Shown here in pieces: positions 1 to 56,218 of a stretch of 56,218 nucleotides of DNA. Within the stretch, counting starts at the first letter, position 1. Every line of letters starts with the position of its first letter. This stretch comes from Erysipelothrix sp. Lineage in GTDB: Bacteria; Bacillota_I; Bacilli_A; Erysipelotrichales; Erysipelotrichaceae. The position numbers and the translations under genes were made by a program. A model generated the notes under the pieces. The model ran no database searches. It was not told the DNA's origin and saw only the letters and a list, made by a program, of their open reading frames with translations. The stretch spans positions 1-56,218 of the forward strand of contig JAAYHR010000013.1 in NCBI GenBank assembly GCA_012735275.1. Reading direction: 5' to 3'.

Positions 1-135
1 ATCTTTACCTTTTTCAACGACTTCTTTGCCTTTATCAACAACGTCATCTAAGATTTGATCTGTTTCTGCTTCAGTTTTACCAGTTAATTTTCCAACTGCT
101 CCCATTAACTTGTCTTTTAAACCTTTTTCACTCAT
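1..135 (-). CDS. CsbD-like stress protein (partial)
   Basis: This reading frame runs off the left edge, so only the first 45 codons are visible. The start is an ATG at 133-135 with a strong AAAGGAGG ribosome binding site just upstream on the minus strand. The protein begins MSEKGLKDKLMGAVGKLTGK and is rich in Lys, Gly, Asp and Glu, with the KLMGAVGKLTGK pattern of small CsbD-family proteins. In Bacillus this family belongs to the general stress response; the molecular role is not known. It is too short for the ORF track. The family call rests on composition and the N-terminal pattern only. Confidence 0.7.
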   Translation of the reverse strand, partial: MSEKGLKDKLMGAVGKLTGKTEAETDQILDDVVDKGKEVVEKGKD

Positions 136-283
136 AGAATAGCCTCCTTTTTTAAGTGTAGTTTAACACTAATAACAAAGATTGCACAATTATAACACCC
201 ATAAGTAAGCGTTTACTACAATGAGTGAAGTTTTAAGTGAAATTAAGTGGTAAGGCTATCAATTTAGATAATTACTATTTTGA

Positions 284-312
284 TTGACTATCATAGATAT
301 GATTGCTATAGT
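284..312 (+). promoter_or_regulatory. Promoter of the purine permease-xpt operon
   Basis: A TTGACT -35 box (284-289) and a TATAGT -10 box (307-312) are separated by 17 bases. Transcription would begin near 319, immediately ahead of the riboswitch aptamer. The two boxes are seen in the sequence; the start point is inferred. Confidence 0.65.
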
Positions 313-327
313 TTAACGGTAAAAACT

Positions 328-392
328 CCATATATTTCTGGTAATAGGGTCCGGAAGTCTCTACTTGTTTCCCGTAAAGAAGCAAACTATGG
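328..392 (+). promoter_or_regulatory. Purine riboswitch aptamer, guanine class
   Basis: The fold follows the purine riboswitch plan. P1 is CCATA (328-332) with TATGG (388-392). P2 is TTCTGG with CCGGAA. The J2/3 core is TCTCTAC. P3 is TTGTTTC with GAAGCAA around the conserved L3 loop CCGTAAA. J3/1 is ACTATGG, with the specificity base C, as in guanine rather than adenine aptamers. The L2 loop (TAATAGGG) departs from the usual ATATGG. The genes downstream, a purine permease and xpt, fit a guanine/hypoxanthine sensor. Confidence 0.85.
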
Positions 393-443
393 CATTAAGT
401 ACAGCTCTTTTTGTGTTCTTACTGCCGCAAATGGCAGTTTTTT
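391..443 (+). terminator. Riboswitch expression platform: antiterminator/terminator
   Basis: The terminator stem is ACTGCC (421-426) with GGCAGT (433-438), followed by a T run to 443. The 3' side of P1 and its continuation, GGCATTAAG (391-399), can instead pair with CTTACTGCC (418-426) with one mismatch, forming an antiterminator. Ligand binding would lock P1, free the terminator and switch the operon off. This is the usual guanine riboswitch logic. The pairing was read by eye. Confidence 0.8.
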
Positions 444-461
444 CATTTAAAAGGAGGATAT

Positions 462-1838
462 ATGAAAGAAGTACTTAATAATTACTTTAGAATTGATGAA
501 AAGGGTTCATCAGTAAAGCGTGAATTAATGGGTGGTTTAGTTTCATACCTGTCAATGTCATACGTTATTTTTGTTAACCCGATAATTTTAAGCCAAGCAG
601 GGATGCCACAGGATGCTGTCTTTATGGCAACAATTATCTCATCAGCAATTGCGATGTTAGTTATGGGTTTATATGCTAAGTTTCCACTAGGACTTGCACC
701 ATGTATGTCAATGAATGCATTCTTTGCTTTCTCAGTTGTATTAGACATGGGCTTAACTTGGCAAGCAGCACTATCAAGTGTATTAGTATCATCAGTATTA
801 TTCTTAATCTTATCATTTACTAAAGCAAGACAAAGAATTATCAATGAAATTCCACAATCAGTTAAACAAGCAGGTACGGTTGGACTAGGAATCTTTATTG
901 CATTTGTTGCCTTTAAAAACTCAGGAATTATTGTTACGGATGCAGGTAACTTAATTACATTTGGTGGCTTTGCGAATCCAAACGTTATTATTGCCTTTGC
1001 CGGAATTGCAGTTGCATCATTCTTCTTAGTAAGAAAAAATCAATATGCAGTGTTCTTCGGTATGATCGGAGCAGCAGTTGTAGGACTATTAATTCGTTAC
1101 GGGGTAGATCTAGGTTGGTTTAACTTAGCACCTGAAGTAATTTCAACATTACCACAACTTCCAGCAGGAAGCCCAATTGCAATTCCATATGAACCATTTA
1201 ACTCAATGATGGATAATACATTTATGGTCAGCTTCAAGCACTTAGGCGATATCCTAAATGTTAAAGGAATTATTGTTTCATTAACATTCTTATTCTTAGA
1301 CTTCTTTGGAACAGCTACTACACTTTCAGCAGCAGCTTCACAAATTCCAGACTTATCAAAAGAAGAATTTGAAGAAAACCACCGTATCTATGCGGCAGAT
1401 GCAATTGGTACATTTATTGGATCAATCTTTGGAACATCAAACTTATCAACTTATATTGAATCGGTTTCAGGAATTATCAATGGAGCACGTACGGGATTAA
1501 TGGCAGTTGTTTGTGGACTACTATTCTTATTATCAATCTTTATTTACCCGCTACTATCATTAATTACAGCGGCAGTTACAACACCAGCAATGGTTACTAT
1601 CGGAATCTTTATGATGCAAAACATTACAAATATTGATTGGCACGGGGGTTATGAAAATGTTATCCCATCATTCTTAATTATTGTTATGATGCCACTAACA
1701 GGATCAATCTCATTAGGTTTAGTCTTAGGATTTATTTCCTGGGAATTATGTATGATCTTTGCAGGTAAATTTAAAGATATCTCACTAACAATGCATTTGA
1801 TTACATTAGTATCAATCGCATACTTATTCACAATTTAA
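462..1838 (+). CDS. pbuG: AzgA-type guanine/hypoxanthine permease (NCS2)
   Basis: This 458-residue membrane protein has about 12 hydrophobic segments and the AzgA-type N-terminal pattern SYLSMSYVIFVNP. It would import hypoxanthine or guanine by proton symport. The ORF-track start at 411 lies inside the riboswitch terminator and must be wrong. ATG 462 has AAAGGAGG seven bases upstream. The usual APGMGLNAFF motif reads APCMSMNAFF here, a visible change near the substrate region. It is followed after 10 bases by xpt, so uptake and salvage are co-transcribed under the guanine riboswitch. The exact base taken up is inferred. Confidence 0.85.
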   Translation: MKEVLNNYFRIDEKGSSVKRELMGGLVSYLSMSYVIFVNPIILSQAGMPQDAVFMATIISSAIAMLVMGLYAKFPLGLAPCMSMNAFFAFSVVLDMGLTWQAALSSVLVSSVLFLILSFTKARQRIINEIPQSVKQAGTVGLGIFIAFVAFKNSGIIVTDAGNLITFGGFANPNVIIAFAGIAVASFFLVRKNQYAVFFGMIGAAVVGLLIRYGVDLGWFNLAPEVISTLPQLPAGSPIAIPYEPFNSMMDNTFMVSFKHLGDILNVKGIIVSLTFLFLDFFGTATTLSAAASQIPDLSKEEFEENHRIYAADAIGTFIGSIFGTSNLSTYIESVSGIINGARTGLMAVVCGLLFLLSIFIYPLLSLITAAVTTPAMVTIGIFMMQNITNIDWHGGYENVIPSFLIIVMMPLTGSISLGLVLGFISWELCMIFAGKFKDISLTMHLITLVSIAYLFTI

Positions 1839-1848
1839 AGGAGTTAAA

Positions 1849-2421
1849 ATGGAACTATTAGAAAATGTTATTCGCGAAGAAGCAAAAGTAAAATCAGATG
1901 TTATTTTAGATGTTACAGAATTTTTAAACGCTAAAGTTGATGTGAAACTTATGGATGCTTTAGGTAAAGATTTTGCAGCCTACTATAAAGATTATGATTA
2001 CGACTTATTTGTAACAGTTGAAGCATCAGGGATTGCACCAAGTGTCTTTGCAAGTTTATATGCAGACAAGCCACTAATTATCATTAAGAAACAAGATAAT
2101 GACTTAAACAATCCAGAAATAATTCAACAAGCATCTTACTCTTTTACAAAAGATAAAGATTATTTCTTAACTGTTGGCAAACGTTTTATTGAAGGTAAGA
2201 AAGTAATTTTAATTGATGATTTCTTAGCAAAAGGATCAGTTGTTAAAAACGTTAAGACGATGCTTGAAAGTGTTGATGCTGAATTAGTATCAACTGCGAT
2301 CTGTATTTCTAAAAACTTCCAAGAAGGTTATCAACATCTTTTAAAAGAAGGATTTGACCTTTATGTTCAAGCCCAAATCGAAAGCTTGGATGCAGAAACA
2401 AATACAATAGAATTTGCATAA
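1849..2421 (+). CDS. xpt: Xanthine phosphoribosyltransferase
   Basis: The 190-residue protein matches Xpt in length and motifs. The PRPP-binding loop VILIDDFLAKGS lies at residues 119-130, and the substrate region reads TVEASGIAPSVF near residues 56-67. It converts xanthine and PRPP to XMP in purine salvage in the cytosol. The start follows an AAAGGAG site 10 bases after the permease stop. It is controlled with the permease by the upstream guanine riboswitch. B. subtilis xpt-pbuX is arranged similarly but with a different permease family. Confidence 0.92.
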   Translation: MELLENVIREEAKVKSDVILDVTEFLNAKVDVKLMDALGKDFAAYYKDYDYDLFVTVEASGIAPSVFASLYADKPLIIIKKQDNDLNNPEIIQQASYSFTKDKDYFLTVGKRFIEGKKVILIDDFLAKGSVVKNVKTMLESVDAELVSTAICISKNFQEGYQHLLKEGFDLYVQAQIESLDAETNTIEFA

Positions 2422-2425
2422 TGAA

Positions 2426-2453
2426 AATAAGACCAAAATAGGTCTTATTTTTT
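2426..2453 (+). terminator. Terminator after xpt
   Basis: AATAAGACC (2426-2434) pairs with GGTCTTATT (2441-2449), followed by a T run to 2453. It lies between convergent xpt and the cstR-like gene and overlaps the stop codon of the latter. Confidence 0.85.
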
Positions 2454-2703
2454 ATCGACTCTTAGTTAATAGGGCGATGGCACTATCAATATCCTCAAGT
2501 TCAATATTATGTTTACTCTCAATTGTCTCCAAAAGATTTTGGGTAACAATTAAGCTTATGACTTTATCAAGTGATGATCTAACAGCACTTAATTGAGTCA
2601 CAACATCTTCACAGCCACGTTCTTCATCAATCATATTAATGGCTCCATTTAATTGCCCTTGCAGGCGTTTAATTCGATTATATGTTTTTGGATTACAGTT
2701 CAT
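2452..2703 (-). CDS. CsoR/CstR-family repressor, persulfide-sensor-like
   Basis: This 83-residue DUF156-family protein has the NRIKRLQGQLNG helix typical of CsoR/CstR. Cys31 aligns with the sensing Cys31 of CstR. The CsoR copper ligands His and Cys in the second helix are absent, which argues against a copper sensor. The second CstR cysteine, position 60, is Thr here, and there is an extra Cys3. It is the last gene of an operon with two rhodanese-domain proteins, the setting of CstR. Its ATG overlaps the rhodanese stop. It probably binds the ATACCCCTAGGGGTAT site in the operon promoter, so it autoregulates. Persulfide sensing is inferred from context. Confidence 0.82.
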   Translation of the reverse strand: MNCNPKTYNRIKRLQGQLNGAINMIDEERGCEDVVTQLSAVRSSLDKVISLIVTQNLLETIESKHNIELEDIDSAIALLTKSR

Positions 2704-3007
2704 AATCTATTTTCCCTCTAAAGGCGCCAAAGCCACCCATTAAATTAACTACTTGATAACCTTGCTTATGTAAGTACTTTGCTACTTGGAGTGAGCGATT
2801 ACCGGACTGACATAAGATATTATATTCCTCATCTTTATTTAACTTGTCTAGATTACTTGGTATTTGATTCATTGGTATTTTAATCGAACCTTTAATTGAA
2901 CCAGTCGCTTTAATTTCAGCTGGTTCTCTAACATCAATAATATTAACATTAGTTTTAATATCATTAACCATTTCCGTTCTAATTGATCTTCTAAACATTT
3001 TCAACAA
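2693..3007 (-). CDS. Single-domain rhodanese
   Basis: This 104-residue protein is one rhodanese domain with the active-site loop CQSGNRS, catalytic Cys66, and the IIDVREPAE motif near residue 23. Such proteins move sulfane sulfur through a cysteine persulfide. The gene overlaps both neighbours, the CoA-disulfide reductase stop and the cstR-like start, so translation is probably coupled. An in-frame ATG at codon 4 is an alternative start. A role in relieving sulfide or persulfide stress is inferred from the operon. Confidence 0.85.
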   Translation of the reverse strand: MLKMFRRSIRTEMVNDIKTNVNIIDVREPAEIKATGSIKGSIKIPMNQIPSNLDKLNKDEEYNILCQSGNRSLQVAKYLHKQGYQVVNLMGGFGAFRGKIDYEL

Positions 3008-4628
3008 CTCCTTCTTTGATTAGTTGGCCATATAAGTTATAGCCACCATCAAGATTCTTAACTTGATAGCCTGAAACTTTTAAAATTCTTTCAGCATTGT
3101 ATGATCTAATTCCACTTTGACAGTGTACTACAATTTCTTTATCTTTATCTAACTTATCAAGATTATCTCTTAATTGATCAAGTGGGATATTAATTGAATC
3201 CTTGATAAAACCATTAGTGCGCTCATCACTGTTTCTCACATCCAAGATTAAGGCATCTTTCTCTAATTGGTGCCACTGAATCGTATCAGTTAAACCTAAA
3301 TTAATATTATCAGCATAATAGCCAGCCATATTAATAATATCTTTTGCTGAGCCAAATGGTGGGGCATAGGCTAAATCGAGATCCTGTAAATCAAAGATTC
3401 GCATACCAGCAGAAATCGCGGTTGCTAAAACATCAATTCGCTTATCAACACCTTCATAACCAACAGCTTGTGCTCCAAGTATTTTATGGCTATATTTATC
3501 ATAAATAACTTTAAGATCAATTGCTTTGGCATTTGGGAAATAGCCAGCATGATTATTAGCATAAAGATGCATAACTTCAATTGAATCTTGATCTAAAGCT
3601 TTCTCATTTAGGCCAGTAGTTGCAAATGTCTTATTGAATAGACGTAAGACTGAAGTTCCAAGACTTCCTTTATTAGTACGTTTAATCCCATTTAAGATAT
3701 CAGCCAGATGACGACCTTGACGATTAGCTGGCCCGGCTAATGCAATTAAGGCATCCGCTTGACTAACTTCATGCTTAGTAATAATAGCATCACCAATCGC
3801 ATGAATATTATTAACCGATGTTTGATAATTACTATCAACGATGATGGCATCACGCATTCCTAACTCTATATTTGAGTCTTTTAAGAATCCTGTTTCTGCC
3901 TTAACTCCAACAGACATAATTACCATATCAGCATCAATAACTTGATTATCACTTAAGATAGCCTTATTATTAACAAACTCCTTAACTGAGTTATTAGTAA
4001 AGACTTTAATATTATTAGCTTTTAGTTCAGTGTGGGCCATGATCGCCATTTCAATATCCATTTGGGCTAATAAATGATCAGCCAGCTCCACAACCGCTAC
4101 ATCTAGGCCGGCCTTACTTAATGACTCCGCCATTTCTAGTCCAATAAAGCCGCCACCAATTACCAGTGCTGATTTAATTTCTTTATTAGCTACAGCCGCT
4201 TTAATTTGATCAGCATCAGGAATATTTCTTAAAGTATAGACATTTGGATGCTTATTAATTCCAACAACTGGAATAAAGATCGGACTTGCGCCTGGGGATA
4301 AAATCAATTCATCATAAGCTAATTCTTTTACTTGTCCCTTATTAACAACTTTAATCGTTTTAGCAGTTGAATCAATACTAATTGCTTCATGATTATTTAA
4401 TATATTTAATTTAAAACGATCTTCTAACATCGCTTTCTTGGCAACTAGTAAATCATTGCGATCAGAAATTTCATCTGAGATAAAGTATGGTAATCCACAG
4501 TTAGCGAAAGATACATGTTCCCCTTTTTCAATAACAGTTATATTATCATTTTGATTTAACCTTCGATATCTGGTAGCAAATGACATTCCGCCAGCGACGC
4601 CACCAACAATTACAATATTCTTATTCAT
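2991..4628 (-). CDS. CoA-disulfide reductase with C-terminal rhodanese domain
   Basis: The 545-residue protein begins with an FAD dinucleotide motif (GGVAGG, 9-14) and has the redox motif SFANCGLPYF with Cys44, as in CoA-disulfide reductases. A second nucleotide-binding motif, VIGGGFIGLE, lies near residue 157. A rhodanese domain fills the last 90 residues, with CQSGIRS and Cys503. Known fusions of this type reduce CoA disulfide or CoA-persulfide with NAD(P)H. It is the first gene of the persulfide operon. The start at 4628 has AGGAGG upstream. Its promoter carries the CstR-type operator. Confidence 0.9.
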   Translation of the reverse strand: MNKNIVIVGGVAGGMSFATRYRRLNQNDNITVIEKGEHVSFANCGLPYFISDEISDRNDLLVAKKAMLEDRFKLNILNNHEAISIDSTAKTIKVVNKGQVKELAYDELILSPGASPIFIPVVGINKHPNVYTLRNIPDADQIKAAVANKEIKSALVIGGGFIGLEMAESLSKAGLDVAVVELADHLLAQMDIEMAIMAHTELKANNIKVFTNNSVKEFVNNKAILSDNQVIDADMVIMSVGVKAETGFLKDSNIELGMRDAIIVDSNYQTSVNNIHAIGDAIITKHEVSQADALIALAGPANRQGRHLADILNGIKRTNKGSLGTSVLRLFNKTFATTGLNEKALDQDSIEVMHLYANNHAGYFPNAKAIDLKVIYDKYSHKILGAQAVGYEGVDKRIDVLATAISAGMRIFDLQDLDLAYAPPFGSAKDIINMAGYYADNINLGLTDTIQWHQLEKDALILDVRNSDERTNGFIKDSINIPLDQLRDNLDKLDKDKEIVVHCQSGIRSYNAERILKVSGYQVKNLDGGYNLYGQLIKEGVVENV

Positions 4629-4654
4629 ATAATCCTCCTAAATTCACTAAAACC

Positions 4655-4683
4655 AGTATACCCCTAGGGGTATTATAAATCAA
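4655..4683 (-). promoter_or_regulatory. Promoter of the persulfide operon
   Basis: On the minus strand a TTGATT -35 box (4678-4683) and a TATACT -10 box (4655-4660) are 17 bases apart. The CsoR/CstR operator fills the spacer and touches the -10 box, so a bound repressor would exclude RNA polymerase. Confidence 0.75.
4658..4673. promoter_or_regulatory. CsoR/CstR operator
   Basis: ATACCCCTAGGGGTAT is a perfect 16-bp palindrome with the G/C-tract layout known for CsoR and CstR operators. It lies between the -35 and -10 boxes of the operon that encodes a CstR-like repressor. Confidence 0.85.
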
Positions 4684-4788
4684 GCCCAATACTATCCTGA
4701 GCAATAGAATTTATAAGTATAATTAAAGTACTAAAGTAGAATTATTTTCAAATTAGTTTATAATTATTAGGAAAGTGATGTGTTATAT

Positions 4789-5328
4789 ATGCGGTGCTCA
4801 TGGGTTAAAAGTGAACAAGTAGAAATTGACTATCATGATCATGAGTGGGGAGTTGAGTGTCATGATGAGCGCTATCTCTTTGAACAGCTAATGCTTGAAT
4901 GTTTTCAATCAGGCTTATCATGGTCAACCATAATTAAAAAGCGCCAAGCCTTTCGTGAGCGCTTTGATAATTTTGATGCCAATAAAATAGCCAACTATGA
5001 TGAAGTTAAGATTAATGAATTGAAAAATGATCCAACAATTATTCGTCATGAAGCTAAAATTAGTGCCGTCATTAATAATGCCCAAGCATATATTGAAATG
5101 CTAGAAGCAGGGCTTAGCTTTGATAAGTACTTTTGGGGATTTACTAATGGACCATCAAATATAAGTGGTTTAGAAGTCACAAATAACTTATCTGATGAAA
5201 TATCAAAAGATTTAAAAAAACGTGGTTTTAAGTATGTGGGAAGTATTACAGTCTTTGCTTACTTACAAGCTATCGGAATATATAATAGTCATGAGAAATC
5301 ATGTGAAATGAGGAGAGAATATGAATAA
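4789..5328 (+). CDS. tag: DNA-3-methyladenine glycosylase I
   Basis: This is a 179-residue Tag protein from ATG 4789, starting MRCSWV as the family does. The track start is a GTG at 4780 that adds MLY; spacing to the AGGAAAG site (about 13 versus 4 bases) does not settle it, but family alignment favours ATG 4789. The zinc-site residues are visible: Cys3, His16 in YHDHEWG, and His168/Cys172 in HEKSC. It removes N3-methyladenine from alkylated DNA in base-excision repair. It overlaps trhO by 8 bases. Confidence 0.9.
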
Positions 5329-6268
5329 AGATTACCGAGTATTATTGTATTACCATTATATCAATATTGAGGATGTTAATGCCTTTCGTGAAGAACACTA
5401 TAACTTATGTAAAGAGATTGGATTATTAGGAAGAATTATCGTTTCAAAAGAAGGAATTAATGGAACTGTCTCAGGGACAATTGCTGAAACTGAAGCCTAT
5501 ATTCAAGCTATGAACAATGATCCAAGATTTAAAGATATGCCATTTAAAATTGATTTAGAAGATAAAGATGCATTTGCTAAGTTACATGTTCGCGTTAAAG
5601 ATGAGTTAGTAAACTTAAAACTAGATAAGGATGTTAACCCGTTAGAGTTAACAGGAAACTATTTAAAACCAACTGAGTTCTTTGAACAAATGCAAGATGA
5701 AAATACAGTTGTCTTAGATGCTAGAAACGATTATGAATATGACCTTGGCCATTTTAGAGGAGCAATTAGACCAGACATTGAAGTCTTTAGAGATCTTCCA
5801 GAATGGATCGAAGAAAACAAGGAACTATTAGACGGTAAAAAAATTCTAACTTACTGTACTGGTGGTGTTCGCTGTGAGAAATTCTCAGGCTGGCTACTCC
5901 AAGAAGGTTTTGAAGATGTTAACCAATTAGAAGGTGGAATTGTCACTTACGGTTATGATGAAGAAGTTCAAGGCGAATTATGGGATGGAAGATGCTATGT
6001 CTTCGATCAAAGAATCTCAGTTCCAATTAATCGTGTTGACCATAAAATTGTTGGTAAAGACTATATTACAGGCGCACCATGTGAGCGTTATGTAAACTGT
6101 GCTGATCCATCATGTAATAAACAAATCTTAATGAGTGAAGAAACAGAAGCAGCTTACCTACGTGCTTGTTCTCATGAATGCCGTGTTAGCGAGCGTAATC
6201 GTTATGTTATTGATAACGGCTTATCAGCTCTAGAAGTGGCAGAACGCTTAAGTAAAATTACAAACTAA
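5321..6268 (+). CDS. trhO: tRNA uridine-34 hydroxylase (TrhO, rhodanese family)
   Basis: The 315-residue protein has an N-terminal acylphosphatase-like domain (about 1-100), then a rhodanese domain with CTGGVRCEK and catalytic Cys179. A C-terminal cysteine cluster ([13 protein letters not shown]) is typical of the UPF0176/TrhO family. Known members form 5-hydroxyuridine at position 34 of tRNA in an oxygen-dependent way. The ATG has GAGGAGA seven bases upstream inside tag. This is the third rhodanese-domain gene within 4 kb, but it belongs to a different family from the persulfide enzymes and lies on the other strand. Confidence 0.9.
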
Positions 6269-6274
6269 ACATTA

Positions 6275-6302
6275 GACATTAGTAAATTACTAATGTCTTT
6301 TT
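6275..6302 (+). terminator. Terminator after trhO
   Basis: GACATTAGT (6275-6283) pairs with ACTAATGTC (6289-6297) around AAATT, followed by T5. Confidence 0.8.
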
Positions 6303-6375
6303 AAATTAATTTAAGAAATTAGTGCTTTACACTTGTAACCGCATACAAAATGTAGTATTATATTGGTACAACTAC

Positions 6376-6534
6376 CTAGAAAAGCTTTGTGATATTAAGG
6401 AGAGAGAGTTAGCTGACCTTGTTGGTGTTAAAACTTCATAATAAAAACCAATAACATCAATAACATCAATAACAATTAGTAAAGCTTTAGGCAGAATTTT
6501 AAGGGCTATATCAATGAATTCTTTAGTTGAGTAG
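6376..6534 (+). pseudogene. Remnant of an XRE-type HTH gene
   Basis: In one frame this stretch reads LEKLCDIKERELADLVGVKTS, two stops, then a repetitive ITSITSIT section and ISKALGRILRAISMNSLVE before a final stop. These resemble the first two helices and the final ISKALG helix of small Cro/C1-type regulators or antitoxins, with the middle decayed into ATAACATCA repeats. No start codon or ribosome binding site is present. The 430-base gap between trhO and the MATE gene holds no other convincing gene. Confidence 0.55.
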
Positions 6535-6695
6535 AATTAACCTTCAGTATTCTATATAGTATGTATAAAACTTATTAGTACATTTGATCAGAGGTAGTTG
6601 ATTTATTGAATTATAAATTAATTAACAATGACTCTCCTTGGTATCGAGTATTTAGAAGATATCCCACTGCTCAATATTCAGCTATAGCCCAAATG

Positions 6696-6721
6696 AAAAG
6701 ACAGCGAGTAAGCTGTCTTTT
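6696..6721 (-). terminator. Terminator after the MATE gene (bidirectional)
   Basis: AAAAGACAGC (6696-6705) pairs with GCTGTCTTTT (6712-6721). With A and T runs on both sides it can work on either strand; on the minus strand it follows the MATE stop. Confidence 0.8.
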
Positions 6722-6732
6722 CTCATGTCTAA

Positions 6733-8133
6733 TTAATTCTCAAATACAAGTTCAGTTTGACTAGATAATAAATCAAGATTTCTAACTTCAATAATCAAGA
6801 AGATTATGGCTAATGAGATAGCGAAGAAATCGGCAATTGGTGCGGCATACATAACACCCTTAACTCCAAACTTAATTGGAAGACTTATAATTAGTGGAAT
6901 TAAGAAGATAACTTGCCGCGTTAATGATAAGAAGATTCCTTTATTAGCTTTACCAACCGAAGTAAAGTAATTGGAAGTAATCATTTGAATCCCGTTAACC
7001 ATAGTAAAGAGTAAATAAATTCTTAAGTATAAGGTTCCAAACTCATAGTAGAGTTGATCACCTTTTCCAAAGACTGAGATAATTGCGACCGGGAAGAGTT
7101 GGAAACAAATAAAGGCAATAGTTCCAAGACCAACTCCAACCTTAAGTGCGGTAAATAAAGTATCCTTGACTCGCTTATAGTTCTCGGCTCCATAGTTATA
7201 GCCAATAATTGGCTGGATACCTTGGGCAATCCCAATTAGGAATCCAAAGTAGAGCATGTTAATTTTAGAGCCAACCCCAACGACAGCTAGCGGAATATCT
7301 GATCCATAGACAGACAGGGCCCCATAATAAGCTAGTGTATTATTCGATACAGTTTGAACTAGGGCGATGGCTACTTGGTTAATTGCGGCAGCACTACCTA
7401 ATTTAGCTGTTGTTGTAAAGATTTCAAGCCGTAACTTGAAGTCATCTCTATGCAACTTAATCATTTTAAAATCAGTAAAGTAGTATAAGATCATAATCGC
7501 AGAAACTGCTTGTCCGATTACCGTTGCCCAAGCACCACCTGCAATCCCCATATCAAAGGTAAAGATTAATAGTGGATTCAGAATAGTATTTAAGATAGCA
7601 CCAGTTAAAGTTGTGGCCATCGCATATTTTGGTGAACCATCAGAGCGGATATACTGACTACCGGCAATTATTAAGACTAAGAAAGGAAAACCTAAAGATG
7701 TAATGCGGGTATAAGTCATTGCATAAGGTAAGACTTGTTCAGTAGCTCCAAATAGTAATAGCAAGGGTTCTAAAAATACTTGGGTAATTATCATTAAGGA
7801 AAATCCAGCGATAAACATATAAATAATTCCATTACCAATATAGTTTTTAGCTAAGTCCGGATTTTTCTTACCCATCTCTAAATTAAACTTGGAGGCAGAT
7901 CCAACTCCAATCATTAAGGAAACTCCAGTTAAGATTGTGACAATTGGAAAGGCGACATTGGTTGCGGCATTACCAAGAATTCCTTCATACTGACCAATAA
8001 AGATTTGATCGGCAATATTATAAAGCGATGATACTAAGTTACTAATAATTGCGGGAATAGCGAAGCTAGCTAATAGTTTTAGAATATCACTATTGGCTAG
8101 CTCTTTTTCACGATTAGACATTACTTGACTCAT
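6733..8133 (-). CDS. MATE-family multidrug exporter
   Basis: This 466-residue protein has about 12 membrane segments and the MATE-type N-terminus ending in SLYNIADQIFIGQ, with the family's two-fold repeat. It probably expels cationic drugs or metabolites by Na+ or H+ antiport; the substrate cannot be read from sequence. ATG 8133 has AGGAGTG upstream; a second ATG at codon 5 is less well placed. It stands alone between a terminator and the divergent arabinose regulon. A 9-bp inverted repeat upstream may be a repressor site. Confidence 0.88.
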   Translation of the reverse strand: MSQVMSNREKELANSDILKLLASFAIPAIISNLVSSLYNIADQIFIGQYEGILGNAATNVAFPIVTILTGVSLMIGVGSASKFNLEMGKKNPDLAKNYIGNGIIYMFIAGFSLMIITQVFLEPLLLLFGATEQVLPYAMTYTRITSLGFPFLVLIIAGSQYIRSDGSPKYAMATTLTGAILNTILNPLLIFTFDMGIAGGAWATVIGQAVSAIMILYYFTDFKMIKLHRDDFKLRLEIFTTTAKLGSAAAINQVAIALVQTVSNNTLAYYGALSVYGSDIPLAVVGVGSKINMLYFGFLIGIAQGIQPIIGYNYGAENYKRVKDTLFTALKVGVGLGTIAFICFQLFPVAIISVFGKGDQLYYEFGTLYLRIYLLFTMVNGIQMITSNYFTSVGKANKGIFLSLTRQVIFLIPLIISLPIKFGVKGVMYAAPIADFFAISLAIIFLIIEVRNLDLLSSQTELVFEN

Positions 8134-8182
8134 TAAATCACTCCTATATTCATGGTTTCATTAAGTTTATAATAGATGTTTT

Positions 8183-8216
8183 ACTAAGTAAAGTAATAAG
8201 GTAATTATTACTTAGT
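8183..8216. promoter_or_regulatory. Inverted repeat upstream of the MATE gene
   Basis: ACTAAGTAA (8183-8191) and TTACTTAGT (8208-8216) are perfect 9-bp arms around a 16-base AT-rich spacer, about 50-80 bases ahead of the MATE start on the minus strand. They could be a repressor operator. No regulator gene is adjacent, so this is tentative. Confidence 0.35.
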
Positions 8217-8235
8217 GAATAAATTCATTTAATTA

Positions 8236-8251
8236 ACTTGTACGCACAATA
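8236..8251. promoter_or_regulatory. AraR operator, distal box
   Basis: ACTTGTACGCACAATA fits the AraR consensus ANTTGTNCGTNCAANT with one changed core base (GC for GT). Its centre lies 63 bases from the centre of the promoter box, close to six helical turns, which would suit cooperative binding by looping. Confidence 0.75.
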
Positions 8252-8295
8252 CTAACTAGAAATAGACAATATGTAAAATTTATTCAAATTTGATG

Positions 8296-8323
8296 TTGAC
8301 TTGTACGTACAAAGTTGTATAAT
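8296..8323 (+). promoter_or_regulatory. Arabinose operon promoter
   Basis: TTGACT (-35, 8296-8301) and TATAAT (-10, 8318-8323) have a 16-base spacer. The proximal AraR box overlaps the -35 and fills most of the spacer. Confidence 0.85.
8299..8314. promoter_or_regulatory. AraR operator, proximal box
   Basis: ACTTGTACGTACAAAG is a near-perfect AraR box with the core TTGTACGTACAA. It sits on the promoter, so bound AraR should block transcription until L-arabinose releases it. The AraR gene is the last gene of this cluster. Confidence 0.88.
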
Positions 8324-8328
8324 ATCCT

Positions 8329-8342
8329 TGTAAGCCCTATCA
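8329..8342. promoter_or_regulatory. Possible cre (CcpA) site
   Basis: TGTAAGCCCTATCA differs from TGWNANCGNTNWCA only at the central G. It lies just after the -10 box, where CcpA could repress when preferred sugars are present. The lost central CG lowers confidence. Confidence 0.35.
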
Positions 8343-8366
8343 AAGAGTGGGGCAAAAGGAGGATTT

Positions 8367-9449
8367 ATGAAGAAGATTAAGGTTATTGCTTTATTACTAG
8401 CATCAGCTTTAGTGCTAGTGGCTTGTGGTGGCGGTGGAACTGATACTGATAGTGATTCTAAAGGGTATGTCGGAATCGCGATGCCAACGCAATCAGCTGA
8501 AAGATGGATCGCAGATGGTGCGAACATGGTTAAAGTTTTAGAAGACTTAGGTTATGAAACTGACCTTCAATATGCTGAAGACGTTGTTCAAAACCAAGTA
8601 TCACAAATTGAAAACATGATTACTAAAGGTGTCGACATCTTAGTAATTGCGTCAATTGATGGTTCAGCATTAACAGATGTATTAGACAAAGCGCATGAAG
8701 CAGGTATTAAAGTAATTGCTTATGACCGTTTAATTATGGATAGTGAGTACATTGACTACTACGCTACATTTGACAACTACAGTGTTGGTGTCTTAGAAGC
8801 TGAATTTATTATTAAAAAATTAGATTTAGCAAACGAAGCTGGTCCTTTCAATATTGAATTCTTTGGTGGATCACCAGATGATAACAATGCTTTATTCTTC
8901 TGGGATGGTGCATTTGACACATTAAAACCATTTATCGATGAAGGTAAATTAGTTATTAAGAGTGGTCAGTCTACATTTGAACAAGGAGCAACATTAAGAT
9001 GGGACGGAGCGGCAGCGCAACAACGAATGGATAATATCTTAAGTGCACACTATTCTTCAGGGGAAGATGTACATGCAATCTTATCACCATATGATCCAAT
9101 TTCATTAGGTGTAATTGAGTCACTTAAAAACGTTGGTTATGGTTCAGCAGAAAAACCGCTACCTGTAGTTACAGGACAAGATGCAGTTGCAGCAGGAGTT
9201 AAATCAATTATTGCTGGTGAACAATCACAAACAGTATTTAAAGATACTCGTGAGTTAGCTAAGAAAACAGCTGAAATGGTTCGTTCATTAGTAGAAGGTA
9301 CAGAAGTTGAAGTTAATGATACTGAAACTTATAACAATAATGTAAAAGTAATTCCTTCATACTTATTAGTACCGATTTCAGTAGACATCGACAACTACCA
9401 TGAAGTATTAGTTGAAAGTGGATACTTTACAGAAGACGATTTAAAATAA
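8367..9449 (+). CDS. chvE: ChvE-like sugar-binding lipoprotein
   Basis: The 360-residue protein has a lipoprotein signal peptide with lipobox LVAC (Cys20), then a low-complexity Gly/Asp/Ser linker and a type-I periplasmic-binding fold. It aligns in layout with ChvE-type multiple-monosaccharide receptors. It would be anchored outside the membrane and deliver L-arabinose, and perhaps related sugars, to MmsAB. The start has AAAGGAGG upstream. It is the first gene of the AraR-controlled operon. A hairpin after it probably raises its level relative to the transporter core. Confidence 0.88.
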
Positions 9450-9458
9450 GAAACTTAA

Positions 9459-9488
9459 ACGGGGTATTCTTAATACCCCGTATTTTAT
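9459..9488 (+). terminator. Intra-operon hairpin after chvE (attenuator or mRNA stabiliser)
   Basis: ACGGGGTATT (9459-9468) pairs with AATACCCCGT (9472-9481), then ATTTTATT. The imperfect T run suggests partial termination or 3'-end protection, so that more binding protein than ATPase is made. Confidence 0.7.
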
Positions 9489-9504
9489 TAAAAAAGGTGA
9501 GAAA

Positions 9505-11040
9505 ATGGACAATACAATTTTAGAAATGGTTAATATTACAAAAGACTTTAGTGGGGTTAAAGCGCTAGATAATGTTTCCTTTAATGTTGAAAAAGGCGAA
9601 GTACATGCACTCTGCGGAGAGAATGGTGCTGGTAAGTCAACATTAATGAAAGTATTAAGTGGTGTTTATCCAAATGCAGAGTTTGATGGGGAAATTATTT
9701 ACAACAATCAAAAATGCGAATTTAATAATATTAGGGACAGTGAAAATCTTGGCATTGTTATTATCCACCAAGAGTTAGCGCTAATACCGGATATGACGAT
9801 TGTGGATAATATATTCCTTGGAAATGAGATTGGCAAACATCAAATTGTCGATCAATATCATACAATTGTTGAAGCAAAACGTTTATTAAAATTAGTTGGT
9901 TTGGAATTAGATCCATTAACTATGGTAAATAAACTTTCGGTTGGACAGCAGCAACTTGTAGAAATTGCGAAAGCATTTTCTAAAGATGTAAAATTATTAA
10001 TCTTAGATGAGCCGACATCGGCTCTAAATGAGACTGAAAGTGAAAACCTCTTAAATTTAATTATGAAATTTAAGGCAGATGGAATAACTTCAATTATGAT
10101 ATCGCATAAGTTAAATGAAGTTATGGCTATATCAGATCGAATTACAGTAATTCGTGACGGTAAAGTTGCTGATAATATTGATGAAATTGAAGCTGGTACT
10201 GAAATGCGCATGGTTAAAAGCATGGTTGGACGCGATTTAACTAATCGTTATCCGGAAAAAACAGCGAAAATTAAAGAAAAGATATTTGAAGTAAAAAATT
10301 GGACAGTATCCCATCCTCAAGATATCGATAAGAAAGTTATCGATGATGTTAGCTTCCATGTTAAAGCCGGTGAAGTTGTCGGGGTAGCTGGATTAATGGG
10401 GTCAGGAAGAACTGAATTAGCCCTTAGTTTATTTGGAAGAATGTATGGTGCCAATGCTAGTGGAGAAATAAAGTTACATGGTAAAGATATTGATACTTCA
10501 ACAGTATCAAAAGCTATCGATAGTGGTTTAGCTTATGTAACGGAAGATCGAAAAGAACAAGGTTTAATCTTGATAGATACGGTTAATCATAATGTCTCAT
10601 TAACAAGCTTAGACAAGATTGCTAAACACGGTGTAATTGATACTAATAAAGAAATTAAAGTTGCTGAAGAATATCGTCAACTACTAAATATTAGAACCCA
10701 TTCAGTCCACCAAGTTGTCGAGAGTTTAAGTGGTGGTAATCAGCAAAAAGTCGTACTAAGTAAATGGCTAATGTCTGATCCAGAAGTTCTAATCTTAGAT
10801 GAGCCAACACGAGGTATTGATGTTGGGGCCAAATATGAAATATACAAGATTATTGATGATATAGCGAGTGCTGGAAAAGCCGTTATTCTAATTTCATCGG
10901 ATCTACCAGAACTATTAGGAATGGCTGATCGCGTCTATGCGATTAATGAAGGTAAAATCGGTGGCGAAGTTGATCGTGAACACGCTAGTGAAGAATTAAT
11001 TATGAAACATATGTTAGGAATAAGCGAGGAAGGTAATTAA
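9505..11040 (+). CDS. mmsA: Multiple-monosaccharide ABC transporter ATPase
   Basis: This 511-residue protein carries two ABC domains. The first has Walker A GENGAGKST (38-46), signature LSVGQQQ and Walker B LLILDEPTSAL. The second has a shortened P-loop region GLMGSGRTEL, signature LSGGNQQK and Walker B VLILDEPTRGID. A degenerate second P-loop is normal for sugar-importer ATPases of the RbsA/AraG/MmsA type. It powers uptake with MmsB and the ChvE-like receptor. It starts after GGTGAG, and the permease gene follows within 2 bases. Confidence 0.92.
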   Translation: MDNTILEMVNITKDFSGVKALDNVSFNVEKGEVHALCGENGAGKSTLMKVLSGVYPNAEFDGEIIYNNQKCEFNNIRDSENLGIVIIHQELALIPDMTIVDNIFLGNEIGKHQIVDQYHTIVEAKRLLKLVGLELDPLTMVNKLSVGQQQLVEIAKAFSKDVKLLILDEPTSALNETESENLLNLIMKFKADGITSIMISHKLNEVMAISDRITVIRDGKVADNIDEIEAGTEMRMVKSMVGRDLTNRYPEKTAKIKEKIFEVKNWTVSHPQDIDKKVIDDVSFHVKAGEVVGVAGLMGSGRTELALSLFGRMYGANASGEIKLHGKDIDTSTVSKAIDSGLAYVTEDRKEQGLILIDTVNHNVSLTSLDKIAKHGVIDTNKEIKVAEEYRQLLNIRTHSVHQVVESLSGGNQQKVVLSKWLMSDPEVLILDEPTRGIDVGAKYEIYKIIDDIASAGKAVILISSDLPELLGMADRVYAINEGKIGGEVDREHASEELIMKHMLGISEEGN

Positions 11041-11041
11041 T

Positions 11042-12223
11042 ATGGAAACACAAACAAGTATAAAAGATAGAATTCTATCATTCTTTAGAAACAACAGTAT
11101 GACAATTATTTTAGTAGCAATTATTGCAATATTCTTTGTATTAACAAATGGGCTACTTTTAAAACCATTGAACGTAACTAATATCATTCTACAAAACTCA
11201 TATATCTTGATATTAGCAATTGGTATGTTAATACTAATTGTCTTAAATCATATCGACTTATCAGTTGGATCAATTGTTGCAGTCGTTGGTGCCTTATCAG
11301 GAATGTTAATGACTGAAATGGGACTTCCAGTTTGGCTAACAATTATTATTGGACTTATTGTTGGAGCACTACTTGGAGCGATGCAAGGATTCTGGGTTGC
11401 GTATCTTGCAGTACCATCATTCATTGTTACCCTAGCAGGCCAGTTACTATTCAGAGGAATTACTATGATTATCTTAAAGGGGAAAACAATTGCTCCTTTA
11501 CCAAAATCATTCCAAGTCTTCTCAAGTAAATTCGTTCCTGAATTTATGGGACCAATCATGGGCTTAAAAACTAATGCAGTAATCTTTGGATTAGCAGCAA
11601 TTGCCATGATTTGGATTTCACAAATATCATCACGTAAAAAGAAAGTAGCGCATGATATCGATGTTGAATCACCAGCTAAATTTATTGCTAAAATGTCACT
11701 ATTTACTGCAGTTATCGCTGGCTTCTCATTCTTACTTGGATCCTACCAAGGGATTCCAATTATTCTAGTTATCTTAATTGCCCTAACATATACATATCAA
11801 TATGTTATGAGCAGAACTAAAATGGGCCGTCATATTTATGCGATTGGTGGAAATATAAAAGCCGCAGTCTTATCAGGAATTAAAGCACAAAAGATTACTT
11901 TCTTTGCTTTCGTTAATATGGGCTTTTTGGCAGCAGTTTCTGGTCTAGTCTTTGCTTCAAGATTAAATGCCGCAACGCCGCAAGCCGGAGTATCATTTGA
12001 ACTTGATGCAATTGCCGCATGTTATATCGGTGGAGCATCAGCAAGTGGTGGAATTGGTAAAGTAATCGGAGCAATAATTGGTGGATTAGTTATGGCTGTC
12101 TTAAACAATGGTATGTCACTAATGGGAATTGGGATCGACTACCAACAAGCAATTAAAGGAATTGTCTTATTAGCAGCTGTATCATTAGACGTTTATAACC
12201 GTAGAAAAGCAGCAATTAACTAA
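11042..12223 (+). CDS. mmsB: Multiple-monosaccharide ABC transporter permease
   Basis: This 393-residue membrane protein of the BPD_transp_2 family has about 10 hydrophobic segments and the motifs NHIDLSVGS and GGASASGGIGKVIGA. The larger size (about 390 rather than 320 residues, with a cytoplasmic insert around 190-210) marks the MmsB/GguB type. It forms the membrane channel for the pentose importer. It starts one base after mmsA ends and is followed after 14 bases by araB. Confidence 0.9.
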   Translation: METQTSIKDRILSFFRNNSMTIILVAIIAIFFVLTNGLLLKPLNVTNIILQNSYILILAIGMLILIVLNHIDLSVGSIVAVVGALSGMLMTEMGLPVWLTIIIGLIVGALLGAMQGFWVAYLAVPSFIVTLAGQLLFRGITMIILKGKTIAPLPKSFQVFSSKFVPEFMGPIMGLKTNAVIFGLAAIAMIWISQISSRKKKVAHDIDVESPAKFIAKMSLFTAVIAGFSFLLGSYQGIPIILVILIALTYTYQYVMSRTKMGRHIYAIGGNIKAAVLSGIKAQKITFFAFVNMGFLAAVSGLVFASRLNAATPQAGVSFELDAIAACYIGGASASGGIGKVIGAIIGGLVMAVLNNGMSLMGIGIDYQQAIKGIVLLAAVSLDVYNRRKAAIN

Positions 12224-12237
12224 TTGGAGGTTAAACA

Positions 12238-13827
12238 ATGAATAAAGATTTTAAGCAAGTGCTTAATACCGATGAAACTAGTCTTGGAATCGAACTTGGA
12301 TCAACAAGAATAAAGACTGTATTAATTGGTCCAAATGCAGAAGTTATCGCATCTGGCTACTTTGATTGGGAAAACCAATTAGTTGATGAAGTTTGGACAT
12401 ATAAACTTGAAGATGTCTGGTCAGGTATTCAAGCATCATATGCCAGCTTGAAGCAAGCAGTATTAGATACATATGCTGTAAAACTAAAATACTTTGGCGC
12501 AATAGGTGTATCCGCAATGATGCATGGCTACTTAGCATTTGATTCAAATAAAGAATTATTAGTGCCATTTAGAACCTGGCGTAATGCGATGACAAGAGAG
12601 TCTGAAGTTTATCTAACTGAATTACTCAATCATAATATCCCACAAAGATGGTCAATTGCACACTTACATCAAGCAATGCTAAATCAGGAAAGTCATGTCA
12701 AAAATGTCGACTACTTTACAACTCTTGCGGGCTATGTAACTTGGCAGTTAACTGGTAATAAAAATATTGGAATTGGTGATGCTTCAGGCATGTTTCCAAT
12801 TAATTCAAAAACATTAACTTATGACAGTGAACGGGTAAAAACATTTAATCAAGAATTTAGTAAATATTCGCTTGATAAAGATTTAAATGACTTACTACCA
12901 AGTGTCCTAAATGCTGGTGAGTTAGCTGGAACTTTATTAAAAGAATCAGTAAAATTAATTGATCCAAGTGAGGATCTAGAAGCTGGAATCAAACTAGCTC
13001 CCGCTGAAGGTGATGCTGGAACAGGAATGGTCGCAACTAATGCGATTCTTGAAAACACTGGAAACATTTCTGCCGGTACATCCGTCTTTGCGATGATCGT
13101 CTTAGATGAGAACTTATCAAAAGTCTATCCAGAAATTGATATTGTTACTACACCAACGGGATCACAAGTAGCTATGGTACATGTCAATAACTGTACGAGT
13201 GAAATCAACTCATGGGTTAACATCTTTAGAGAATTTAGCCAGTTGATTGATCATGATATTTCAAATGATGAACTCTATTCAAAACTTTTAAAAACAGCAT
13301 TATCATCAGATGATGATCTCAAGGGAATTCTCTCTTATGGTTATCACTCCGGTGAGAATATTACTAAAATAAATATCGGTCGACCACTATTAGTTAGAAA
13401 GCCAGATGCTAATTTCTCATTAAGTAACTTAATGCGTTCAATCTTAGATTCAGCCTTTGCGACACTTAGTATCGGACTTGAAATACTAAGAGATGAAGGG
13501 ATTGAAATTGATTCAATCGTTGGTCATGGTGGTATCTTTAAAACTGAAGGGGTCGCAGAAGTAGTTGTGGCAGCTGCCGTTAAGAGTCCAGTAACTTTAA
13601 TGGAAACAGCAAATGAAGGTGGAGCTTGGGGTATGGCAATCTTAGCTCAATATCTTAACTTTGCTAAAGATATGACACTGGATGAATACTTAAATAGTTA
13701 TGTCTTCAAAGATGCGAAAGTTAGAACATATACTCCAAGTGAAGCAGAGATTAATGCCTATGCTGAATATGTAAAAATCTATCAAGCTGGCTTAGTAATC
13801 GAAGCAACTGCAAATAATCTGGTATAG
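12238..13827 (+). CDS. araB: FGGY-family carbohydrate kinase, L-ribulokinase
   Basis: The 529-residue FGGY kinase has the N-terminal ATPase motif LGIELGSTRIKTVLI and a C-terminal sugar-kinase signature around GHGGIFKTEGVA. It is shorter than Bacillus AraB and belongs to the type annotated as xylulokinase-like ribulokinase. Lying between the pentose importer and araD-araA, it should phosphorylate L-ribulose to L-ribulose 5-phosphate. GGAGG precedes the ATG. Substrate is assigned mainly from context; L-xylulose or D-ribulose kinase activity cannot be excluded. Confidence 0.85.
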   Translation: MNKDFKQVLNTDETSLGIELGSTRIKTVLIGPNAEVIASGYFDWENQLVDEVWTYKLEDVWSGIQASYASLKQAVLDTYAVKLKYFGAIGVSAMMHGYLAFDSNKELLVPFRTWRNAMTRESEVYLTELLNHNIPQRWSIAHLHQAMLNQESHVKNVDYFTTLAGYVTWQLTGNKNIGIGDASGMFPINSKTLTYDSERVKTFNQEFSKYSLDKDLNDLLPSVLNAGELAGTLLKESVKLIDPSEDLEAGIKLAPAEGDAGTGMVATNAILENTGNISAGTSVFAMIVLDENLSKVYPEIDIVTTPTGSQVAMVHVNNCTSEINSWVNIFREFSQLIDHDISNDELYSKLLKTALSSDDDLKGILSYGYHSGENITKINIGRPLLVRKPDANFSLSNLMRSILDSAFATLSIGLEILRDEGIEIDSIVGHGGIFKTEGVAEVVVAAAVKSPVTLMETANEGGAWGMAILAQYLNFAKDMTLDEYLNSYVFKDAKVRTYTPSEAEINAYAEYVKIYQAGLVIEATANNLV

Positions 13828-13835
13828 GAGGATAT

Positions 13836-14546
13836 ATGTTAGATAAATTAAAAGAAGAAGTTTACTTAGCTAATCTTGAATTAGTTAAACAAAATTTAAT
13901 TAAATATACTTGGGGGAACGTTTCTGGAGTTGACCGTGAGCAAGAAGTCTTTGTTATCAAACCAAGTGGTGTTGCTTATGATAAGTTAAAAGTTGAAGAT
14001 ATGGTTGTTTGTGACTTTGATGGAAATGTAGTTGAAGGTAAACTAAGCCCATCATCAGATACAAAAACGCACGCCATAATTTATAAGAACTTTCCTGAAG
14101 TTGGAGGAATTGTCCATACGCATTCACAGTGGGCAACGATCTATGCGCAAGCAGGCAAACCACTAACAGCTTATGGAACAACCCATGCTGATACATTCTA
14201 TGGTTCTGTTCCTTGCGCTAGATTCTTAACTAAAGAAGAAATTGATAATGATTATGAAAGAGAAACCGGAAATGTAATTGTGGAGACATTTAGAGACTTA
14301 GGACTTGATGAAATGCAAGTACCAGGAATTCTCTTAAATGGTCATGGTCCCTTTACTTGGGCACCTAATGCAAGTGAGGCTGTATATAATGCAGTTGTCC
14401 TTGAGGAAGTTGCTAAAACGGCATACTTTAGTCAATTACTTACGCCAAACTTAGAGCCATTACCACAGGCAGTATTAGATAAGCATTACTTAAGAAAACA
14501 CGGAAAAGATTCATATTATGGACAAAAGGAGAAAAATAATGAATAA
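13836..14546 (+). CDS. araD: L-ribulose-5-phosphate 4-epimerase
   Basis: The 236-residue class II aldolase-fold protein has GNVSGVD near 27, PSGVAYDKL near 47, SSDTKTH near 73 and the metal-binding HTHSQWA near 93-99, plus the distal NGHGPFTW motif. It converts L-ribulose 5-phosphate to D-xylulose 5-phosphate, the entry to the pentose phosphate or phosphoketolase route. Length and motifs are standard. AGGAGG precedes the start. It overlaps araA by 8 bases. Confidence 0.92.
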
Positions 14547-15957
14547 TATTAATAAAAAGTTTCTATTTATCGTTGGTTCACAACATTTATATGGTGAAGA
14601 AGCATTAGCGCAAGTTAGAAGTAATGCTGAAAAGATTACAAGTGAGCTAAATAAATTCTCGCTACCATACCCAATTGAGTTTAAGGGTTTAGCAACTACT
14701 CCCGATGAAATTACAAAACTTATGAAGGAAGTAAACTATGATGATAGTGTTGCTGGAGTTATTACTTGGATGCATACTTTCTCACCAGCTAAAATGTGGA
14801 TAAGAGGTACGCAATTACTGCAAAAACCACTACTGCATTTAGCGACACAATTTAATGAAAGTATTCCTTGGGAATCAATTGATATGGACTTTATGAATCT
14901 TAACCAAGCTGCTCACGGTGATCGTGAATATGGATATATTAACGCGAGACTGGACAAACGTAATAAGATTATTGTAGGATATTGGGATGATGTAGAAGTC
15001 AAAACTGATATTGCCGCTTGGATGGATGTCGCAGTTGCTTATGAAGAAGGCTTTAAAATTAAAGTTGCCCGCTTTGGAGATAACATGCGTAATGTTGCAG
15101 TTACTGATGGCGATAAAGTTGAAGCACAAATTCAATTTGGTTGGTATGTCGATTATTATGGCATTGGCGACTTAGTTGAAGTTGTTAAAGAAGTAAGTGA
15201 AGAAGAAATTAATAGTGTCTTTTCTGAATATGAAGAACTGTATGAATTTGAATATGGAGATTACGACAAGGAAACTTGGGAAAAACATGTTAAAGTACAA
15301 GCAGCTTATGAAATCGCCTTAAAGAAATTCTTAGCAAAAGGCGGCTATACAGCATTCTCAACTAACTTTGAAGATCTTCATGGCATGGATCAATTACCAG
15401 GCTTAGCAGTTCAAAGATTAATGGCCGAAGGATATGGATTTGCCGGTGAGGGTGATTGGAAAACCGCAGCGCTTGATCGTTTCCTAAAAATTATGAGTCA
15501 TAATCAACAAACAGGATTTATGGAAGACTATACATATGAGTTAGCACGTGGAAGAGAAGCAATTCTCCAATCACATATGTTAGAAGTTGATCCAACATTG
15601 GCGGCAAACAAACCACGCTTAGTTGTATCACCATTATCAATTGGCGATAAAGCTGATCCAGCACGCTTAGTATTTGATGGTGTTGAAGGTGAAGGAGTTG
15701 CTGTAAGTATTGCTGACTTTGGAACACACTTTAAAGTCTTAGTTAACTCAATCTCTGCCTTTACACCAGAAGAAGCTGCACCTAATCTACCAGTTGCACG
15801 TGTGATGTGGAAAGTTAATCCTGGCTTTAAACAAGGTGTTCATTCTTGGATTGAAAATGGTGGAGGCCACCATACAGTTGCCTCACTAGCATTAACGGTC
15901 GATCAAATTCTTGATTGGACAAATATGCTAGATGTAGAAACTGTCTTAATCGACTAA
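14539..15957 (+). CDS. araA: L-arabinose isomerase
   Basis: This 472-residue protein begins [14 protein letters not shown] after the first residues, the L-arabinose isomerase signature, and keeps the metal-site regions (HDL-type FEDLHGM and the C-terminal GGGHHT). It converts L-arabinose to L-ribulose using Mn2+. The track start at 14518 lies inside araD without a good ribosome binding site; ATG 14539 follows AAAGGAG. The gene order araB-araD-araA-araR places it as the third enzyme gene. Confidence 0.93.
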
Positions 15958-15982
15958 TTAAATAATATAAGGAGAGCTTAGT

Positions 15983-17047
15983 ATGACTTTTATGAACAAA
16001 CACGAATATTTAAGATTTGAAATCAAGAAAATGATTGAAGAAGAATCTTTGAAACCGGGAGATAAACTTCCTACTGAGCTACAATTTCAAGAGAAGTATG
16101 ATGTGAGCCGTCATACAGTTAGACTAGCTTTATCAAACCTAGAAAATGAAGGCGTAATCTATAAAGAACAAGGACTTGGATCATTTGTTTCTGAGAAGAA
16201 ACTTAAGAGCAAAGAGATTGGTGTCATTACCACTTACATGTCTGATTATATTTTCCCATATATTATTCGCGGAATTGAAAAAGAGTTAACTGAACAAGGC
16301 TATACAATGATTTTAACCTCAACCGATAATAACCATGACTTAGAAAAACGCGCTCTCAAAATGATGTTAGATCGTGATATTGATGGTATTATTGTTGAAC
16401 CAACAAAGAGTGCTTTATATAACCCTAATATTGGAGAATACCTTAAACTCAAAAAACGTGGAATCCCAACGGTCATGATCAATGCTACATACGCTGAACT
16501 TGATATGCCAGCCGTTATTCTTGATGACTACAATGCCGGTTACATGGCTACCTTAGAGTTAATTGAGAATAACCATACAAACATAGGTGGAATCTTTAAA
16601 ATCGATGACATGCAAGGTAAAGAGCGTTTAAAAGGTTATATGAATGCATGCTATGACAATGATGTCGAGTATAATTCAAAAAATATACTTGTCTATGAAA
16701 CAGAAACATTAAACGAGTTAATGGACCAATCGGTTACAAAACTTGTCACGGAAAATAATGTAACTGGAATAGTAACATATAACGATAAGGTTGCGAATGA
16801 TTTATTAGAAATAATATGGAAAAATGATTTAAAGGTCCCAGACGACTTTTCAATTGTCAGTCATGACAACTCTTACTTGAGTGAGATGTCATCGACCCAA
16901 TTAACATCAGTCGATCACCCCAAAAGTGATCTGGGTAAGAAAGCCGCTGAACTAGTATTAACTTCAGTCAACAATGGCAATGAAAAAATAGAAGACTATG
17001 TCTTCAAGCCCGAGTTGGTTCGAAGAACAAGTGTTAAAAAAATCTAA
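15983..17047 (+). CDS. araR: AraR arabinose repressor (GntR HTH + LacI-type sensor)
   Basis: The 354-residue chimera has an N-terminal GntR-type winged helix (about 1-75, with EKYDVSRHTVRLAL) and a LacI/GalR-type effector domain. This is the AraR layout. It should bind the two TTGTACG boxes ahead of chvE and release them on L-arabinose. AAGGAGAG precedes the ATG by six bases. No AraR box lies directly upstream of it, so it appears to be autoregulated through the operon promoter, unlike the separate, divergent araR of B. subtilis. Confidence 0.9.
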   Translation: MTFMNKHEYLRFEIKKMIEEESLKPGDKLPTELQFQEKYDVSRHTVRLALSNLENEGVIYKEQGLGSFVSEKKLKSKEIGVITTYMSDYIFPYIIRGIEKELTEQGYTMILTSTDNNHDLEKRALKMMLDRDIDGIIVEPTKSALYNPNIGEYLKLKKRGIPTVMINATYAELDMPAVILDDYNAGYMATLELIENNHTNIGGIFKIDDMQGKERLKGYMNACYDNDVEYNSKNILVYETETLNELMDQSVTKLVTENNVTGIVTYNDKVANDLLEIIWKNDLKVPDDFSIVSHDNSYLSEMSSTQLTSVDHPKSDLGKKAAELVLTSVNNGNEKIEDYVFKPELVRRTSVKKI

Positions 17048-17061
17048 AAACTTAAATAGAG

Positions 17062-17093
17062 AAAGCCCAGTTCAATTGAACTGGGCTTTAAAA
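17062..17093 (+). terminator. Terminator after araR (bidirectional)
   Basis: AAAGCCCAGTTC (17062-17073) pairs perfectly with GAACTGGGCTTT (17078-17089) around AATT. It separates convergent araR and pepF. Confidence 0.88.
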
Positions 17094-17105
17094 TTTAACA
17101 TTATT

Positions 17106-18899
17106 TTATAATTCTTTTGTTAAAGCAATGATTTCATCAATCATATTTTCAATATAATTAATTGTATTCATTAATGGTGCTTCCGTTGATAAATCAACAT
17201 CAACCATCTTAGCTAACTTAAGTGGCGATTTTGATCCACCAGCTTTAAGAACTTCTTTCCAATCTTCAATCTTAATTTCATCATTAAGTAACTTTTCAGA
17301 TGCTTCAGTCGCAATCGTTAATCCAGCACTATAAGTGTATGGGTATAAGCCCATGTAGTAGTGTGGTTGGCGCATCCAAGTCAGTTCCGCACCTTCAGTA
17401 ATCTCAACCGCATCACCCCAGAACTTCTCTAATGTTTCTCTAAATAATTTATTTAAGACATTAGCGTTAACTGGCTCATTACGATCAATCTTTAAGTAGA
17501 CTTCTCTTTGGAAAGCCGCTTCAATTAAATGGGTAACAAAGTTATGATAGTATGTTCTTGAAATTAATGTTGAAAGAATCCAACGTTTTAAGCGTTTATC
17601 ATCTGCCGAATCTTTTAAATGATTAGCCATTAATAATTCATTCATTGTTGATGGAGCTTCAATGAAGTATAGTGATGGTCTAACATTTAGAATATTTTGA
17701 TTTTGTCCAGCTAAGTAGAAGTGTCCAGCATGACCTAACTCATGTGCTAAGACAAAGACTTCACGCATTTTACTTGTCCAAGAGATTAAGACATATGGGT
17801 GATTACCATATGGTGAGCTACAAAATGCTCCCGTTGATTTACCTTGATTTTGTGGGAAGTCGATCCAACGATCATCGAAAGCCTTATTAATCATATCTAA
17901 ATAATCATCACCTAAAACACTTAAACCTTCTAATAATTGTGCTTTAGATTCTTCAATTGAATAATCAGGTTCAAAACTTGGATCAACAACTAAGTGTAAA
18001 TCTGAATAAGTCATTTTATCGATACCGTGAATCTCTGCTAATAATCCGGCAAACTTACGCATCGCCGGTGCTAAATGCTCAGTAATTAAATCAATTTGAC
18101 GATCATACATATCGCGTGATACTTCTTGATCAAATAATAAGTAATCAATAGTTGAATCAAAGCCTTTTAATTTAGCCATCGCTTTCTCTTTTAAGATATG
18201 TGCGGTATAGATTGATGCAACTGTATTTTGTGATTCACCTAAACGTTTGTGGAAAGCATCAAAAGCTGCACGACGAACATTTAAATCTTCCTCAAACATT
18301 AACTCATCTTCAAAGTATCCAAAAGTCATTGGAATGGTTTTACCATCAACGACTAAATCTTCAAACTTCATGTCAGCTAACTTATGCATGTTGTAAGTTG
18401 AGTAAGCAGAATTTAAAGTTGGGCTTAACTCACTTAGTGCATCCTCAACTTTTGGATCAAGTGTATGTGCTTTCTCTCTTAATGTCTTAGTCACAGTATT
18501 AGCTAGTTCAGGATCTAATTGTCCAACTTCTTTTAATACCGCTTCATCTAAACTCTTTAATGCTTGCGATAAGAAAGTTAACTTTGGCGATAATTGACTC
18601 ATTACCATTGAGAACTTGCCATTTCTTTCCATAGCAAGACTGTTTGATGAATCTTCACTCATATGTAAAGAAGCATAAGCACTTGCTTGGGTAATTCGCT
18701 CATTTAATTTTGAATACTCTAATAGGGCAGCAACCGCTGTTTTAGCATCACTAATTTTGTCTTTATATGTATCAGCAAAAGTTGTAACAGAAACTTCTAA
18801 ATCACTTAACTCTTGGTAGTATAATTCATCACTTTTAAATAGGTCTTGTAAATTCCAAGTGGTATTTACATCTACTTCATTTCTTTTCAATATTTTCAT
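17106..18899 (-). CDS. pepF: Oligoendopeptidase F
   Basis: This 597-residue M3B metallopeptidase carries the zinc motif HELGH at 386-390, followed by the third-ligand helix SIxEAPST-like (FIEAPSTMNEL). It hydrolyses oligopeptides of about 7-17 residues in the cytosol. GAGGAGG precedes the ATG. It is monocistronic between terminators. Its role fits with the nearby oligopeptide transporter ATPases, though they are not linked. Confidence 0.93.
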   Translation of the reverse strand: MKILKRNEVDVNTTWNLQDLFKSDELYYQELSDLEVSVTTFADTYKDKISDAKTAVAALLEYSKLNERITQASAYASLHMSEDSSNSLAMERNGKFSMVMSQLSPKLTFLSQALKSLDEAVLKEVGQLDPELANTVTKTLREKAHTLDPKVEDALSELSPTLNSAYSTYNMHKLADMKFEDLVVDGKTIPMTFGYFEDELMFEEDLNVRRAAFDAFHKRLGESQNTVASIYTAHILKEKAMAKLKGFDSTIDYLLFDQEVSRDMYDRQIDLITEHLAPAMRKFAGLLAEIHGIDKMTYSDLHLVVDPSFEPDYSIEESKAQLLEGLSVLGDDYLDMINKAFDDRWIDFPQNQGKSTGAFCSSPYGNHPYVLISWTSKMREVFVLAHELGHAGHFYLAGQNQNILNVRPSLYFIEAPSTMNELLMANHLKDSADDKRLKRWILSTLISRTYYHNFVTHLIEAAFQREVYLKIDRNEPVNANVLNKLFRETLEKFWGDAVEITEGAELTWMRQPHYYMGLYPYTYSAGLTIATEASEKLLNDEIKIEDWKEVLKAGGSKSPLKLAKMVDVDLSTEAPLMNTINYIENMIDEIIALTKEL

Positions 18900-18964
18900 G
18901 AAATCCTCCTCATAATTTACATTATTATACTACATATCCAGGTCTAGTGGCGATAAGAAAGTAA

Positions 18965-18993
18965 TAAAAAACGAGAATGTTTTTATTCTCGTT
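18965..18993 (-). terminator. Terminator after the YczE-like gene
   Basis: On the minus strand AACGAGAAT pairs with ATTCTCGTT around AAAAAC, followed by TTTTTATTA. Confidence 0.82.
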
Positions 18994-19000
18994 ACTAGAA

Positions 19001-19651
19001 TTATTTTTTAATGATCGAAAACTTTTCAACAAAGCTTTGTTGAATTGGGATATAGAAGCCCAGTAGTGGACCAAATACAATCATCGAGATGATTGTTCCC
19101 TCTCTTAAGGTAATTGGTACATTCCAAACAAAGGTAATTATTAGAATAGAAATTATTGCTAATATATCAACAGTCTGTCTAATTGTGGAGAACTTTCCAA
19201 AACCCTTATCTGCTAATGTCTCACAAAGACCTTCTAATGGTAGGTTAATAAAATCAGCAGTTTGAATCATTGAAACGAAAAAGGCGATCAGTGCAATTGA
19301 TAATATAAAGAGCAAGAATTTAACTACATAAGAATTAATAACCATTTTATCAAAAACTCCATAATAGAATAGGTTAATTATTTTCCCATTTATAAAGCCA
19401 ACAGCTAAGGTTAATATATTACTAATTCTAAATTCCTTTTTTAAGATTACTAATTGAATTAAAACACATGTAAGTGACATCAAGATTGCGGCATTTCCAA
19501 CTTTTAAACCACTAACACTTGAGATACTTTTTCCAAGTCCATCCCATGGTCCCATACCAATATTAAGTTGCATTTGAAATGCTGCGGATGCGGAAAGCAG
19601 AGTAATTGCTAAAGCAAAATATAAAACCTGTTTAATTGAATACTTCTTCAT
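19001..19651 (-). CDS. YczE/YyaS/YitT-family membrane protein
   Basis: This 216-residue protein has 5-6 hydrophobic segments and the GMGPWDGLGKSIS motif near residue 32, typical of the YczE/YyaS family. The family is a set of integral membrane proteins without an established activity. GAGGGG precedes the ATG. It is transcribed alone and ends in its own terminator. The function is unknown. Confidence 0.75.
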   Translation of the reverse strand: MKKYSIKQVLYFALAITLLSASAAFQMQLNIGMGPWDGLGKSISSVSGLKVGNAAILMSLTCVLIQLVILKKEFRISNILTLAVGFINGKIINLFYYGVFDKMVINSYVVKFLLFILSIALIAFFVSMIQTADFINLPLEGLCETLADKGFGKFSTIRQTVDILAIISILIITFVWNVPITLREGTIISMIVFGPLLGFYIPIQQSFVEKFSIIKK

Positions 19652-19724
19652 ATAATCCCCTCACTTCAAATAGTATAGCATAGTTTAACTCCAAAAATAC
19701 AAAGCGTTACTAATTATGAATAAC

Positions 19725-19738
19725 TTGACCATAGTCAA
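19725..19738. promoter_or_regulatory. FNR-like palindrome upstream of the P-type ATPase
   Basis: TTGACCATAGTCAA has the 5-N4-5 geometry of CRP/FNR-family sites (TTGAT-N4-ATCAA). A TAAGAT -10-like box lies at 19761-19766. If transcription starts near 19773, the palindrome is centred near -41.5, the class II activator position. No good -35 box is seen, as expected for an activated promoter. It could also serve another dimeric regulator. Confidence 0.5.
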
Positions 19739-19790
19739 TGTTTAAAGCAAATAAATGCTCTAAGATAGAAGCAGATTAGGAGAGATTTAT

Positions 19791-21644
19791 ATGCAAAGAT
19801 TAATATTTAGAAACAAAAACAATATAATGAAAGTTAGTGGTTTTTTAATCATCATCGCTTTCTTCGCATTATTTGTCTTAAATAATGAAATGGTATTTGA
19901 ACTTGGTTTAATAATCGCTTCAATTATCGGATTACTACCAATCGCTCTGCAAGCTTATCAAGCTTTAAAGGTAAAGGTAGTCTCGATTGATGTCTTAGTA
20001 ACGATTGCTGTTGCAGGGGCATTTATTATTAATAACTTTGAAGAGTCAGCAATTGTCACCTTCTTATTTTTATTTGGAGCTTACCTGGAACAAAGAACTT
20101 TAAATAAAACTCGTAAAGCAATTAAAGAGTTAACAGAAATGGCACCCGATACAGCCCTAAAATTAATGGCTGATGGTGAATTTGTCGAGATTGATATTGA
20201 TGATGTGGAGATCGGAGATACTTTACTTGTAAAAACGGGAGCGAAGATTCCTGTCGATGGAAAAGTTATCCTTGGCGAAGGTTCAATTAATGAAGCTTCA
20301 ATTACAGGTGAATCACTACCTGTTAGTAAGGAAGTTGGATTAAGTGTTTATGCCGGAACTATTCTTGATAATGGAACCTTACAAATCATGGCCGAGCGCG
20401 TTGGAGAAGATACAACCTTTGGAAAAATTATTGAGTTAGTTGAAGAAGCCCAAGACTCAAAATCAGAAGCCGAAAGATTTATTGATAAGTTCTCAAAATA
20501 CTATACGCCATTCGTCTTAGTTTTAGCACTGATTGTTTACTTAATCTTTAGAGATATTGAGCTGGCGATAACGATTTTAGTACTCGGATGTCCTGGTGCT
20601 CTTGTTATTGGTGTTCCAGTATCTAATGTTGCGGGTATTGGAAATGGTGCCCGTCATGGAGTACTTTTAAAAGGTAGTGAAGTTATTAGTGACTTCTCAC
20701 GTGTTGATACAATTGTCTTTGACAAGACCGGAACGCTAACTATTGGTAAGCCAAAAGTATCTGAGACAATCTACTATGGAGATAATCAAGAAGAAGCCCT
20801 CAGCTTTTTAGCAAGTATTGAGCGTGAATCAGATCATCCTTTAGCCAACGCTATTATTGAAGAAATCCAACTTGATCAATACTTAGAAGTAAGCAATACC
20901 GAAGTTGTCAAGGGTGGCGGAATTATTGCAGAAGTTAAAAACAAACGAGTAGTAGTTGGTAATCCATCAATAATCGCAGCCGAGCGAATTAAACTTACCG
21001 ATAATATCAAAGTAGATATTAAACGATTAGAAAATGAAGGTAATTCAATTGTAATAATTGCTATTGATGGTCATGTTGAATTAATGATGGGCATTAAAGA
21101 TACGATTCGTGAGAATATCAAAGCTGACTTAGATCAACTTAGAAAACTTGGAGTTAAAAACTTAGTGATGTTATCAGGTGATAATCAAGGGACCGTAGAT
21201 CTCGTTTCCAAGCAATTAAACCTTACTAGTGCCTATGGTAATATGCTACCAGAAGATAAGTCAGCTTATGTAAAAGACTTAATTGAGCAAGGAGAAATAG
21301 TTGCCTTTGTCGGTGATGGTGTTAATGATAGTCCGTCCCTTGCGCTAGCTCATATTGGAATTGCGATGGGATCAGGTACTGATGTTGCGATTGAAACATC
21401 TGATGTGGTTTTAATGAATTCAGATATGTCACGCTTACCACATGCACTTGGATTAACGAAGGCAACTAGAGCTAATATGATTCAAAATATTTTAATCGCA
21501 GTTGGAGTGGTCTTTGTCCTCTTATTTAGTCTGATCTTCTCATCTTGGATGAATATGACAATTGGAATGTTAGTGCATGAAGCCTCAATCTTAGTTGTTA
21601 TCTTAAATGGAATGCGCCTCTTAAAATATTCAAATAAAGTTTAA
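19791..21644 (+). CDS. P1B-type heavy-metal ATPase with CPG motif
   Basis: The 617-residue ATPase has TGES (172-175), the phosphorylation motif DKTGT (311-315) and GDGVNDSP. Eight membrane segments are visible. The transmembrane metal motif is CPG (267-269) rather than CPC. The last segment carries HEASILVVILNGMRLL, reminiscent of the HEGGT region of P1B-4 pumps. There is no N-terminal metal-binding domain; a separate HMA protein is encoded 700 bases downstream. It would move a soft or transition metal across the membrane; metal and direction cannot be fixed. GGAGAG precedes the start. Confidence 0.85.
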   Translation: MQRLIFRNKNNIMKVSGFLIIIAFFALFVLNNEMVFELGLIIASIIGLLPIALQAYQALKVKVVSIDVLVTIAVAGAFIINNFEESAIVTFLFLFGAYLEQRTLNKTRKAIKELTEMAPDTALKLMADGEFVEIDIDDVEIGDTLLVKTGAKIPVDGKVILGEGSINEASITGESLPVSKEVGLSVYAGTILDNGTLQIMAERVGEDTTFGKIIELVEEAQDSKSEAERFIDKFSKYYTPFVLVLALIVYLIFRDIELAITILVLGCPGALVIGVPVSNVAGIGNGARHGVLLKGSEVISDFSRVDTIVFDKTGTLTIGKPKVSETIYYGDNQEEALSFLASIERESDHPLANAIIEEIQLDQYLEVSNTEVVKGGGIIAEVKNKRVVVGNPSIIAAERIKLTDNIKVDIKRLENEGNSIVIIAIDGHVELMMGIKDTIRENIKADLDQLRKLGVKNLVMLSGDNQGTVDLVSKQLNLTSAYGNMLPEDKSAYVKDLIEQGEIVAFVGDGVNDSPSLALAHIGIAMGSGTDVAIETSDVVLMNSDMSRLPHALGLTKATRANMIQNILIAVGVVFVLLFSLIFSSWMNMTIGMLVHEASILVVILNGMRLLKYSNKV

Positions 21645-21700
21645 GATTAGGTTTATAAGATTAGCTAACTATGGTATATTGACTGTAATAAGGAGGAATT

Positions 21701-22333
21701 ATGAAATTCTCTAAAATTACCATTATCCTTAGAGGATACAGTTTACAAGAAGTCGATAGTGTCGCCCAAGTATTATTAACATCAAAACATATTAAAAATA
21801 TTGAAGTAACGCTAAATAGTCCAAAGGCATTAGAAATTATTGCTGCTTTAAATACTAAGTATCGTGATCAATTAAATATTGGTGCCGGAACTGTGCTAAG
21901 TCTTGAAGACCTACAAGCAGCGATTAAGGCTGGTGCTCGCTTTGTTTTATCTCCAGTCACAATGAGTAAGGAAATGATTGATTATTGCTTAGAACACGAT
22001 GTAATCGCAGTACCAGGCGCTTATAGTCCAAGTGAAATCTATCAGCAACATCAACTCGGTGCTCAAATTATAAAAGTATTTCCAGCTAATGAATTATCCA
22101 AGACATATGCCAAAAAAGTTATTGAACCACTTGGCCATATAAATATAATGGCAGTCGGTGGCGTTAATGAGAGTAATCTCTTAGAACACTTTGCCGGCGG
22201 TTATTCACATATTGGATCAGCTGGGGGAATCTTTAATAAAAGTGATATCTTAAAGCAAGATATCCAAGCTATGAGTCAATCCTTAGCCGTATTTGATAAC
22301 TTATTAGAAAACTTGATAGATGTCAATGAATAG
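21701..22333 (+). CDS. eda: KDPG/KHG aldolase
   Basis: This 210-residue class I aldolase has the EVTLNSP motif near 36, GAGTVL near 62 and the Schiff-base motif IIKVFPA near 123-129. It cleaves 2-keto-3-deoxy-6-phosphogluconate, or the KHG/KDPGal analogues, to pyruvate and an aldehyde. AAGGAGG precedes the ATG. No kinase, dehydratase or transporter for a sugar acid lies beside it, so its substrate is uncertain. It is placed between a metal ATPase and an HMA protein with no evident functional link. Confidence 0.87.
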   Translation: MKFSKITIILRGYSLQEVDSVAQVLLTSKHIKNIEVTLNSPKALEIIAALNTKYRDQLNIGAGTVLSLEDLQAAIKAGARFVLSPVTMSKEMIDYCLEHDVIAVPGAYSPSEIYQQHQLGAQIIKVFPANELSKTYAKKVIEPLGHINIMAVGGVNESNLLEHFAGGYSHIGSAGGIFNKSDILKQDIQAMSQSLAVFDNLLENLIDVNE

Positions 22334-22378
22334 CTTTTTACTCCATGTTAATATGTAATTATCAGAAGGAGGAGTTAT

Positions 22379-22606
22379 ATGAAATCAGCAACATTACAAT
22401 TAGAAACTTTAACATGCCCATCATGTGTCGCAAAAATTGAAGGTGCACTTAAGCAATTAGAAGGTGTCGATAGTGACAGTGCAAAAATCTTATTTAACTC
22501 AAGTAAAGTTAAGTTAGACTTTGATGAAGCAAGTGTATCAATCGAAGATATCAAATCATCAATTGATAAATTAGGTTTCGAAGTTTTAAAAACAAATGTT
22601 AAGTAA
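22379..22606 (+). CDS. CopZ-like HMA metal-binding protein
   Basis: The 75-residue protein is a single HMA domain with the metal motif TCPSC (Cys13, Cys16). Such proteins carry copper(I) or similar metals in the cytosol and dock on P1B ATPases. AGGAGGAG precedes the ATG. The nearby ATPase lacks its own N-terminal HMA domain, so the two may work together. It is followed by a strong terminator. Confidence 0.85.
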   Translation: MKSATLQLETLTCPSCVAKIEGALKQLEGVDSDSAKILFNSSKVKLDFDEASVSIEDIKSSIDKLGFEVLKTNVK

Positions 22607-22612
22607 AATGTA

Positions 22613-22649
22613 AAAGGTCTTAATCAAATTCTGATTAAGACCTTTTTTT
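22613..22649 (+). terminator. Terminator after the HMA gene
   Basis: AAAGGTCTTAATCA (22613-22626) pairs with TGATTAAGACCTTT (22632-22645), followed by a T run. Confidence 0.88.
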
Positions 22650-22677
22650 GTATTACAGAAATGTCACAAATACTTGA

Positions 22678-22706
22678 TTGACATTAAAGTTGTATCACTA
22701 TATTAT
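22678..22706 (+). promoter_or_regulatory. Promoter of the GntR-ABC operon
   Basis: TTGACA (22678-22683) and TATTAT (22701-22706) have a 17-base spacer. The GTG start lies 28 bases after the -10 box, with the first transcribed bases holding only the ribosome binding site. Confidence 0.75.
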
Positions 22707-22733
22707 GTAAGTAACACAGAGAGGAGACTTAGC

Positions 22734-23102
22734 GTGAAAATAAAAGATAATGCAACTCCGATTTATCGTCAAATCATTAATTACTTTGAATATGAGATTG
22801 CATCGGGTGTACTAGAGCGTGCAAGTAAATTATCATCGATTAGAGAGTTAGCTTTAGAGTTTAAGGTTAATCCTAATACAGTAGTTAGAGCTCTTGCTGA
22901 TTTAGAAGCTCGTGAGCTAATCTATACTGATCGTACTAATGGAAAGTTTGTTTCCAATGATCAAGCATTGATAAGTGGATTAAAAGATCAAATATCAAAA
23001 ACTTCAACAAAGGAATATATTACAAGCGTTAAAAATTTAAATATGCAAGTAGAAGAGGTTATCAACTTATTGAAAGTAGAATGGGAGGACTCAGATGAAT
23101 AA
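22734..23102 (+). CDS. Small GntR-family regulator (YtrA type)
   Basis: From GTG 22734 the protein has 122 residues: a GntR winged helix (about 10-75, with PIYRQIINY and FKVNPNTVVRAL) and a short helical tail. This is the YtrA subfamily, which usually represses a linked ABC-2 transporter. The track start at 22674 lies ahead of the promoter and cannot be right; GAGGAGA precedes the GTG. It overlaps the ATPase gene by 8 bases. It probably autoregulates the operon; the inducer is unknown. Confidence 0.85.
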   Translation: MKIKDNATPIYRQIINYFEYEIASGVLERASKLSSIRELALEFKVNPNTVVRALADLEARELIYTDRTNGKFVSNDQALISGLKDQISKTSTKEYITSVKNLNMQVEEVINLLKVEWEDSDE

Positions 23103-23793
23103 TATAATTGAAGTTAAAAATTTAAACATGGCTTACGGTAGAAGTAAGGTTATCAACAATGTTAGTTTAAACTTAAGTGATAAAAAAGTCATTGGTTTAT
23201 GTGGTCCTAATGGTGCCGGTAAAACAAGTTTAATTAAGATGCTAGTTGGTTTGATTATGAGCTATGAAGGTGAAATTTTAATCGATGGCCACAAAGTTTC
23301 AAAAGTAACCAAAGAAATAGTATCTTATCAACCAGATGTTATTAATCTTGATTCATCTTTAACGGGCCATAAAGCTATTAAGCAATATAAGGCGCTCTAT
23401 AGTAACTTTGAAGAAGCTAGATTCTTAGAATTATTTGCTAAATTAAAATTACCATTAGATAAACCTTTAGGAAAAATGTCAAAAGGGATGAAAGAGAAAT
23501 TCCAATTGGCGCTTACTCTATCACGTAATGCGAAAGTGTATATTTTTGATGAACCAATTGCCGGAGTGGATCCAGCATCACGTGATTCAATCTTAGAAAC
23601 AATCATCAATAACTATACAAATGACGCTTTACTCTTAATATCAACTCATATTATTTCCGACATCGAATCCATCTTAGACGAAGTTATCTTCATTAATGAT
23701 GGTGAAATAATTCTTCATGAAAACTGTGACAACTTACGTGATGAAAGAAACATGAGTATTGATCAGATATTTAGGGAGGAATTCCGATGGTAA
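23095..23793 (+). CDS. ABC transporter ATPase (ABC-2 system)
   Basis: The 232-residue ATPase has Walker A GPNGAGKTS near 38, a signature reading MSKGMKEK in place of LSGGQ, as in YtrB/YxlF-type proteins, and Walker B VYIFDEPIAG. It energises the two membrane proteins that follow. It overlaps the regulator upstream by 8 bases and the first permease by 7. Members of this class act in export of lipids or antimicrobial peptides or in cell-envelope stress. The substrate is unknown. Confidence 0.88.
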   Translation: MNNIIEVKNLNMAYGRSKVINNVSLNLSDKKVIGLCGPNGAGKTSLIKMLVGLIMSYEGEILIDGHKVSKVTKEIVSYQPDVINLDSSLTGHKAIKQYKALYSNFEEARFLELFAKLKLPLDKPLGKMSKGMKEKFQLALTLSRNAKVYIFDEPIAGVDPASRDSILETIINNYTNDALLLISTHIISDIESILDEVIFINDGEIILHENCDNLRDERNMSIDQIFREEFRW

Positions 23794-24614
23794 TTAATTT
23801 AATAAAAAAGGACCTTAAAGACTCAGCAAAATACTTTATTCCTATAATATTACTTTCATTATCATTAACAGTATTATCTATCTTTCCTGATTTACTCCAT
23901 AGTTATATTGAAAGGAGAGGTCTGAGATATGATCACTTTGAATCGGTTACTGAGATAATATGGATTCTAGTTATGGTTCTGCGTTTCGCGCTAATAGGAC
24001 TTTCAGCTTTCGCTGTCCTAAAAGTCTTATATCAGAATATCTATAATGAAAGAGGTTATGAGTTATTTACCTTACCAGTTAACTCTTGGGAAATATTAGT
24101 TTCTAAATTAGTCTCAACAATTATCTGGTTAGCAGTTGTACTTATTTCTTATTATTTCGCCTTCAACAACTTATTTTTCTATAGCCTTGATTTTAACTGG
24201 GTTAATTTGGTTGAGCCGATTAAAGAAATATTCTCATCATTCTATGAGCTGAAACTCTTTACACTAGTTAGTTTTAATACATTCTTATTTGGATTAGGTA
24301 TTTGCTTAACGATCATGTTTGCAGGGGCATTTGTTTATTCTAAATATGTACAAAAATATCGATCATTTATTGTCGCTGTGATAGTTGCATTTGTCTTTAT
24401 CATTGTCCTGCAATCTGAGTTATTAATTATTGACAACTTACTAGTTCAGATTAATTGGTCTGAAGCAATCAATTATCCTAGTTACTACCATTTACTAAGT
24501 TATTTTCCAGATTGTAAAATAGTATATCTTACGGGCATTAGGTTAGTATTTGATATTGTCCTAGCCTTAGGAACACTTTGGCTTTGGAACAATAAACTAC
24601 AGATTACTGATTAA
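23787..24614 (+). CDS. ABC-2 type permease, first copy
   Basis: This 275-residue membrane protein has about six hydrophobic segments. Its N-terminus, KKDLKDSAKYFIPIILLS, closely matches that of the next gene, as do YNERGYELFTLP near 85 and its C-terminus. The two genes are tandem paralogues and probably form a heterodimeric channel. It overlaps the ATPase gene by 7 bases. The substrate cannot be read from sequence. Confidence 0.8.
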   Translation: MVINLIKKDLKDSAKYFIPIILLSLSLTVLSIFPDLLHSYIERRGLRYDHFESVTEIIWILVMVLRFALIGLSAFAVLKVLYQNIYNERGYELFTLPVNSWEILVSKLVSTIIWLAVVLISYYFAFNNLFFYSLDFNWVNLVEPIKEIFSSFYELKLFTLVSFNTFLFGLGICLTIMFAGAFVYSKYVQKYRSFIVAVIVAFVFIIVLQSELLIIDNLLVQINWSEAINYPSYYHLLSYFPDCKIVYLTGIRLVFDIVLALGTLWLWNNKLQITD

Positions 24615-24626
24615 AAGGAGGATATT

Positions 24627-25436
24627 ATGTTATTAACTTTATTCAAAAAAGACTTTAAAGAAAACGCAAACTATTTCACGCCGATTATATTAATGGTCTT
24701 AGTCCTTGGAATTCTACTAAATTTTCCAGACTTACTGGGTTCATCGGATTCCTATTTTGATGAAATGAAAACTCCGGTTATATTTCAAGCCTCATGGTTA
24801 TTGTCAATCGCAACTTTTGTCTGTATATTTATATTTTCAGGACTAGCAATAGTAAGATCTTTATACAATAGTATCTATAATGAGAAAGGTTATGAATTAT
24901 TTACATTGCCGATTTCATCAGGTCAAATCATGTTCTCAAAAGTATTAAGTGTTATAGTTTGGCTAGTTGTAGTTTATTCATTTTATTATTTGACACTATC
25001 AGTTTTCCAGCTGATTGTTTCAAATGACAATTTTTATACAGTTAGTGATATTATGAGTGAAAAGTTTAAATATATGTTTTCTAATTTAAGAAATATGTTT
25101 TATATGATATTTAGCTACATAAATCGGATACTCTACTTAATTGTAATGTCTTTAACAGTAATTTTCGCAGGGGCACTTGCGAACTCATCACTAGTTCAAA
25201 AATACCGTGGTGCGATCGCAATGATAATTATTACAATTGTGTACTTCGGTATTGAGTATATTGAAAGATCGATGTTTGATATTTATCTTTATGATTTATT
25301 CTATTCGAATTTTGTATACAATACAGTTGCAGACGCTGATTTACTATATATCACTGCCTTTAGATTAGCCTTTATTGTTCTCCTCTTTATTGGGACCAAG
25401 ATCCTTTGGGAGCGAAAACTACAGTTAACATATTAA
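24627..25436 (+). CDS. ABC-2 type permease, second copy
   Basis: The 269-residue membrane protein is a paralogue of the preceding gene, sharing FKKDFKENANYFTPIIL at the N-terminus, YNEKGYELFTLP near 85 and LQLTY at the C-terminus. AAAGGAGG lies seven bases before the ATG. It ends the operon at a strong terminator. A heterodimer with the first copy is inferred from the duplication. Confidence 0.8.
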   Translation: MLLTLFKKDFKENANYFTPIILMVLVLGILLNFPDLLGSSDSYFDEMKTPVIFQASWLLSIATFVCIFIFSGLAIVRSLYNSIYNEKGYELFTLPISSGQIMFSKVLSVIVWLVVVYSFYYLTLSVFQLIVSNDNFYTVSDIMSEKFKYMFSNLRNMFYMIFSYINRILYLIVMSLTVIFAGALANSSLVQKYRGAIAMIIITIVYFGIEYIERSMFDIYLYDLFYSNFVYNTVADADLLYITAFRLAFIVLLFIGTKILWERKLQLTY

Positions 25437-25458
25437 AACCTCATTTCGAGGTTTTTTT
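25435..25458 (+). terminator. Terminator after the ABC-2 operon
   Basis: AAAACCTC pairs with GAGGTTTT around ATTTC, followed by T3. Confidence 0.85.
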
Positions 25459-25523
25459 ATTTGTTCAATGCAATCAATGCGCTAGGTTGTTGACCTATGT
25501 TATAATGTGCGAGAGGTAATAGT

Positions 25524-26570
25524 ATGATAAAAACATTTATAAAATTAGGCTTTACGGCCTTTGGTGGTCCAGCTGCCCATATTGCCATGTTGCAAGAAGA
25601 AGCGGTAGTAAAGAATCAGTGGTTAAGCCAAGAAGATTTTGCAGCTCTAAATAGTTTAACTAATCTTATTCCAGGTCCCAACTCATCGGAAATGGTCTTA
25701 GGCGTTGGCTATTATATTGATGGTATCCCCGGATTAATCAAAGCTGGTTTATCCTTTATGCTTCCATCAATATCCATAGTAATGATTATTAGTATGTTTT
25801 TTGTAAGTTGGATTTCTGAAGCTTGGGTTCAAGTCTTATTAGATGGTATGACACCAGTTTTACTGATTATGATTGGCCAAGTCTTTTATCGCTTCTTTAG
25901 ATCAGGAATTAAAACATCTAGTCAAAAAGTCTTATTTATAATTGGCTGTCTTTTATTGGCACTTGGTCTTAGTGAGTTAAGTTTACTCTTAGTTTTTGCA
26001 CTTGGATTTATCTTTCACTTTTTCTATAAAAAACAAGTCTTAGTAGTGGAGCCAATTTCTACCCTGATGATCTTTACGCTTTTCTTAAAGATAGGGGCAA
26101 CACTCTATGGAAGTGGTTATGTATTACTAAGTTATCTTGAGACTTCTTTCTTAAAGTATATGAGCCAACAAGATATAGTAAATGCCTTTTTGATTGGTGA
26201 GATTACTCCAGGTCCCGTCTTTACCAGTGCTACAGCTGTTGGGGTCTTTCTTGGTGGTCCAATAGGTGGACTTGTCGCAACCCTTGGTATCTTTCTTCCA
26301 TCCTTCTTAATTATGATGTTACTAATGCCAATTAAGGAGCGGATGACTAAGATTGCCTGGATTCAGTATGCATTAAAAGGAATTAATATTGCATCAATTG
26401 TATTAATTGCGAAAGTCTTATTTAGTTTAAGTTTAACAACTATGATAAGTATTCAAGCATTAGTTTTATTAGGGATTGCTCTAGTATTAAGATTTGGCTT
26501 TAAAATTAGTCCTTATCTCTTACTAGTTCTACTGCCAATTATTAATTACATATTTTATTTATTAGTTTAG
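25524..26570 (+). CDS. ChrA-type chromate transporter family protein
   Basis: This 348-residue membrane protein carries two CHR half-domains. The first has FTAFGGPAAHIAML and LIPGPNSSEM, and the second has the matching GEITPGPVFTSATAVG. ChrA proteins export chromate, but many family members in anaerobes have no tested role. A TATAAT box at 25500-25505 lies about 20 bases upstream and GAGAGG about 10 bases before the ATG. The terminator hairpin begins on the stop codon itself. Confidence 0.82.
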   Translation: MIKTFIKLGFTAFGGPAAHIAMLQEEAVVKNQWLSQEDFAALNSLTNLIPGPNSSEMVLGVGYYIDGIPGLIKAGLSFMLPSISIVMIISMFFVSWISEAWVQVLLDGMTPVLLIMIGQVFYRFFRSGIKTSSQKVLFIIGCLLLALGLSELSLLLVFALGFIFHFFYKKQVLVVEPISTLMIFTLFLKIGATLYGSGYVLLSYLETSFLKYMSQQDIVNAFLIGEITPGPVFTSATAVGVFLGGPIGGLVATLGIFLPSFLIMMLLMPIKERMTKIAWIQYALKGINIASIVLIAKVLFSLSLTTMISIQALVLLGIALVLRFGFKISPYLLLVLLPIINYIFYLLV

Positions 26571-26594
26571 AAGTCATTGATGACTTCTTTTTTT
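26570..26594 (+). terminator. Terminator overlapping the chrA-like stop
   Basis: GAAGTCA (26570-26576) pairs with TGACTTC (26581-26587) around TTGA, followed by a T run. The first stem base is the last base of the TAG stop. Confidence 0.82.
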
Positions 26595-26597
26595 CAT

Positions 26598-26629
26598 TAA
26601 AAAAGAGTTTATCCCTGGGGATAAACTCT
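26598..26629 (-). terminator. Terminator after oppD
   Basis: On the minus strand AGAGTTTATCC pairs with GGATAAACTCT, followed by TTTTTT. It is back to back with the plus-strand terminator of the chrA-like gene. Confidence 0.87.
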
Positions 26630-26634
26630 AGAAT

Positions 26635-27573
26635 TTATTTCTTTAAGTTAACAGCTACAAAGTGTCCTGGATCAACTTCTACCCAGTCAGCATCTGCCAT
26701 TCTGTTTTCTTCAAAGTTTTTGAAGTCATATTTATCTGTAACATTAGCATATTCATCTAATGGTACATAGTCTTCAACTTTAGTATCAATATCTGTACGT
26801 AGGAATGATGAGATTAATGATCTTGTATATGGGTGAATTGGATTATCAAACAATTGCTTAATTGGCGATTGTTCAACAACTCGTCCGTTGATCATAACGA
26901 TAACATCGTCAGCCATCTGGCTAACTACACCTAAGTCATGTGAGATAAAGATAATTGATGTATTTAAATCTGTTCTTAGATCATTCATTAATTTTAAGAT
27001 TTCAGCTTGAATGATAACGTCTAATGCTGTAGTAGGCTCATCGGCAATTAAGATGTCTGGCTTACATGCTAATGACATTGCGATCATAACACGTTGGCGC
27101 ATACCACCTGATAATTGGTGAGGGTAGTAATCTAATACTTCTTCAGCATTTTCAATCTTAACTGATTTTAACATGTTTAATGAAATTTCAGTTGCTTCTT
27201 TAACAGAGATTTTTTGGTGTAAAATAATTGCTTCATTTAACTGAGATTTAATTGTAAATACTGGGTTTAATGAAGTCATTGGCTCTTGGAAGATTACTGA
27301 GATTTCGTTACCACGGATAGCGCGCATTTCTGCTTCACTAGCTTTAGTTAAGTCTTTTCCTTTATAGAATACTTCTCCTGATTTTACTTCTCCAGGGTAG
27401 TCTAGTAAACGAATGACTGACATTGCAGTAACACTTTTACCTGATCCTGATTCTCCAACGATACCGATTGTTTTTCCTGCTTCAACAGAGAAGCTAACGC
27501 CATCTACTGCTTTAACAACACCAGCGTCAGTATTAAACTGAGTGTATAAGTTTTTTACTTCTAATAGTTTCAT
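26635..27573 (-). CDS. oppD: Oligopeptide ABC transporter ATPase, OppD type
   Basis: This 312-residue ATPase has Walker [10 protein letters not shown] near 40, signature LSGGMRQR and Walker [13 protein letters not shown]. The C-terminal oligopeptide-transporter extension is present (HPYTRSL and a final [13 protein letters not shown]). It powers import of peptides with OppF. It follows oppF with no gap. No permease or binding-protein gene lies in the window, so these must be encoded elsewhere. Dipeptide or nickel specificity cannot be ruled out. Confidence 0.88.
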
Positions 27574-29049
27574 TTAGTTCACTTTCCCTTCTGAAGTACT
27601 ACAAGCGACAAAGTGATCTGGTTTTACTTCTACCCATTCAGTATCAGCAACACGTTTTGCTTCAAATGAAGGGAATTCAACTTTAACATCTGAATCATTT
27701 GCGAATTCTAATTCATCATTACTCATACGTGGAATTGCACGTAATAATTGCTTAGTATATGGGTGAATTGGGTTTTCGAAGATTTCTTTTGTCGATGCAA
27801 GTTCAACTAAGTGTCCACCGTACATAACAGCGATTCGATCAGAGATGAATCTAACAACACCTAAGTCATGTGAAATAAATAAGTAAGTTAAATCACGTTC
27901 TTCTTTTAAATCTTTTAATAAATCAATAATTTGTGATTGGATTGAAACGTCTAAAGCTGAAACAGCCTCATCTGCAACAATAAATCTTGGGTTAACTGCA
28001 AGTGCACGAGCGATACCAACACGTTGTCTTTGTCCACCTGAGAATTGGTGTGGGTAACGGTGCATCATTTTAGCTGGTAAGCCAGATTCTTCCATTACTT
28101 CTCCAATGTAGTCAGTTAATTTTTGTGTATTTTTTGCATACATACCATGAACAACTAAAGCTTCACCAATGATTTGTGCAACTGTCATTCTTGGGTTTAA
28201 TGATGAGTAAGGGTCTTGGAAGATGATTTGTAAATCAGTTCTTAAGTTTCTTACTTCTTCATTAGTTAATCTTGTTAAGTCGATACCTGAGTCACGACGT
28301 GCTTCATAACGTTCATATTTTTCGTTATCTTTAGCTGTTAAGCGGATGTCCGCTAAGTTTTTGTCGATTCTTTCAAGCTCAGCATTAAGCGTTGCTAATT
28401 TCTCATTAGCTTTCTTAATACCTTCTTGTGCTTTAGTAAAACGACGACTTTGCGTATCATTATTTTCTGTTAAAGCGTCAACTGTTAGCTCATCTAATCT
28501 TAAAGATTTTTGATTTGCAATAATTGCTCCTTTAACTTCATACCATTTTTTAACATATTTTGAAGTTTCTGATAAATCTTCAGAGAATACTAATCCACCG
28601 AATATTTTCGCTGTAGTATCAAAGAACTCGTCGATTTTTTTATCGGCTTTATCAAAGGCAGCTTGAGCTTTTTTAATATCAGCTTCATTATCAGCTTTCT
28701 CTAATTGAGCTTTTAGTTTACGACGTTCAATTCGATTAGACTCTAAAGACTTAACATCTTTTTCTAATGATTTAATAGTTTTAAACACATAGTTTGGTGC
28801 TATTTCCTCAATAGTTCTACCGTAGTAGTATGTTGAACCATCTGTTTGGCTATATAACTGTAGTAATACTTTACCTAATGTAGATTTACCAGAACCTGAT
28901 TCACCTACTAAACCTAAGGTTTCTCCTTTTTTAATATCTAATGTAATGCCATCGTTAGCCTTTACAAATTTTTCATCACTTAAAAATGTCTTGGATGCCG
29001 TTCTATAATACTTTTTTAGATCCTTTACTCGAACGATTGTCTCACTCAT
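27574..29049 (-). CDS. oppF: Oligopeptide ABC transporter ATPase, OppF type, with coiled-coil insert
   Basis: From ATG 29049 the protein has 491 residues; the track start 31 codons earlier has no ribosome binding site, while AAAGGAG precedes this ATG. Walker [10 protein letters not shown] is at 49-57. The Q-loop is not reached until about 278, followed by signature FSGGQRQR and Walker B FIVADEAVSALD. Between them is an insert of about 180 residues (82-262) rich in Lys, Glu, Ala and Asp with heptad-like coiled-coil character. OppF is normally about 310-330 residues. The ATPase core and C-terminal HPYTKQL extension are intact, so function is probably kept. Confidence 0.87.
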   Translation of the reverse strand: MSETIVRVKDLKKYYRTASKTFLSDEKFVKANDGITLDIKKGETLGLVGESGSGKSTLGKVLLQLYSQTDGSTYYYGRTIEEIAPNYVFKTIKSLEKDVKSLESNRIERRKLKAQLEKADNEADIKKAQAAFDKADKKIDEFFDTTAKIFGGLVFSEDLSETSKYVKKWYEVKGAIIANQKSLRLDELTVDALTENNDTQSRRFTKAQEGIKKANEKLATLNAELERIDKNLADIRLTAKDNEKYERYEARRDSGIDLTRLTNEEVRNLRTDLQIIFQDPYSSLNPRMTVAQIIGEALVVHGMYAKNTQKLTDYIGEVMEESGLPAKMMHRYPHQFSGGQRQRVGIARALAVNPRFIVADEAVSALDVSIQSQIIDLLKDLKEERDLTYLFISHDLGVVRFISDRIAVMYGGHLVELASTKEIFENPIHPYTKQLLRAIPRMSNDELEFANDSDVKVEFPSFEAKRVADTEWVEVKPDHFVACSTSEGKVN

Positions 29050-29325
29050 AAAAAAATCTCCTTTCTTAATCATATAATTACCAGAATATGATACTATCAA
29101 GATATTATATATTAATAGATATACAATATCTTTACGTAACATTGAGTATAACAGTTGAAACGGAAAATTACAATTCTTTTACACTAAATGAAAATTTTTA
29201 CATATGTTTGAAACATTCATGTAACAAATATTTATTAAATAAGTTTTTTCTTAAAATATCTAATACATGCAATATATATTTACTTAAGTTTATTGTATAG
29301 TATATATATAGTCAGGGGGTATAAC

Positions 29326-30474
29326 ATTAAAGTTCGTTTAAACAAGTGGTTAATCATCCTCTTATTAGTGCTGCTATCGTATGGTGCAAGCTTTCTAATT
29401 AAAGGTATTTTAAAACCACAAGTAGCAGTAGATAATTATTCTTTTGAGTATGGTGAAAGTATCGAATTAAAAGCTGAAGATTTATTTGATGAGTCAGATT
29501 TAGAGTCGATTAAAACATTTGATTATGATATCTCAAACTTAGAGAAAGATTTCCGTGGAAATATTTTAGTTGGAAACTATCCGATAAATATAAATTATGC
29601 ATCCAAGTTGTGGAAATACACTCAAACAATCAACCTAGCGATTGTTGATACAAGTGCTCCAAAAATTGAACTAAAAACTAATCAGTTAACGATTGATGTC
29701 GGTGATAAAATCGATGTTCTTGATTATATTACTAGCTCTGATCTTAGTGAGTATGAAGTTCAATTTGATGATAGTAAGCTTGATGTTAAAGTTCCTGGTA
29801 CTTATCAAATTTTAATTACAGCTTGTGATGTTTATGAAAACTGTAGTGAGGAAACACTTGAAGTTATTGTTAAAGAGAAGTTTGTCCCACCAGTTGTCGC
29901 TAAACCTGATCCAGAAGCGCCAAGTCAGCCGCCAAAACCACCAGTGAATGAAGTCAAGCCAACTTATGTTGATGGCATCTTAATCGTTAACAAGAAGTAT
30001 GGCATACCAAGTAATTTCGCTAGTGGCGAAGATCCAACGGCAAAGGCCGCCTTAGTTAAAATGATAAATGAGATGCAATCACTTGAATTTGATATCCAAA
30101 ATGGGTATAGTGGTTTTAGGAATTATGCTTATCAAAAGCAATTGTATGAGAATTATAAGGCTAAAGATGGACAAGCCGCAGCCGATACTTATTCGGCAAG
30201 ACCTGGACATTCAGAACATCAAACCGGATTAACCTTCGATTTAAAGCACAAGAATGGAGCCTTAGTTGAAGGGGCAGCCGAAGCTGCATGGATAAAAGAT
30301 AATGCCCATAAGTTTGGCTTTATTGTTAGATATCCAAAAGGCAAAGAAGCTATAACCGGCTATATGCATGAACCATGGCATTTACGCTATATTGGTCCAC
30401 GCGCTAGTGACATCTATAGTTCGAATTTAAGTTTAGAAGAGTACTTAAATGTAGAAGGCGGAAATTACCGCTAA
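29326..30474 (+). CDS. VanY-type D-alanyl-D-alanine carboxypeptidase
   Basis: This protein of about 382 residues has one N-terminal membrane anchor, a beta-rich cadherin/Ig-like region (about 40-190), a Pro-rich linker and a C-terminal peptidase M15B domain. Zinc motifs are seen in SEHQTGLTFDL and EPWHLRYIG. It trims D-Ala from peptidoglycan outside the cell. The start is unusual: AGGGGG (29314-29319) stands six bases ahead of ATT 29326, while the only other in-frame start, TTG 29293, has no ribosome binding site and lies in the likely promoter. An AUU start is inferred. Confidence 0.85.
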   Translation: MKVRLNKWLIILLLVLLSYGASFLIKGILKPQVAVDNYSFEYGESIELKAEDLFDESDLESIKTFDYDISNLEKDFRGNILVGNYPININYASKLWKYTQTINLAIVDTSAPKIELKTNQLTIDVGDKIDVLDYITSSDLSEYEVQFDDSKLDVKVPGTYQILITACDVYENCSEETLEVIVKEKFVPPVVAKPDPEAPSQPPKPPVNEVKPTYVDGILIVNKKYGIPSNFASGEDPTAKAALVKMINEMQSLEFDIQNGYSGFRNYAYQKQLYENYKAKDGQAAADTYSARPGHSEHQTGLTFDLKHKNGALVEGAAEAAWIKDNAHKFGFIVRYPKGKEAITGYMHEPWHLRYIGPRASDIYSSNLSLEEYLNVEGGNYR

Positions 30475-30490
30475 GAAAGGTAAATAATAT

Positions 30491-30862
30491 ATGTTAAAAG
30501 AATTTAAAGAGTTTATCTCAAGAGGTAGTGTTCTTGATTTAGCAATTGGGGTTATTATGGGAGGAACATTCTCAGCAATTATTAACTCATTAGTAAAGGA
30601 TATCTTTATGCCATTAGTTGGAGCGGTCATCGGATTAGACTTCTCGAAATGGGTTGTTGTATTAAATGAGTCAGAAATTAGACCAGGTTTATTCTTAAAC
30701 GCTATCGCTAACTTCTTGATTATTGCTTTCATCTTATTTATTGTCGTTCGTGTAATTAATAAATTCTCGAGAAAAGCAGAAGAAGTAACGGAAGAAGTAG
30801 AATTAGACCGTGAAGAAGTTGCACTTCTAAAAGAAATTAGAGACGCACTAGTTAAGAAGTAA
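30491..30862 (+). CDS. mscL: Large-conductance mechanosensitive channel
   Basis: The 123-residue protein has the MscL N-terminus (FKEFISRGSVLDLAIGVIMGG), two membrane helices and a charged C-terminal helix. It opens on membrane tension to release solutes during hypo-osmotic shock. AAAGG precedes the ATG. The GNAT gene begins two bases after the stop, so they are probably co-translated. Confidence 0.95.
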   Translation: MLKEFKEFISRGSVLDLAIGVIMGGTFSAIINSLVKDIFMPLVGAVIGLDFSKWVVVLNESEIRPGLFLNAIANFLIIAFILFIVVRVINKFSRKAEEVTEEVELDREEVALLKEIRDALVKK

Positions 30863-30863
30863 C

Positions 30864-31361
30864 ATGTTAAGACTAGCTGTAAGTTCTGATATTGTAAGGA
30901 TTATGGAAATCATTGATGAGGCGAAAGTCTACTTTAAAGAAGCTGGTATTGATCAGTGGCAAAATGGTTATCCAAATGCTGAAACAATCGCGCATGATAT
31001 TTCAAATAATGAGTCATATGTTTATGAGTCTTCTGAAAATATTGTCGCAACCTTAATGATTTCACTACGGCCTGAGCCAACCTATGCCACAATTGATGGT
31101 AATTGGTCTTTAGATAGCGACTACGCAACAATTCATCGAATTGCAGTAAGTTCTGCCTATAAAGGTCAAGGCTTCGCTAAAAAGACCCTAAGTGCTGCTA
31201 TGGAGCAGATCTTAAGGCAAAATGTTAAGCAAATTAGAATTGATACCCACGAAGATAACTTAGTCATGATAAATTATTTACTTTCATCTGGCTTTAAGTA
31301 TTGTGGAATAATTGAATTAAGTGATGGAAATAAAAGAAACGCTTACGATAAAATTATCTAA
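30864..31361 (+). CDS. GNAT-family N-acetyltransferase
   Basis: This 165-residue protein has the GNAT layout, with motif A near 105 (IHRIAVSSAYKGQGFAKKTL) and a C-terminal NYLLSSGFKYCG. It transfers an acyl group from CoA to an unknown amine. It starts two bases after mscL without a clear ribosome binding site of its own, so translation is probably coupled. Its last codons form the 5' arm of the terminator, and its stop overlaps the convergent dus stop by four bases. Confidence 0.82.
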   Translation: MLRLAVSSDIVRIMEIIDEAKVYFKEAGIDQWQNGYPNAETIAHDISNNESYVYESSENIVATLMISLRPEPTYATIDGNWSLDSDYATIHRIAVSSAYKGQGFAKKTLSAAMEQILRQNVKQIRIDTHEDNLVMINYLLSSGFKYCGIIELSDGNKRNAYDKII

Positions 31362-31370
31362 GCGTTTTTT
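31337..31370 (+). terminator. Terminator inside the overlapping GNAT/dus 3' ends
   Basis: AAACGCTTA (31337-31345) pairs with TAAGCGTTT (31359-31367), followed by T3. The 5' arm is GNAT coding sequence and the 3' arm is dus coding sequence on the other strand. Confidence 0.75.
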
Positions 31371-32344
31371 AATTCTTTATAGTAATCACTGGCTTCAAAC
31401 TTAGCTAAGACAGCTCTGACATCATCAGTTGTTTTAGTTTGCATTAATTCAACTCTTAAATCAAAGGCACCTTTAAATTCTTTAATATAGATTTTAAAGA
31501 AACGGTGTAGGGGTTTACTTAAACTTGGCTCAATACTCGTGTAGTGATCATATAAGTCTAAGTGGCGTTTTAAAAGATTAATAAGTTCGATATGGCTATG
31601 TTCTTTTTCAATCTTTTCAAAAGCGAAAGGATTTCTAAAGACACCGCGTCCAATCATAATTCCATCAACACCAAACTCTTCAACCATTTTTTGACCATCA
31701 GTGTAAGTGAGAATATCACCATTAATTGTAATTAGTGTGTCAGGAGCCAACTCATCTCTCAGAGCTAAGATATCTGGGATTAGTTCATAATGGGGATCAG
31801 CCTTGGACATTTCAACTTTTGTTCTTAAGTGAACTGATAAGTTTGCAATATCTTGTTTGAGTAAGTGGCTAATCCATTCTTTATATTCAGATACTTTAGC
31901 ATGGCCAAGTCTTGTTTTAACACTCACTGGTAGTCCAGAAACTTTTGCAGCCGAAATTAAGTCAGCAGCAACATCAAATCTTAAAGTTAAACCAGCACCA
32001 CGTCCATGTTTAAATACATTAGGAGCCGGGCAACCCATATTAATATCAATACCAGCATAGCCCATTTCTTTAACACCATGACTAATGTTTTCAAAGTCAC
32101 TAACCTCATCACCCCAAATATGGGCGACAATTGGATGTTCATCATCCGATTTAAGTAAGCGACCTCTTAAGGCTTCCTTACCAACAGCATGTGAATATGA
32201 TGCGGCATTAGTAAATTCAGTAAAGTAAACATCAGGAGCAGCTGCTTCAGCAATTACATGACGAAAAACAATATCTGTCACATCTTCCATTGGGGCAAGT
32301 ATGTAAAAAGGTTTCTCTAAATCTTTCCAAAAATTATTGCTCAT
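31358..32344 (-). CDS. tRNA-dihydrouridine synthase
   Basis: The 328-residue FMN enzyme has LAPMEDVTD near 17, the catalytic Cys in INMGCPAPNVFKHGRGAG near 104, and NGDI and IGRGVFRNP for FMN-phosphate binding. It reduces specific uridines in tRNA to dihydrouridine with NADPH. The usual HGRTR motif is changed to HLRTK, a visible departure. AGAGGAGA precedes the ATG. DusB-like membership is likely but the target uridine is not readable. Confidence 0.88.
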   Translation of the reverse strand: MSNNFWKDLEKPFYILAPMEDVTDIVFRHVIAEAAAPDVYFTEFTNAASYSHAVGKEALRGRLLKSDDEHPIVAHIWGDEVSDFENISHGVKEMGYAGIDINMGCPAPNVFKHGRGAGLTLRFDVAADLISAAKVSGLPVSVKTRLGHAKVSEYKEWISHLLKQDIANLSVHLRTKVEMSKADPHYELIPDILALRDELAPDTLITINGDILTYTDGQKMVEEFGVDGIMIGRGVFRNPFAFEKIEKEHSHIELINLLKRHLDLYDHYTSIEPSLSKPLHRFFKIYIKEFKGAFDLRVELMQTKTTDDVRAVLAKFEASDYYKELKNA

Positions 32345-32410
32345 TGCTATCTCCTCTTTCCGATATATGATTATAGCAAATATTTTGCGGACTATATAAT
32401 ATTATGATTA

Positions 32411-32436
32411 TAAAAAAAGCGTAAATAATTACGCTT
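32411..32436 (-). terminator. Terminator on the Pr6Pr stop codon
   Basis: On the minus strand AGCGTAA pairs with TTACGCT, followed by a T7 run. The stem includes the TAA stop of the Pr6Pr gene. Confidence 0.8.
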
Positions 32437-33094
32437 GTAAATGTTGCTTAGCTAATTTTTGATCAAGTTTATAAACACCATATCCCAGGACAATAAATAA
32501 AGCGATTAAAAGAATGACAGTAAAGATAACCTTAGATAAGTCATGTTTAGTTAAGTCGATAAAGTTATATGGATAGAAATCGCCATCCCAATATGGTACC
32601 TCAGTATTAAATAAGGCAACCACATTAGCCCATGAAAAGTAAGTAATTGGAATTACGGTCCAAAAGATTGGATCAAGTTTTTGATAAATTCCCTTCTTAT
32701 CAAAAACTAACCAGTGAAGAATTACTAAGCATGGAACAAAGTAATGCGTAATTAAATTGTAAATATCAGTATCAACCGATAAGACTGGTCCTTCATAAAC
32801 TAGGAAATGATAAACTAACATCGTTACTAAAATCGCAATCGTTACAGCTCCCTTAAAACGTGGGAAAAGAAAGATTGAATCAGGTAGGGTTTCTTGCTTA
32901 ATTAAATAAGTAATCCCATTAATAAATGCTAATAGGAAATAAATGAAGCAAATTAATCCTGAAACTGATGTATAAAAGATTGGTGGTTTAAACGCTCCGG
33001 CACTAATCCCTAGTGAATTGTTTAAGCCAATCGATGCGATAACTAAAAATATAAATATATAAAGCAAATTGTAAATATCTTTTTTCTTGTACAT
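32429..33094 (-). CDS. Pr6Pr-family membrane protein
   Basis: This 221-residue protein has six hydrophobic segments and the features of the Pr6Pr/FAR-17a-like family: LITHYFVPCLVILHWLVFD near 120 and a late FYPYNFIDL motif. Some eukaryotic relatives act on lipids, but no activity is established for bacterial members. AAAGGAGA precedes the ATG. It is transcribed alone, with its terminator built over the stop codon. Confidence 0.78.
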   Translation of the reverse strand: MYKKKDIYNLLYIFIFLVIASIGLNNSLGISAGAFKPPIFYTSVSGLICFIYFLLAFINGITYLIKQETLPDSIFLFPRFKGAVTIAILVTMLVYHFLVYEGPVLSVDTDIYNLITHYFVPCLVILHWLVFDKKGIYQKLDPIFWTVIPITYFSWANVVALFNTEVPYWDGDFYPYNFIDLTKHDLSKVIFTVILLIALFIVLGYGVYKLDQKLAKQHLQA

Positions 33095-33231
33095 AAGCTC
33101 TCCTTTAACAAAAATGTCCAGTTAAGAATACGCCCAATCTCAACAATAAACAAGAACTTAAGTGATTTATTCAGGTGAATCTCACAAATACAAAAAGTTA
33201 AAATATGCTAAGATTATACAAAGGGGTTAAT

Positions 33232-34431
33232 ATGCTAAAAATTCTATCAATTGTTCTATCACTACTATTTATCTTGCCAAATAATCAACCATTAAATAAT
33301 GAGATTGATGCTTTAAATCTCTTTAGTAAAAACTATATTGTTTATAATTATGAATCAGATCAAGTGCTTGCTAGTAAAGACGCGGATATTAGATTACAAG
33401 CGGCTTCAATTAATAAAGTCTTAACAACAATAACGATCATTGATTCCTTAGCGGAAATACCTTTAGATCAAGAAGTTATTGTTCAAGCCACATCTTTAAA
33501 TAAGGTTCCCATCGAAGCTTCAAAAGCTAGTCTATTTGTGGGACAAAAGTTAAGTGTCAAAGAATTATTATATGCCATCATACTACCTTCAGGATCGGAT
33601 GCAATTGCGGTTCTATCTGATTTCATCTTTGCAGATCAAGCAGCGCTTGTAAAAGCTATGAATGCTAAGGCAACTGAGATTGGTATGGATAATACTAATA
33701 TTGTTAATATCTTTGGACTTGATGATAAAACACAATATACTAGTCTTGAAGATCTTTTAAAGTTAGTTAAGTATGCGCTAAAAAATGAAGTCTTTAGCGA
33801 TGTCTATGGTATGGAAACTTATAACTTTATTAATAACCCAAAGTTACAAATTGAAAACAAATCACTAACGCAAGCCAAGGATCTTAACTTTAATTATATG
33901 TATGGAGCAAAGTCTGGCTATACCGTAGCCGCTCAAAGAGCCTTATCTAGTTATGCAGGTAATGAGGATTTATCTTACATATTGATTACAACTGGTGCTA
34001 AAACAGGTCCAAATCTTACTTCATATGCGGTAAATGATGCCGTTAAAGTTTATAACTACCTCTTTGATAATTATCATATCAAAGACCTGAGTCAAACTGA
34101 GGTAAGTAATCAAGTGAAAGTTAAATGGCGATTACAACCAGTCAAACTAAAACATAATGTTAATCTTGAAGCAGCTATTAACGATAAGATTAACCTAGAA
34201 GAAATAAGTTTTGAAAGTGTTTATCAAGAAGATTTAAAGGCGCCACTTCAAAAAGGTCAAGTAATTGGTAAGGATATATTCACTTATCAAGATGAAGTTA
34301 TATTTGAAAAAGATATCATATTAGATAAATCAATTGGAATTGGCCTAACCTATAAAATCATTCTTCTCTTATTAATTATCAGCATTAGTTGGATTACTTA
34401 TAAGATCCTAAAAAACTTAATTCGTAAATAA
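33232..34431 (+). CDS. dacA: D-alanyl-D-alanine carboxypeptidase (S11, PBP5-like)
   Basis: From ATG 33232, preceded by AAAGGGG, the protein has 399 residues; the track start nine codons earlier lacks a ribosome binding site. It has a signal peptide, the S11 catalytic domain and a C-terminal membrane anchor. The SxxK motif is SINK (59-62). The usual SxN motif reads SGS (120-122), and KTG reads KSG (227-229). It trims the terminal D-Ala of peptidoglycan stem peptides. Loss of the SxN asparagine is unusual and could lower activity. Confidence 0.87.
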   Translation: MLKILSIVLSLLFILPNNQPLNNEIDALNLFSKNYIVYNYESDQVLASKDADIRLQAASINKVLTTITIIDSLAEIPLDQEVIVQATSLNKVPIEASKASLFVGQKLSVKELLYAIILPSGSDAIAVLSDFIFADQAALVKAMNAKATEIGMDNTNIVNIFGLDDKTQYTSLEDLLKLVKYALKNEVFSDVYGMETYNFINNPKLQIENKSLTQAKDLNFNYMYGAKSGYTVAAQRALSSYAGNEDLSYILITTGAKTGPNLTSYAVNDAVKVYNYLFDNYHIKDLSQTEVSNQVKVKWRLQPVKLKHNVNLEAAINDKINLEEISFESVYQEDLKAPLQKGQVIGKDIFTYQDEVIFEKDIILDKSIGIGLTYKIILLLLIISISWITYKILKNLIRK

Positions 34432-34433
34432 TT

Positions 34434-34465
34434 GAATACTAGCAAATTAGCTAGTATTCTTTTTT
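34434..34465 (+). terminator. Terminator after dacA
   Basis: GAATACTAGC pairs with GCTAGTATTC around AAATTA, followed by T6. Confidence 0.88.
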
Positions 34466-34509
34466 ATTAAATTTCAAATTTATTAAATAAGTGTAAATTT
34501 TAGAAAATT

Positions 34510-34518
34510 TGGTATAAT
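34510..34518 (+). promoter_or_regulatory. Extended -10 promoter of the transporter-mevalonate operon
   Basis: TGGTATAAT is an extended -10 box with TATAAT at 34513-34518; no good -35 is seen. Transcription would start near 34525, giving a leader of about 85 bases before the first transporter gene. No other promoter or terminator is evident up to 40186, so six genes appear to share this transcript. Confidence 0.65.
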
Positions 34519-34584
34519 GTATTGGCGTTATTAGGGGATTAAAAAATATAATTAATAATTAAAGATAATAGTCAAGGGGCTATT

Positions 34585-34614
34585 ATGTTTAACTGTGAGA
34601 AGGAGAGAGTATGA
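34585..34614 (+). CDS. Possible 9-codon leader peptide
   Basis: ATG 34585 follows AAGGGG by six bases and opens the short frame MFNCEKERV. Its TGA stop overlaps the ATG of the small transporter gene (ATGA). It could couple or regulate translation of the operon, or be chance. It is too short for the ORF track. Confidence 0.35.
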   Translation: MFNCEKERV

Positions 34615-34841
34615 AGAATAATGAAATGTTTGAAATATGGGGCGATGTTGTTTCCATTAAATCACTAGTTCTTTCAGTAGTAATTTCTGTTGTAACAACA
34701 ATGGGAATGTATTTTATAGCACCAAGTCATGATAAAACTATCGGGCTGTTTTTTGGATTAACCGGTGCTGTTGTAGGTTTTTTAATATCAGCGTTTCTGA
34801 TTAAACCAAAACGAGTTTTCAAAGACCAAGAGAAAGAATAG
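34611..34841 (+). CDS. Small two-helix membrane protein, probable transporter subunit
   Basis: The 76-residue protein has two hydrophobic segments (about 17-36 and 44-64) and a charged tail ending KDQEKE. GAAGGAGAG precedes the ATG. It starts the operon and lies nine bases ahead of a TctA-like permease, the place where a TctB small subunit would be expected, but it has two rather than four membrane segments. A role as small subunit of the carboxylate transporter is inferred from position only. Confidence 0.6.
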   Translation: MKNNEMFEIWGDVVSIKSLVLSVVISVVTTMGMYFIAPSHDKTIGLFFGLTGAVVGFLISAFLIKPKRVFKDQEKE

Positions 34842-34850
34842 GAGCATTTT

Positions 34851-36206
34851 ATGTCATTTGATATTATTATCCAGATGGTTTTAATGGCACTAGCTGCTGT
34901 AATCATCTACACATTTATAGGTTTTATCCCTGGAACTGATGAAACATCTGTATTAATGCCGATAACGTTAGTAATAATCTTATCTGGCTTCGAACCGATT
35001 GTTGTCTTAACATTTTTTATCGCAGCAATTGTGACATTAAACTTAACTAATGCAATACCAACAGCTCTAGTTGGTCTTCCAGGTGGAGTTATGTCAAGTC
35101 CAATGATGGAATCATCATTACTATTAAAAGAAGAAGGCAAATCAGCCTTAGTAATTAAAAAAATGGCAGTTGGCTCACTAATCGGAGTCCTTATCTCAAT
35201 GCCACTAGCTTTAGTCTTAGCAAGTTTACTAGCACCATTTGGTCCAACTTTAACTAAGTTTGCACCGATGCTATTATTCTTAGGAGCGATCTTTTTATCG
35301 CTAATTTCTAAGTATAAGCTATTATCGCTAATCTCAATTGTGCCACTTGCAATCCTATTTATGGCCTTAAGACACCTATATTGGGGACTTGGCGTCGTAC
35401 CAGAAGGAGTTAATATAACTACTTCATTCTTCCTAGGTATTACTATTGGACCACTTTTAATCTCATTATTAGATCTACTTAATAAAGATAAACGTGCCCA
35501 AGTATTAACAACTGAGAAGAAAGTAATTTCAATTCCAAGTGATTCAAGTTTAGCGAAAACATTAAACCCATTTAAGATCGTATCTAAGGATGAAATGAAA
35601 AAAGCTTCGATTGGAGCATTTTTATCAAGTTTCTTATTTGTTTTAAGTCCTGTCGGTTTAACGATTTTATTTGGAGAAACATTAAACAATAAAATTAAAG
35701 ATCCAATTAAAAAAGCAGAATCAACAATAACAACTATGAGTGCAGTTGCGCAAGCGACTTACTTAGCTGGAATTATCATTCCAATTGTCGCGATTGGTAT
35801 TCCATTATCGCCATCATCGATTGGACCTGGGGGAGCACTATATAATGCACCACCAGTTTATACATTAGAAAATAATATTCACCATTTATTATCTGGTTGG
35901 CAATTTCCACTCGCAATCTTTGTCGGTGGCTTAATTGCTGTAGCATTGACTTACTTTATTATTAATCGCTATGCTAGCAAGATGACAAAACTCGTCTTAA
36001 CAAAAATTCCTCATGAAGCAATCTTAGGTTTATTCATTTCATTTATTTTCCTATTAGCTTATATGGATGCAGGATTAATCAATATCTTCGGTGTCGTTCT
36101 AATCGGAATTGTCTGTGGTACCTTAAATAAAAAGGGTGTTAACTACGGAATTCAATTTATGACATTGTATGCAGCACCATTTATCATGACATTATTGGTA
36201 AAATAG
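34851..36206 (+). CDS. TctA-like carboxylate transporter permease
   Basis: This 451-residue protein has about 11 membrane segments. The N-terminal half follows the TctA pattern: GFIPGTDETSVLMPIT near 23, FEPIVVLTFF near 47 and VGLPGGVMSSPMMESSLLLK near 75-94, where TctA has its PG-rich loop and LDG-type motif. TctA proteins take up citrate and similar carboxylates, usually with a TctC binding protein, which is absent here. The mevalonate kinase gene begins one base after its stop. Import of mevalonate or another branched hydroxy acid is a hypothesis from context. Confidence 0.68.
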   Translation: MSFDIIIQMVLMALAAVIIYTFIGFIPGTDETSVLMPITLVIILSGFEPIVVLTFFIAAIVTLNLTNAIPTALVGLPGGVMSSPMMESSLLLKEEGKSALVIKKMAVGSLIGVLISMPLALVLASLLAPFGPTLTKFAPMLLFLGAIFLSLISKYKLLSLISIVPLAILFMALRHLYWGLGVVPEGVNITTSFFLGITIGPLLISLLDLLNKDKRAQVLTTEKKVISIPSDSSLAKTLNPFKIVSKDEMKKASIGAFLSSFLFVLSPVGLTILFGETLNNKIKDPIKKAESTITTMSAVAQATYLAGIIIPIVAIGIPLSPSSIGPGGALYNAPPVYTLENNIHHLLSGWQFPLAIFVGGLIAVALTYFIINRYASKMTKLVLTKIPHEAILGLFISFIFLLAYMDAGLINIFGVVLIGIVCGTLNKKGVNYGIQFMTLYAAPFIMTLLVK

Positions 36207-36207
36207 T

Positions 36208-37146
36208 ATGCGAACAGTCGAAGGAAAATCATTTGGAAAAATCATATTGCTAGGTGAACACTCAGTTGTTTATGGTGAACCAGCAATCGCGATTCCTTTT
36301 CCAAGTGCACTTATAACAACTAAAATTAGTGAAAGTGTCGGTAGCTGCCAGTTAAAATGTTTCAATTACACTGGTGATTTAATGCTGGCTCCCGAGTCAC
36401 TAATTGGTTTAGTTGAATTAATAAAAGAAATAATGAAAAGATTAAAACAAGAATTAAATAATTTTGATATTGAAATTGAATCAACAATCCCAGCTGAAAG
36501 AGGTATGGGGTCAAGTGCCGCTGTCGCAGCCGCTACAGCTCGTGCGCTTTATGCCTACTTTGATCAAGCTTTAAGTGATGAAGAATTATTAGACTTAGTA
36601 TCAATCTCAGAAAAAATTGTCCACGGTAATCCAAGTGGACTTGATGCATCAATTGTTGTATTAGAAAAACCTTTATATTATATTAAAGGTCAAGCCTTTG
36701 AACAATTTGATTTTAACCTTGATGCTTATCTACTAGTAGCTGATACTGGTGAGAAAGGCAACACTAAATTCGCAGTTTCGTCAGTAAAAGACTTTGTTGA
36801 TCGCGATGAAAAAGGTAAAATGTATGTTAGTGACTTAGGACAATTAGTAATCGATGCTAGAAAAGTATTTAATGACCATGATGAAATCGGCTTAGGAAAT
36901 ATTATGAATAAGGTCCAAGCTAATTTAAAGGCACTTGGAGTTTCAAATGAAACCTTAGATAAGTTAGTTAGTGTCGCACTAGCAAATGGTGCCTTAGGCG
37001 CTAAATTAACTGGTGGTGGCCTTGGTGGTTGTATGATAGCTTTAATGAAAAGCGAAGCAGATGCGAAAAAGGTATCACAAGCATTATTGGCCAATGGTGC
37101 CAAAAACACATGGATTACAGAAATGAAGTCAGAAGGAGTGAAGTAA
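36208..37146 (+). CDS. mvk: Mevalonate kinase
   Basis: The 312-residue GHMP kinase begins with GKIILLGEHSVVYGEPAIA, the mevalonate kinase motif, has the ATP loop PAERGMGSSAA (95-105) and ends with KLTGGGLGGCMIAL. It phosphorylates mevalonate at C5 with ATP. The start is one base after the TctA-like permease stop, with GGTAAAATAGT but no strong ribosome binding site, so translation is probably coupled. mvaD follows directly. Confidence 0.93.
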   Translation: MRTVEGKSFGKIILLGEHSVVYGEPAIAIPFPSALITTKISESVGSCQLKCFNYTGDLMLAPESLIGLVELIKEIMKRLKQELNNFDIEIESTIPAERGMGSSAAVAAATARALYAYFDQALSDEELLDLVSISEKIVHGNPSGLDASIVVLEKPLYYIKGQAFEQFDFNLDAYLLVADTGEKGNTKFAVSSVKDFVDRDEKGKMYVSDLGQLVIDARKVFNDHDEIGLGNIMNKVQANLKALGVSNETLDKLVSVALANGALGAKLTGGGLGGCMIALMKSEADAKKVSQALLANGAKNTWITEMKSEGVK

Positions 37147-38109
37147 TTGAAAGCAAAAGTAAGAGCTCATGCAAATATAGCCCTAATCAAATATTGGGGT
37201 AAGGAAGATGAAGTTTTAGCAATTCCAAATAACTCATCATTATCCTTAACACTAGATAAGTTTTATACGGAAACAGAAGTAGAGTTTTCTAGCGAATTTA
37301 CTAGCGATGAGTTTTATTTAAATGGCGTTAAAGATGATGCTACTTTAAGTAAGGTTTCAAACTTTACCGATTTATTCAGAAAATTAAAAGGTATTAATGA
37401 TCGTGTTATAGTCAGAAGTGTTAACTATGTGCCAACGGCAGCGGGCCTTGCTTCATCAGCAAGTGCCTTTGCTGCGCTTGGTAAAGCAATCAATGTGTCC
37501 CTTGATCTAAATTTAAGTGACGAAGAACTATCTACATATGTTCGTCAAGGATCAGGTTCCGCAACTAGAAGTCTTTATGGTGGTTTAGTCCAGTGGACAA
37601 AAGGTAATAGTCATGAAAGTTCAAAAGCAGTCAGAATTGATCCAGCTAACTTTGATATTGGCATGGTTGTAGTTATTGTCAATTCTAAAGAAAAGAAAAT
37701 ATCTTCAAGAGAAGGTATGAAGCAAACAGTATTGACATCACCATTTTATCCAGCATGGCCAAGTGAAGCTGAAAAAGACCTTGATTTAATGAAAGTCGCA
37801 ATTAAAAATCAAGACTTAGAAGCCATTGGTAAGATCGCGGAAAATAATGCCTTAAAAATGCATGCAACCATGATGGCGGCAAATCCGGCTATAATCTACA
37901 TGGAAGAAAAATCAATGCAGGCAATTAGACTAGTTCATGAGTTAAGAGCTGAAGGTATTACAGCTTATTTCACTATGGATGCTGGTCCAAATGTTAAAAT
38001 AATTTGTCAGCTGAGCCAAGCTGAAGTAATAAAAGCAAAATTATTAAAAGAATTTAATGAAGAAGAAATAATTGTAACAGGTGTTGGACCTGATGCGAGT
38101 ATTATTTAA
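37147..38109 (+). CDS. mvaD: Diphosphomevalonate decarboxylase
   Basis: This 320-residue GHMP protein carries HANIALIKYWGK near 8-19 and PTAAGLASSASAFAAL near 96-111, both diagnostic of the decarboxylase. It converts diphosphomevalonate to isopentenyl diphosphate with ATP. The start is TTG 37147, immediately after the mvk stop, with AAGGAG at 37132-37137. A TTG start may keep its level below that of the kinases. Confidence 0.93.
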   Translation: MKAKVRAHANIALIKYWGKEDEVLAIPNNSSLSLTLDKFYTETEVEFSSEFTSDEFYLNGVKDDATLSKVSNFTDLFRKLKGINDRVIVRSVNYVPTAAGLASSASAFAALGKAINVSLDLNLSDEELSTYVRQGSGSATRSLYGGLVQWTKGNSHESSKAVRIDPANFDIGMVVVIVNSKEKKISSREGMKQTVLTSPFYPAWPSEAEKDLDLMKVAIKNQDLEAIGKIAENNALKMHATMMAANPAIIYMEEKSMQAIRLVHELRAEGITAYFTMDAGPNVKIICQLSQAEVIKAKLLKEFNEEEIIVTGVGPDASII

Positions 38110-38122
38110 GGAGTGATATAAA

Positions 38123-39196
38123 ATGATAAGTTCTTGCTCACCCGGGAAACTATTTATAGCTGGAGAATATGCAGTCGTCGAAAAAGGACATTCTTCAATT
38201 TTAATTGCAGTAGATCAATTTATAGAAGTAACTTTAAAAGAAACAGAACATCGTGGTTCAATCCAATCTTATGACAATGCCCCAATTCCGTTTGTTCGTG
38301 AAGATCAAAGAATTGTATTAGACTATCGAGATAATAATCTGTCTTATGTTATATCGGCAATTAATGTCGTAGAAACACTAGCGCTATCCCTCAATAAGGA
38401 ACTACTATTTTACAATTTAGTAATTAATAGTGAGTTGGAAAATGATGCTGGGAAAAAATATGGCTTAGGCTCAAGTGCCGCAGTTACCGTTTCAACTATC
38501 AAAGTATTATGTAAGTTATATCAAATTGAAGTTAGTAAAGATATGTTATTTAAACTTGCAGCAATCGTTCACTTAAGAATTAACTCAAATGGTTCTGGGG
38601 GCGACATTGCCGCATCAGTCTATGGTGGTTGGATCTCATACCGTACTTATGATAAAGCATGGTTAGAAGAACAATCAAAGACTTTAAGTGTCAGTGAATT
38701 AATTCATATGCGTTGGCCTTATTTAGATATTCAGCATTTAAAAGCGCCAGACAATCTTAAGTTAATGATTGGCTGGACAGAAAGTCCCGCATCGACAACA
38801 TTTTTAGTTGATGATATGAACAAGCATCGAAAAGACAATGCTGAATACTATAATGAATTCTTAATAGCTAGTAATGAATGTGTTGATCGTATGATCGATG
38901 CTTTTAAAGCTAATGATTTAAAAACTATTCAAACAGAAATTTTAAACAACCGTAAACTTTTAGTCGATATGAGTGATCGCTTAGGTATTACTATTGAAAC
39001 ACCAAGACTAAAGAAACTCTGTGATCTAGCAATTCAGTATCAAGGAGCTGCGAAATCATCAGGCGCCGGTGGTGGTGACTGTGGTATTGCGATCTTTGAT
39101 CAAGCAGATAATACAGATGAGTTAGTTAAAGAGTGGGCAAAAGATCAAATTACCCATTTAAATATTGAAGTCTATCAAGGAGAAAGTCATGATTGA
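38123..39196 (+). CDS. pmk: Phosphomevalonate kinase
   Basis: The 357-residue GHMP kinase starts CSPGKLFIAGEYAVVEKGH, as in the streptococcal/staphylococcal enzyme. It has the ATP loop KKYGLGSSAAVTV near 111-123 and SSGAGGGDCGIAI near the C-terminus. It makes diphosphomevalonate. AAGGAGTG precedes the ATG. The TGA stop overlaps fni by 8 bases and shows that TGA is a stop in this genome. Confidence 0.93.
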   Translation: MISSCSPGKLFIAGEYAVVEKGHSSILIAVDQFIEVTLKETEHRGSIQSYDNAPIPFVREDQRIVLDYRDNNLSYVISAINVVETLALSLNKELLFYNLVINSELENDAGKKYGLGSSAAVTVSTIKVLCKLYQIEVSKDMLFKLAAIVHLRINSNGSGGDIAASVYGGWISYRTYDKAWLEEQSKTLSVSELIHMRWPYLDIQHLKAPDNLKLMIGWTESPASTTFLVDDMNKHRKDNAEYYNEFLIASNECVDRMIDAFKANDLKTIQTEILNNRKLLVDMSDRLGITIETPRLKKLCDLAIQYQGAAKSSGAGGGDCGIAIFDQADNTDELVKEWAKDQITHLNIEVYQGESHD

Positions 39197-40181
39197 GAAT
39201 AGAAAAGATGAACATGTACGTTTAGCTTTGGCCCAAGTTGATTTAGCGCCAGCTTCTGACTTTGATTTAGTTAGTCTTGAACATGATTCAATTCCTAATT
39301 TAAAAGTTGATGATATTGATCTTACAACCAGTATTGCTGGGATTGATTTAGTCTCACCACTCTTCATAAATGCTATGACAGGTGGTAGTGATAAAACTAA
39401 AGGCATCAATGAGAAGTTAGCTGAAGTTGCTCGCTTAGTAAATATCCCAATTGCATCAGGCTCACTTAGTTCAGCACTAAAAAATCCGGATAATGAAGCA
39501 TCATTTTCAATCTTACGTAAGACCAATCCAGACGGAATTATCTTCGCTAATGTTGGGGCCGAGTATGATTTAAGTGCAGCTCAAAAAGCAGTTGATATCT
39601 TATCGGCAAATGCACTTCAAATTCATGTTAATGTTATTCAAGAAGTTGTAATGCCTGAAGGTGATCGTGACTTTACTAGTTGGAATACTAATATTGCTGA
39701 AATAGCAAAGAGTTTATCAGTACCATTGATAGTTAAAGAAGTGGGCTTTGGAATGAGTAGTGCCTCAATTAAAAAATTAATTAACTTAGGTGTGAAAACA
39801 ATTGACCTTAGTGGTTATGGTGGAACAAACTTCGCTAAAATTGAGAATGCCCGCCGTGAAGACTTCGATATGAGTTACTTAGAAAATATGGGAATATCCA
39901 CAGTACAATCATTAATCAATGCTAAAGACTATTTAAGTGAAGTTGAAATCATTGCCTCTGGAGGTATAAGAAATCCCTTAGATGTAATTAAATCACTAGC
40001 TATGGGTGCATCAGCTGTCGGTATGTCATCATTTGTTTTAAGTAATGTTGAAAAGCATGGAGTCAATAAGACAGTTGAAATACTTAATGCTTGGAACTAT
40101 CAACTAAAGTTAATTATGACTTTACTTGGAGTTAAGAATATTAAAGAATTACAAAAAATTAAAGTAAATATTAAATTATAG
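39189..40181 (+). CDS. fni: Isopentenyl-diphosphate isomerase, type 2
   Basis: From ATG 39189, preceded by AAGGAG, the protein has 330 residues; the track start eight codons earlier has no ribosome binding site. It has the family's MTGGSDKTKGIN motif near 59-70, VKEVGFGMS near 187 and the FMN-binding GGIRNPLDV near 257. It interconverts IPP and DMAPP using reduced FMN. It closes the lower mevalonate operon, which ends in a strong terminator. Confidence 0.92.
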   Translation: MIENRKDEHVRLALAQVDLAPASDFDLVSLEHDSIPNLKVDDIDLTTSIAGIDLVSPLFINAMTGGSDKTKGINEKLAEVARLVNIPIASGSLSSALKNPDNEASFSILRKTNPDGIIFANVGAEYDLSAAQKAVDILSANALQIHVNVIQEVVMPEGDRDFTSWNTNIAEIAKSLSVPLIVKEVGFGMSSASIKKLINLGVKTIDLSGYGGTNFAKIENARREDFDMSYLENMGISTVQSLINAKDYLSEVEIIASGGIRNPLDVIKSLAMGASAVGMSSFVLSNVEKHGVNKTVEILNAWNYQLKLIMTLLGVKNIKELQKIKVNIKL

Positions 40182-40185
40182 TATT

Positions 40186-40221
40186 AAAAAACTTCTATTT
40201 TAAAATAAATAGAAGTTTTTT
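40186..40221 (+). terminator. Terminator after fni (bidirectional)
   Basis: AAAACTTCTATTT pairs with AAATAGAAGTTTT around TAAAAT, flanked by A and T runs. It separates convergent fni and the flavin reductase gene. Confidence 0.87.
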
Positions 40222-40235
40222 CTTTGTTTAATATT

Positions 40236-40778
40236 TTATAGAAAATCGTACATAGCTTTATCTTTTTCAAGCTTTGCTTCAATTTTATAAGTAAGTTCAT
40301 TTGCTAAGTTCTCAATACGCATAGCAATTTCGTCATTAAGTTTTGTATCGGCTAAATCACTAGCTTCAATAAAGACATACTTAGTAATAACATCCATCTT
40401 TAAATAATCAAGGACTGGAATTAAGTGTTGTTGGGCAACTAAGTAGTGACGTGGTGATCCCGCAGTAATAATTAATCCGATTGGTTTTGATTGAAGGGCG
40501 TTAATCGGAATTAAATCTAAGATGTTTTTTAGGACACCTGGAATTGAGGCTTGATAAATTGGTAGGGCAATAACGATACCGTCTGCCTCAATTAATTTTT
40601 CAACGATTAACTTATTATCATTATCATATTCACGATAGTCACGTCCATCGGCAAAACTCATTGTCATATCTTTTAAATTAAGTAATTCAAGGTCGACTGT
40701 ATCAGCAAACTTTAAATTATTTAGGGCCAGGCCAGTTTTACTACCAGCTACTGATCCATTAATTGCGATAACTTTCAT
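40236..40778 (-). CDS. NAD(P)H-dependent FMN reductase
   Basis: This 180-residue flavodoxin-fold protein has an N-terminal phosphate loop (GSVAGSKTG, 8-16) and ALPIYQASIPGVLKN near 74, typical of SsuE/NADPH-FMN reductases. Its ATG overlaps the stop of the flavin-dependent oxidoreductase gene (ATGA), so the two are made together. It probably supplies reduced FMN to that partner. Confidence 0.86.
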   Translation of the reverse strand: MKVIAINGSVAGSKTGLALNNLKFADTVDLELLNLKDMTMSFADGRDYREYDNDNKLIVEKLIEADGIVIALPIYQASIPGVLKNILDLIPINALQSKPIGLIITAGSPRHYLVAQQHLIPVLDYLKMDVITKYVFIEASDLADTKLNDEIAMRIENLANELTYKIEAKLEKDKAMYDFL

Positions 40779-41824
40779 TTATTTTCCTCTTTGAGTTGTT
40801 TAATTCTTCTCTTCACTTCAGGAGCAATTACTTCACCAACAATTCGAATTTGCTCTTTGACGTCTGCATATGGTAGTCCACCAATATCAAGTTGTAGCAT
40901 ATGGCGTTCATTACCATATGTTTGGTATTGATATACCATCTTTTCAATAATTGTCTCAGCTGATCCAACCAGTAGCACATTTCTAATATCTAAAGCAGTA
41001 CGGTATGCCTCTGGGTTAAAGCCATGACCATTAGCTTGTCTTAAGCCGTGATCTAAGTAGCGATAGAAACGCTTGAAGGCAATTTCATCAGTTTCTGCTA
41101 CATGGAATAATCCAGTAATACCAATACGCATATCATCAATATTATCGTGTGTATCTTGAAAGACATTACGATAAGTCATAACAGTATTATTGAAGTGTGA
41201 AACTGGTCCCGCTAAAGTAGCAAGCATCATTGGTACACCTTGAATACCGGCTTTAATCGCACTCTCTGCTGGTCCACCGACCGCACGCCAAATTGGTAAT
41301 TTCTTTTGAACCGGCTTTGGATAAAGCACAGCATTTTTTAAATCAGCACGATAATTACCTGACCAAGTTATTTCCTCTTCATTATTTAATTTTAGCAATA
41401 ATTGAAATTTTTCCTCAAATAGTGCTTCATAATCCGCAAGTTCGTAACCTAAAAGGTGGAATAGTCCAACTCTTGAAGCACGGCCACCAACGATTTCTGC
41501 TCGACCATTTGATAATAAATCTAAAGTCGAAAAGTTTTCATAAACTCTGACAGGGTCAGATGTTGATAATATTGTCGCTGAACTTGACAAAGTGATATTT
41601 TTCGTTTCACGCGCAATTGCCGCTAGTATTAGGGCATGAGCCTGTGATATAAAGTGTTCCTGGTGACTCTCACCAACTGCGAAAACATCTAAGCCATATT
41701 GATCAGCTAGTTTAGCTGCCCCAATTATTTCTTCAATTCTATCTTGTTCACTAATTATTTCTCCGTTTTCAGCATTAGATGAGTAATCACCTAATGTGTA
41801 TAATCCTATTTTAAATTCTTCCAT
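40775..41824 (-). CDS. LLM-class flavin-dependent oxidoreductase
   Basis: The 349-residue bacterial-luciferase-like protein has VGESHQEHF near 46, SSATILSTSDPVRVYE near 80 and ELVGG-type EIVGGRASRVG near 109. Such proteins use reduced FMN or F420; with an FMN reductase directly downstream, FMNH2 is likely. The substrate is unknown; oxidation of a sulfonate, amine or aldehyde is possible. GGAGTG precedes the ATG. Confidence 0.86.
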   Translation of the reverse strand: MEEFKIGLYTLGDYSSNAENGEIISEQDRIEEIIGAAKLADQYGLDVFAVGESHQEHFISQAHALILAAIARETKNITLSSSATILSTSDPVRVYENFSTLDLLSNGRAEIVGGRASRVGLFHLLGYELADYEALFEEKFQLLLKLNNEEEITWSGNYRADLKNAVLYPKPVQKKLPIWRAVGGPAESAIKAGIQGVPMMLATLAGPVSHFNNTVMTYRNVFQDTHDNIDDMRIGITGLFHVAETDEIAFKRFYRYLDHGLRQANGHGFNPEAYRTALDIRNVLLVGSAETIIEKMVYQYQTYGNERHMLQLDIGGLPYADVKEQIRIVGEVIAPEVKRRIKQLKEENK

Positions 41825-41958
41825 ACTTATTCACTCCAAACTTAATCTATAATATTACGAATTCAAAACAATTTCAAGTTAAATACTTATGCCGCGTATT
41901 CAAGTAATAGATTTATAATGAAACATAGCCTATAATAGAGCAATAAAGGAGAATGATG

Positions 41959-42612
41959 ATGAATATATATATTGTTAGACATGGTCAAACTGAATTTAAC
42001 CGCGATTATAAAATGCAAGGATGGTTAGATAGTCCCTTACTTCCCGAAAGTTTAGATTTAGCGCATCAAACCGGGCAAGGTTTTAAACTAGACGAAATTG
42101 ACTTTGATAAAGTTTATGCATCTGATGCCCCACGTGCGATAATTACGGCTGAGAATATTATTAAAGGAATGGAAGCTGATTTTCTAGTTCACCAAGAGCC
42201 TTTAATTAAAGAAATGAATTTTGGTCAAGCTGAAGGTCGGGATATTGAAATGGTCTGGAACCGCGTTGCTCAGCAATTTGGTTATAAAGATCGTGATGAT
42301 TTATATAGTCAAAAAGACTCTAGTGAACGACTAGATCTGTTACATCAAAATGAAGATTTTAATGAAGCTGAATCGCTTCTTGAATTCCATCAACGAATTG
42401 CCAGTGGCTTAGCGAATATTGTTGAGGCAAGTAGAAATGAAAACCATAAAAATGTTTTAGTGGTTGCGCATGGCTTAACAATTCTGGGTTTATTAAAACA
42501 TGCGGGCTGGCAAGATTCTGCATCAATGAGTTTCTCAAACCTAAGTATTTCAATTATTAATGCCAGTGACGAATATGCAGTTAAGTCAGTAAATAAATCA
42601 TATATTGAATAA
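41959..42612 (+). CDS. Histidine phosphatase-family protein
   Basis: The protein has the phosphoglycerate-mutase-like motif IVRHGQTEFN near residue 5 and a distal VVAHGLTILG. The track start at 41953 lies one base after the AGGAG site; of three consecutive ATG codons the third, 41959, has the best spacing (7), giving 217 residues. It is probably a phosphatase rather than a mutase; the substrate is unknown. It overlaps the track form of the next gene but not the corrected one. Confidence 0.85.
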   Translation: MNIYIVRHGQTEFNRDYKMQGWLDSPLLPESLDLAHQTGQGFKLDEIDFDKVYASDAPRAIITAENIIKGMEADFLVHQEPLIKEMNFGQAEGRDIEMVWNRVAQQFGYKDRDDLYSQKDSSERLDLLHQNEDFNEAESLLEFHQRIASGLANIVEASRNENHKNVLVVAHGLTILGLLKHAGWQDSASMSFSNLSISIINASDEYAVKSVNKSYIE

Positions 42613-42631
42613 TTATTTTAATGGAGGCTTT

Positions 42632-43102
42632 ATGAAAAAAATAATCATAATAATATTTTTACTAATAAGTCTAATTGCCTGTGCTAAGGAACACCCAGCC
42701 GAAAATAAGACAGCTTTAATCTGTGTTGGTGAAATATCAGGCCTTAGTGGATCAAGTATGACCTCTACTTATAATTTAGTTGATAAGGAGCTCGTTGGCT
42801 ATGAGGTTGTTCAAAGGATTCCCTTTGAATTAACTGAAGCTTATGTTGAAGGTGCTAGTGTTGCGGAAGTCATTGCCAATACCATGGAGTTATATAAGAA
42901 CTGGCAGGCAGATCAACTTGAGTATTTAGTTACGGCCGAAGATGATAATTTTATCCATAACTTAAAAATAGCGGACATAAAAAAAGCCAGCCAATTAGAA
43001 CTGCAAGCAATTGGTCTTGGCTTAGATGCTGATGATAATTTTGATCCGGAAATTATTAAAAACTCAGCGGAAGCAAATGGCTTAGTCTGTGAATATAAAT
43101 AA
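42632..43102 (+). CDS. Small lipoprotein of unknown function
   Basis: From ATG 42632, preceded by GGAGG, the protein has 156 residues with a lipoprotein signal peptide (lipobox LIAC near residue 17). The track start nine codons earlier lacks a ribosome binding site. The mature part is acidic with no family I recognise; its pattern of alternating strands around TSTYNLVDKELVGYEVVQ faintly recalls small YehR/DUF1307-like lipoproteins, but this is not firm. Confidence 0.75.
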   Translation: MKKIIIIIFLLISLIACAKEHPAENKTALICVGEISGLSGSSMTSTYNLVDKELVGYEVVQRIPFELTEAYVEGASVAEVIANTMELYKNWQADQLEYLVTAEDDNFIHNLKIADIKKASQLELQAIGLGLDADDNFDPEIIKNSAEANGLVCEYK

Positions 43103-43108
43103 TCAAAG

Positions 43109-43137
43109 CATCAGCTAATCTAGTTGATGTTTTTTTT
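43109..43137 (+). terminator. Terminator after the lipoprotein gene
   Basis: CATCAGCTA (43109-43117) pairs with TAGTTGATG (43121-43129) with one G-T pair, followed by T8. It overlaps the stop codon of the convergent repressor gene. Confidence 0.8.
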
Positions 43138-43723
43138 AGAAGTCATGTTTAGCATATAATACTTTTCCAATAATTTTAATTGGGATTTCCATTACTTCTG
43201 CTTCAGAAAAATAACGGGCTTTAACATTTGGATTAGCCGCTTCTAAGATAAGCGTCTGGTCCTTTTTAATTACTCTTTTAACCGTTGCTTCTTCACCATT
43301 AATTAAGACAACCGCAATTGAGCCAGAATCAACGTCATCAACTTCCTTAACATAAATTAGTGAGTCAGGAAATATTTTCGCATCAATCATAGAATCACCA
43401 GTTACTCTTAAAAAGTAATCACCACGTTTGGCGTCCATTGAAGATACTAAAACATAGTCTTCAATATTCTCAACCGCATTAAGGTTATAGCCGGCCTTTA
43501 CAACCCCTAAGATTGGTTTGACTAGATCATATTTTAGGTAGTCATCGACATCAATATCTAAGAATTCCGATAACCTTTTTTTAGTTTGTGTATTTAATGA
43601 TTTTATTTCGCCTGATTCCCAACGACTTAGTGTTGCTTGCGATACGCCAATTTCACTAGCGAACTCTGCATTAGTTAAATTAGAAGCATACTTAAAATAT
43701 CCGATTAAGTCTTGTAATGTCAT
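43136..43723 (-). CDS. LexA-like HTH-S24 repressor (HdiR type)
   Basis: The 195-residue protein joins an XRE HTH (about 15-60, with IGVSQATLSRWESG) to an S24 peptidase domain. The self-cleavage residues are present: the A77-G78 bond in VKAGYN, nucleophile Ser111 in GDSMID and Lys149 in ATVKR. It should cut itself after DNA damage with RecA help. ATG 43723 is chosen over the TTG one codon earlier for its spacing to GAGGTG. It is divergent from a Y-family polymerase gene whose promoter carries a large inverted repeat. This matches HdiR-type local SOS control. Confidence 0.88.
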   Translation of the reverse strand: MTLQDLIGYFKYASNLTNAEFASEIGVSQATLSRWESGEIKSLNTQTKKRLSEFLDIDVDDYLKYDLVKPILGVVKAGYNLNAVENIEDYVLVSSMDAKRGDYFLRVTGDSMIDAKIFPDSLIYVKEVDDVDSGSIAVVLINGEEATVKRVIKKDQTLILEAANPNVKARYFSEAEVMEIPIKIIGKVLYAKHDF

Positions 43724-43797
43724 CAAATCACCTCATAACTATTATAACGCATTTATTAATAATCCGTAACTTATATTATAAAATTAGTAATAAGTAG

Positions 43798-43838
43798 CTA
43801 TATTTTTACGTAATTCATTGATATACGTAAAAATATAG
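43798..43838. promoter_or_regulatory. 15-bp inverted-repeat operator at the polymerase promoter
   Basis: CTATATTTTTACGTA (43798-43812) and TACGTAAAAATATAG (43824-43838) are perfect arms 11 bases apart. The right arm fills the space between the -35 and -10 boxes of the polymerase promoter. It is the likely operator of the adjacent LexA-like repressor. Confidence 0.8.
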
Positions 43839-43846
43839 GCTATAAT
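43818..43846 (+). promoter_or_regulatory. Promoter of the Y-family polymerase gene
   Basis: TTGATA (43818-43823) and TATAAT (43841-43846) have a 17-base spacer occupied by one operator arm. Confidence 0.8.
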
Positions 43847-43865
43847 TAAGTTAGAGGAGGTAAAA

Positions 43866-45113
43866 ATGCTGGAAAAGAAAATATTGCACATTGATATTAA
43901 TCATTGTTATGCACAAATAATGGAAATGCTCTATCCTGAGTTAAAGAATGTTCCGATGGCAGTCGGTGGTAATGAAGAGCGTCGTAGTGGGATTATCTTA
44001 GCGCGCAACCTCCACGCGAAAAAGTTTGGAGTTAAGACCGCAGAAACTTTAAGAGAAGCCTTTGATAAATGTCCAAACTTAACAATTACGGCACCTGATT
44101 TTTCCTTATTTATCTACTATTCAGAAATGGTTAAAAATATCTACCGCGAATATACGAGTCACGTTGAATCATTTGGTATTGATGAAGCCTGGTTAGACAT
44201 TACCCATAGTCAAAAATTACATGGTGATGCCGAAGCTATCATGTATGAAATCGCTGATCGCGTTTTAAATGAAGTTGGCTTAACTGTATCCTGTGGTTTA
44301 TCTTATAATAAGATTTTTGCTAAATTAGGTAGTGACCTAGTTAAGCCATCAGGTCGGGTTGTTATTAGTAAGGAGAATTTTAAAGAAGTTGTTTGGCCAT
44401 TGAATGTTGAAGAATTACTTTACGTTGGCTTTAAAACCCAAGAGAAATTAAATGCTGTTAAGATTATGACAATTGGCGACTTAGCCAACAAAACGAAAGA
44501 ATATATGCAGGATTTATTAGGTAAGAATGGTGAGATGATCTGGTATTTCGCTAATGGTTTTGATCTTAGTCAAGTCATGGAGAATGGTTATAATGAACCT
44601 GTTAAGTCAATTGGTAATTCGATTACCACACCTGAAGATATTAAAAACCGGACCGACGCTAAAATTGTCTTTCAAGTCTTAGCTGAATCAGTTGCTTCTC
44701 GCTTAAGAGATGCGAAGCTTCAAGCCGGAGTAATTGCTATATCATTAAGGGATGTTGAGTTACGGACAATCAGTCGGCAAAGAAAGATTAAACAAAGAAC
44801 TGATATATCGAGTGAAATTATGGAAGTAGTCATATCATTGTTAGATGAACACTATCCATTTTTTTTACCACTAAGATCAATTGGGATTAAAGCCAGTGAT
44901 CTCAGTGATAATGCAGGAGTTTACCAATTAAACTTCTTTCAAGATGAAAGCATTCGTAAGCGTGATAAGGATTTAGATATTTGTATTGATGAGATTCGTG
45001 ATAAATATGGATTTGAAGTTATTAGAAAGTTATCCACCGATTTAAATAAGAATCTAACTGATTTCAATCCCAAGGGTGAACATGTAATTTATCCAGTAGC
45101 CTGGTTTAAATAA
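43866..45113 (+). CDS. Y-family DNA polymerase (UmuC/DinB-like)
   Basis: The 415-residue protein has the Y-family catalytic residues in HIDINHCYA (Asp10) and FGIDEAWLDIT (Asp106, Glu107), helix-hairpin-helix thumb and little-finger regions. It copies past damaged bases with low fidelity. The gene is divergent from a self-cleaving repressor and has a damage-type operator on its promoter. It resembles the UmuC/UvrX branch of Gram-positive bacteria more than housekeeping DinB. GAGGAGG precedes the ATG. A small conserved-looking gene overlaps its stop codon. Confidence 0.88.
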   Translation: MLEKKILHIDINHCYAQIMEMLYPELKNVPMAVGGNEERRSGIILARNLHAKKFGVKTAETLREAFDKCPNLTITAPDFSLFIYYSEMVKNIYREYTSHVESFGIDEAWLDITHSQKLHGDAEAIMYEIADRVLNEVGLTVSCGLSYNKIFAKLGSDLVKPSGRVVISKENFKEVVWPLNVEELLYVGFKTQEKLNAVKIMTIGDLANKTKEYMQDLLGKNGEMIWYFANGFDLSQVMENGYNEPVKSIGNSITTPEDIKNRTDAKIVFQVLAESVASRLRDAKLQAGVIAISLRDVELRTISRQRKIKQRTDISSEIMEVVISLLDEHYPFFLPLRSIGIKASDLSDNAGVYQLNFFQDESIRKRDKDLDICIDEIRDKYGFEVIRKLSTDLNKNLTDFNPKGEHVIYPVAWFK

Positions 45114-45373
45114 TGGATATCAAGAAGAATTCAACTTTATATAAGCGTTATGTCAATGTGATTGCGGAAGCTGATAAGTTAGGTAACTTAACGCCGATAT
45201 ATTTACGTTGGGAAGATAATCAATTATTCAAGATTGATAAAATTATAGAAATCCGCCAATCAGTCTCACGTGTTGGTGGTAATGGAATCTTATATCGTGT
45301 AAGAATTCAAAATCGAGAACGGCATTTATTTTATGAAATAAATCGTTGGTTTATTGAATCATATACTCCATAA
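45113..45373 (+). CDS. Small protein co-translated with the Y-family polymerase
   Basis: This 86-residue protein has no family I can name with confidence. It is basic, with a central IDKIIEIRQSVSRVGGNG and a final WFIESY. Its ATG overlaps the polymerase stop (TAATG), so the two are coupled. The position matches that of YolD-type accessory proteins beside UvrX-like polymerases, and a role in translesion synthesis is inferred from this alone. Confidence 0.7.
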   Translation: MDIKKNSTLYKRYVNVIAEADKLGNLTPIYLRWEDNQLFKIDKIIEIRQSVSRVGGNGILYRVRIQNRERHLFYEINRWFIESYTP

Positions 45374-45402
45374 GAAAGGCACATCATTGATGTGCCTTTC
45401 TT
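45372..45402 (+). terminator. Terminator after the polymerase operon (bidirectional)
   Basis: AAGAAAGGCACAT (45372-45384) pairs with ATGTGCCTTTCTT (45390-45402) around CATTG. Confidence 0.85.
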
Positions 45403-45406
45403 GCAT

Positions 45407-46384
45407 TTATCTTTCGTTATAGAAAATAGAAATAAATCCAGCAATTGCGCCAAATAAGATACCGGCAATTGGCCAAATAATCCATGACATTCCCCAATCA
45501 CCAGTAATAAATGAATAACCTAAATAAGCGATTGTAATTAATGGCCAGTAGAGTGATGCGATCATACCAGTGATACGTTCAGAATTTTTACTCTCTTTTG
45601 AATAATCACCTTTTTTAAATAGTTTAGAATAGATTGCTAAATCCATACCGCTTAAAATAATTAAGTGAACTCCAAGGGCTACCAGTGCTAATAAGAAAAC
45701 TGCTGAAATATTTTCTAGTAGGGGACTGGTCTTATCAAATGCGATACTTGGAATAACTGACATAATTATCGTTGTGATTCCTAAGATTAAAATTGAAATA
45801 GTTTTTGGTTGACTTTCCTTTTGTCGTTTTTCTAACACACTCTTAACTCCATATTGAAGATTGAAGTCTTGATTTTCTAAGTAATCGACCTCTTTCATTT
45901 TAAAGCCAGCAAAAATAAATAAGCCAACTGCTAAGGCGATAAGTAAGAGTAAGAAGATTGCTCCAATTGTTTCTGCAACATTGATCGACATATTGATTTT
46001 ATTCGCTTTAGCTAATTCTTCTAAAAGGATTAACATAATTGGCGAAATGATTACGATTGATACTCCCCATGCGATTTTATGGCTTGCTTCCTTAGTTACT
46101 TTAAAGACAGAGTCAACATCTTCGATTGAAAGATTAAGTGTATGTAAATCTTGGTCTTCTTGAATACTAATACCATCAAAGTCTTCTAATTCATCTTTTA
46201 ATAAAAAGTCGGTTGAAACACCAAAGATGATTGATAATTTTAATATCTTATCCATATCAGGAATTGATTGTGCACCTTCCCATTTTGAAACTGACTGGCG
46301 AGATACATTCACCGCTTGGGCAAGATCTTCTTGCGAGTAGCCAGCGCGCTTTCTAAGTAAAATAATTTTGTCTGCTAATATCAT
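45407..46384 (-). CDS. XRE HTH regulator with membrane domain
   Basis: The 325-residue protein has an N-terminal XRE helix-turn-helix (about 1-65, with EDLAQAVNVSRQSVSKWE), a linker, then four to six hydrophobic segments in the C-terminal two thirds. Such proteins are membrane-bound regulators that often sense envelope signals. AGGAGG precedes the ATG. It is divergent from a heterodimeric ABC exporter, and the shared intergenic region carries two inverted repeats, so it probably controls that exporter and itself. Confidence 0.82.
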   Translation of the reverse strand: MILADKIILLRKRAGYSQEDLAQAVNVSRQSVSKWEGAQSIPDMDKILKLSIIFGVSTDFLLKDELEDFDGISIQEDQDLHTLNLSIEDVDSVFKVTKEASHKIAWGVSIVIISPIMLILLEELAKANKINMSINVAETIGAIFLLLLIALAVGLFIFAGFKMKEVDYLENQDFNLQYGVKSVLEKRQKESQPKTISILILGITTIIMSVIPSIAFDKTSPLLENISAVFLLALVALGVHLIILSGMDLAIYSKLFKKGDYSKESKNSERITGMIASLYWPLITIAYLGYSFITGDWGMSWIIWPIAGILFGAIAGFISIFYNER

Positions 46385-46459
46385 AATAAAACCTCCTATT
46401 GATAAGATAATTATAAAATTTTATGTGGTTGCTTACTAGAAAGGATACCATTTAAAAGC

Positions 46460-46474
46460 GCAACCCCTAGTTGC
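46460..46474. promoter_or_regulatory. GCAAC-N5-GTTGC inverted repeat
   Basis: GCAAC (46460-46464) and GTTGC (46470-46474) form a short palindrome between the XRE regulator and the ABC exporter. A third GGTTGC lies at 46427-46432 near the regulator's promoter. They may be operator half-sites. Confidence 0.45.
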
Positions 46475-46496
46475 AAAGGCACATTTTATCGTTTTT

Positions 46497-46512
46497 TTAG
46501 GATAAATCCTAA
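46497..46512. promoter_or_regulatory. TTAGGAT-AA-ATCCTAA palindrome
   Basis: TTAGGATAAATCCTAA is a perfect 7-bp inverted repeat with a 2-base centre, about 55 bases ahead of the exporter -10 box. It is a candidate binding site, possibly for the divergent XRE regulator. Confidence 0.5.
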
Positions 46513-46561
46513 GAAATCGATAATAATATTTAAAATGTCAAAATATTTAAGTAAGGATATT

Positions 46562-46570
46562 TGTTATAAT
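46562..46570 (+). promoter_or_regulatory. Extended -10 promoter of the ABC exporter
   Basis: TGTTATAAT is an extended -10 box (TATAAT 46565-46570). It lies inside the track ORF, which shows that the exporter starts at 46595 and not 46535. Confidence 0.65.
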
Positions 46571-46594
46571 ACTAGTAATGAAAAGGGATGGAAA

Positions 46595-48283
46595 ATGAAA
46601 ATTTTTAATGGGTATAAATTCAGATCGATCATATCAATAGTCGCTAAATTCTTAGAAGCGGTATTTGAGTTAATGATTCCCTTATTTATGGGACGTTTAA
46701 TTGACGTGGGAATAAGTAATCAGGATATTAGTGTAATTTATACTAGTGTTTTTTGGATGGTTGTTTTAACTTTTGTTGGTTATGGCTTTGCACTAATTTG
46801 TCAGTATAATGCATCTGTCGTATCGCAAGCTGTTGGAGGACGATTACGTTCATCCTTATTTAAACACCAAGTTGCCTTATCAGTTTCTGATGTTGATAAC
46901 TTCTCGGCAACAACACTAACGAACCGCGTAATGATGGATACCGTATTTGTTCAAGATATGGTGGCACGCGTAATTAGACTTGGGGTTAGAGCGCCACTCT
47001 TAATAATTGGAACCCTTGGCGCCTTAATGTTAATTAATAAAGATTTAGCAATCATTTTATTAATTGCTGTTCCAATCTTCTCACTCGTAATTTCATTTTT
47101 TATGTATATGTCGATGCGTGCACATACGAAGGTTAATACGAATATTGATAAAATTTCAGGAACTATTTCTGATATTCTTTCGGGATCAAGAATTATTCGT
47201 GCCTTCTCAATGCAAAATAAAACTGATGCCGTATTTAAACAAGAAAATAGAGAACTAATGGATAGTCAGCATAAGGTTGGAATCTACTCGACATTAGCAA
47301 GCCCCTTCACTAGTCTTTTAATGAATTTACTTTTAATCTTATTAGTCTATGTTTCAGGTGTAAATATTAGTATTGGAACTATGACGCAAGGGCAAACCTT
47401 AGCCGTTATTAATTACTGTAGTCAGCTTTTACTAACGCTAATTGTTACAATGAACTTTATTATGTTATTAGCTCGTGGGATAACTTCATGGAAGCGAATC
47501 AATCAAGTATTAGCTGTAGCACCTGAAGATAGTAAGAATCATGATTTTAATGATGAAGACTTTAACTTAGAATTAAGAAACTTAACTTTTGCTTATCCCA
47601 ATGAGAAAAGGTTAGTTTTAGATAATATTAATTTTTCTTTAAAAAGTGGACAAGTGCTAGGTGTTATTGGTTTAACAGGGTCTGGTAAGAGTAGTTTGTT
47701 AAAGATTCTTCCACGCTTATTAATTGAATCAAGTGGTGAAGTTATCCTTAATGGTAATAATATTAATGATTACTCTAAGGAATCGATTCGTGATGTCATT
47801 GCTTATATCCCACAGAAGGCCCAATTTATTCGTGGAACACTAGCTGATAATGTTTCAATGAAAACTAAGATTGATAGTAAGGCAGCACTACTTGATGCTC
47901 AAGGTGAAGATATCCTTTCTAAAGGCTTAGACTTTTTAATTGAAGAGTCAGCGAAAAACCTATCTGGTGGTCAAAAGCAAAGAGTTAATATTGCTAGAGC
48001 CTTAGCTAAAAATCCTAAGCTTTTATTAATCGATGATTCCTTCTCAGCTTTAGATGCACTAACTAGTAAGAATCTGCAAAAGGTGCTTAAAGATAAGTAT
48101 GCTGACTTAGCCCAAATTATTGCTAGTCAAAGAACAGCATCGATTGCCCATGCTGATCAAATCATTGTCTTAGATAATGGTAAAATCAATGCGATTGGTA
48201 ATCATGAAAGTCTATTAGCTACTAATGAAATCTATCAAAGTATTTATCGCTTAGAAACGATGGGAGGTCAAAATAATGCGTAA
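46595..48283 (+). CDS. Heterodimeric ABC exporter, subunit A (degenerate site)
   Basis: The 562-residue half-transporter has six membrane segments and an ABC domain with Walker A GLTGSGKSS, signature LSGGQKQR and Walker B LLLIDDSFSALD. The catalytic Glu after Walker B is Asp and the switch His is Gln (ASQR), so this subunit's ATP site is degenerate. Subunit B has the matching changed signature. The layout is that of LmrCD/BmrCD multidrug exporters. ATG 46595 follows AAGGGATGG. It overlaps subunit B by 8 bases. Confidence 0.9.
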   Translation: MKIFNGYKFRSIISIVAKFLEAVFELMIPLFMGRLIDVGISNQDISVIYTSVFWMVVLTFVGYGFALICQYNASVVSQAVGGRLRSSLFKHQVALSVSDVDNFSATTLTNRVMMDTVFVQDMVARVIRLGVRAPLLIIGTLGALMLINKDLAIILLIAVPIFSLVISFFMYMSMRAHTKVNTNIDKISGTISDILSGSRIIRAFSMQNKTDAVFKQENRELMDSQHKVGIYSTLASPFTSLLMNLLLILLVYVSGVNISIGTMTQGQTLAVINYCSQLLLTLIVTMNFIMLLARGITSWKRINQVLAVAPEDSKNHDFNDEDFNLELRNLTFAYPNEKRLVLDNINFSLKSGQVLGVIGLTGSGKSSLLKILPRLLIESSGEVILNGNNINDYSKESIRDVIAYIPQKAQFIRGTLADNVSMKTKIDSKAALLDAQGEDILSKGLDFLIEESAKNLSGGQKQRVNIARALAKNPKLLLIDDSFSALDALTSKNLQKVLKDKYADLAQIIASQRTASIAHADQIIVLDNGKINAIGNHESLLATNEIYQSIYRLETMGGQNNA

Positions 48284-49967
48284 ACCTTCTAAACTTATAA
48301 TCTTGATCACAACAATATTATCCTTTATTGCTGCCTTTGCTCTTGTCGTTGTACCAATGTATATTGGTCAGGCTGTCGACTTAATGATTGGGGTAAACAA
48401 TGTTGATCTTACGCAAGTTAAAAGTATCTTAATTACTTGTCTTTGGTTTTACTTAGTATATTTTTTCTTAAACTGGTTAATTGCTTATATCTCAAATGAG
48501 TATGCGATTAAGTTTGTCTATGAAATTCGTAATAAGTTAGAGTTTAATTTAATGCGTAATCCGCTAGCTTATCTTGATACCAATTCACATGGTAAATTAT
48601 TGAACTTATTTACTATTGATGGTGAGTTATTAATTGATGGAATTTATCAAGGTTTAACCCAGTTATTAAATGGAGTCTTTGTCATTTTAATATCTTTATA
48701 CTTTATGCTACAGTTAAGTATTGGTATGACGATTCTAGTAATCTTGATGGTTCCAATTATGTACTATACTTCAAAAACATTAGCTAAAAAAAGTCAGAGG
48801 TTATTTCGCAAACAACAAGTACTAGCTGGCCAACTTAGTTCCCATGTCAAGGAAGCGATGGAAAATCATGAGTTAATTCTAAATGCGAACTATGCAAATC
48901 AATCAGCTAAAGATTTTGAAGTGATTCATGCAGAATATAATATTGTCGGTGAGAAGGTGCAGATTCTTGGTGCCTTAGTTAACCCAACGGTCCGGGTAAT
49001 TAATAATTTAAACTATGCATTACTTGGTTTACTTGGTGCTTATTATGCTTATAATTATGGATTATCTGTCGGATCATTAATGGCCTTTATCTCATACTCA
49101 ATCTTATTTACTAAACCATTTAATGAGTTTTCAGCAATCATCTCACAAATTGTCGCAGCTAAAGCTTCATATGAGCGGATGCAAGCAGCCCTTTCAGTTG
49201 AAGTTGATTTAGATCCTGGTAAAGAAGTAGCCATTAAAGAATCAAGTATTGTCTTTGAAGCTGTTAATTTCGAATATGTTAAAGATAAGCCAATTATTAA
49301 AGATTTAAATCTTACCATTCAGCCTTTGTCTAAAGTGGCGATTGTCGGTCCAACCGGTGCCGGTAAATCAACCTTGATAAATATCTTGATGCGCTATTAT
49401 GATATTAATTCAGGCAAGATCTTAATTGATGGTCATGATACGCAAACAATTACTAAGCAATCATTAAGAAGTGTTATGTCAATTGTGCTACAAGAACCAT
49501 GGCTTACTAAAGGTAGTATTGCCGATAATATTAAATATGGTAATCCCAAAGCTACTTATGAGGAAATGGTAACTGCTTCAAAACAAGCAGGTTGTTATGA
49601 CTTTATTATGCAACTTGATAAACAGTTTGATACGATTATTGATTCAGCATCAACGACAATGTCAACTGGTCAAAAACAGATGATTACTATTGCTCGGGCA
49701 ATAATTGTTAATTCACCAATTATTATCTTAGATGAAGCTACTAGTAATATTGATGTTGTCTCTGAATATAAGATTCAAAAAGCATTTGAAGAGTTGATGT
49801 CCAATAAAACATCTTTCTTTGTTGCGCATCACTTATCGACAGTTGTCGATGCTGATTTAATCTTAGTTATGAAAGATGGCTACTTAATTGAACAGGGTAG
49901 TCATAAAGAATTAATGGCTAATAAAGGATTCTATAAGCAATTATATGAATCGTCCAATGTGTTATAA
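48276..49967 (+). CDS. Heterodimeric ABC exporter, subunit B (canonical site)
   Basis: This 563-residue half-transporter has six membrane segments and an ABC domain with Walker A GPTGAGKST, Walker B IIILDEATSNID with the catalytic Glu, and the switch His in VAHHLST. Its signature reads MSTGQKQM rather than LSGGQ. With the canonical signature of subunit A it forms the active ATP site, and its altered signature pairs with A's degenerate Walker B. Drug or peptide export is likely; the substrate is unknown. Confidence 0.9.
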   Translation: MRKPSKLIILITTILSFIAAFALVVVPMYIGQAVDLMIGVNNVDLTQVKSILITCLWFYLVYFFLNWLIAYISNEYAIKFVYEIRNKLEFNLMRNPLAYLDTNSHGKLLNLFTIDGELLIDGIYQGLTQLLNGVFVILISLYFMLQLSIGMTILVILMVPIMYYTSKTLAKKSQRLFRKQQVLAGQLSSHVKEAMENHELILNANYANQSAKDFEVIHAEYNIVGEKVQILGALVNPTVRVINNLNYALLGLLGAYYAYNYGLSVGSLMAFISYSILFTKPFNEFSAIISQIVAAKASYERMQAALSVEVDLDPGKEVAIKESSIVFEAVNFEYVKDKPIIKDLNLTIQPLSKVAIVGPTGAGKSTLINILMRYYDINSGKILIDGHDTQTITKQSLRSVMSIVLQEPWLTKGSIADNIKYGNPKATYEEMVTASKQAGCYDFIMQLDKQFDTIIDSASTTMSTGQKQMITIARAIIVNSPIIILDEATSNIDVVSEYKIQKAFEELMSNKTSFFVAHHLSTVVDADLILVMKDGYLIEQGSHKELMANKGFYKQLYESSNVL

Positions 49968-49995
49968 TTATATTAAATAGACAAGGAGGAGTTAT

Positions 49996-50232
49996 ATGGG
50001 TTATTTATTTAGTGGTGGCATTATGACAATTCTCATGGTGATTATTGTTATGGTTATTCGTGTTGCTTTAGTAGTTTTAGTTATTTATGCAATAGTTAAA
50101 GCAATTGAGTATTTCAGATCCAATACTAATTCATCATATGATTCATCACTTGGAATTCTAAAGCGACGTTATGCTCTTGGTGAAATTACACTTGAAGAAT
50201 ATGAACGTATGAAAGAAGCCTTAAGATACTAA
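49996..50232 (+). CDS. Small membrane protein with SHOCT domain
   Basis: The 78-residue protein has one long N-terminal hydrophobic segment (about 9-38) and a C-terminal SHOCT motif, LKRRYALGEITLEEYERMKEAL, near 54-75. SHOCT domains are short oligomerisation modules of unknown role. AAGGAGG precedes the ATG. It lies 28 bases after the exporter and shares its terminator, so it is probably part of that operon. Confidence 0.82.
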   Translation: MGYLFSGGIMTILMVIIVMVIRVALVVLVIYAIVKAIEYFRSNTNSSYDSSLGILKRRYALGEITLEEYERMKEALRY

Positions 50233-50278
50233 AAAAGACTGACAATGGAAGTGTCCCATTACATTGTCAGTCTTTTTT
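50231..50278 (+). terminator. Terminator after the exporter operon
   Basis: AAAAAAGACTGACAATG (50231-50247) pairs perfectly with CATTGTCAGTCTTTTTT (50262-50278), a 17-bp stem. Confidence 0.9.
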
Positions 50279-50284
50279 ATTGGC

Positions 50285-50312
50285 AAAATAAAAACCCTCG
50301 TGATTGAGGGTT
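50285..50312 (-). terminator. Terminator after the DUF2721 gene
   Basis: On the minus strand AACCCTC pairs with GAGGGTT around AATCAC, followed by TTTATTTT. It overlaps the stop codon. Confidence 0.82.
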
Positions 50313-50745
50313 AATCTTGTAGATGATACAATTGAATCTTTAAGGCGTCAATTGAGATTGCTAATTCTCTAATTAAGTAAACAAGCGAAACTATTAATAG
50401 TATGATTGATATTACAAAGGCAAAGAATGCAAAACTAGTAGCTTCATTTCCAGTTGTAGCAAACTGAGTATGTGACGCAAGTAGCGAAAACAAGGTTGAG
50501 ATTGCAGCTGAGATAAAACTTAGTGCTCCAGTTAATTGCATTTTTCTAATAATGTCCATGCGATATTGGAGATTCTCGATCTGATCAATATTCTCTTGCT
50601 TAGGATCTAACTTGTGACTTTTATAAAGTTCACGGATTAAATCAGCTAGTACCACAAACCTATTTGTGTAGGCAAGCATTAGTAATGAGATAGCTGGGAA
50701 AACTAGTAATGATGTTGATAGTTCAAATTCAAATATAAATTCCAT
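50311..50745 (-). CDS. DUF2721-family membrane protein
   Basis: Only the last 144 residues of the 307-residue track ORF belong to this gene. ATG 50745 follows AAGGGGG by six bases. The protein has an N-terminal membrane segment, a charged loop with RMDIIRKMQLTGALSF, and two further membrane segments, as in DUF2721. The activity is unknown. The preceding in-frame 163 codons are the tail of a broken ABC-F gene whose stop codon has been lost, so the long ORF is a false fusion. Confidence 0.82.
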   Translation of the reverse strand: MEFIFEFELSTSLLVFPAISLLMLAYTNRFVVLADLIRELYKSHKLDPKQENIDQIENLQYRMDIIRKMQLTGALSFISAAISTLFSLLASHTQFATTGNEATSFAFFAFVISIILLIVSLVYLIRELAISIDALKIQLYHLQD

Positions 50746-51441
50746 ATTATCCCCCTTTTCTAATTTCATTATAACTAAGATAGAGAGGCTTGTATAGACT
50801 TGATAAACTTGTTTTGCTAATTGTTTTAAACCATCCTTAGATAATTGATAGACTTTATCAAAGACAGTGTGAAAAAGATCACGGTTATGGGTTATGACAA
50901 TAATTGCTCCTTGATAAGCTTGCAACTGATTAATCAGGGTATCAAGTGATAAGGGTGAGATATTTCGACTTGGCTCATCGAGTATTAATAATTGGGTCTC
51001 TCTTAATGACATAAGTGCAAAGTACACTTTGGCTTTTTGTCCACCTGATAAATCTTTGAAGGGTGATTGCATTTCTTCAACCTTAAAATTGAGTGAGCCA
51101 AGATGAGTCATAGCTTTACTTATATCGGCCTTATTTCTAGAACTTGCTAATAACTCAACCGGACTTTGATTAATATCTAAGACCTCAGCATAAGTTTGTG
51201 GCATATAGGCATAGTCAACAAGACTTGCAGCCATGATTTCTTTAACCAGTCTAATTTTTCCTACGCCATTATCACCGATAATCCCAAACTTCTCGGGTCC
51301 AATAATATCTAGTTGAATGGAGTCAGTTAAAACTTTATCTGCGATTATTAACTTGTCTAAGTTTAATCTGAGGATTTCTTTACTAGCAGGGGTATCGATA
51401 TGATTTAAGATAAACTCTGCTGCTGCTTCACCTTCTGGATT
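50746..51441 (-). pseudogene. 3' remnant of an ABC-F ATPase gene
   Basis: Reading on the minus strand, the frame is open from the TAG at 51442-51444 into the DUF2721 gene. It gives EGEAAAEFILNHID, a degenerate P-loop GDNGVGKIRL (KI for KST), then DLSGGQKAKVYFAL and LLILDEPSRN, the second ABC domain of an ABC-F (ribosome-protection or translation-factor) protein. The first ABC domain, start codon and promoter are missing. The changed Walker A also argues against function. Confidence 0.8.
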
Positions 51442-51583
51442 CTATAATGTAAAGGGTAGTAATACGGTCAGTCATTTTGATTTACTCTTTAAGATCACTT
51501 CTCATAACTATGGTAATAGTTCCTTGTCAATAGTTAATGATAGCCAAGGTAATTTACTTATTGATTTAATTTCAATTGATTAA
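51437..51583 (+). pseudogene. 3' remnant of an unrecognised gene
   Basis: On the plus strand a frame reads FYNVKGSNTVSHFDLLFKI and on to SQGNLLIDLISID before TAA at 51581-51583. It has no start codon or ribosome binding site and looks like the last 45 or so residues of a beta-rich protein. Its 5' end meets the 5' end of the ABC-F remnant, which points to a deletion between two divergent genes. Confidence 0.5.
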
Positions 51584-51592
51584 AATAAACAG

Positions 51593-51674
51593 AACCTCCA
51601 CTAATTATATTAAATTTGAGCAATAGACTTGATATTGTTTCGAATTAGTAATAATATATCTTTAGTAGGAGGTT
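51593..51674. repeat. Imperfect inverted repeat flanking the mhq promoter
   Basis: AACCTCCACTAA (51593-51604) is the near-complement of TTTAGTAGGAGGTT (51661-51674), which holds the ribosome binding site of the next gene. The match extends weakly into the AT-rich flanks. The left arm lies before the predicted transcription start, so sequestration of the ribosome binding site would need an upstream transcript. Confidence 0.45.
51629..51657 (+). promoter_or_regulatory. Promoter of the mhq-like operon
   Basis: TTGATA (51629-51634) and TAATAT (51652-51657) have a 17-base spacer. The spacer holds TTTCGAATTAG, whose TCGAATT core recalls the MhqR operator ATCTCGAATTCGAGAT, but the palindrome is incomplete. 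Confidence 0.55.
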
Positions 51675-51680
51675 TTGTTA

Positions 51681-52673
51681 ATGAATGAATTAAAACAACT
51701 AACTGGTATTCACCATGTTACAGCGATTACTTCAAGTGCACCAAAGATTTATGATTTTTATACAAATGTACTTGGTATGCGCTTAGTTAAGAAAAATGTT
51801 AATCAAGACGATTTAACGACCTACCATCTATTCTTTGCAGATGATGCAGGTAACCCTGGTACAGATATGACATTCTTTGATTTTAAAGGAATTGGTCCTC
51901 ATATAAAAGGAACAAACGATATCTCGCGTACAGGGTTTAGAGTAGCTAATGATCTAGCATTAGATTATTGGGTTAAACGTTTTGATAAATATGAAATTAA
52001 ACATAATGGCGTAAGTCAAATGTTTGGAAGAAAAGTATTAAGTTTTGAAGATTTTGACCGTCAACAATATACATTGTTCTCAGATGAGAATGATCAAGGA
52101 GTTGCGGCAGGTACACCATGGCATAAAGGCCCGGTACCAGATGAGTTTGCGATTATTGGACTTGGACCAATATTCTTAACAGTAAATGATGCTGAGTATA
52201 TGCATCAAGTATTAAATGTTATGAAAATGACTAAGGTTGCGAGTGAAGAAGATTATACTCTATATGAAACGGGATTTGGCGGAAATGGTGGAAGTGTTAT
52301 TGTTAAATTTGACAATAAATTACCACAAGCACGTCAAGGCTATGGTGGAGTTCACCATGTGGCATTTAGAGTTGATGATAAGGAACACTTAGATGAATGG
52401 CAAGCTTACTTTGATAAGATGAGTTTACCAAACTCAGGCCATATTGATCGCTTCTACTTTAAATCAGTTTACATTAGACTATATCCAAATATCTTATTTG
52501 AGTTAGCGACTGATGGACCAGGATTTATTGATGATCAAGAAACATATGAAAATCTTGGTGACACCTTAACCTTGCCACCACATTTACGTTCGAAACGTGA
52601 ATACATTGAAGAGCACTTACCACATTTTGATACGGTAAGAAGTAATAAAGTATTTGAAAAAGAATATCTATAG
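51681..52673 (+). CDS. Ring-cleaving VOC dioxygenase, first copy
   Basis: From ATG 51681, preceded by AGGAGG, the protein has 330 residues. It has two vicinal-oxygen-chelate repeats: the first starts LTGIHHVTAITSS, the second GYGGVHHVAFRVDD near 222. The likely metal ligands His, His and Glu are in GIHHVT, VHHVAF and LFELATDGPGF. It resembles MhqA/MhqE/MhqO proteins of Bacillus, which are induced by quinones and catechols. The true substrate is unknown. Confidence 0.87.
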   Translation: MNELKQLTGIHHVTAITSSAPKIYDFYTNVLGMRLVKKNVNQDDLTTYHLFFADDAGNPGTDMTFFDFKGIGPHIKGTNDISRTGFRVANDLALDYWVKRFDKYEIKHNGVSQMFGRKVLSFEDFDRQQYTLFSDENDQGVAAGTPWHKGPVPDEFAIIGLGPIFLTVNDAEYMHQVLNVMKMTKVASEEDYTLYETGFGGNGGSVIVKFDNKLPQARQGYGGVHHVAFRVDDKEHLDEWQAYFDKMSLPNSGHIDRFYFKSVYIRLYPNILFELATDGPGFIDDQETYENLGDTLTLPPHLRSKREYIEEHLPHFDTVRSNKVFEKEYL

Positions 52674-52692
52674 AAAAAGGAGAAATATAAAT

Positions 52693-53238
52693 ATGAAAAT
52701 CGGAATTATTTTAGGAAGTATTAGAGAAGGACGTAACGGAGAAGCAGTCGCGAAATGGATGTTAGATTTTGCTACATCAAGAAAAGATGAAAATGTTGAA
52801 TATGAATTAGTTGACTTAATGGATTATGACTTACCATTCTTAGGTAAAACACCAACTGAAGATCAAGCTAAAGCAATCGGTGCTTGGTCAGAAAAAATTG
52901 CAAGCTTTGATGGCTATGTAATTGTAACGCCAGAATACAACCGTGTATTACCAGGAGCGCTAAAAAATGCTTTAGATTTCTTAAAACCAGAATTAACTAA
53001 CAAAGCAGTTGGATACGTTGCTTATGGTGGGCTTGGTGGATTATCATCAATTCAATCACTAAGATTAATTAACGCAGAACAAGGTATGGCATCAGTCCAA
53101 ACTATGGTAACATTCTCATTAATGACTGACTTTGAAAACATGTCAATCTTTACACCAAATGATTATCATGCTGGAAATGCTAATGGAATGCTAGATCAAG
53201 TAATTACATGGTCAAAAGCTTTAAAAACAATTAGATAA
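52693..53238 (+). CDS. NADPH-dependent FMN reductase (azoreductase/quinone reductase-like)
   Basis: From ATG 52693, preceded by AAAGGAG, the protein has 181 residues; the track start 13 codons earlier is inside the previous gene. It has the flavin phosphate loop GSIREGRNGEAV (7-18) and TPEYNRVLPGALKNALDF near 80. Enzymes of this type reduce quinones, azo compounds or free FMN. Its place between two ring-cleaving dioxygenases and a MarR gene suggests quinone reduction. Confidence 0.87.
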   Translation: MKIGIILGSIREGRNGEAVAKWMLDFATSRKDENVEYELVDLMDYDLPFLGKTPTEDQAKAIGAWSEKIASFDGYVIVTPEYNRVLPGALKNALDFLKPELTNKAVGYVAYGGLGGLSSIQSLRLINAEQGMASVQTMVTFSLMTDFENMSIFTPNDYHAGNANGMLDQVITWSKALKTIR

Positions 53239-53264
53239 AAAAACAGCATATGCTGTTTTTTTTT
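53237..53264 (+). terminator. Terminator-like hairpin inside the mhq operon
   Basis: A7-CAGC pairs with GCTG-T9 around ATAT. The stem starts at the reductase stop codon and its T run reaches the next ribosome binding site. It should lower expression of the downstream MarR and hydrolase genes relative to the first two genes. Confidence 0.75.
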
Positions 53265-53275
53265 AGGAGGATACT

Positions 53276-54364
53276 ATGAAACTACATGGAATACATCACA
53301 TATCATCAATTGTAGGACACGCTCAAAGAAATGTTGATTTCTACGCCGGCTTACTAGGTATGCGCCTAGTTAAAAAGACCCTTAATTTTGATGATTCATC
53401 GACATATCATTTCTATTATGGAAATGAGAATGGTTCGACAAACATATTAACCACATTCCCATGGAATGATGCTGAATCAGGTCAAATTGGCGGCGGTCAA
53501 GTTGGAATAACATCACTGGCAATTAGCCCTGATAGTCTCGACTTTTGGAAACAACGCTTAAATGACTTTAAAATTGAATACCACACAGAGGAAAGATTCA
53601 ATGTCCAACGCTTAGCCTTTGAAGATATGGATGGACTCTTATATGAATTAGTTGCCTCAAATGAAGAGCCAAAGAGTAATTGGGAATTTAATGGCGTTGA
53701 TTCTAATCACGCCATTAAAGGAATTGATTCTGCCTATATCCATTCACGCGTCCCACATGCTACCTTAAGTATGCTGCAAGATGTCTTTAATTATAAAATT
53801 ATTGATGAAAGTTTTGATGCATACTTACTTGCAGTTGATGGTGGTTTAGGCTCACGCTTAGAATTAAATAAAACGACAAAAGATCCAAGTCGTCAAGGGG
53901 TTGGAACTGTCCACCACATTGCACTTGGAATCAGTAATGGTGATGAAGAAGCTTGGCTAGAGAAGTTAATTGCAGCCGGCTATCGCCCAACTGAAATTAA
54001 AGAACGTAAATATTTCCGTTCCATCTACTTTCGAGAAAAAGGTGGTATACTAATTGAATTGGCAACAGTGGGGCCAGGAGTATTAGTTGATGAGAGTGAA
54101 GAAGAGTTAGGAAAAGAACTCTTAATCCCACCACACTTTGAAGCCATTAAAGATGAAATAGTTGATACACTGATGCCAATCGAAGTTCGGGAAGTAAAAG
54201 AATTAATTGGTTATGGTTATCGTGATAAATATGAATTTGATCTACTTAGAAAGAAAGAAAAAATAAAACGAGAGATTTTAGAACTAAAAACTAAGGAAGA
54301 TCCGACGCGGACTGACTTAGCTAAAATTGAAGTTTTAAAGAAAGAACTATTAGCAGTTAAATAG
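53276..54364 (+). CDS. Ring-cleaving VOC dioxygenase, second copy
   Basis: The 362-residue protein is a paralogue of the first dioxygenase, sharing GIHHISSIVG at the start, LLGMRLVKKTLNFDD near 28 and VGTVHHIALGI near 212. It has a longer C-terminal tail ending in a charged helix (about 315-362). The metal ligands appear intact. AGGAGG precedes the ATG by five bases. Two different ring-cleavage enzymes in one operon suggest two substrates or successive steps. Confidence 0.86.
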   Translation: MKLHGIHHISSIVGHAQRNVDFYAGLLGMRLVKKTLNFDDSSTYHFYYGNENGSTNILTTFPWNDAESGQIGGGQVGITSLAISPDSLDFWKQRLNDFKIEYHTEERFNVQRLAFEDMDGLLYELVASNEEPKSNWEFNGVDSNHAIKGIDSAYIHSRVPHATLSMLQDVFNYKIIDESFDAYLLAVDGGLGSRLELNKTTKDPSRQGVGTVHHIALGISNGDEEAWLEKLIAAGYRPTEIKERKYFRSIYFREKGGILIELATVGPGVLVDESEEELGKELLIPPHFEAIKDEIVDTLMPIEVREVKELIGYGYRDKYEFDLLRKKEKIKREILELKTKEDPTRTDLAKIEVLKKELLAVK

Positions 54365-54379
54365 TTTGGAAAGGAATTT

Positions 54380-54835
54380 ATGGAAAAATTAAAAACGTTA
54401 ATCGTGCTCTTTAAAGCACACACAAGTATTGGAAATAATATTAAATATTCACTATCAGAATCGATTCTGACATTAAATGAATTCTCTGCATTAGAAGCAG
54501 TTTATACAAAAGGGGCATTACAAACACAAGTCTTAGCTGAATCATTATTGATTCCTAATTCAAGTTTAACTTATGTTCTAGATATGCTTCAAAAGAGTGA
54601 GTATATTACGCGGGTTAAAGATCCAACAGATCGTCGTCGCCAACTAGTTGAACTAACTAGTAAAGGTCGTACTATATTTGAAGAAATCTACCTACAACAC
54701 TATGCTCATATGCGTAAAATCTTTGACGTCCTTAGTGAAGAGGAAGAAGTACAATTACAAGAATTACTTAAGAAAATTGGTAAAAAAGCAGAGGAGGAAG
54801 TCGACAGTGAGACTTGCAGAAAAATCGGGGAATAA
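54380..54835 (+). CDS. MarR-family regulator (MhqR-like)
   Basis: This 151-residue winged-helix protein has LTLNEFSALEAVY near 30, IPNSSLTYVLDMLQKSEYI near 59-77 and the wing motif DPTDRRRQLVELT near 81-93. The regulator lies inside the quinone-detoxification operon, as MhqR does in Bacillus gene sets, so it is likely to repress it and respond to electrophiles. Only one Cys (Cys145, near the C-terminus) is present. AAAGGAA precedes the ATG. Confidence 0.86.
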   Translation: MEKLKTLIVLFKAHTSIGNNIKYSLSESILTLNEFSALEAVYTKGALQTQVLAESLLIPNSSLTYVLDMLQKSEYITRVKDPTDRRRQLVELTSKGRTIFEEIYLQHYAHMRKIFDVLSEEEEVQLQELLKKIGKKAEEEVDSETCRKIGE

Positions 54836-55394
54836 CAGACATTTAATTATAATGCTCCATGGTACCGGTGGTAGTGCTGAAGATCTATTTTCAATCGGAA
54901 ATATCCTAGATGCTAATGCAACATTCGTTGGCATTGAAGGCGATGTTTTAGAAAATGGTATGCGCCGTTATTTTGAACGCTACCCAGATGGATCATTCAA
55001 TTTAGAATCACTAACAGTTGAAACTAAAAAAGTAGCTGAAGTAATAAAAGAATTAATCAGTAAATATCCGGATTACCGTAAGACGATTATTGGCTATTCT
55101 AATGGTGCTAATATCTTAACTTCAATCTTTAAGACTTATGAAAATCTTGATTTAGATAATGCAATTTTATACCATCCTTCAGTAACACTTGAAGGTCAAC
55201 CAGTCTTAGCGCAAAAAGCTGCAGTTTTATTAACTTCCGGCTTAAATGATCCTTTTATAACACAAGAAGGCTTTGCTAATTTAGCGAGCGAATACCGTGC
55301 GGCTAATGTTGATACATCAGTCTTTAGTCATGAAGCTGGTCATCAATTAATGCATGAAGAACTAGATGCTAGTCGTCAATTTTTAGACCTATGA
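54807..55394 (+). CDS. MhqD-like alpha/beta hydrolase
   Basis: From GTG 54807, preceded by GAGGAGG, the protein has 195 residues; the track start at 54678 is inside the MarR gene. It has LHGTGGSAEDLF near 17, the nucleophile motif GYSNGAN near 97, Asp in GLNDPF near 146 and His in AGHQL near 179. It belongs to the carboxylesterase/phospholipase-like group that includes MhqD. It overlaps the MarR gene by 29 bases, so the two are translationally linked. Confidence 0.86.
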   Translation: MRLAEKSGNNRHLIIMLHGTGGSAEDLFSIGNILDANATFVGIEGDVLENGMRRYFERYPDGSFNLESLTVETKKVAEVIKELISKYPDYRKTIIGYSNGANILTSIFKTYENLDLDNAILYHPSVTLEGQPVLAQKAAVLLTSGLNDPFITQEGFANLASEYRAANVDTSVFSHEAGHQLMHEELDASRQFLDL

Positions 55395-55990
55395 AAACCT
55401 ATATTGACTATGCTGAAATCAGCCAAGCTGCAAGAAGAAAAATAACTTCGGCAGCAGTTATTCCACGCCCAATTGCTTGGATAACGACAGTTAATGAAAA
55501 TGGTTCAATTAACGTTGCGCCATTCTCATTCTTTACGATGATATCACCATCAATTTTGATGGTCTCATTTGTCCAAATAAAAGATCGAAGAAAAGATACT
55601 TTTGAGAATATTCTGCGTAGTAAACAAGCAGTTGTTAATATCGGTGATATAAGTTTAATTGAAGCAATTGATAACTCATCAATAACTATTCCTTATAATG
55701 AAAGTGAACTAGCTTATATTGATGTTAATTTAGGACCTGCTAAGCAAGTTATGGCCCCACTTATTTTAGAGGCGCCAATTGCCTTTGAAGTTGAGTTTTT
55801 ATCACATGAAGAACTTGACGATAATGGATCAAAATATGATCTGACTTTACTTAGAATTTTAGCAAGTCATATCAATAGTGATTTATATGATTCAGAAAAA
55901 CACTATGTCCGCTTAGAAAATCCACTTTCCCGTTTAGAAGGTCCAAAATATGGTTCTTCAACAGAGTTAGAATACATAAGGAAGTTTTAA
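55391..55990 (+). CDS. Flavin reductase-like FMN-binding protein
   Basis: The 199-residue protein belongs to the DIM6/NTAB flavin reductase family, with SAAVIPRPIAWITTVN near 20-35 and NVAPFSFFTMISPS near 42-55. Members are FMN-dependent reductases or oxygenase partners. The ATG overlaps the hydrolase stop (ATGA). It is the last gene of the mhq-like operon; no clear terminator hairpin follows. It may supply reduced flavin or reduce quinones. Confidence 0.85.
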   Translation: MKTYIDYAEISQAARRKITSAAVIPRPIAWITTVNENGSINVAPFSFFTMISPSILMVSFVQIKDRRKDTFENILRSKQAVVNIGDISLIEAIDNSSITIPYNESELAYIDVNLGPAKQVMAPLILEAPIAFEVEFLSHEELDDNGSKYDLTLLRILASHINSDLYDSEKHYVRLENPLSRLEGPKYGSSTELEYIRKF

Positions 55991-56000
55991 TAAAATTGTG

Positions 56001-56006
56001 TATAAT
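56001..56006 (+). promoter_or_regulatory. Possible -10 box of the YcxB-like gene
   Basis: TATAAT at 56001-56006 lies about 20 bases before the ATG. It has no convincing -35 partner. Confidence 0.4.
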
Positions 56007-56026
56007 AGTTATAAAGGATGATTATA

Positions 56027-56218
56027 ATGAAAATAGATATCGAAATAAATGAACAAGATTTAATTGATTTTAATGTATTTCACATCATAAACAATGAAGC
56101 GAGTAAAGCTGCTTTCAATAAACAAAGATTAATTACGACAATCATAATTGGTTTTATCGGATCATTTGGTGCAATGTTTACACCATCACCAAATCGCATT
56201 CTAATGATAATTTTAACA
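56027..56218 (+). CDS. YcxB-like membrane protein (partial)
   Basis: The first 64 codons are present before the window ends. ATG 56027 follows AAAGGATG. The start MKIDIEINEQDLIDFNVFHI and the hydrophobic stretch near 41-64 resemble the N-terminus of YcxB-family proteins, which have two membrane segments and a C-terminal domain of unknown role. It is not in the ORF track because it has no stop here. Confidence 0.6.
   Translation, partial: MKIDIEINEQDLIDFNVFHIINNEASKAAFNKQRLITTIIIGFIGSFGAMFTPSPNRILMIILT

Follow-up and report, generated by a model that had tools for sequence, protein, structure and literature searches.

Does a repressor gene that faces a translesion polymerase gene, with a small gene trailing behind the polymerase, constitute a DNA-damage switch that works without LexA, and what does the small protein do? 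The question is raised by one locus in a 56,218-nucleotide stretch of DNA (the window, analysed here as a whole) from an uncultured Erysipelotrichaceae bacterium. Among named relatives, the MAG Erysipelothrix sp. AS09scLD_16 is the closest; its homologues are 70% (SML), 84% (REP) and 65% (POL) identical to the proteins discussed below. The assembly has 63 contigs, totals 1.07 Mb and is about 85% complete. Our literature search found no published SOS system of Erysipelotrichaceae.

The locus consists of two diverging transcription units, REP on the minus strand and POL-SML (43866–45373) on the plus strand, separated by a gap of 142 bp. The ATG of SML overlaps the stop codon of POL by 1 nt, which bears out the coupling of the two genes noted in a preliminary description of this DNA, whose coordinates for the module (43136–45373) also hold. 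The features are as follows.

43136–43723, minus strand: REP, a 195-aa XRE/HTH_3 and S24 peptidase repressor with an A77-G78 cleavage site and an S111/K149 dyad
43743–43771: O2, an imperfect operator-like site (10+9+10) that covers the REP −35 (43769–43764) and adjoins the REP −10 (43746–43741)
43798–43838: O1, a perfect 15-bp inverted repeat with an 11-bp spacer, its centre on the POL −35
43818–43846, plus strand: promoter-like site of POL-SML, TTGATA-17-TATAAT
43866–45113, plus strand: POL, a 415-aa Y-family polymerase with acidic residues D10, D106 and E107
44925–44939, plus strand: beta-clamp-type sequence motif QLNFF of POL (aa 354–358)
44970–45038, plus strand: RecA-NT-like motif of POL (aa 369–391), its top-scoring 23-mer against the RecA N-terminus of the same genome
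45054–45110, plus strand: conserved C-terminal tail of POL, LTDFNPKGEHVIYPVAWFK (aa 397–415), the predicted SML docking site
45113–45373, plus strand: SML, an 86-aa small partner, predicted to be a six-stranded all-beta protein and translationally coupled to POL
45371–45403, plus strand: intrinsic terminator downstream of SML, with a 15-bp stem

The repressor and the LexA question

For REP, the ATG at 43723 was preferable as start codon to the TTG at 43726. The protein matched Peptidase_S24 (E = 5e-23) and, at its N-terminus, HTH_3 (E = 1.5e-9). The complete cleavage triad that the preliminary description had ascribed to this LexA-like protein was confirmed: REP has the Ala-Gly site (A77-G78) and the Ser/Lys dyad (S111, K149) of self-cleaving S24 repressors. 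In an alignment of REP homologues, G78, S111 and K149 were conserved in 32/32 sequences, and position 77 held Ala in 28 sequences and Gly in the other 4. REP scored 77 bits against LexA model TIGR00498, below the curated cut-off of 110.95, and the match covered the S24 part only; with its HTH_3 N-terminus, REP falls outside LexA. It resembles phage CI-like repressors (phrog_4).

A check for lexA, proposed beforehand, found no LexA above the curated cut-off in the 1.07-Mb assembly; at a completeness of about 85%, the missing lexA could reflect an assembly gap. REP is the sole S24 protein encoded in the assembly, and recA is present.

HdiR/UmuR-UmuC are SOS modules of Streptococcaceae, whose repressors belong to a clade with Streptococcus phage repressors and undergo Clp-dependent processing. 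As in those modules, a phage-type HTH and S24 repressor is encoded here beside a Y-family polymerase gene, with no LexA in the assembly; unlike them, the host belongs to Erysipelotrichaceae, POL scores far higher against a DinB-type model than against UmuC, and the partner is not YolD. The likeness, which was drawn from gene arrangement, is fair as an analogy. The earlier proposal that the module works independently of LexA and pairs a self-cleaving repressor with a translesion polymerase is well supported by the residues, the operator position, conservation and the lack of any other S24 or LexA protein in the assembly. Its comparison with HdiR/UmuR stands as an analogy only.

A LexA-like protein is encoded in one member of the family in which SML was not found (locus L246, genome G042). 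LexA and the REP/SML system may substitute for each other within Erysipelotrichaceae.

Promoter and candidate operators

The best promoter-like site of the intergenic region (11/12 matches) has TTGATA starting at 43818, a 17-bp spacing and TATAAT ending at 43846. The arms of O1 (43798–43812 and 43824–43838) pair at 15/15 bp, and the 11-bp spacer includes the start of the −35. The dyad reads CTATATTTTTACGTA-N11-TACGTAAAAATATAG; its right arm lies between the POL −35 and −10, where the preliminary description had placed one arm of an inverted repeat. Its score was equalled by 0/60 dinucleotide shuffles of the intergenic region. When the whole 1.07-Mb assembly was scanned for O1 arms, as had also been suggested, the exact arm occurred only at the two places in O1, and the window held no further exact operator. 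With up to 2 mismatches, 7 matches were obtained in the assembly versus 13 for a reversed-pattern control. A 2-mismatch site at 39513, inside a coding gene, was set aside as an operator. No O1-type operator was present in the 260 bp before the recA start.

A weaker, O1-like site with equal spacing, O2, lies on the REP promoter at 43743–43771; it had been missed at first reading and was also recovered in a 3-mismatch search. In the window alone its significance was p = 0.23, and at equal position and spacing in a sister genome (L041) it was p = 0.001. O2 is presumed to be the site of REP autorepression, and from its position such autorepression is likely.

In 8 loci the best dyad was centred about 47–51 bp before the start codon, despite differing dyad letters (TTACGTA, GTTCCAAAA, GTTATCATTTT, TTGCGTAAAT and others across loci). 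A TTGA-type −35 was located at or near the dyad centre in most of those 8 loci and in further loci. In the majority of related loci, no dyad beat the shuffles. Likeness of the REP recognition helix goes with shared half-sites (for example AKSTVKRW with GTTCCA; SQATLSRW and SLATLSRW with TTACGTA) in a qualitative comparison, uncorrected for the kinship of the loci.

The polymerase and its small partner

POL contains IMS and IMS_C domains. Its best NCBIfam model, the DinB-type NF002848, scored 329 bits, which is under the cut-off of that model, versus 80 bits for UmuC. D10, D106 and E107 are present and conserved, as in active Y-family polymerases. Among SML-linked POLs the clamp motif is conserved, and I377, R378 and G382 of the RecA-NT-like segment are invariant; in most of them this segment was the best 23-mer against the RecA N-terminus of the same genome (z about 3–5). 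In the tail, P402 and H406 never vary and P410 is conserved at 97%. A related tail (IHPVxFF, IMPGxMY, LPGxMY) closes most Clostridial SML-linked POLs, although a strict tail pattern counts only 11/27. The tail is absent from the DinB-like polymerases of genomes that have SML and no POL. Because the UmuC tail binds UmuD' (PMC6511836), the conserved POL tail is predicted, by analogy, to be the SML docking site.

SML matched no family in Pfam, NCBIfam or PHROG. In an alignment of 37 sequences, P28, S52, G55, G58, W79, F80 and E82 were invariant, and K11, Y13, V16, G24, W33, G56, Y61, R70, L72 and E75 nearly so. The AlphaFold2 model (pLDDT 92.7) is all-beta with six strands, and a fold search with it gave no significant match in the PDB (best E = 0.39) or among viral models. 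A 2026 paper (PMC12926913) describes ImuB-C as a beta-barrel that has no close relatives in the PDB. Like ImuB-C, SML is predicted to be all-beta, lacks a close PDB relative and has a conserved C-terminal Trp (W79, invariant at n = 37).

The identity of SML with YolD/YqjX (PF08863) was rejected, as there was no Pfam match and the profile-profile score lay inside the shuffle range. The DUF6504 profile (PF20114) matched neither SML nor its 36 homologues and had no match in the genome of SML; it had none in S. meliloti pSymB either. The set used for comparison with ImuB-C consisted of standalone Deinococcus proteins (NCBI 'DUF6504') and was kept separate from ImuB C-termini. Against the standalone profiles, 56–64 columns of SML were aligned, near its full length, with weak scores. 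The profile P was 0.003 for the mainly Erysipelotrichaceae SML set and 2e-4 for the Clostridial SML set, and the scores were reached by 0/100 column shuffles. Against ImuB C-termini, the profile score of SML fell inside the shuffle range.

The Clostridial homologues of SML are certain (profile P = 5e-40). The preliminary description had left the partner unrecognised; it is a member of a wide Bacillota family linked to the POL class. The neighbours found for this family are of ImuB-C type, namely Y-family polymerase, DUF955-type peptidase and Ku/ligase. Aravind and colleagues (PMC3765255) reported ImuB-C in DUF955-like peptidase and Ku plus ligase contexts, and in 2019 Timinskas and Venclovas noted Clostridial YqjH-type polymerases coupled to ImuB-C (PMC6511836). 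Since the profile alignment and the gene contexts support it independently, membership of SML in the ImuB-C superfamily is likely. The most likely identity of SML is a divergent, standalone subunit of ImuB-C type; this ancestry rests on weak sequence scores and is unproven because DUF6504 was not reached and ImuB C-termini did not align directly.

One locus of interest (L119, Oscillospiraceae plasmid CP141730.1) has POL-SML near genes for Ku, DNA ligase and a SIR2-family protein. On an Alicyclobacillus plasmid (L118, 2636–2890), an 84-aa hypothetical protein, unrelated to SML by eye, is encoded upstream of the genes for a Y-family polymerase and YolD.

Recurrence and the proposed damage switch

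SML was detected in 92/146 sampled Erysipelotrichaceae genomes. Longicatena and Breznakia are examples of cultured, non-pathogenic relatives with the module. In 40 homologous loci, REP was divergent from POL-SML in 26, POL-SML lacked an adjacent REP in 5, REP was divergent from SML without POL in 5, and SML stood alone in 4; SML thus followed POL in 31/40. The neighbourhoods vary between genera, and the only neighbour in the window that is shared in place is the downstream ABC gene, in the closest relative. Clostridial SML genes adjoin POL or a DUF955-like peptidase gene, with no REP nearby.

Seven genomes, 85–98% complete, have SML and no POL (G141, G103, G092, G022, G120, G070 and G098); the polymerases of this kind that they carry are only DinB-like, at about 30% identity. 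In G141, G103, G092 and G022, REP directly faces SML (L052, L061, L071 and L078, respectively), and no POL-type gene was found anywhere in these four genomes. G120 and G098 encode a REP-like S24 protein away from SML, and TTGA/TCAAGT-type dyads lie upstream of their SML genes. The module, described beforehand as local, is so in the present genome; across the family the term does not hold, as REP sits apart from its presumed targets in some relatives.

We consider it probable, from these sequence comparisons, that the locus is a damage switch resembling HdiR that drives a PolY-(ImuB-C-like)-RecA mutasome. REP would bind the 41-bp dyad O1 and block RNA polymerase at the −35 of POL-SML; at the promoter of its own gene, the weaker site O2 is probably bound by REP too. 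RecA filaments on damaged DNA would trigger REP cleavage at Ala77-Gly78 via Ser111/Lys149, which would free the promoter, and POL and SML would be made together. POL, predicted to be an active YqjH/DinB-type Y-family polymerase, would contact the sliding clamp through QLNFF and RecA through its RecA-NT-like motif. The small beta protein SML, probably of ImuB-C descent, would dock on the POL tail as an accessory subunit, in a role that may parallel that of UmuD' for UmuC and perhaps that of YolD for UvrX/YqjW. We infer that the function of the complex is mutagenic.

Putative PolY-ImuB-C-RecA mutasomes occur in Clostridial YqjH subgroups and as lexA-imuB-C-polY in Geobacter (PMC6511836, PMC12926913). 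They share with the present locus an active Y-family polymerase, clamp and RecA-NT motifs and a coupled small all-beta protein. They differ in that here a dedicated, divergent phage-type repressor replaces LexA, SML has diverged too far to match DUF6504, and some relatives of the module have no polymerase. Bacillus UvrX/YqjW-YolD/YqjX likewise pair a damage-inducible polymerase (damage induction is a prediction here) with a small beta partner and have a conserved polymerase tail; however, neither Pfam nor profile comparison relates SML to YolD.

A role purely as POL accessory does not explain the genomes that keep SML, often with REP, and have no POL. Because of these genomes, SML may serve other partners or have a regulatory role, and three readings build on this. 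SML might be a co-regulator of REP, like DdrR for UmuDAb in Acinetobacter, its place behind POL only securing induction from the shared promoter. The Acinetobacter system also has an S24 repressor divergent from a small-protein gene and no LexA; DdrR has 78–81 aa and its gene is divergent from umuDAb (PMC7273328), and the 5 loci in which REP diverges from SML without POL, 4 of them in POL-less genomes, fit this arrangement. However, DdrR is confined to Acinetobacter, whereas the host here belongs to Bacillota and SML normally follows the polymerase gene; Clostridial SML accompanies POL or the peptidase with no REP nearby, and the conserved tail is common to SML-linked POLs. We regard a co-regulator as improbable. 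It is somewhat less improbable, though still unlikely, that SML acts independently, as a beta protein that binds lesions or DNA and can serve DinB, POL or other repair enzymes. Such a role has been proposed for ImuB-C domains in general (PMC3765255), and the retention of SML in POL-less genomes and its place near Ku and ligase genes on the Oscillospiraceae plasmid agree with it, but by far the commonest link of SML is to POL, with conservation of the tail. It is about as unlikely that REP and SML make up a core pair in the damage response that outlives POL, in which SML (co-regulator, RecA binder or DNA binder) is also a POL accessory where POL is present; this would be a LexA-independent SOS of Erysipelotrichaceae of a type undescribed in the literature searched.

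That the module is a remnant of a phage or mobile element, with a repressor flanking a polymerase by chance, is very improbable. REP does resemble phage repressors and the neighbourhoods do vary between genera, but none of the immediate neighbours in the window is a phage gene and the gene order is repeated in many genera. This reading was set aside because the unit is kept across genera without phage genes.

An error-prone polymerase under S24 control is an ordinary kind of system. What the literature searched does not describe is the variant seen here, which joins a dedicated repressor of phage type to a YqjH/DinB-like polymerase and a divergent subunit resembling ImuB-C, and which recurs family-wide. 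The preferred reading, a damage switch driving a mutasome, points to LexA-independent control of the damage response in a family of common animal-gut bacteria. It also suggests a testable role for the unannotated SML family, its Clostridial homologues included, and picks out a short POL tail as the predicted docking site. Genomes with REP and SML and without POL offer a test of whether an ImuB-C-like protein acts without such a Y-family partner, a question that dates from the definition of ImuB-C.

Several loci depart from the common arrangement. In L063, L068 and L072, SML stands alone and has a TTGA...TCAAGT-type dyad of its own immediately upstream; REP is absent within the fetched stretch, and the stem AAAGAAAGCTCA..TGAGCTTTCTTT precedes SML in all three. 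In Clostridia, including Peptococcaceae-type loci, SML lies behind a DUF955-like peptidase gene and divergent from POL (L108, L110–L113, L218, L220 and L225), and in L112 also behind an XRE gene; these loci are possibly a peptidase-controlled form of the REP/POL-SML switch. In L065, the gap between REP and POL is disrupted and measures about 1.1 kb instead of the usual 0.14 kb or so, and its end resembles the 3′ region of a group II intron.
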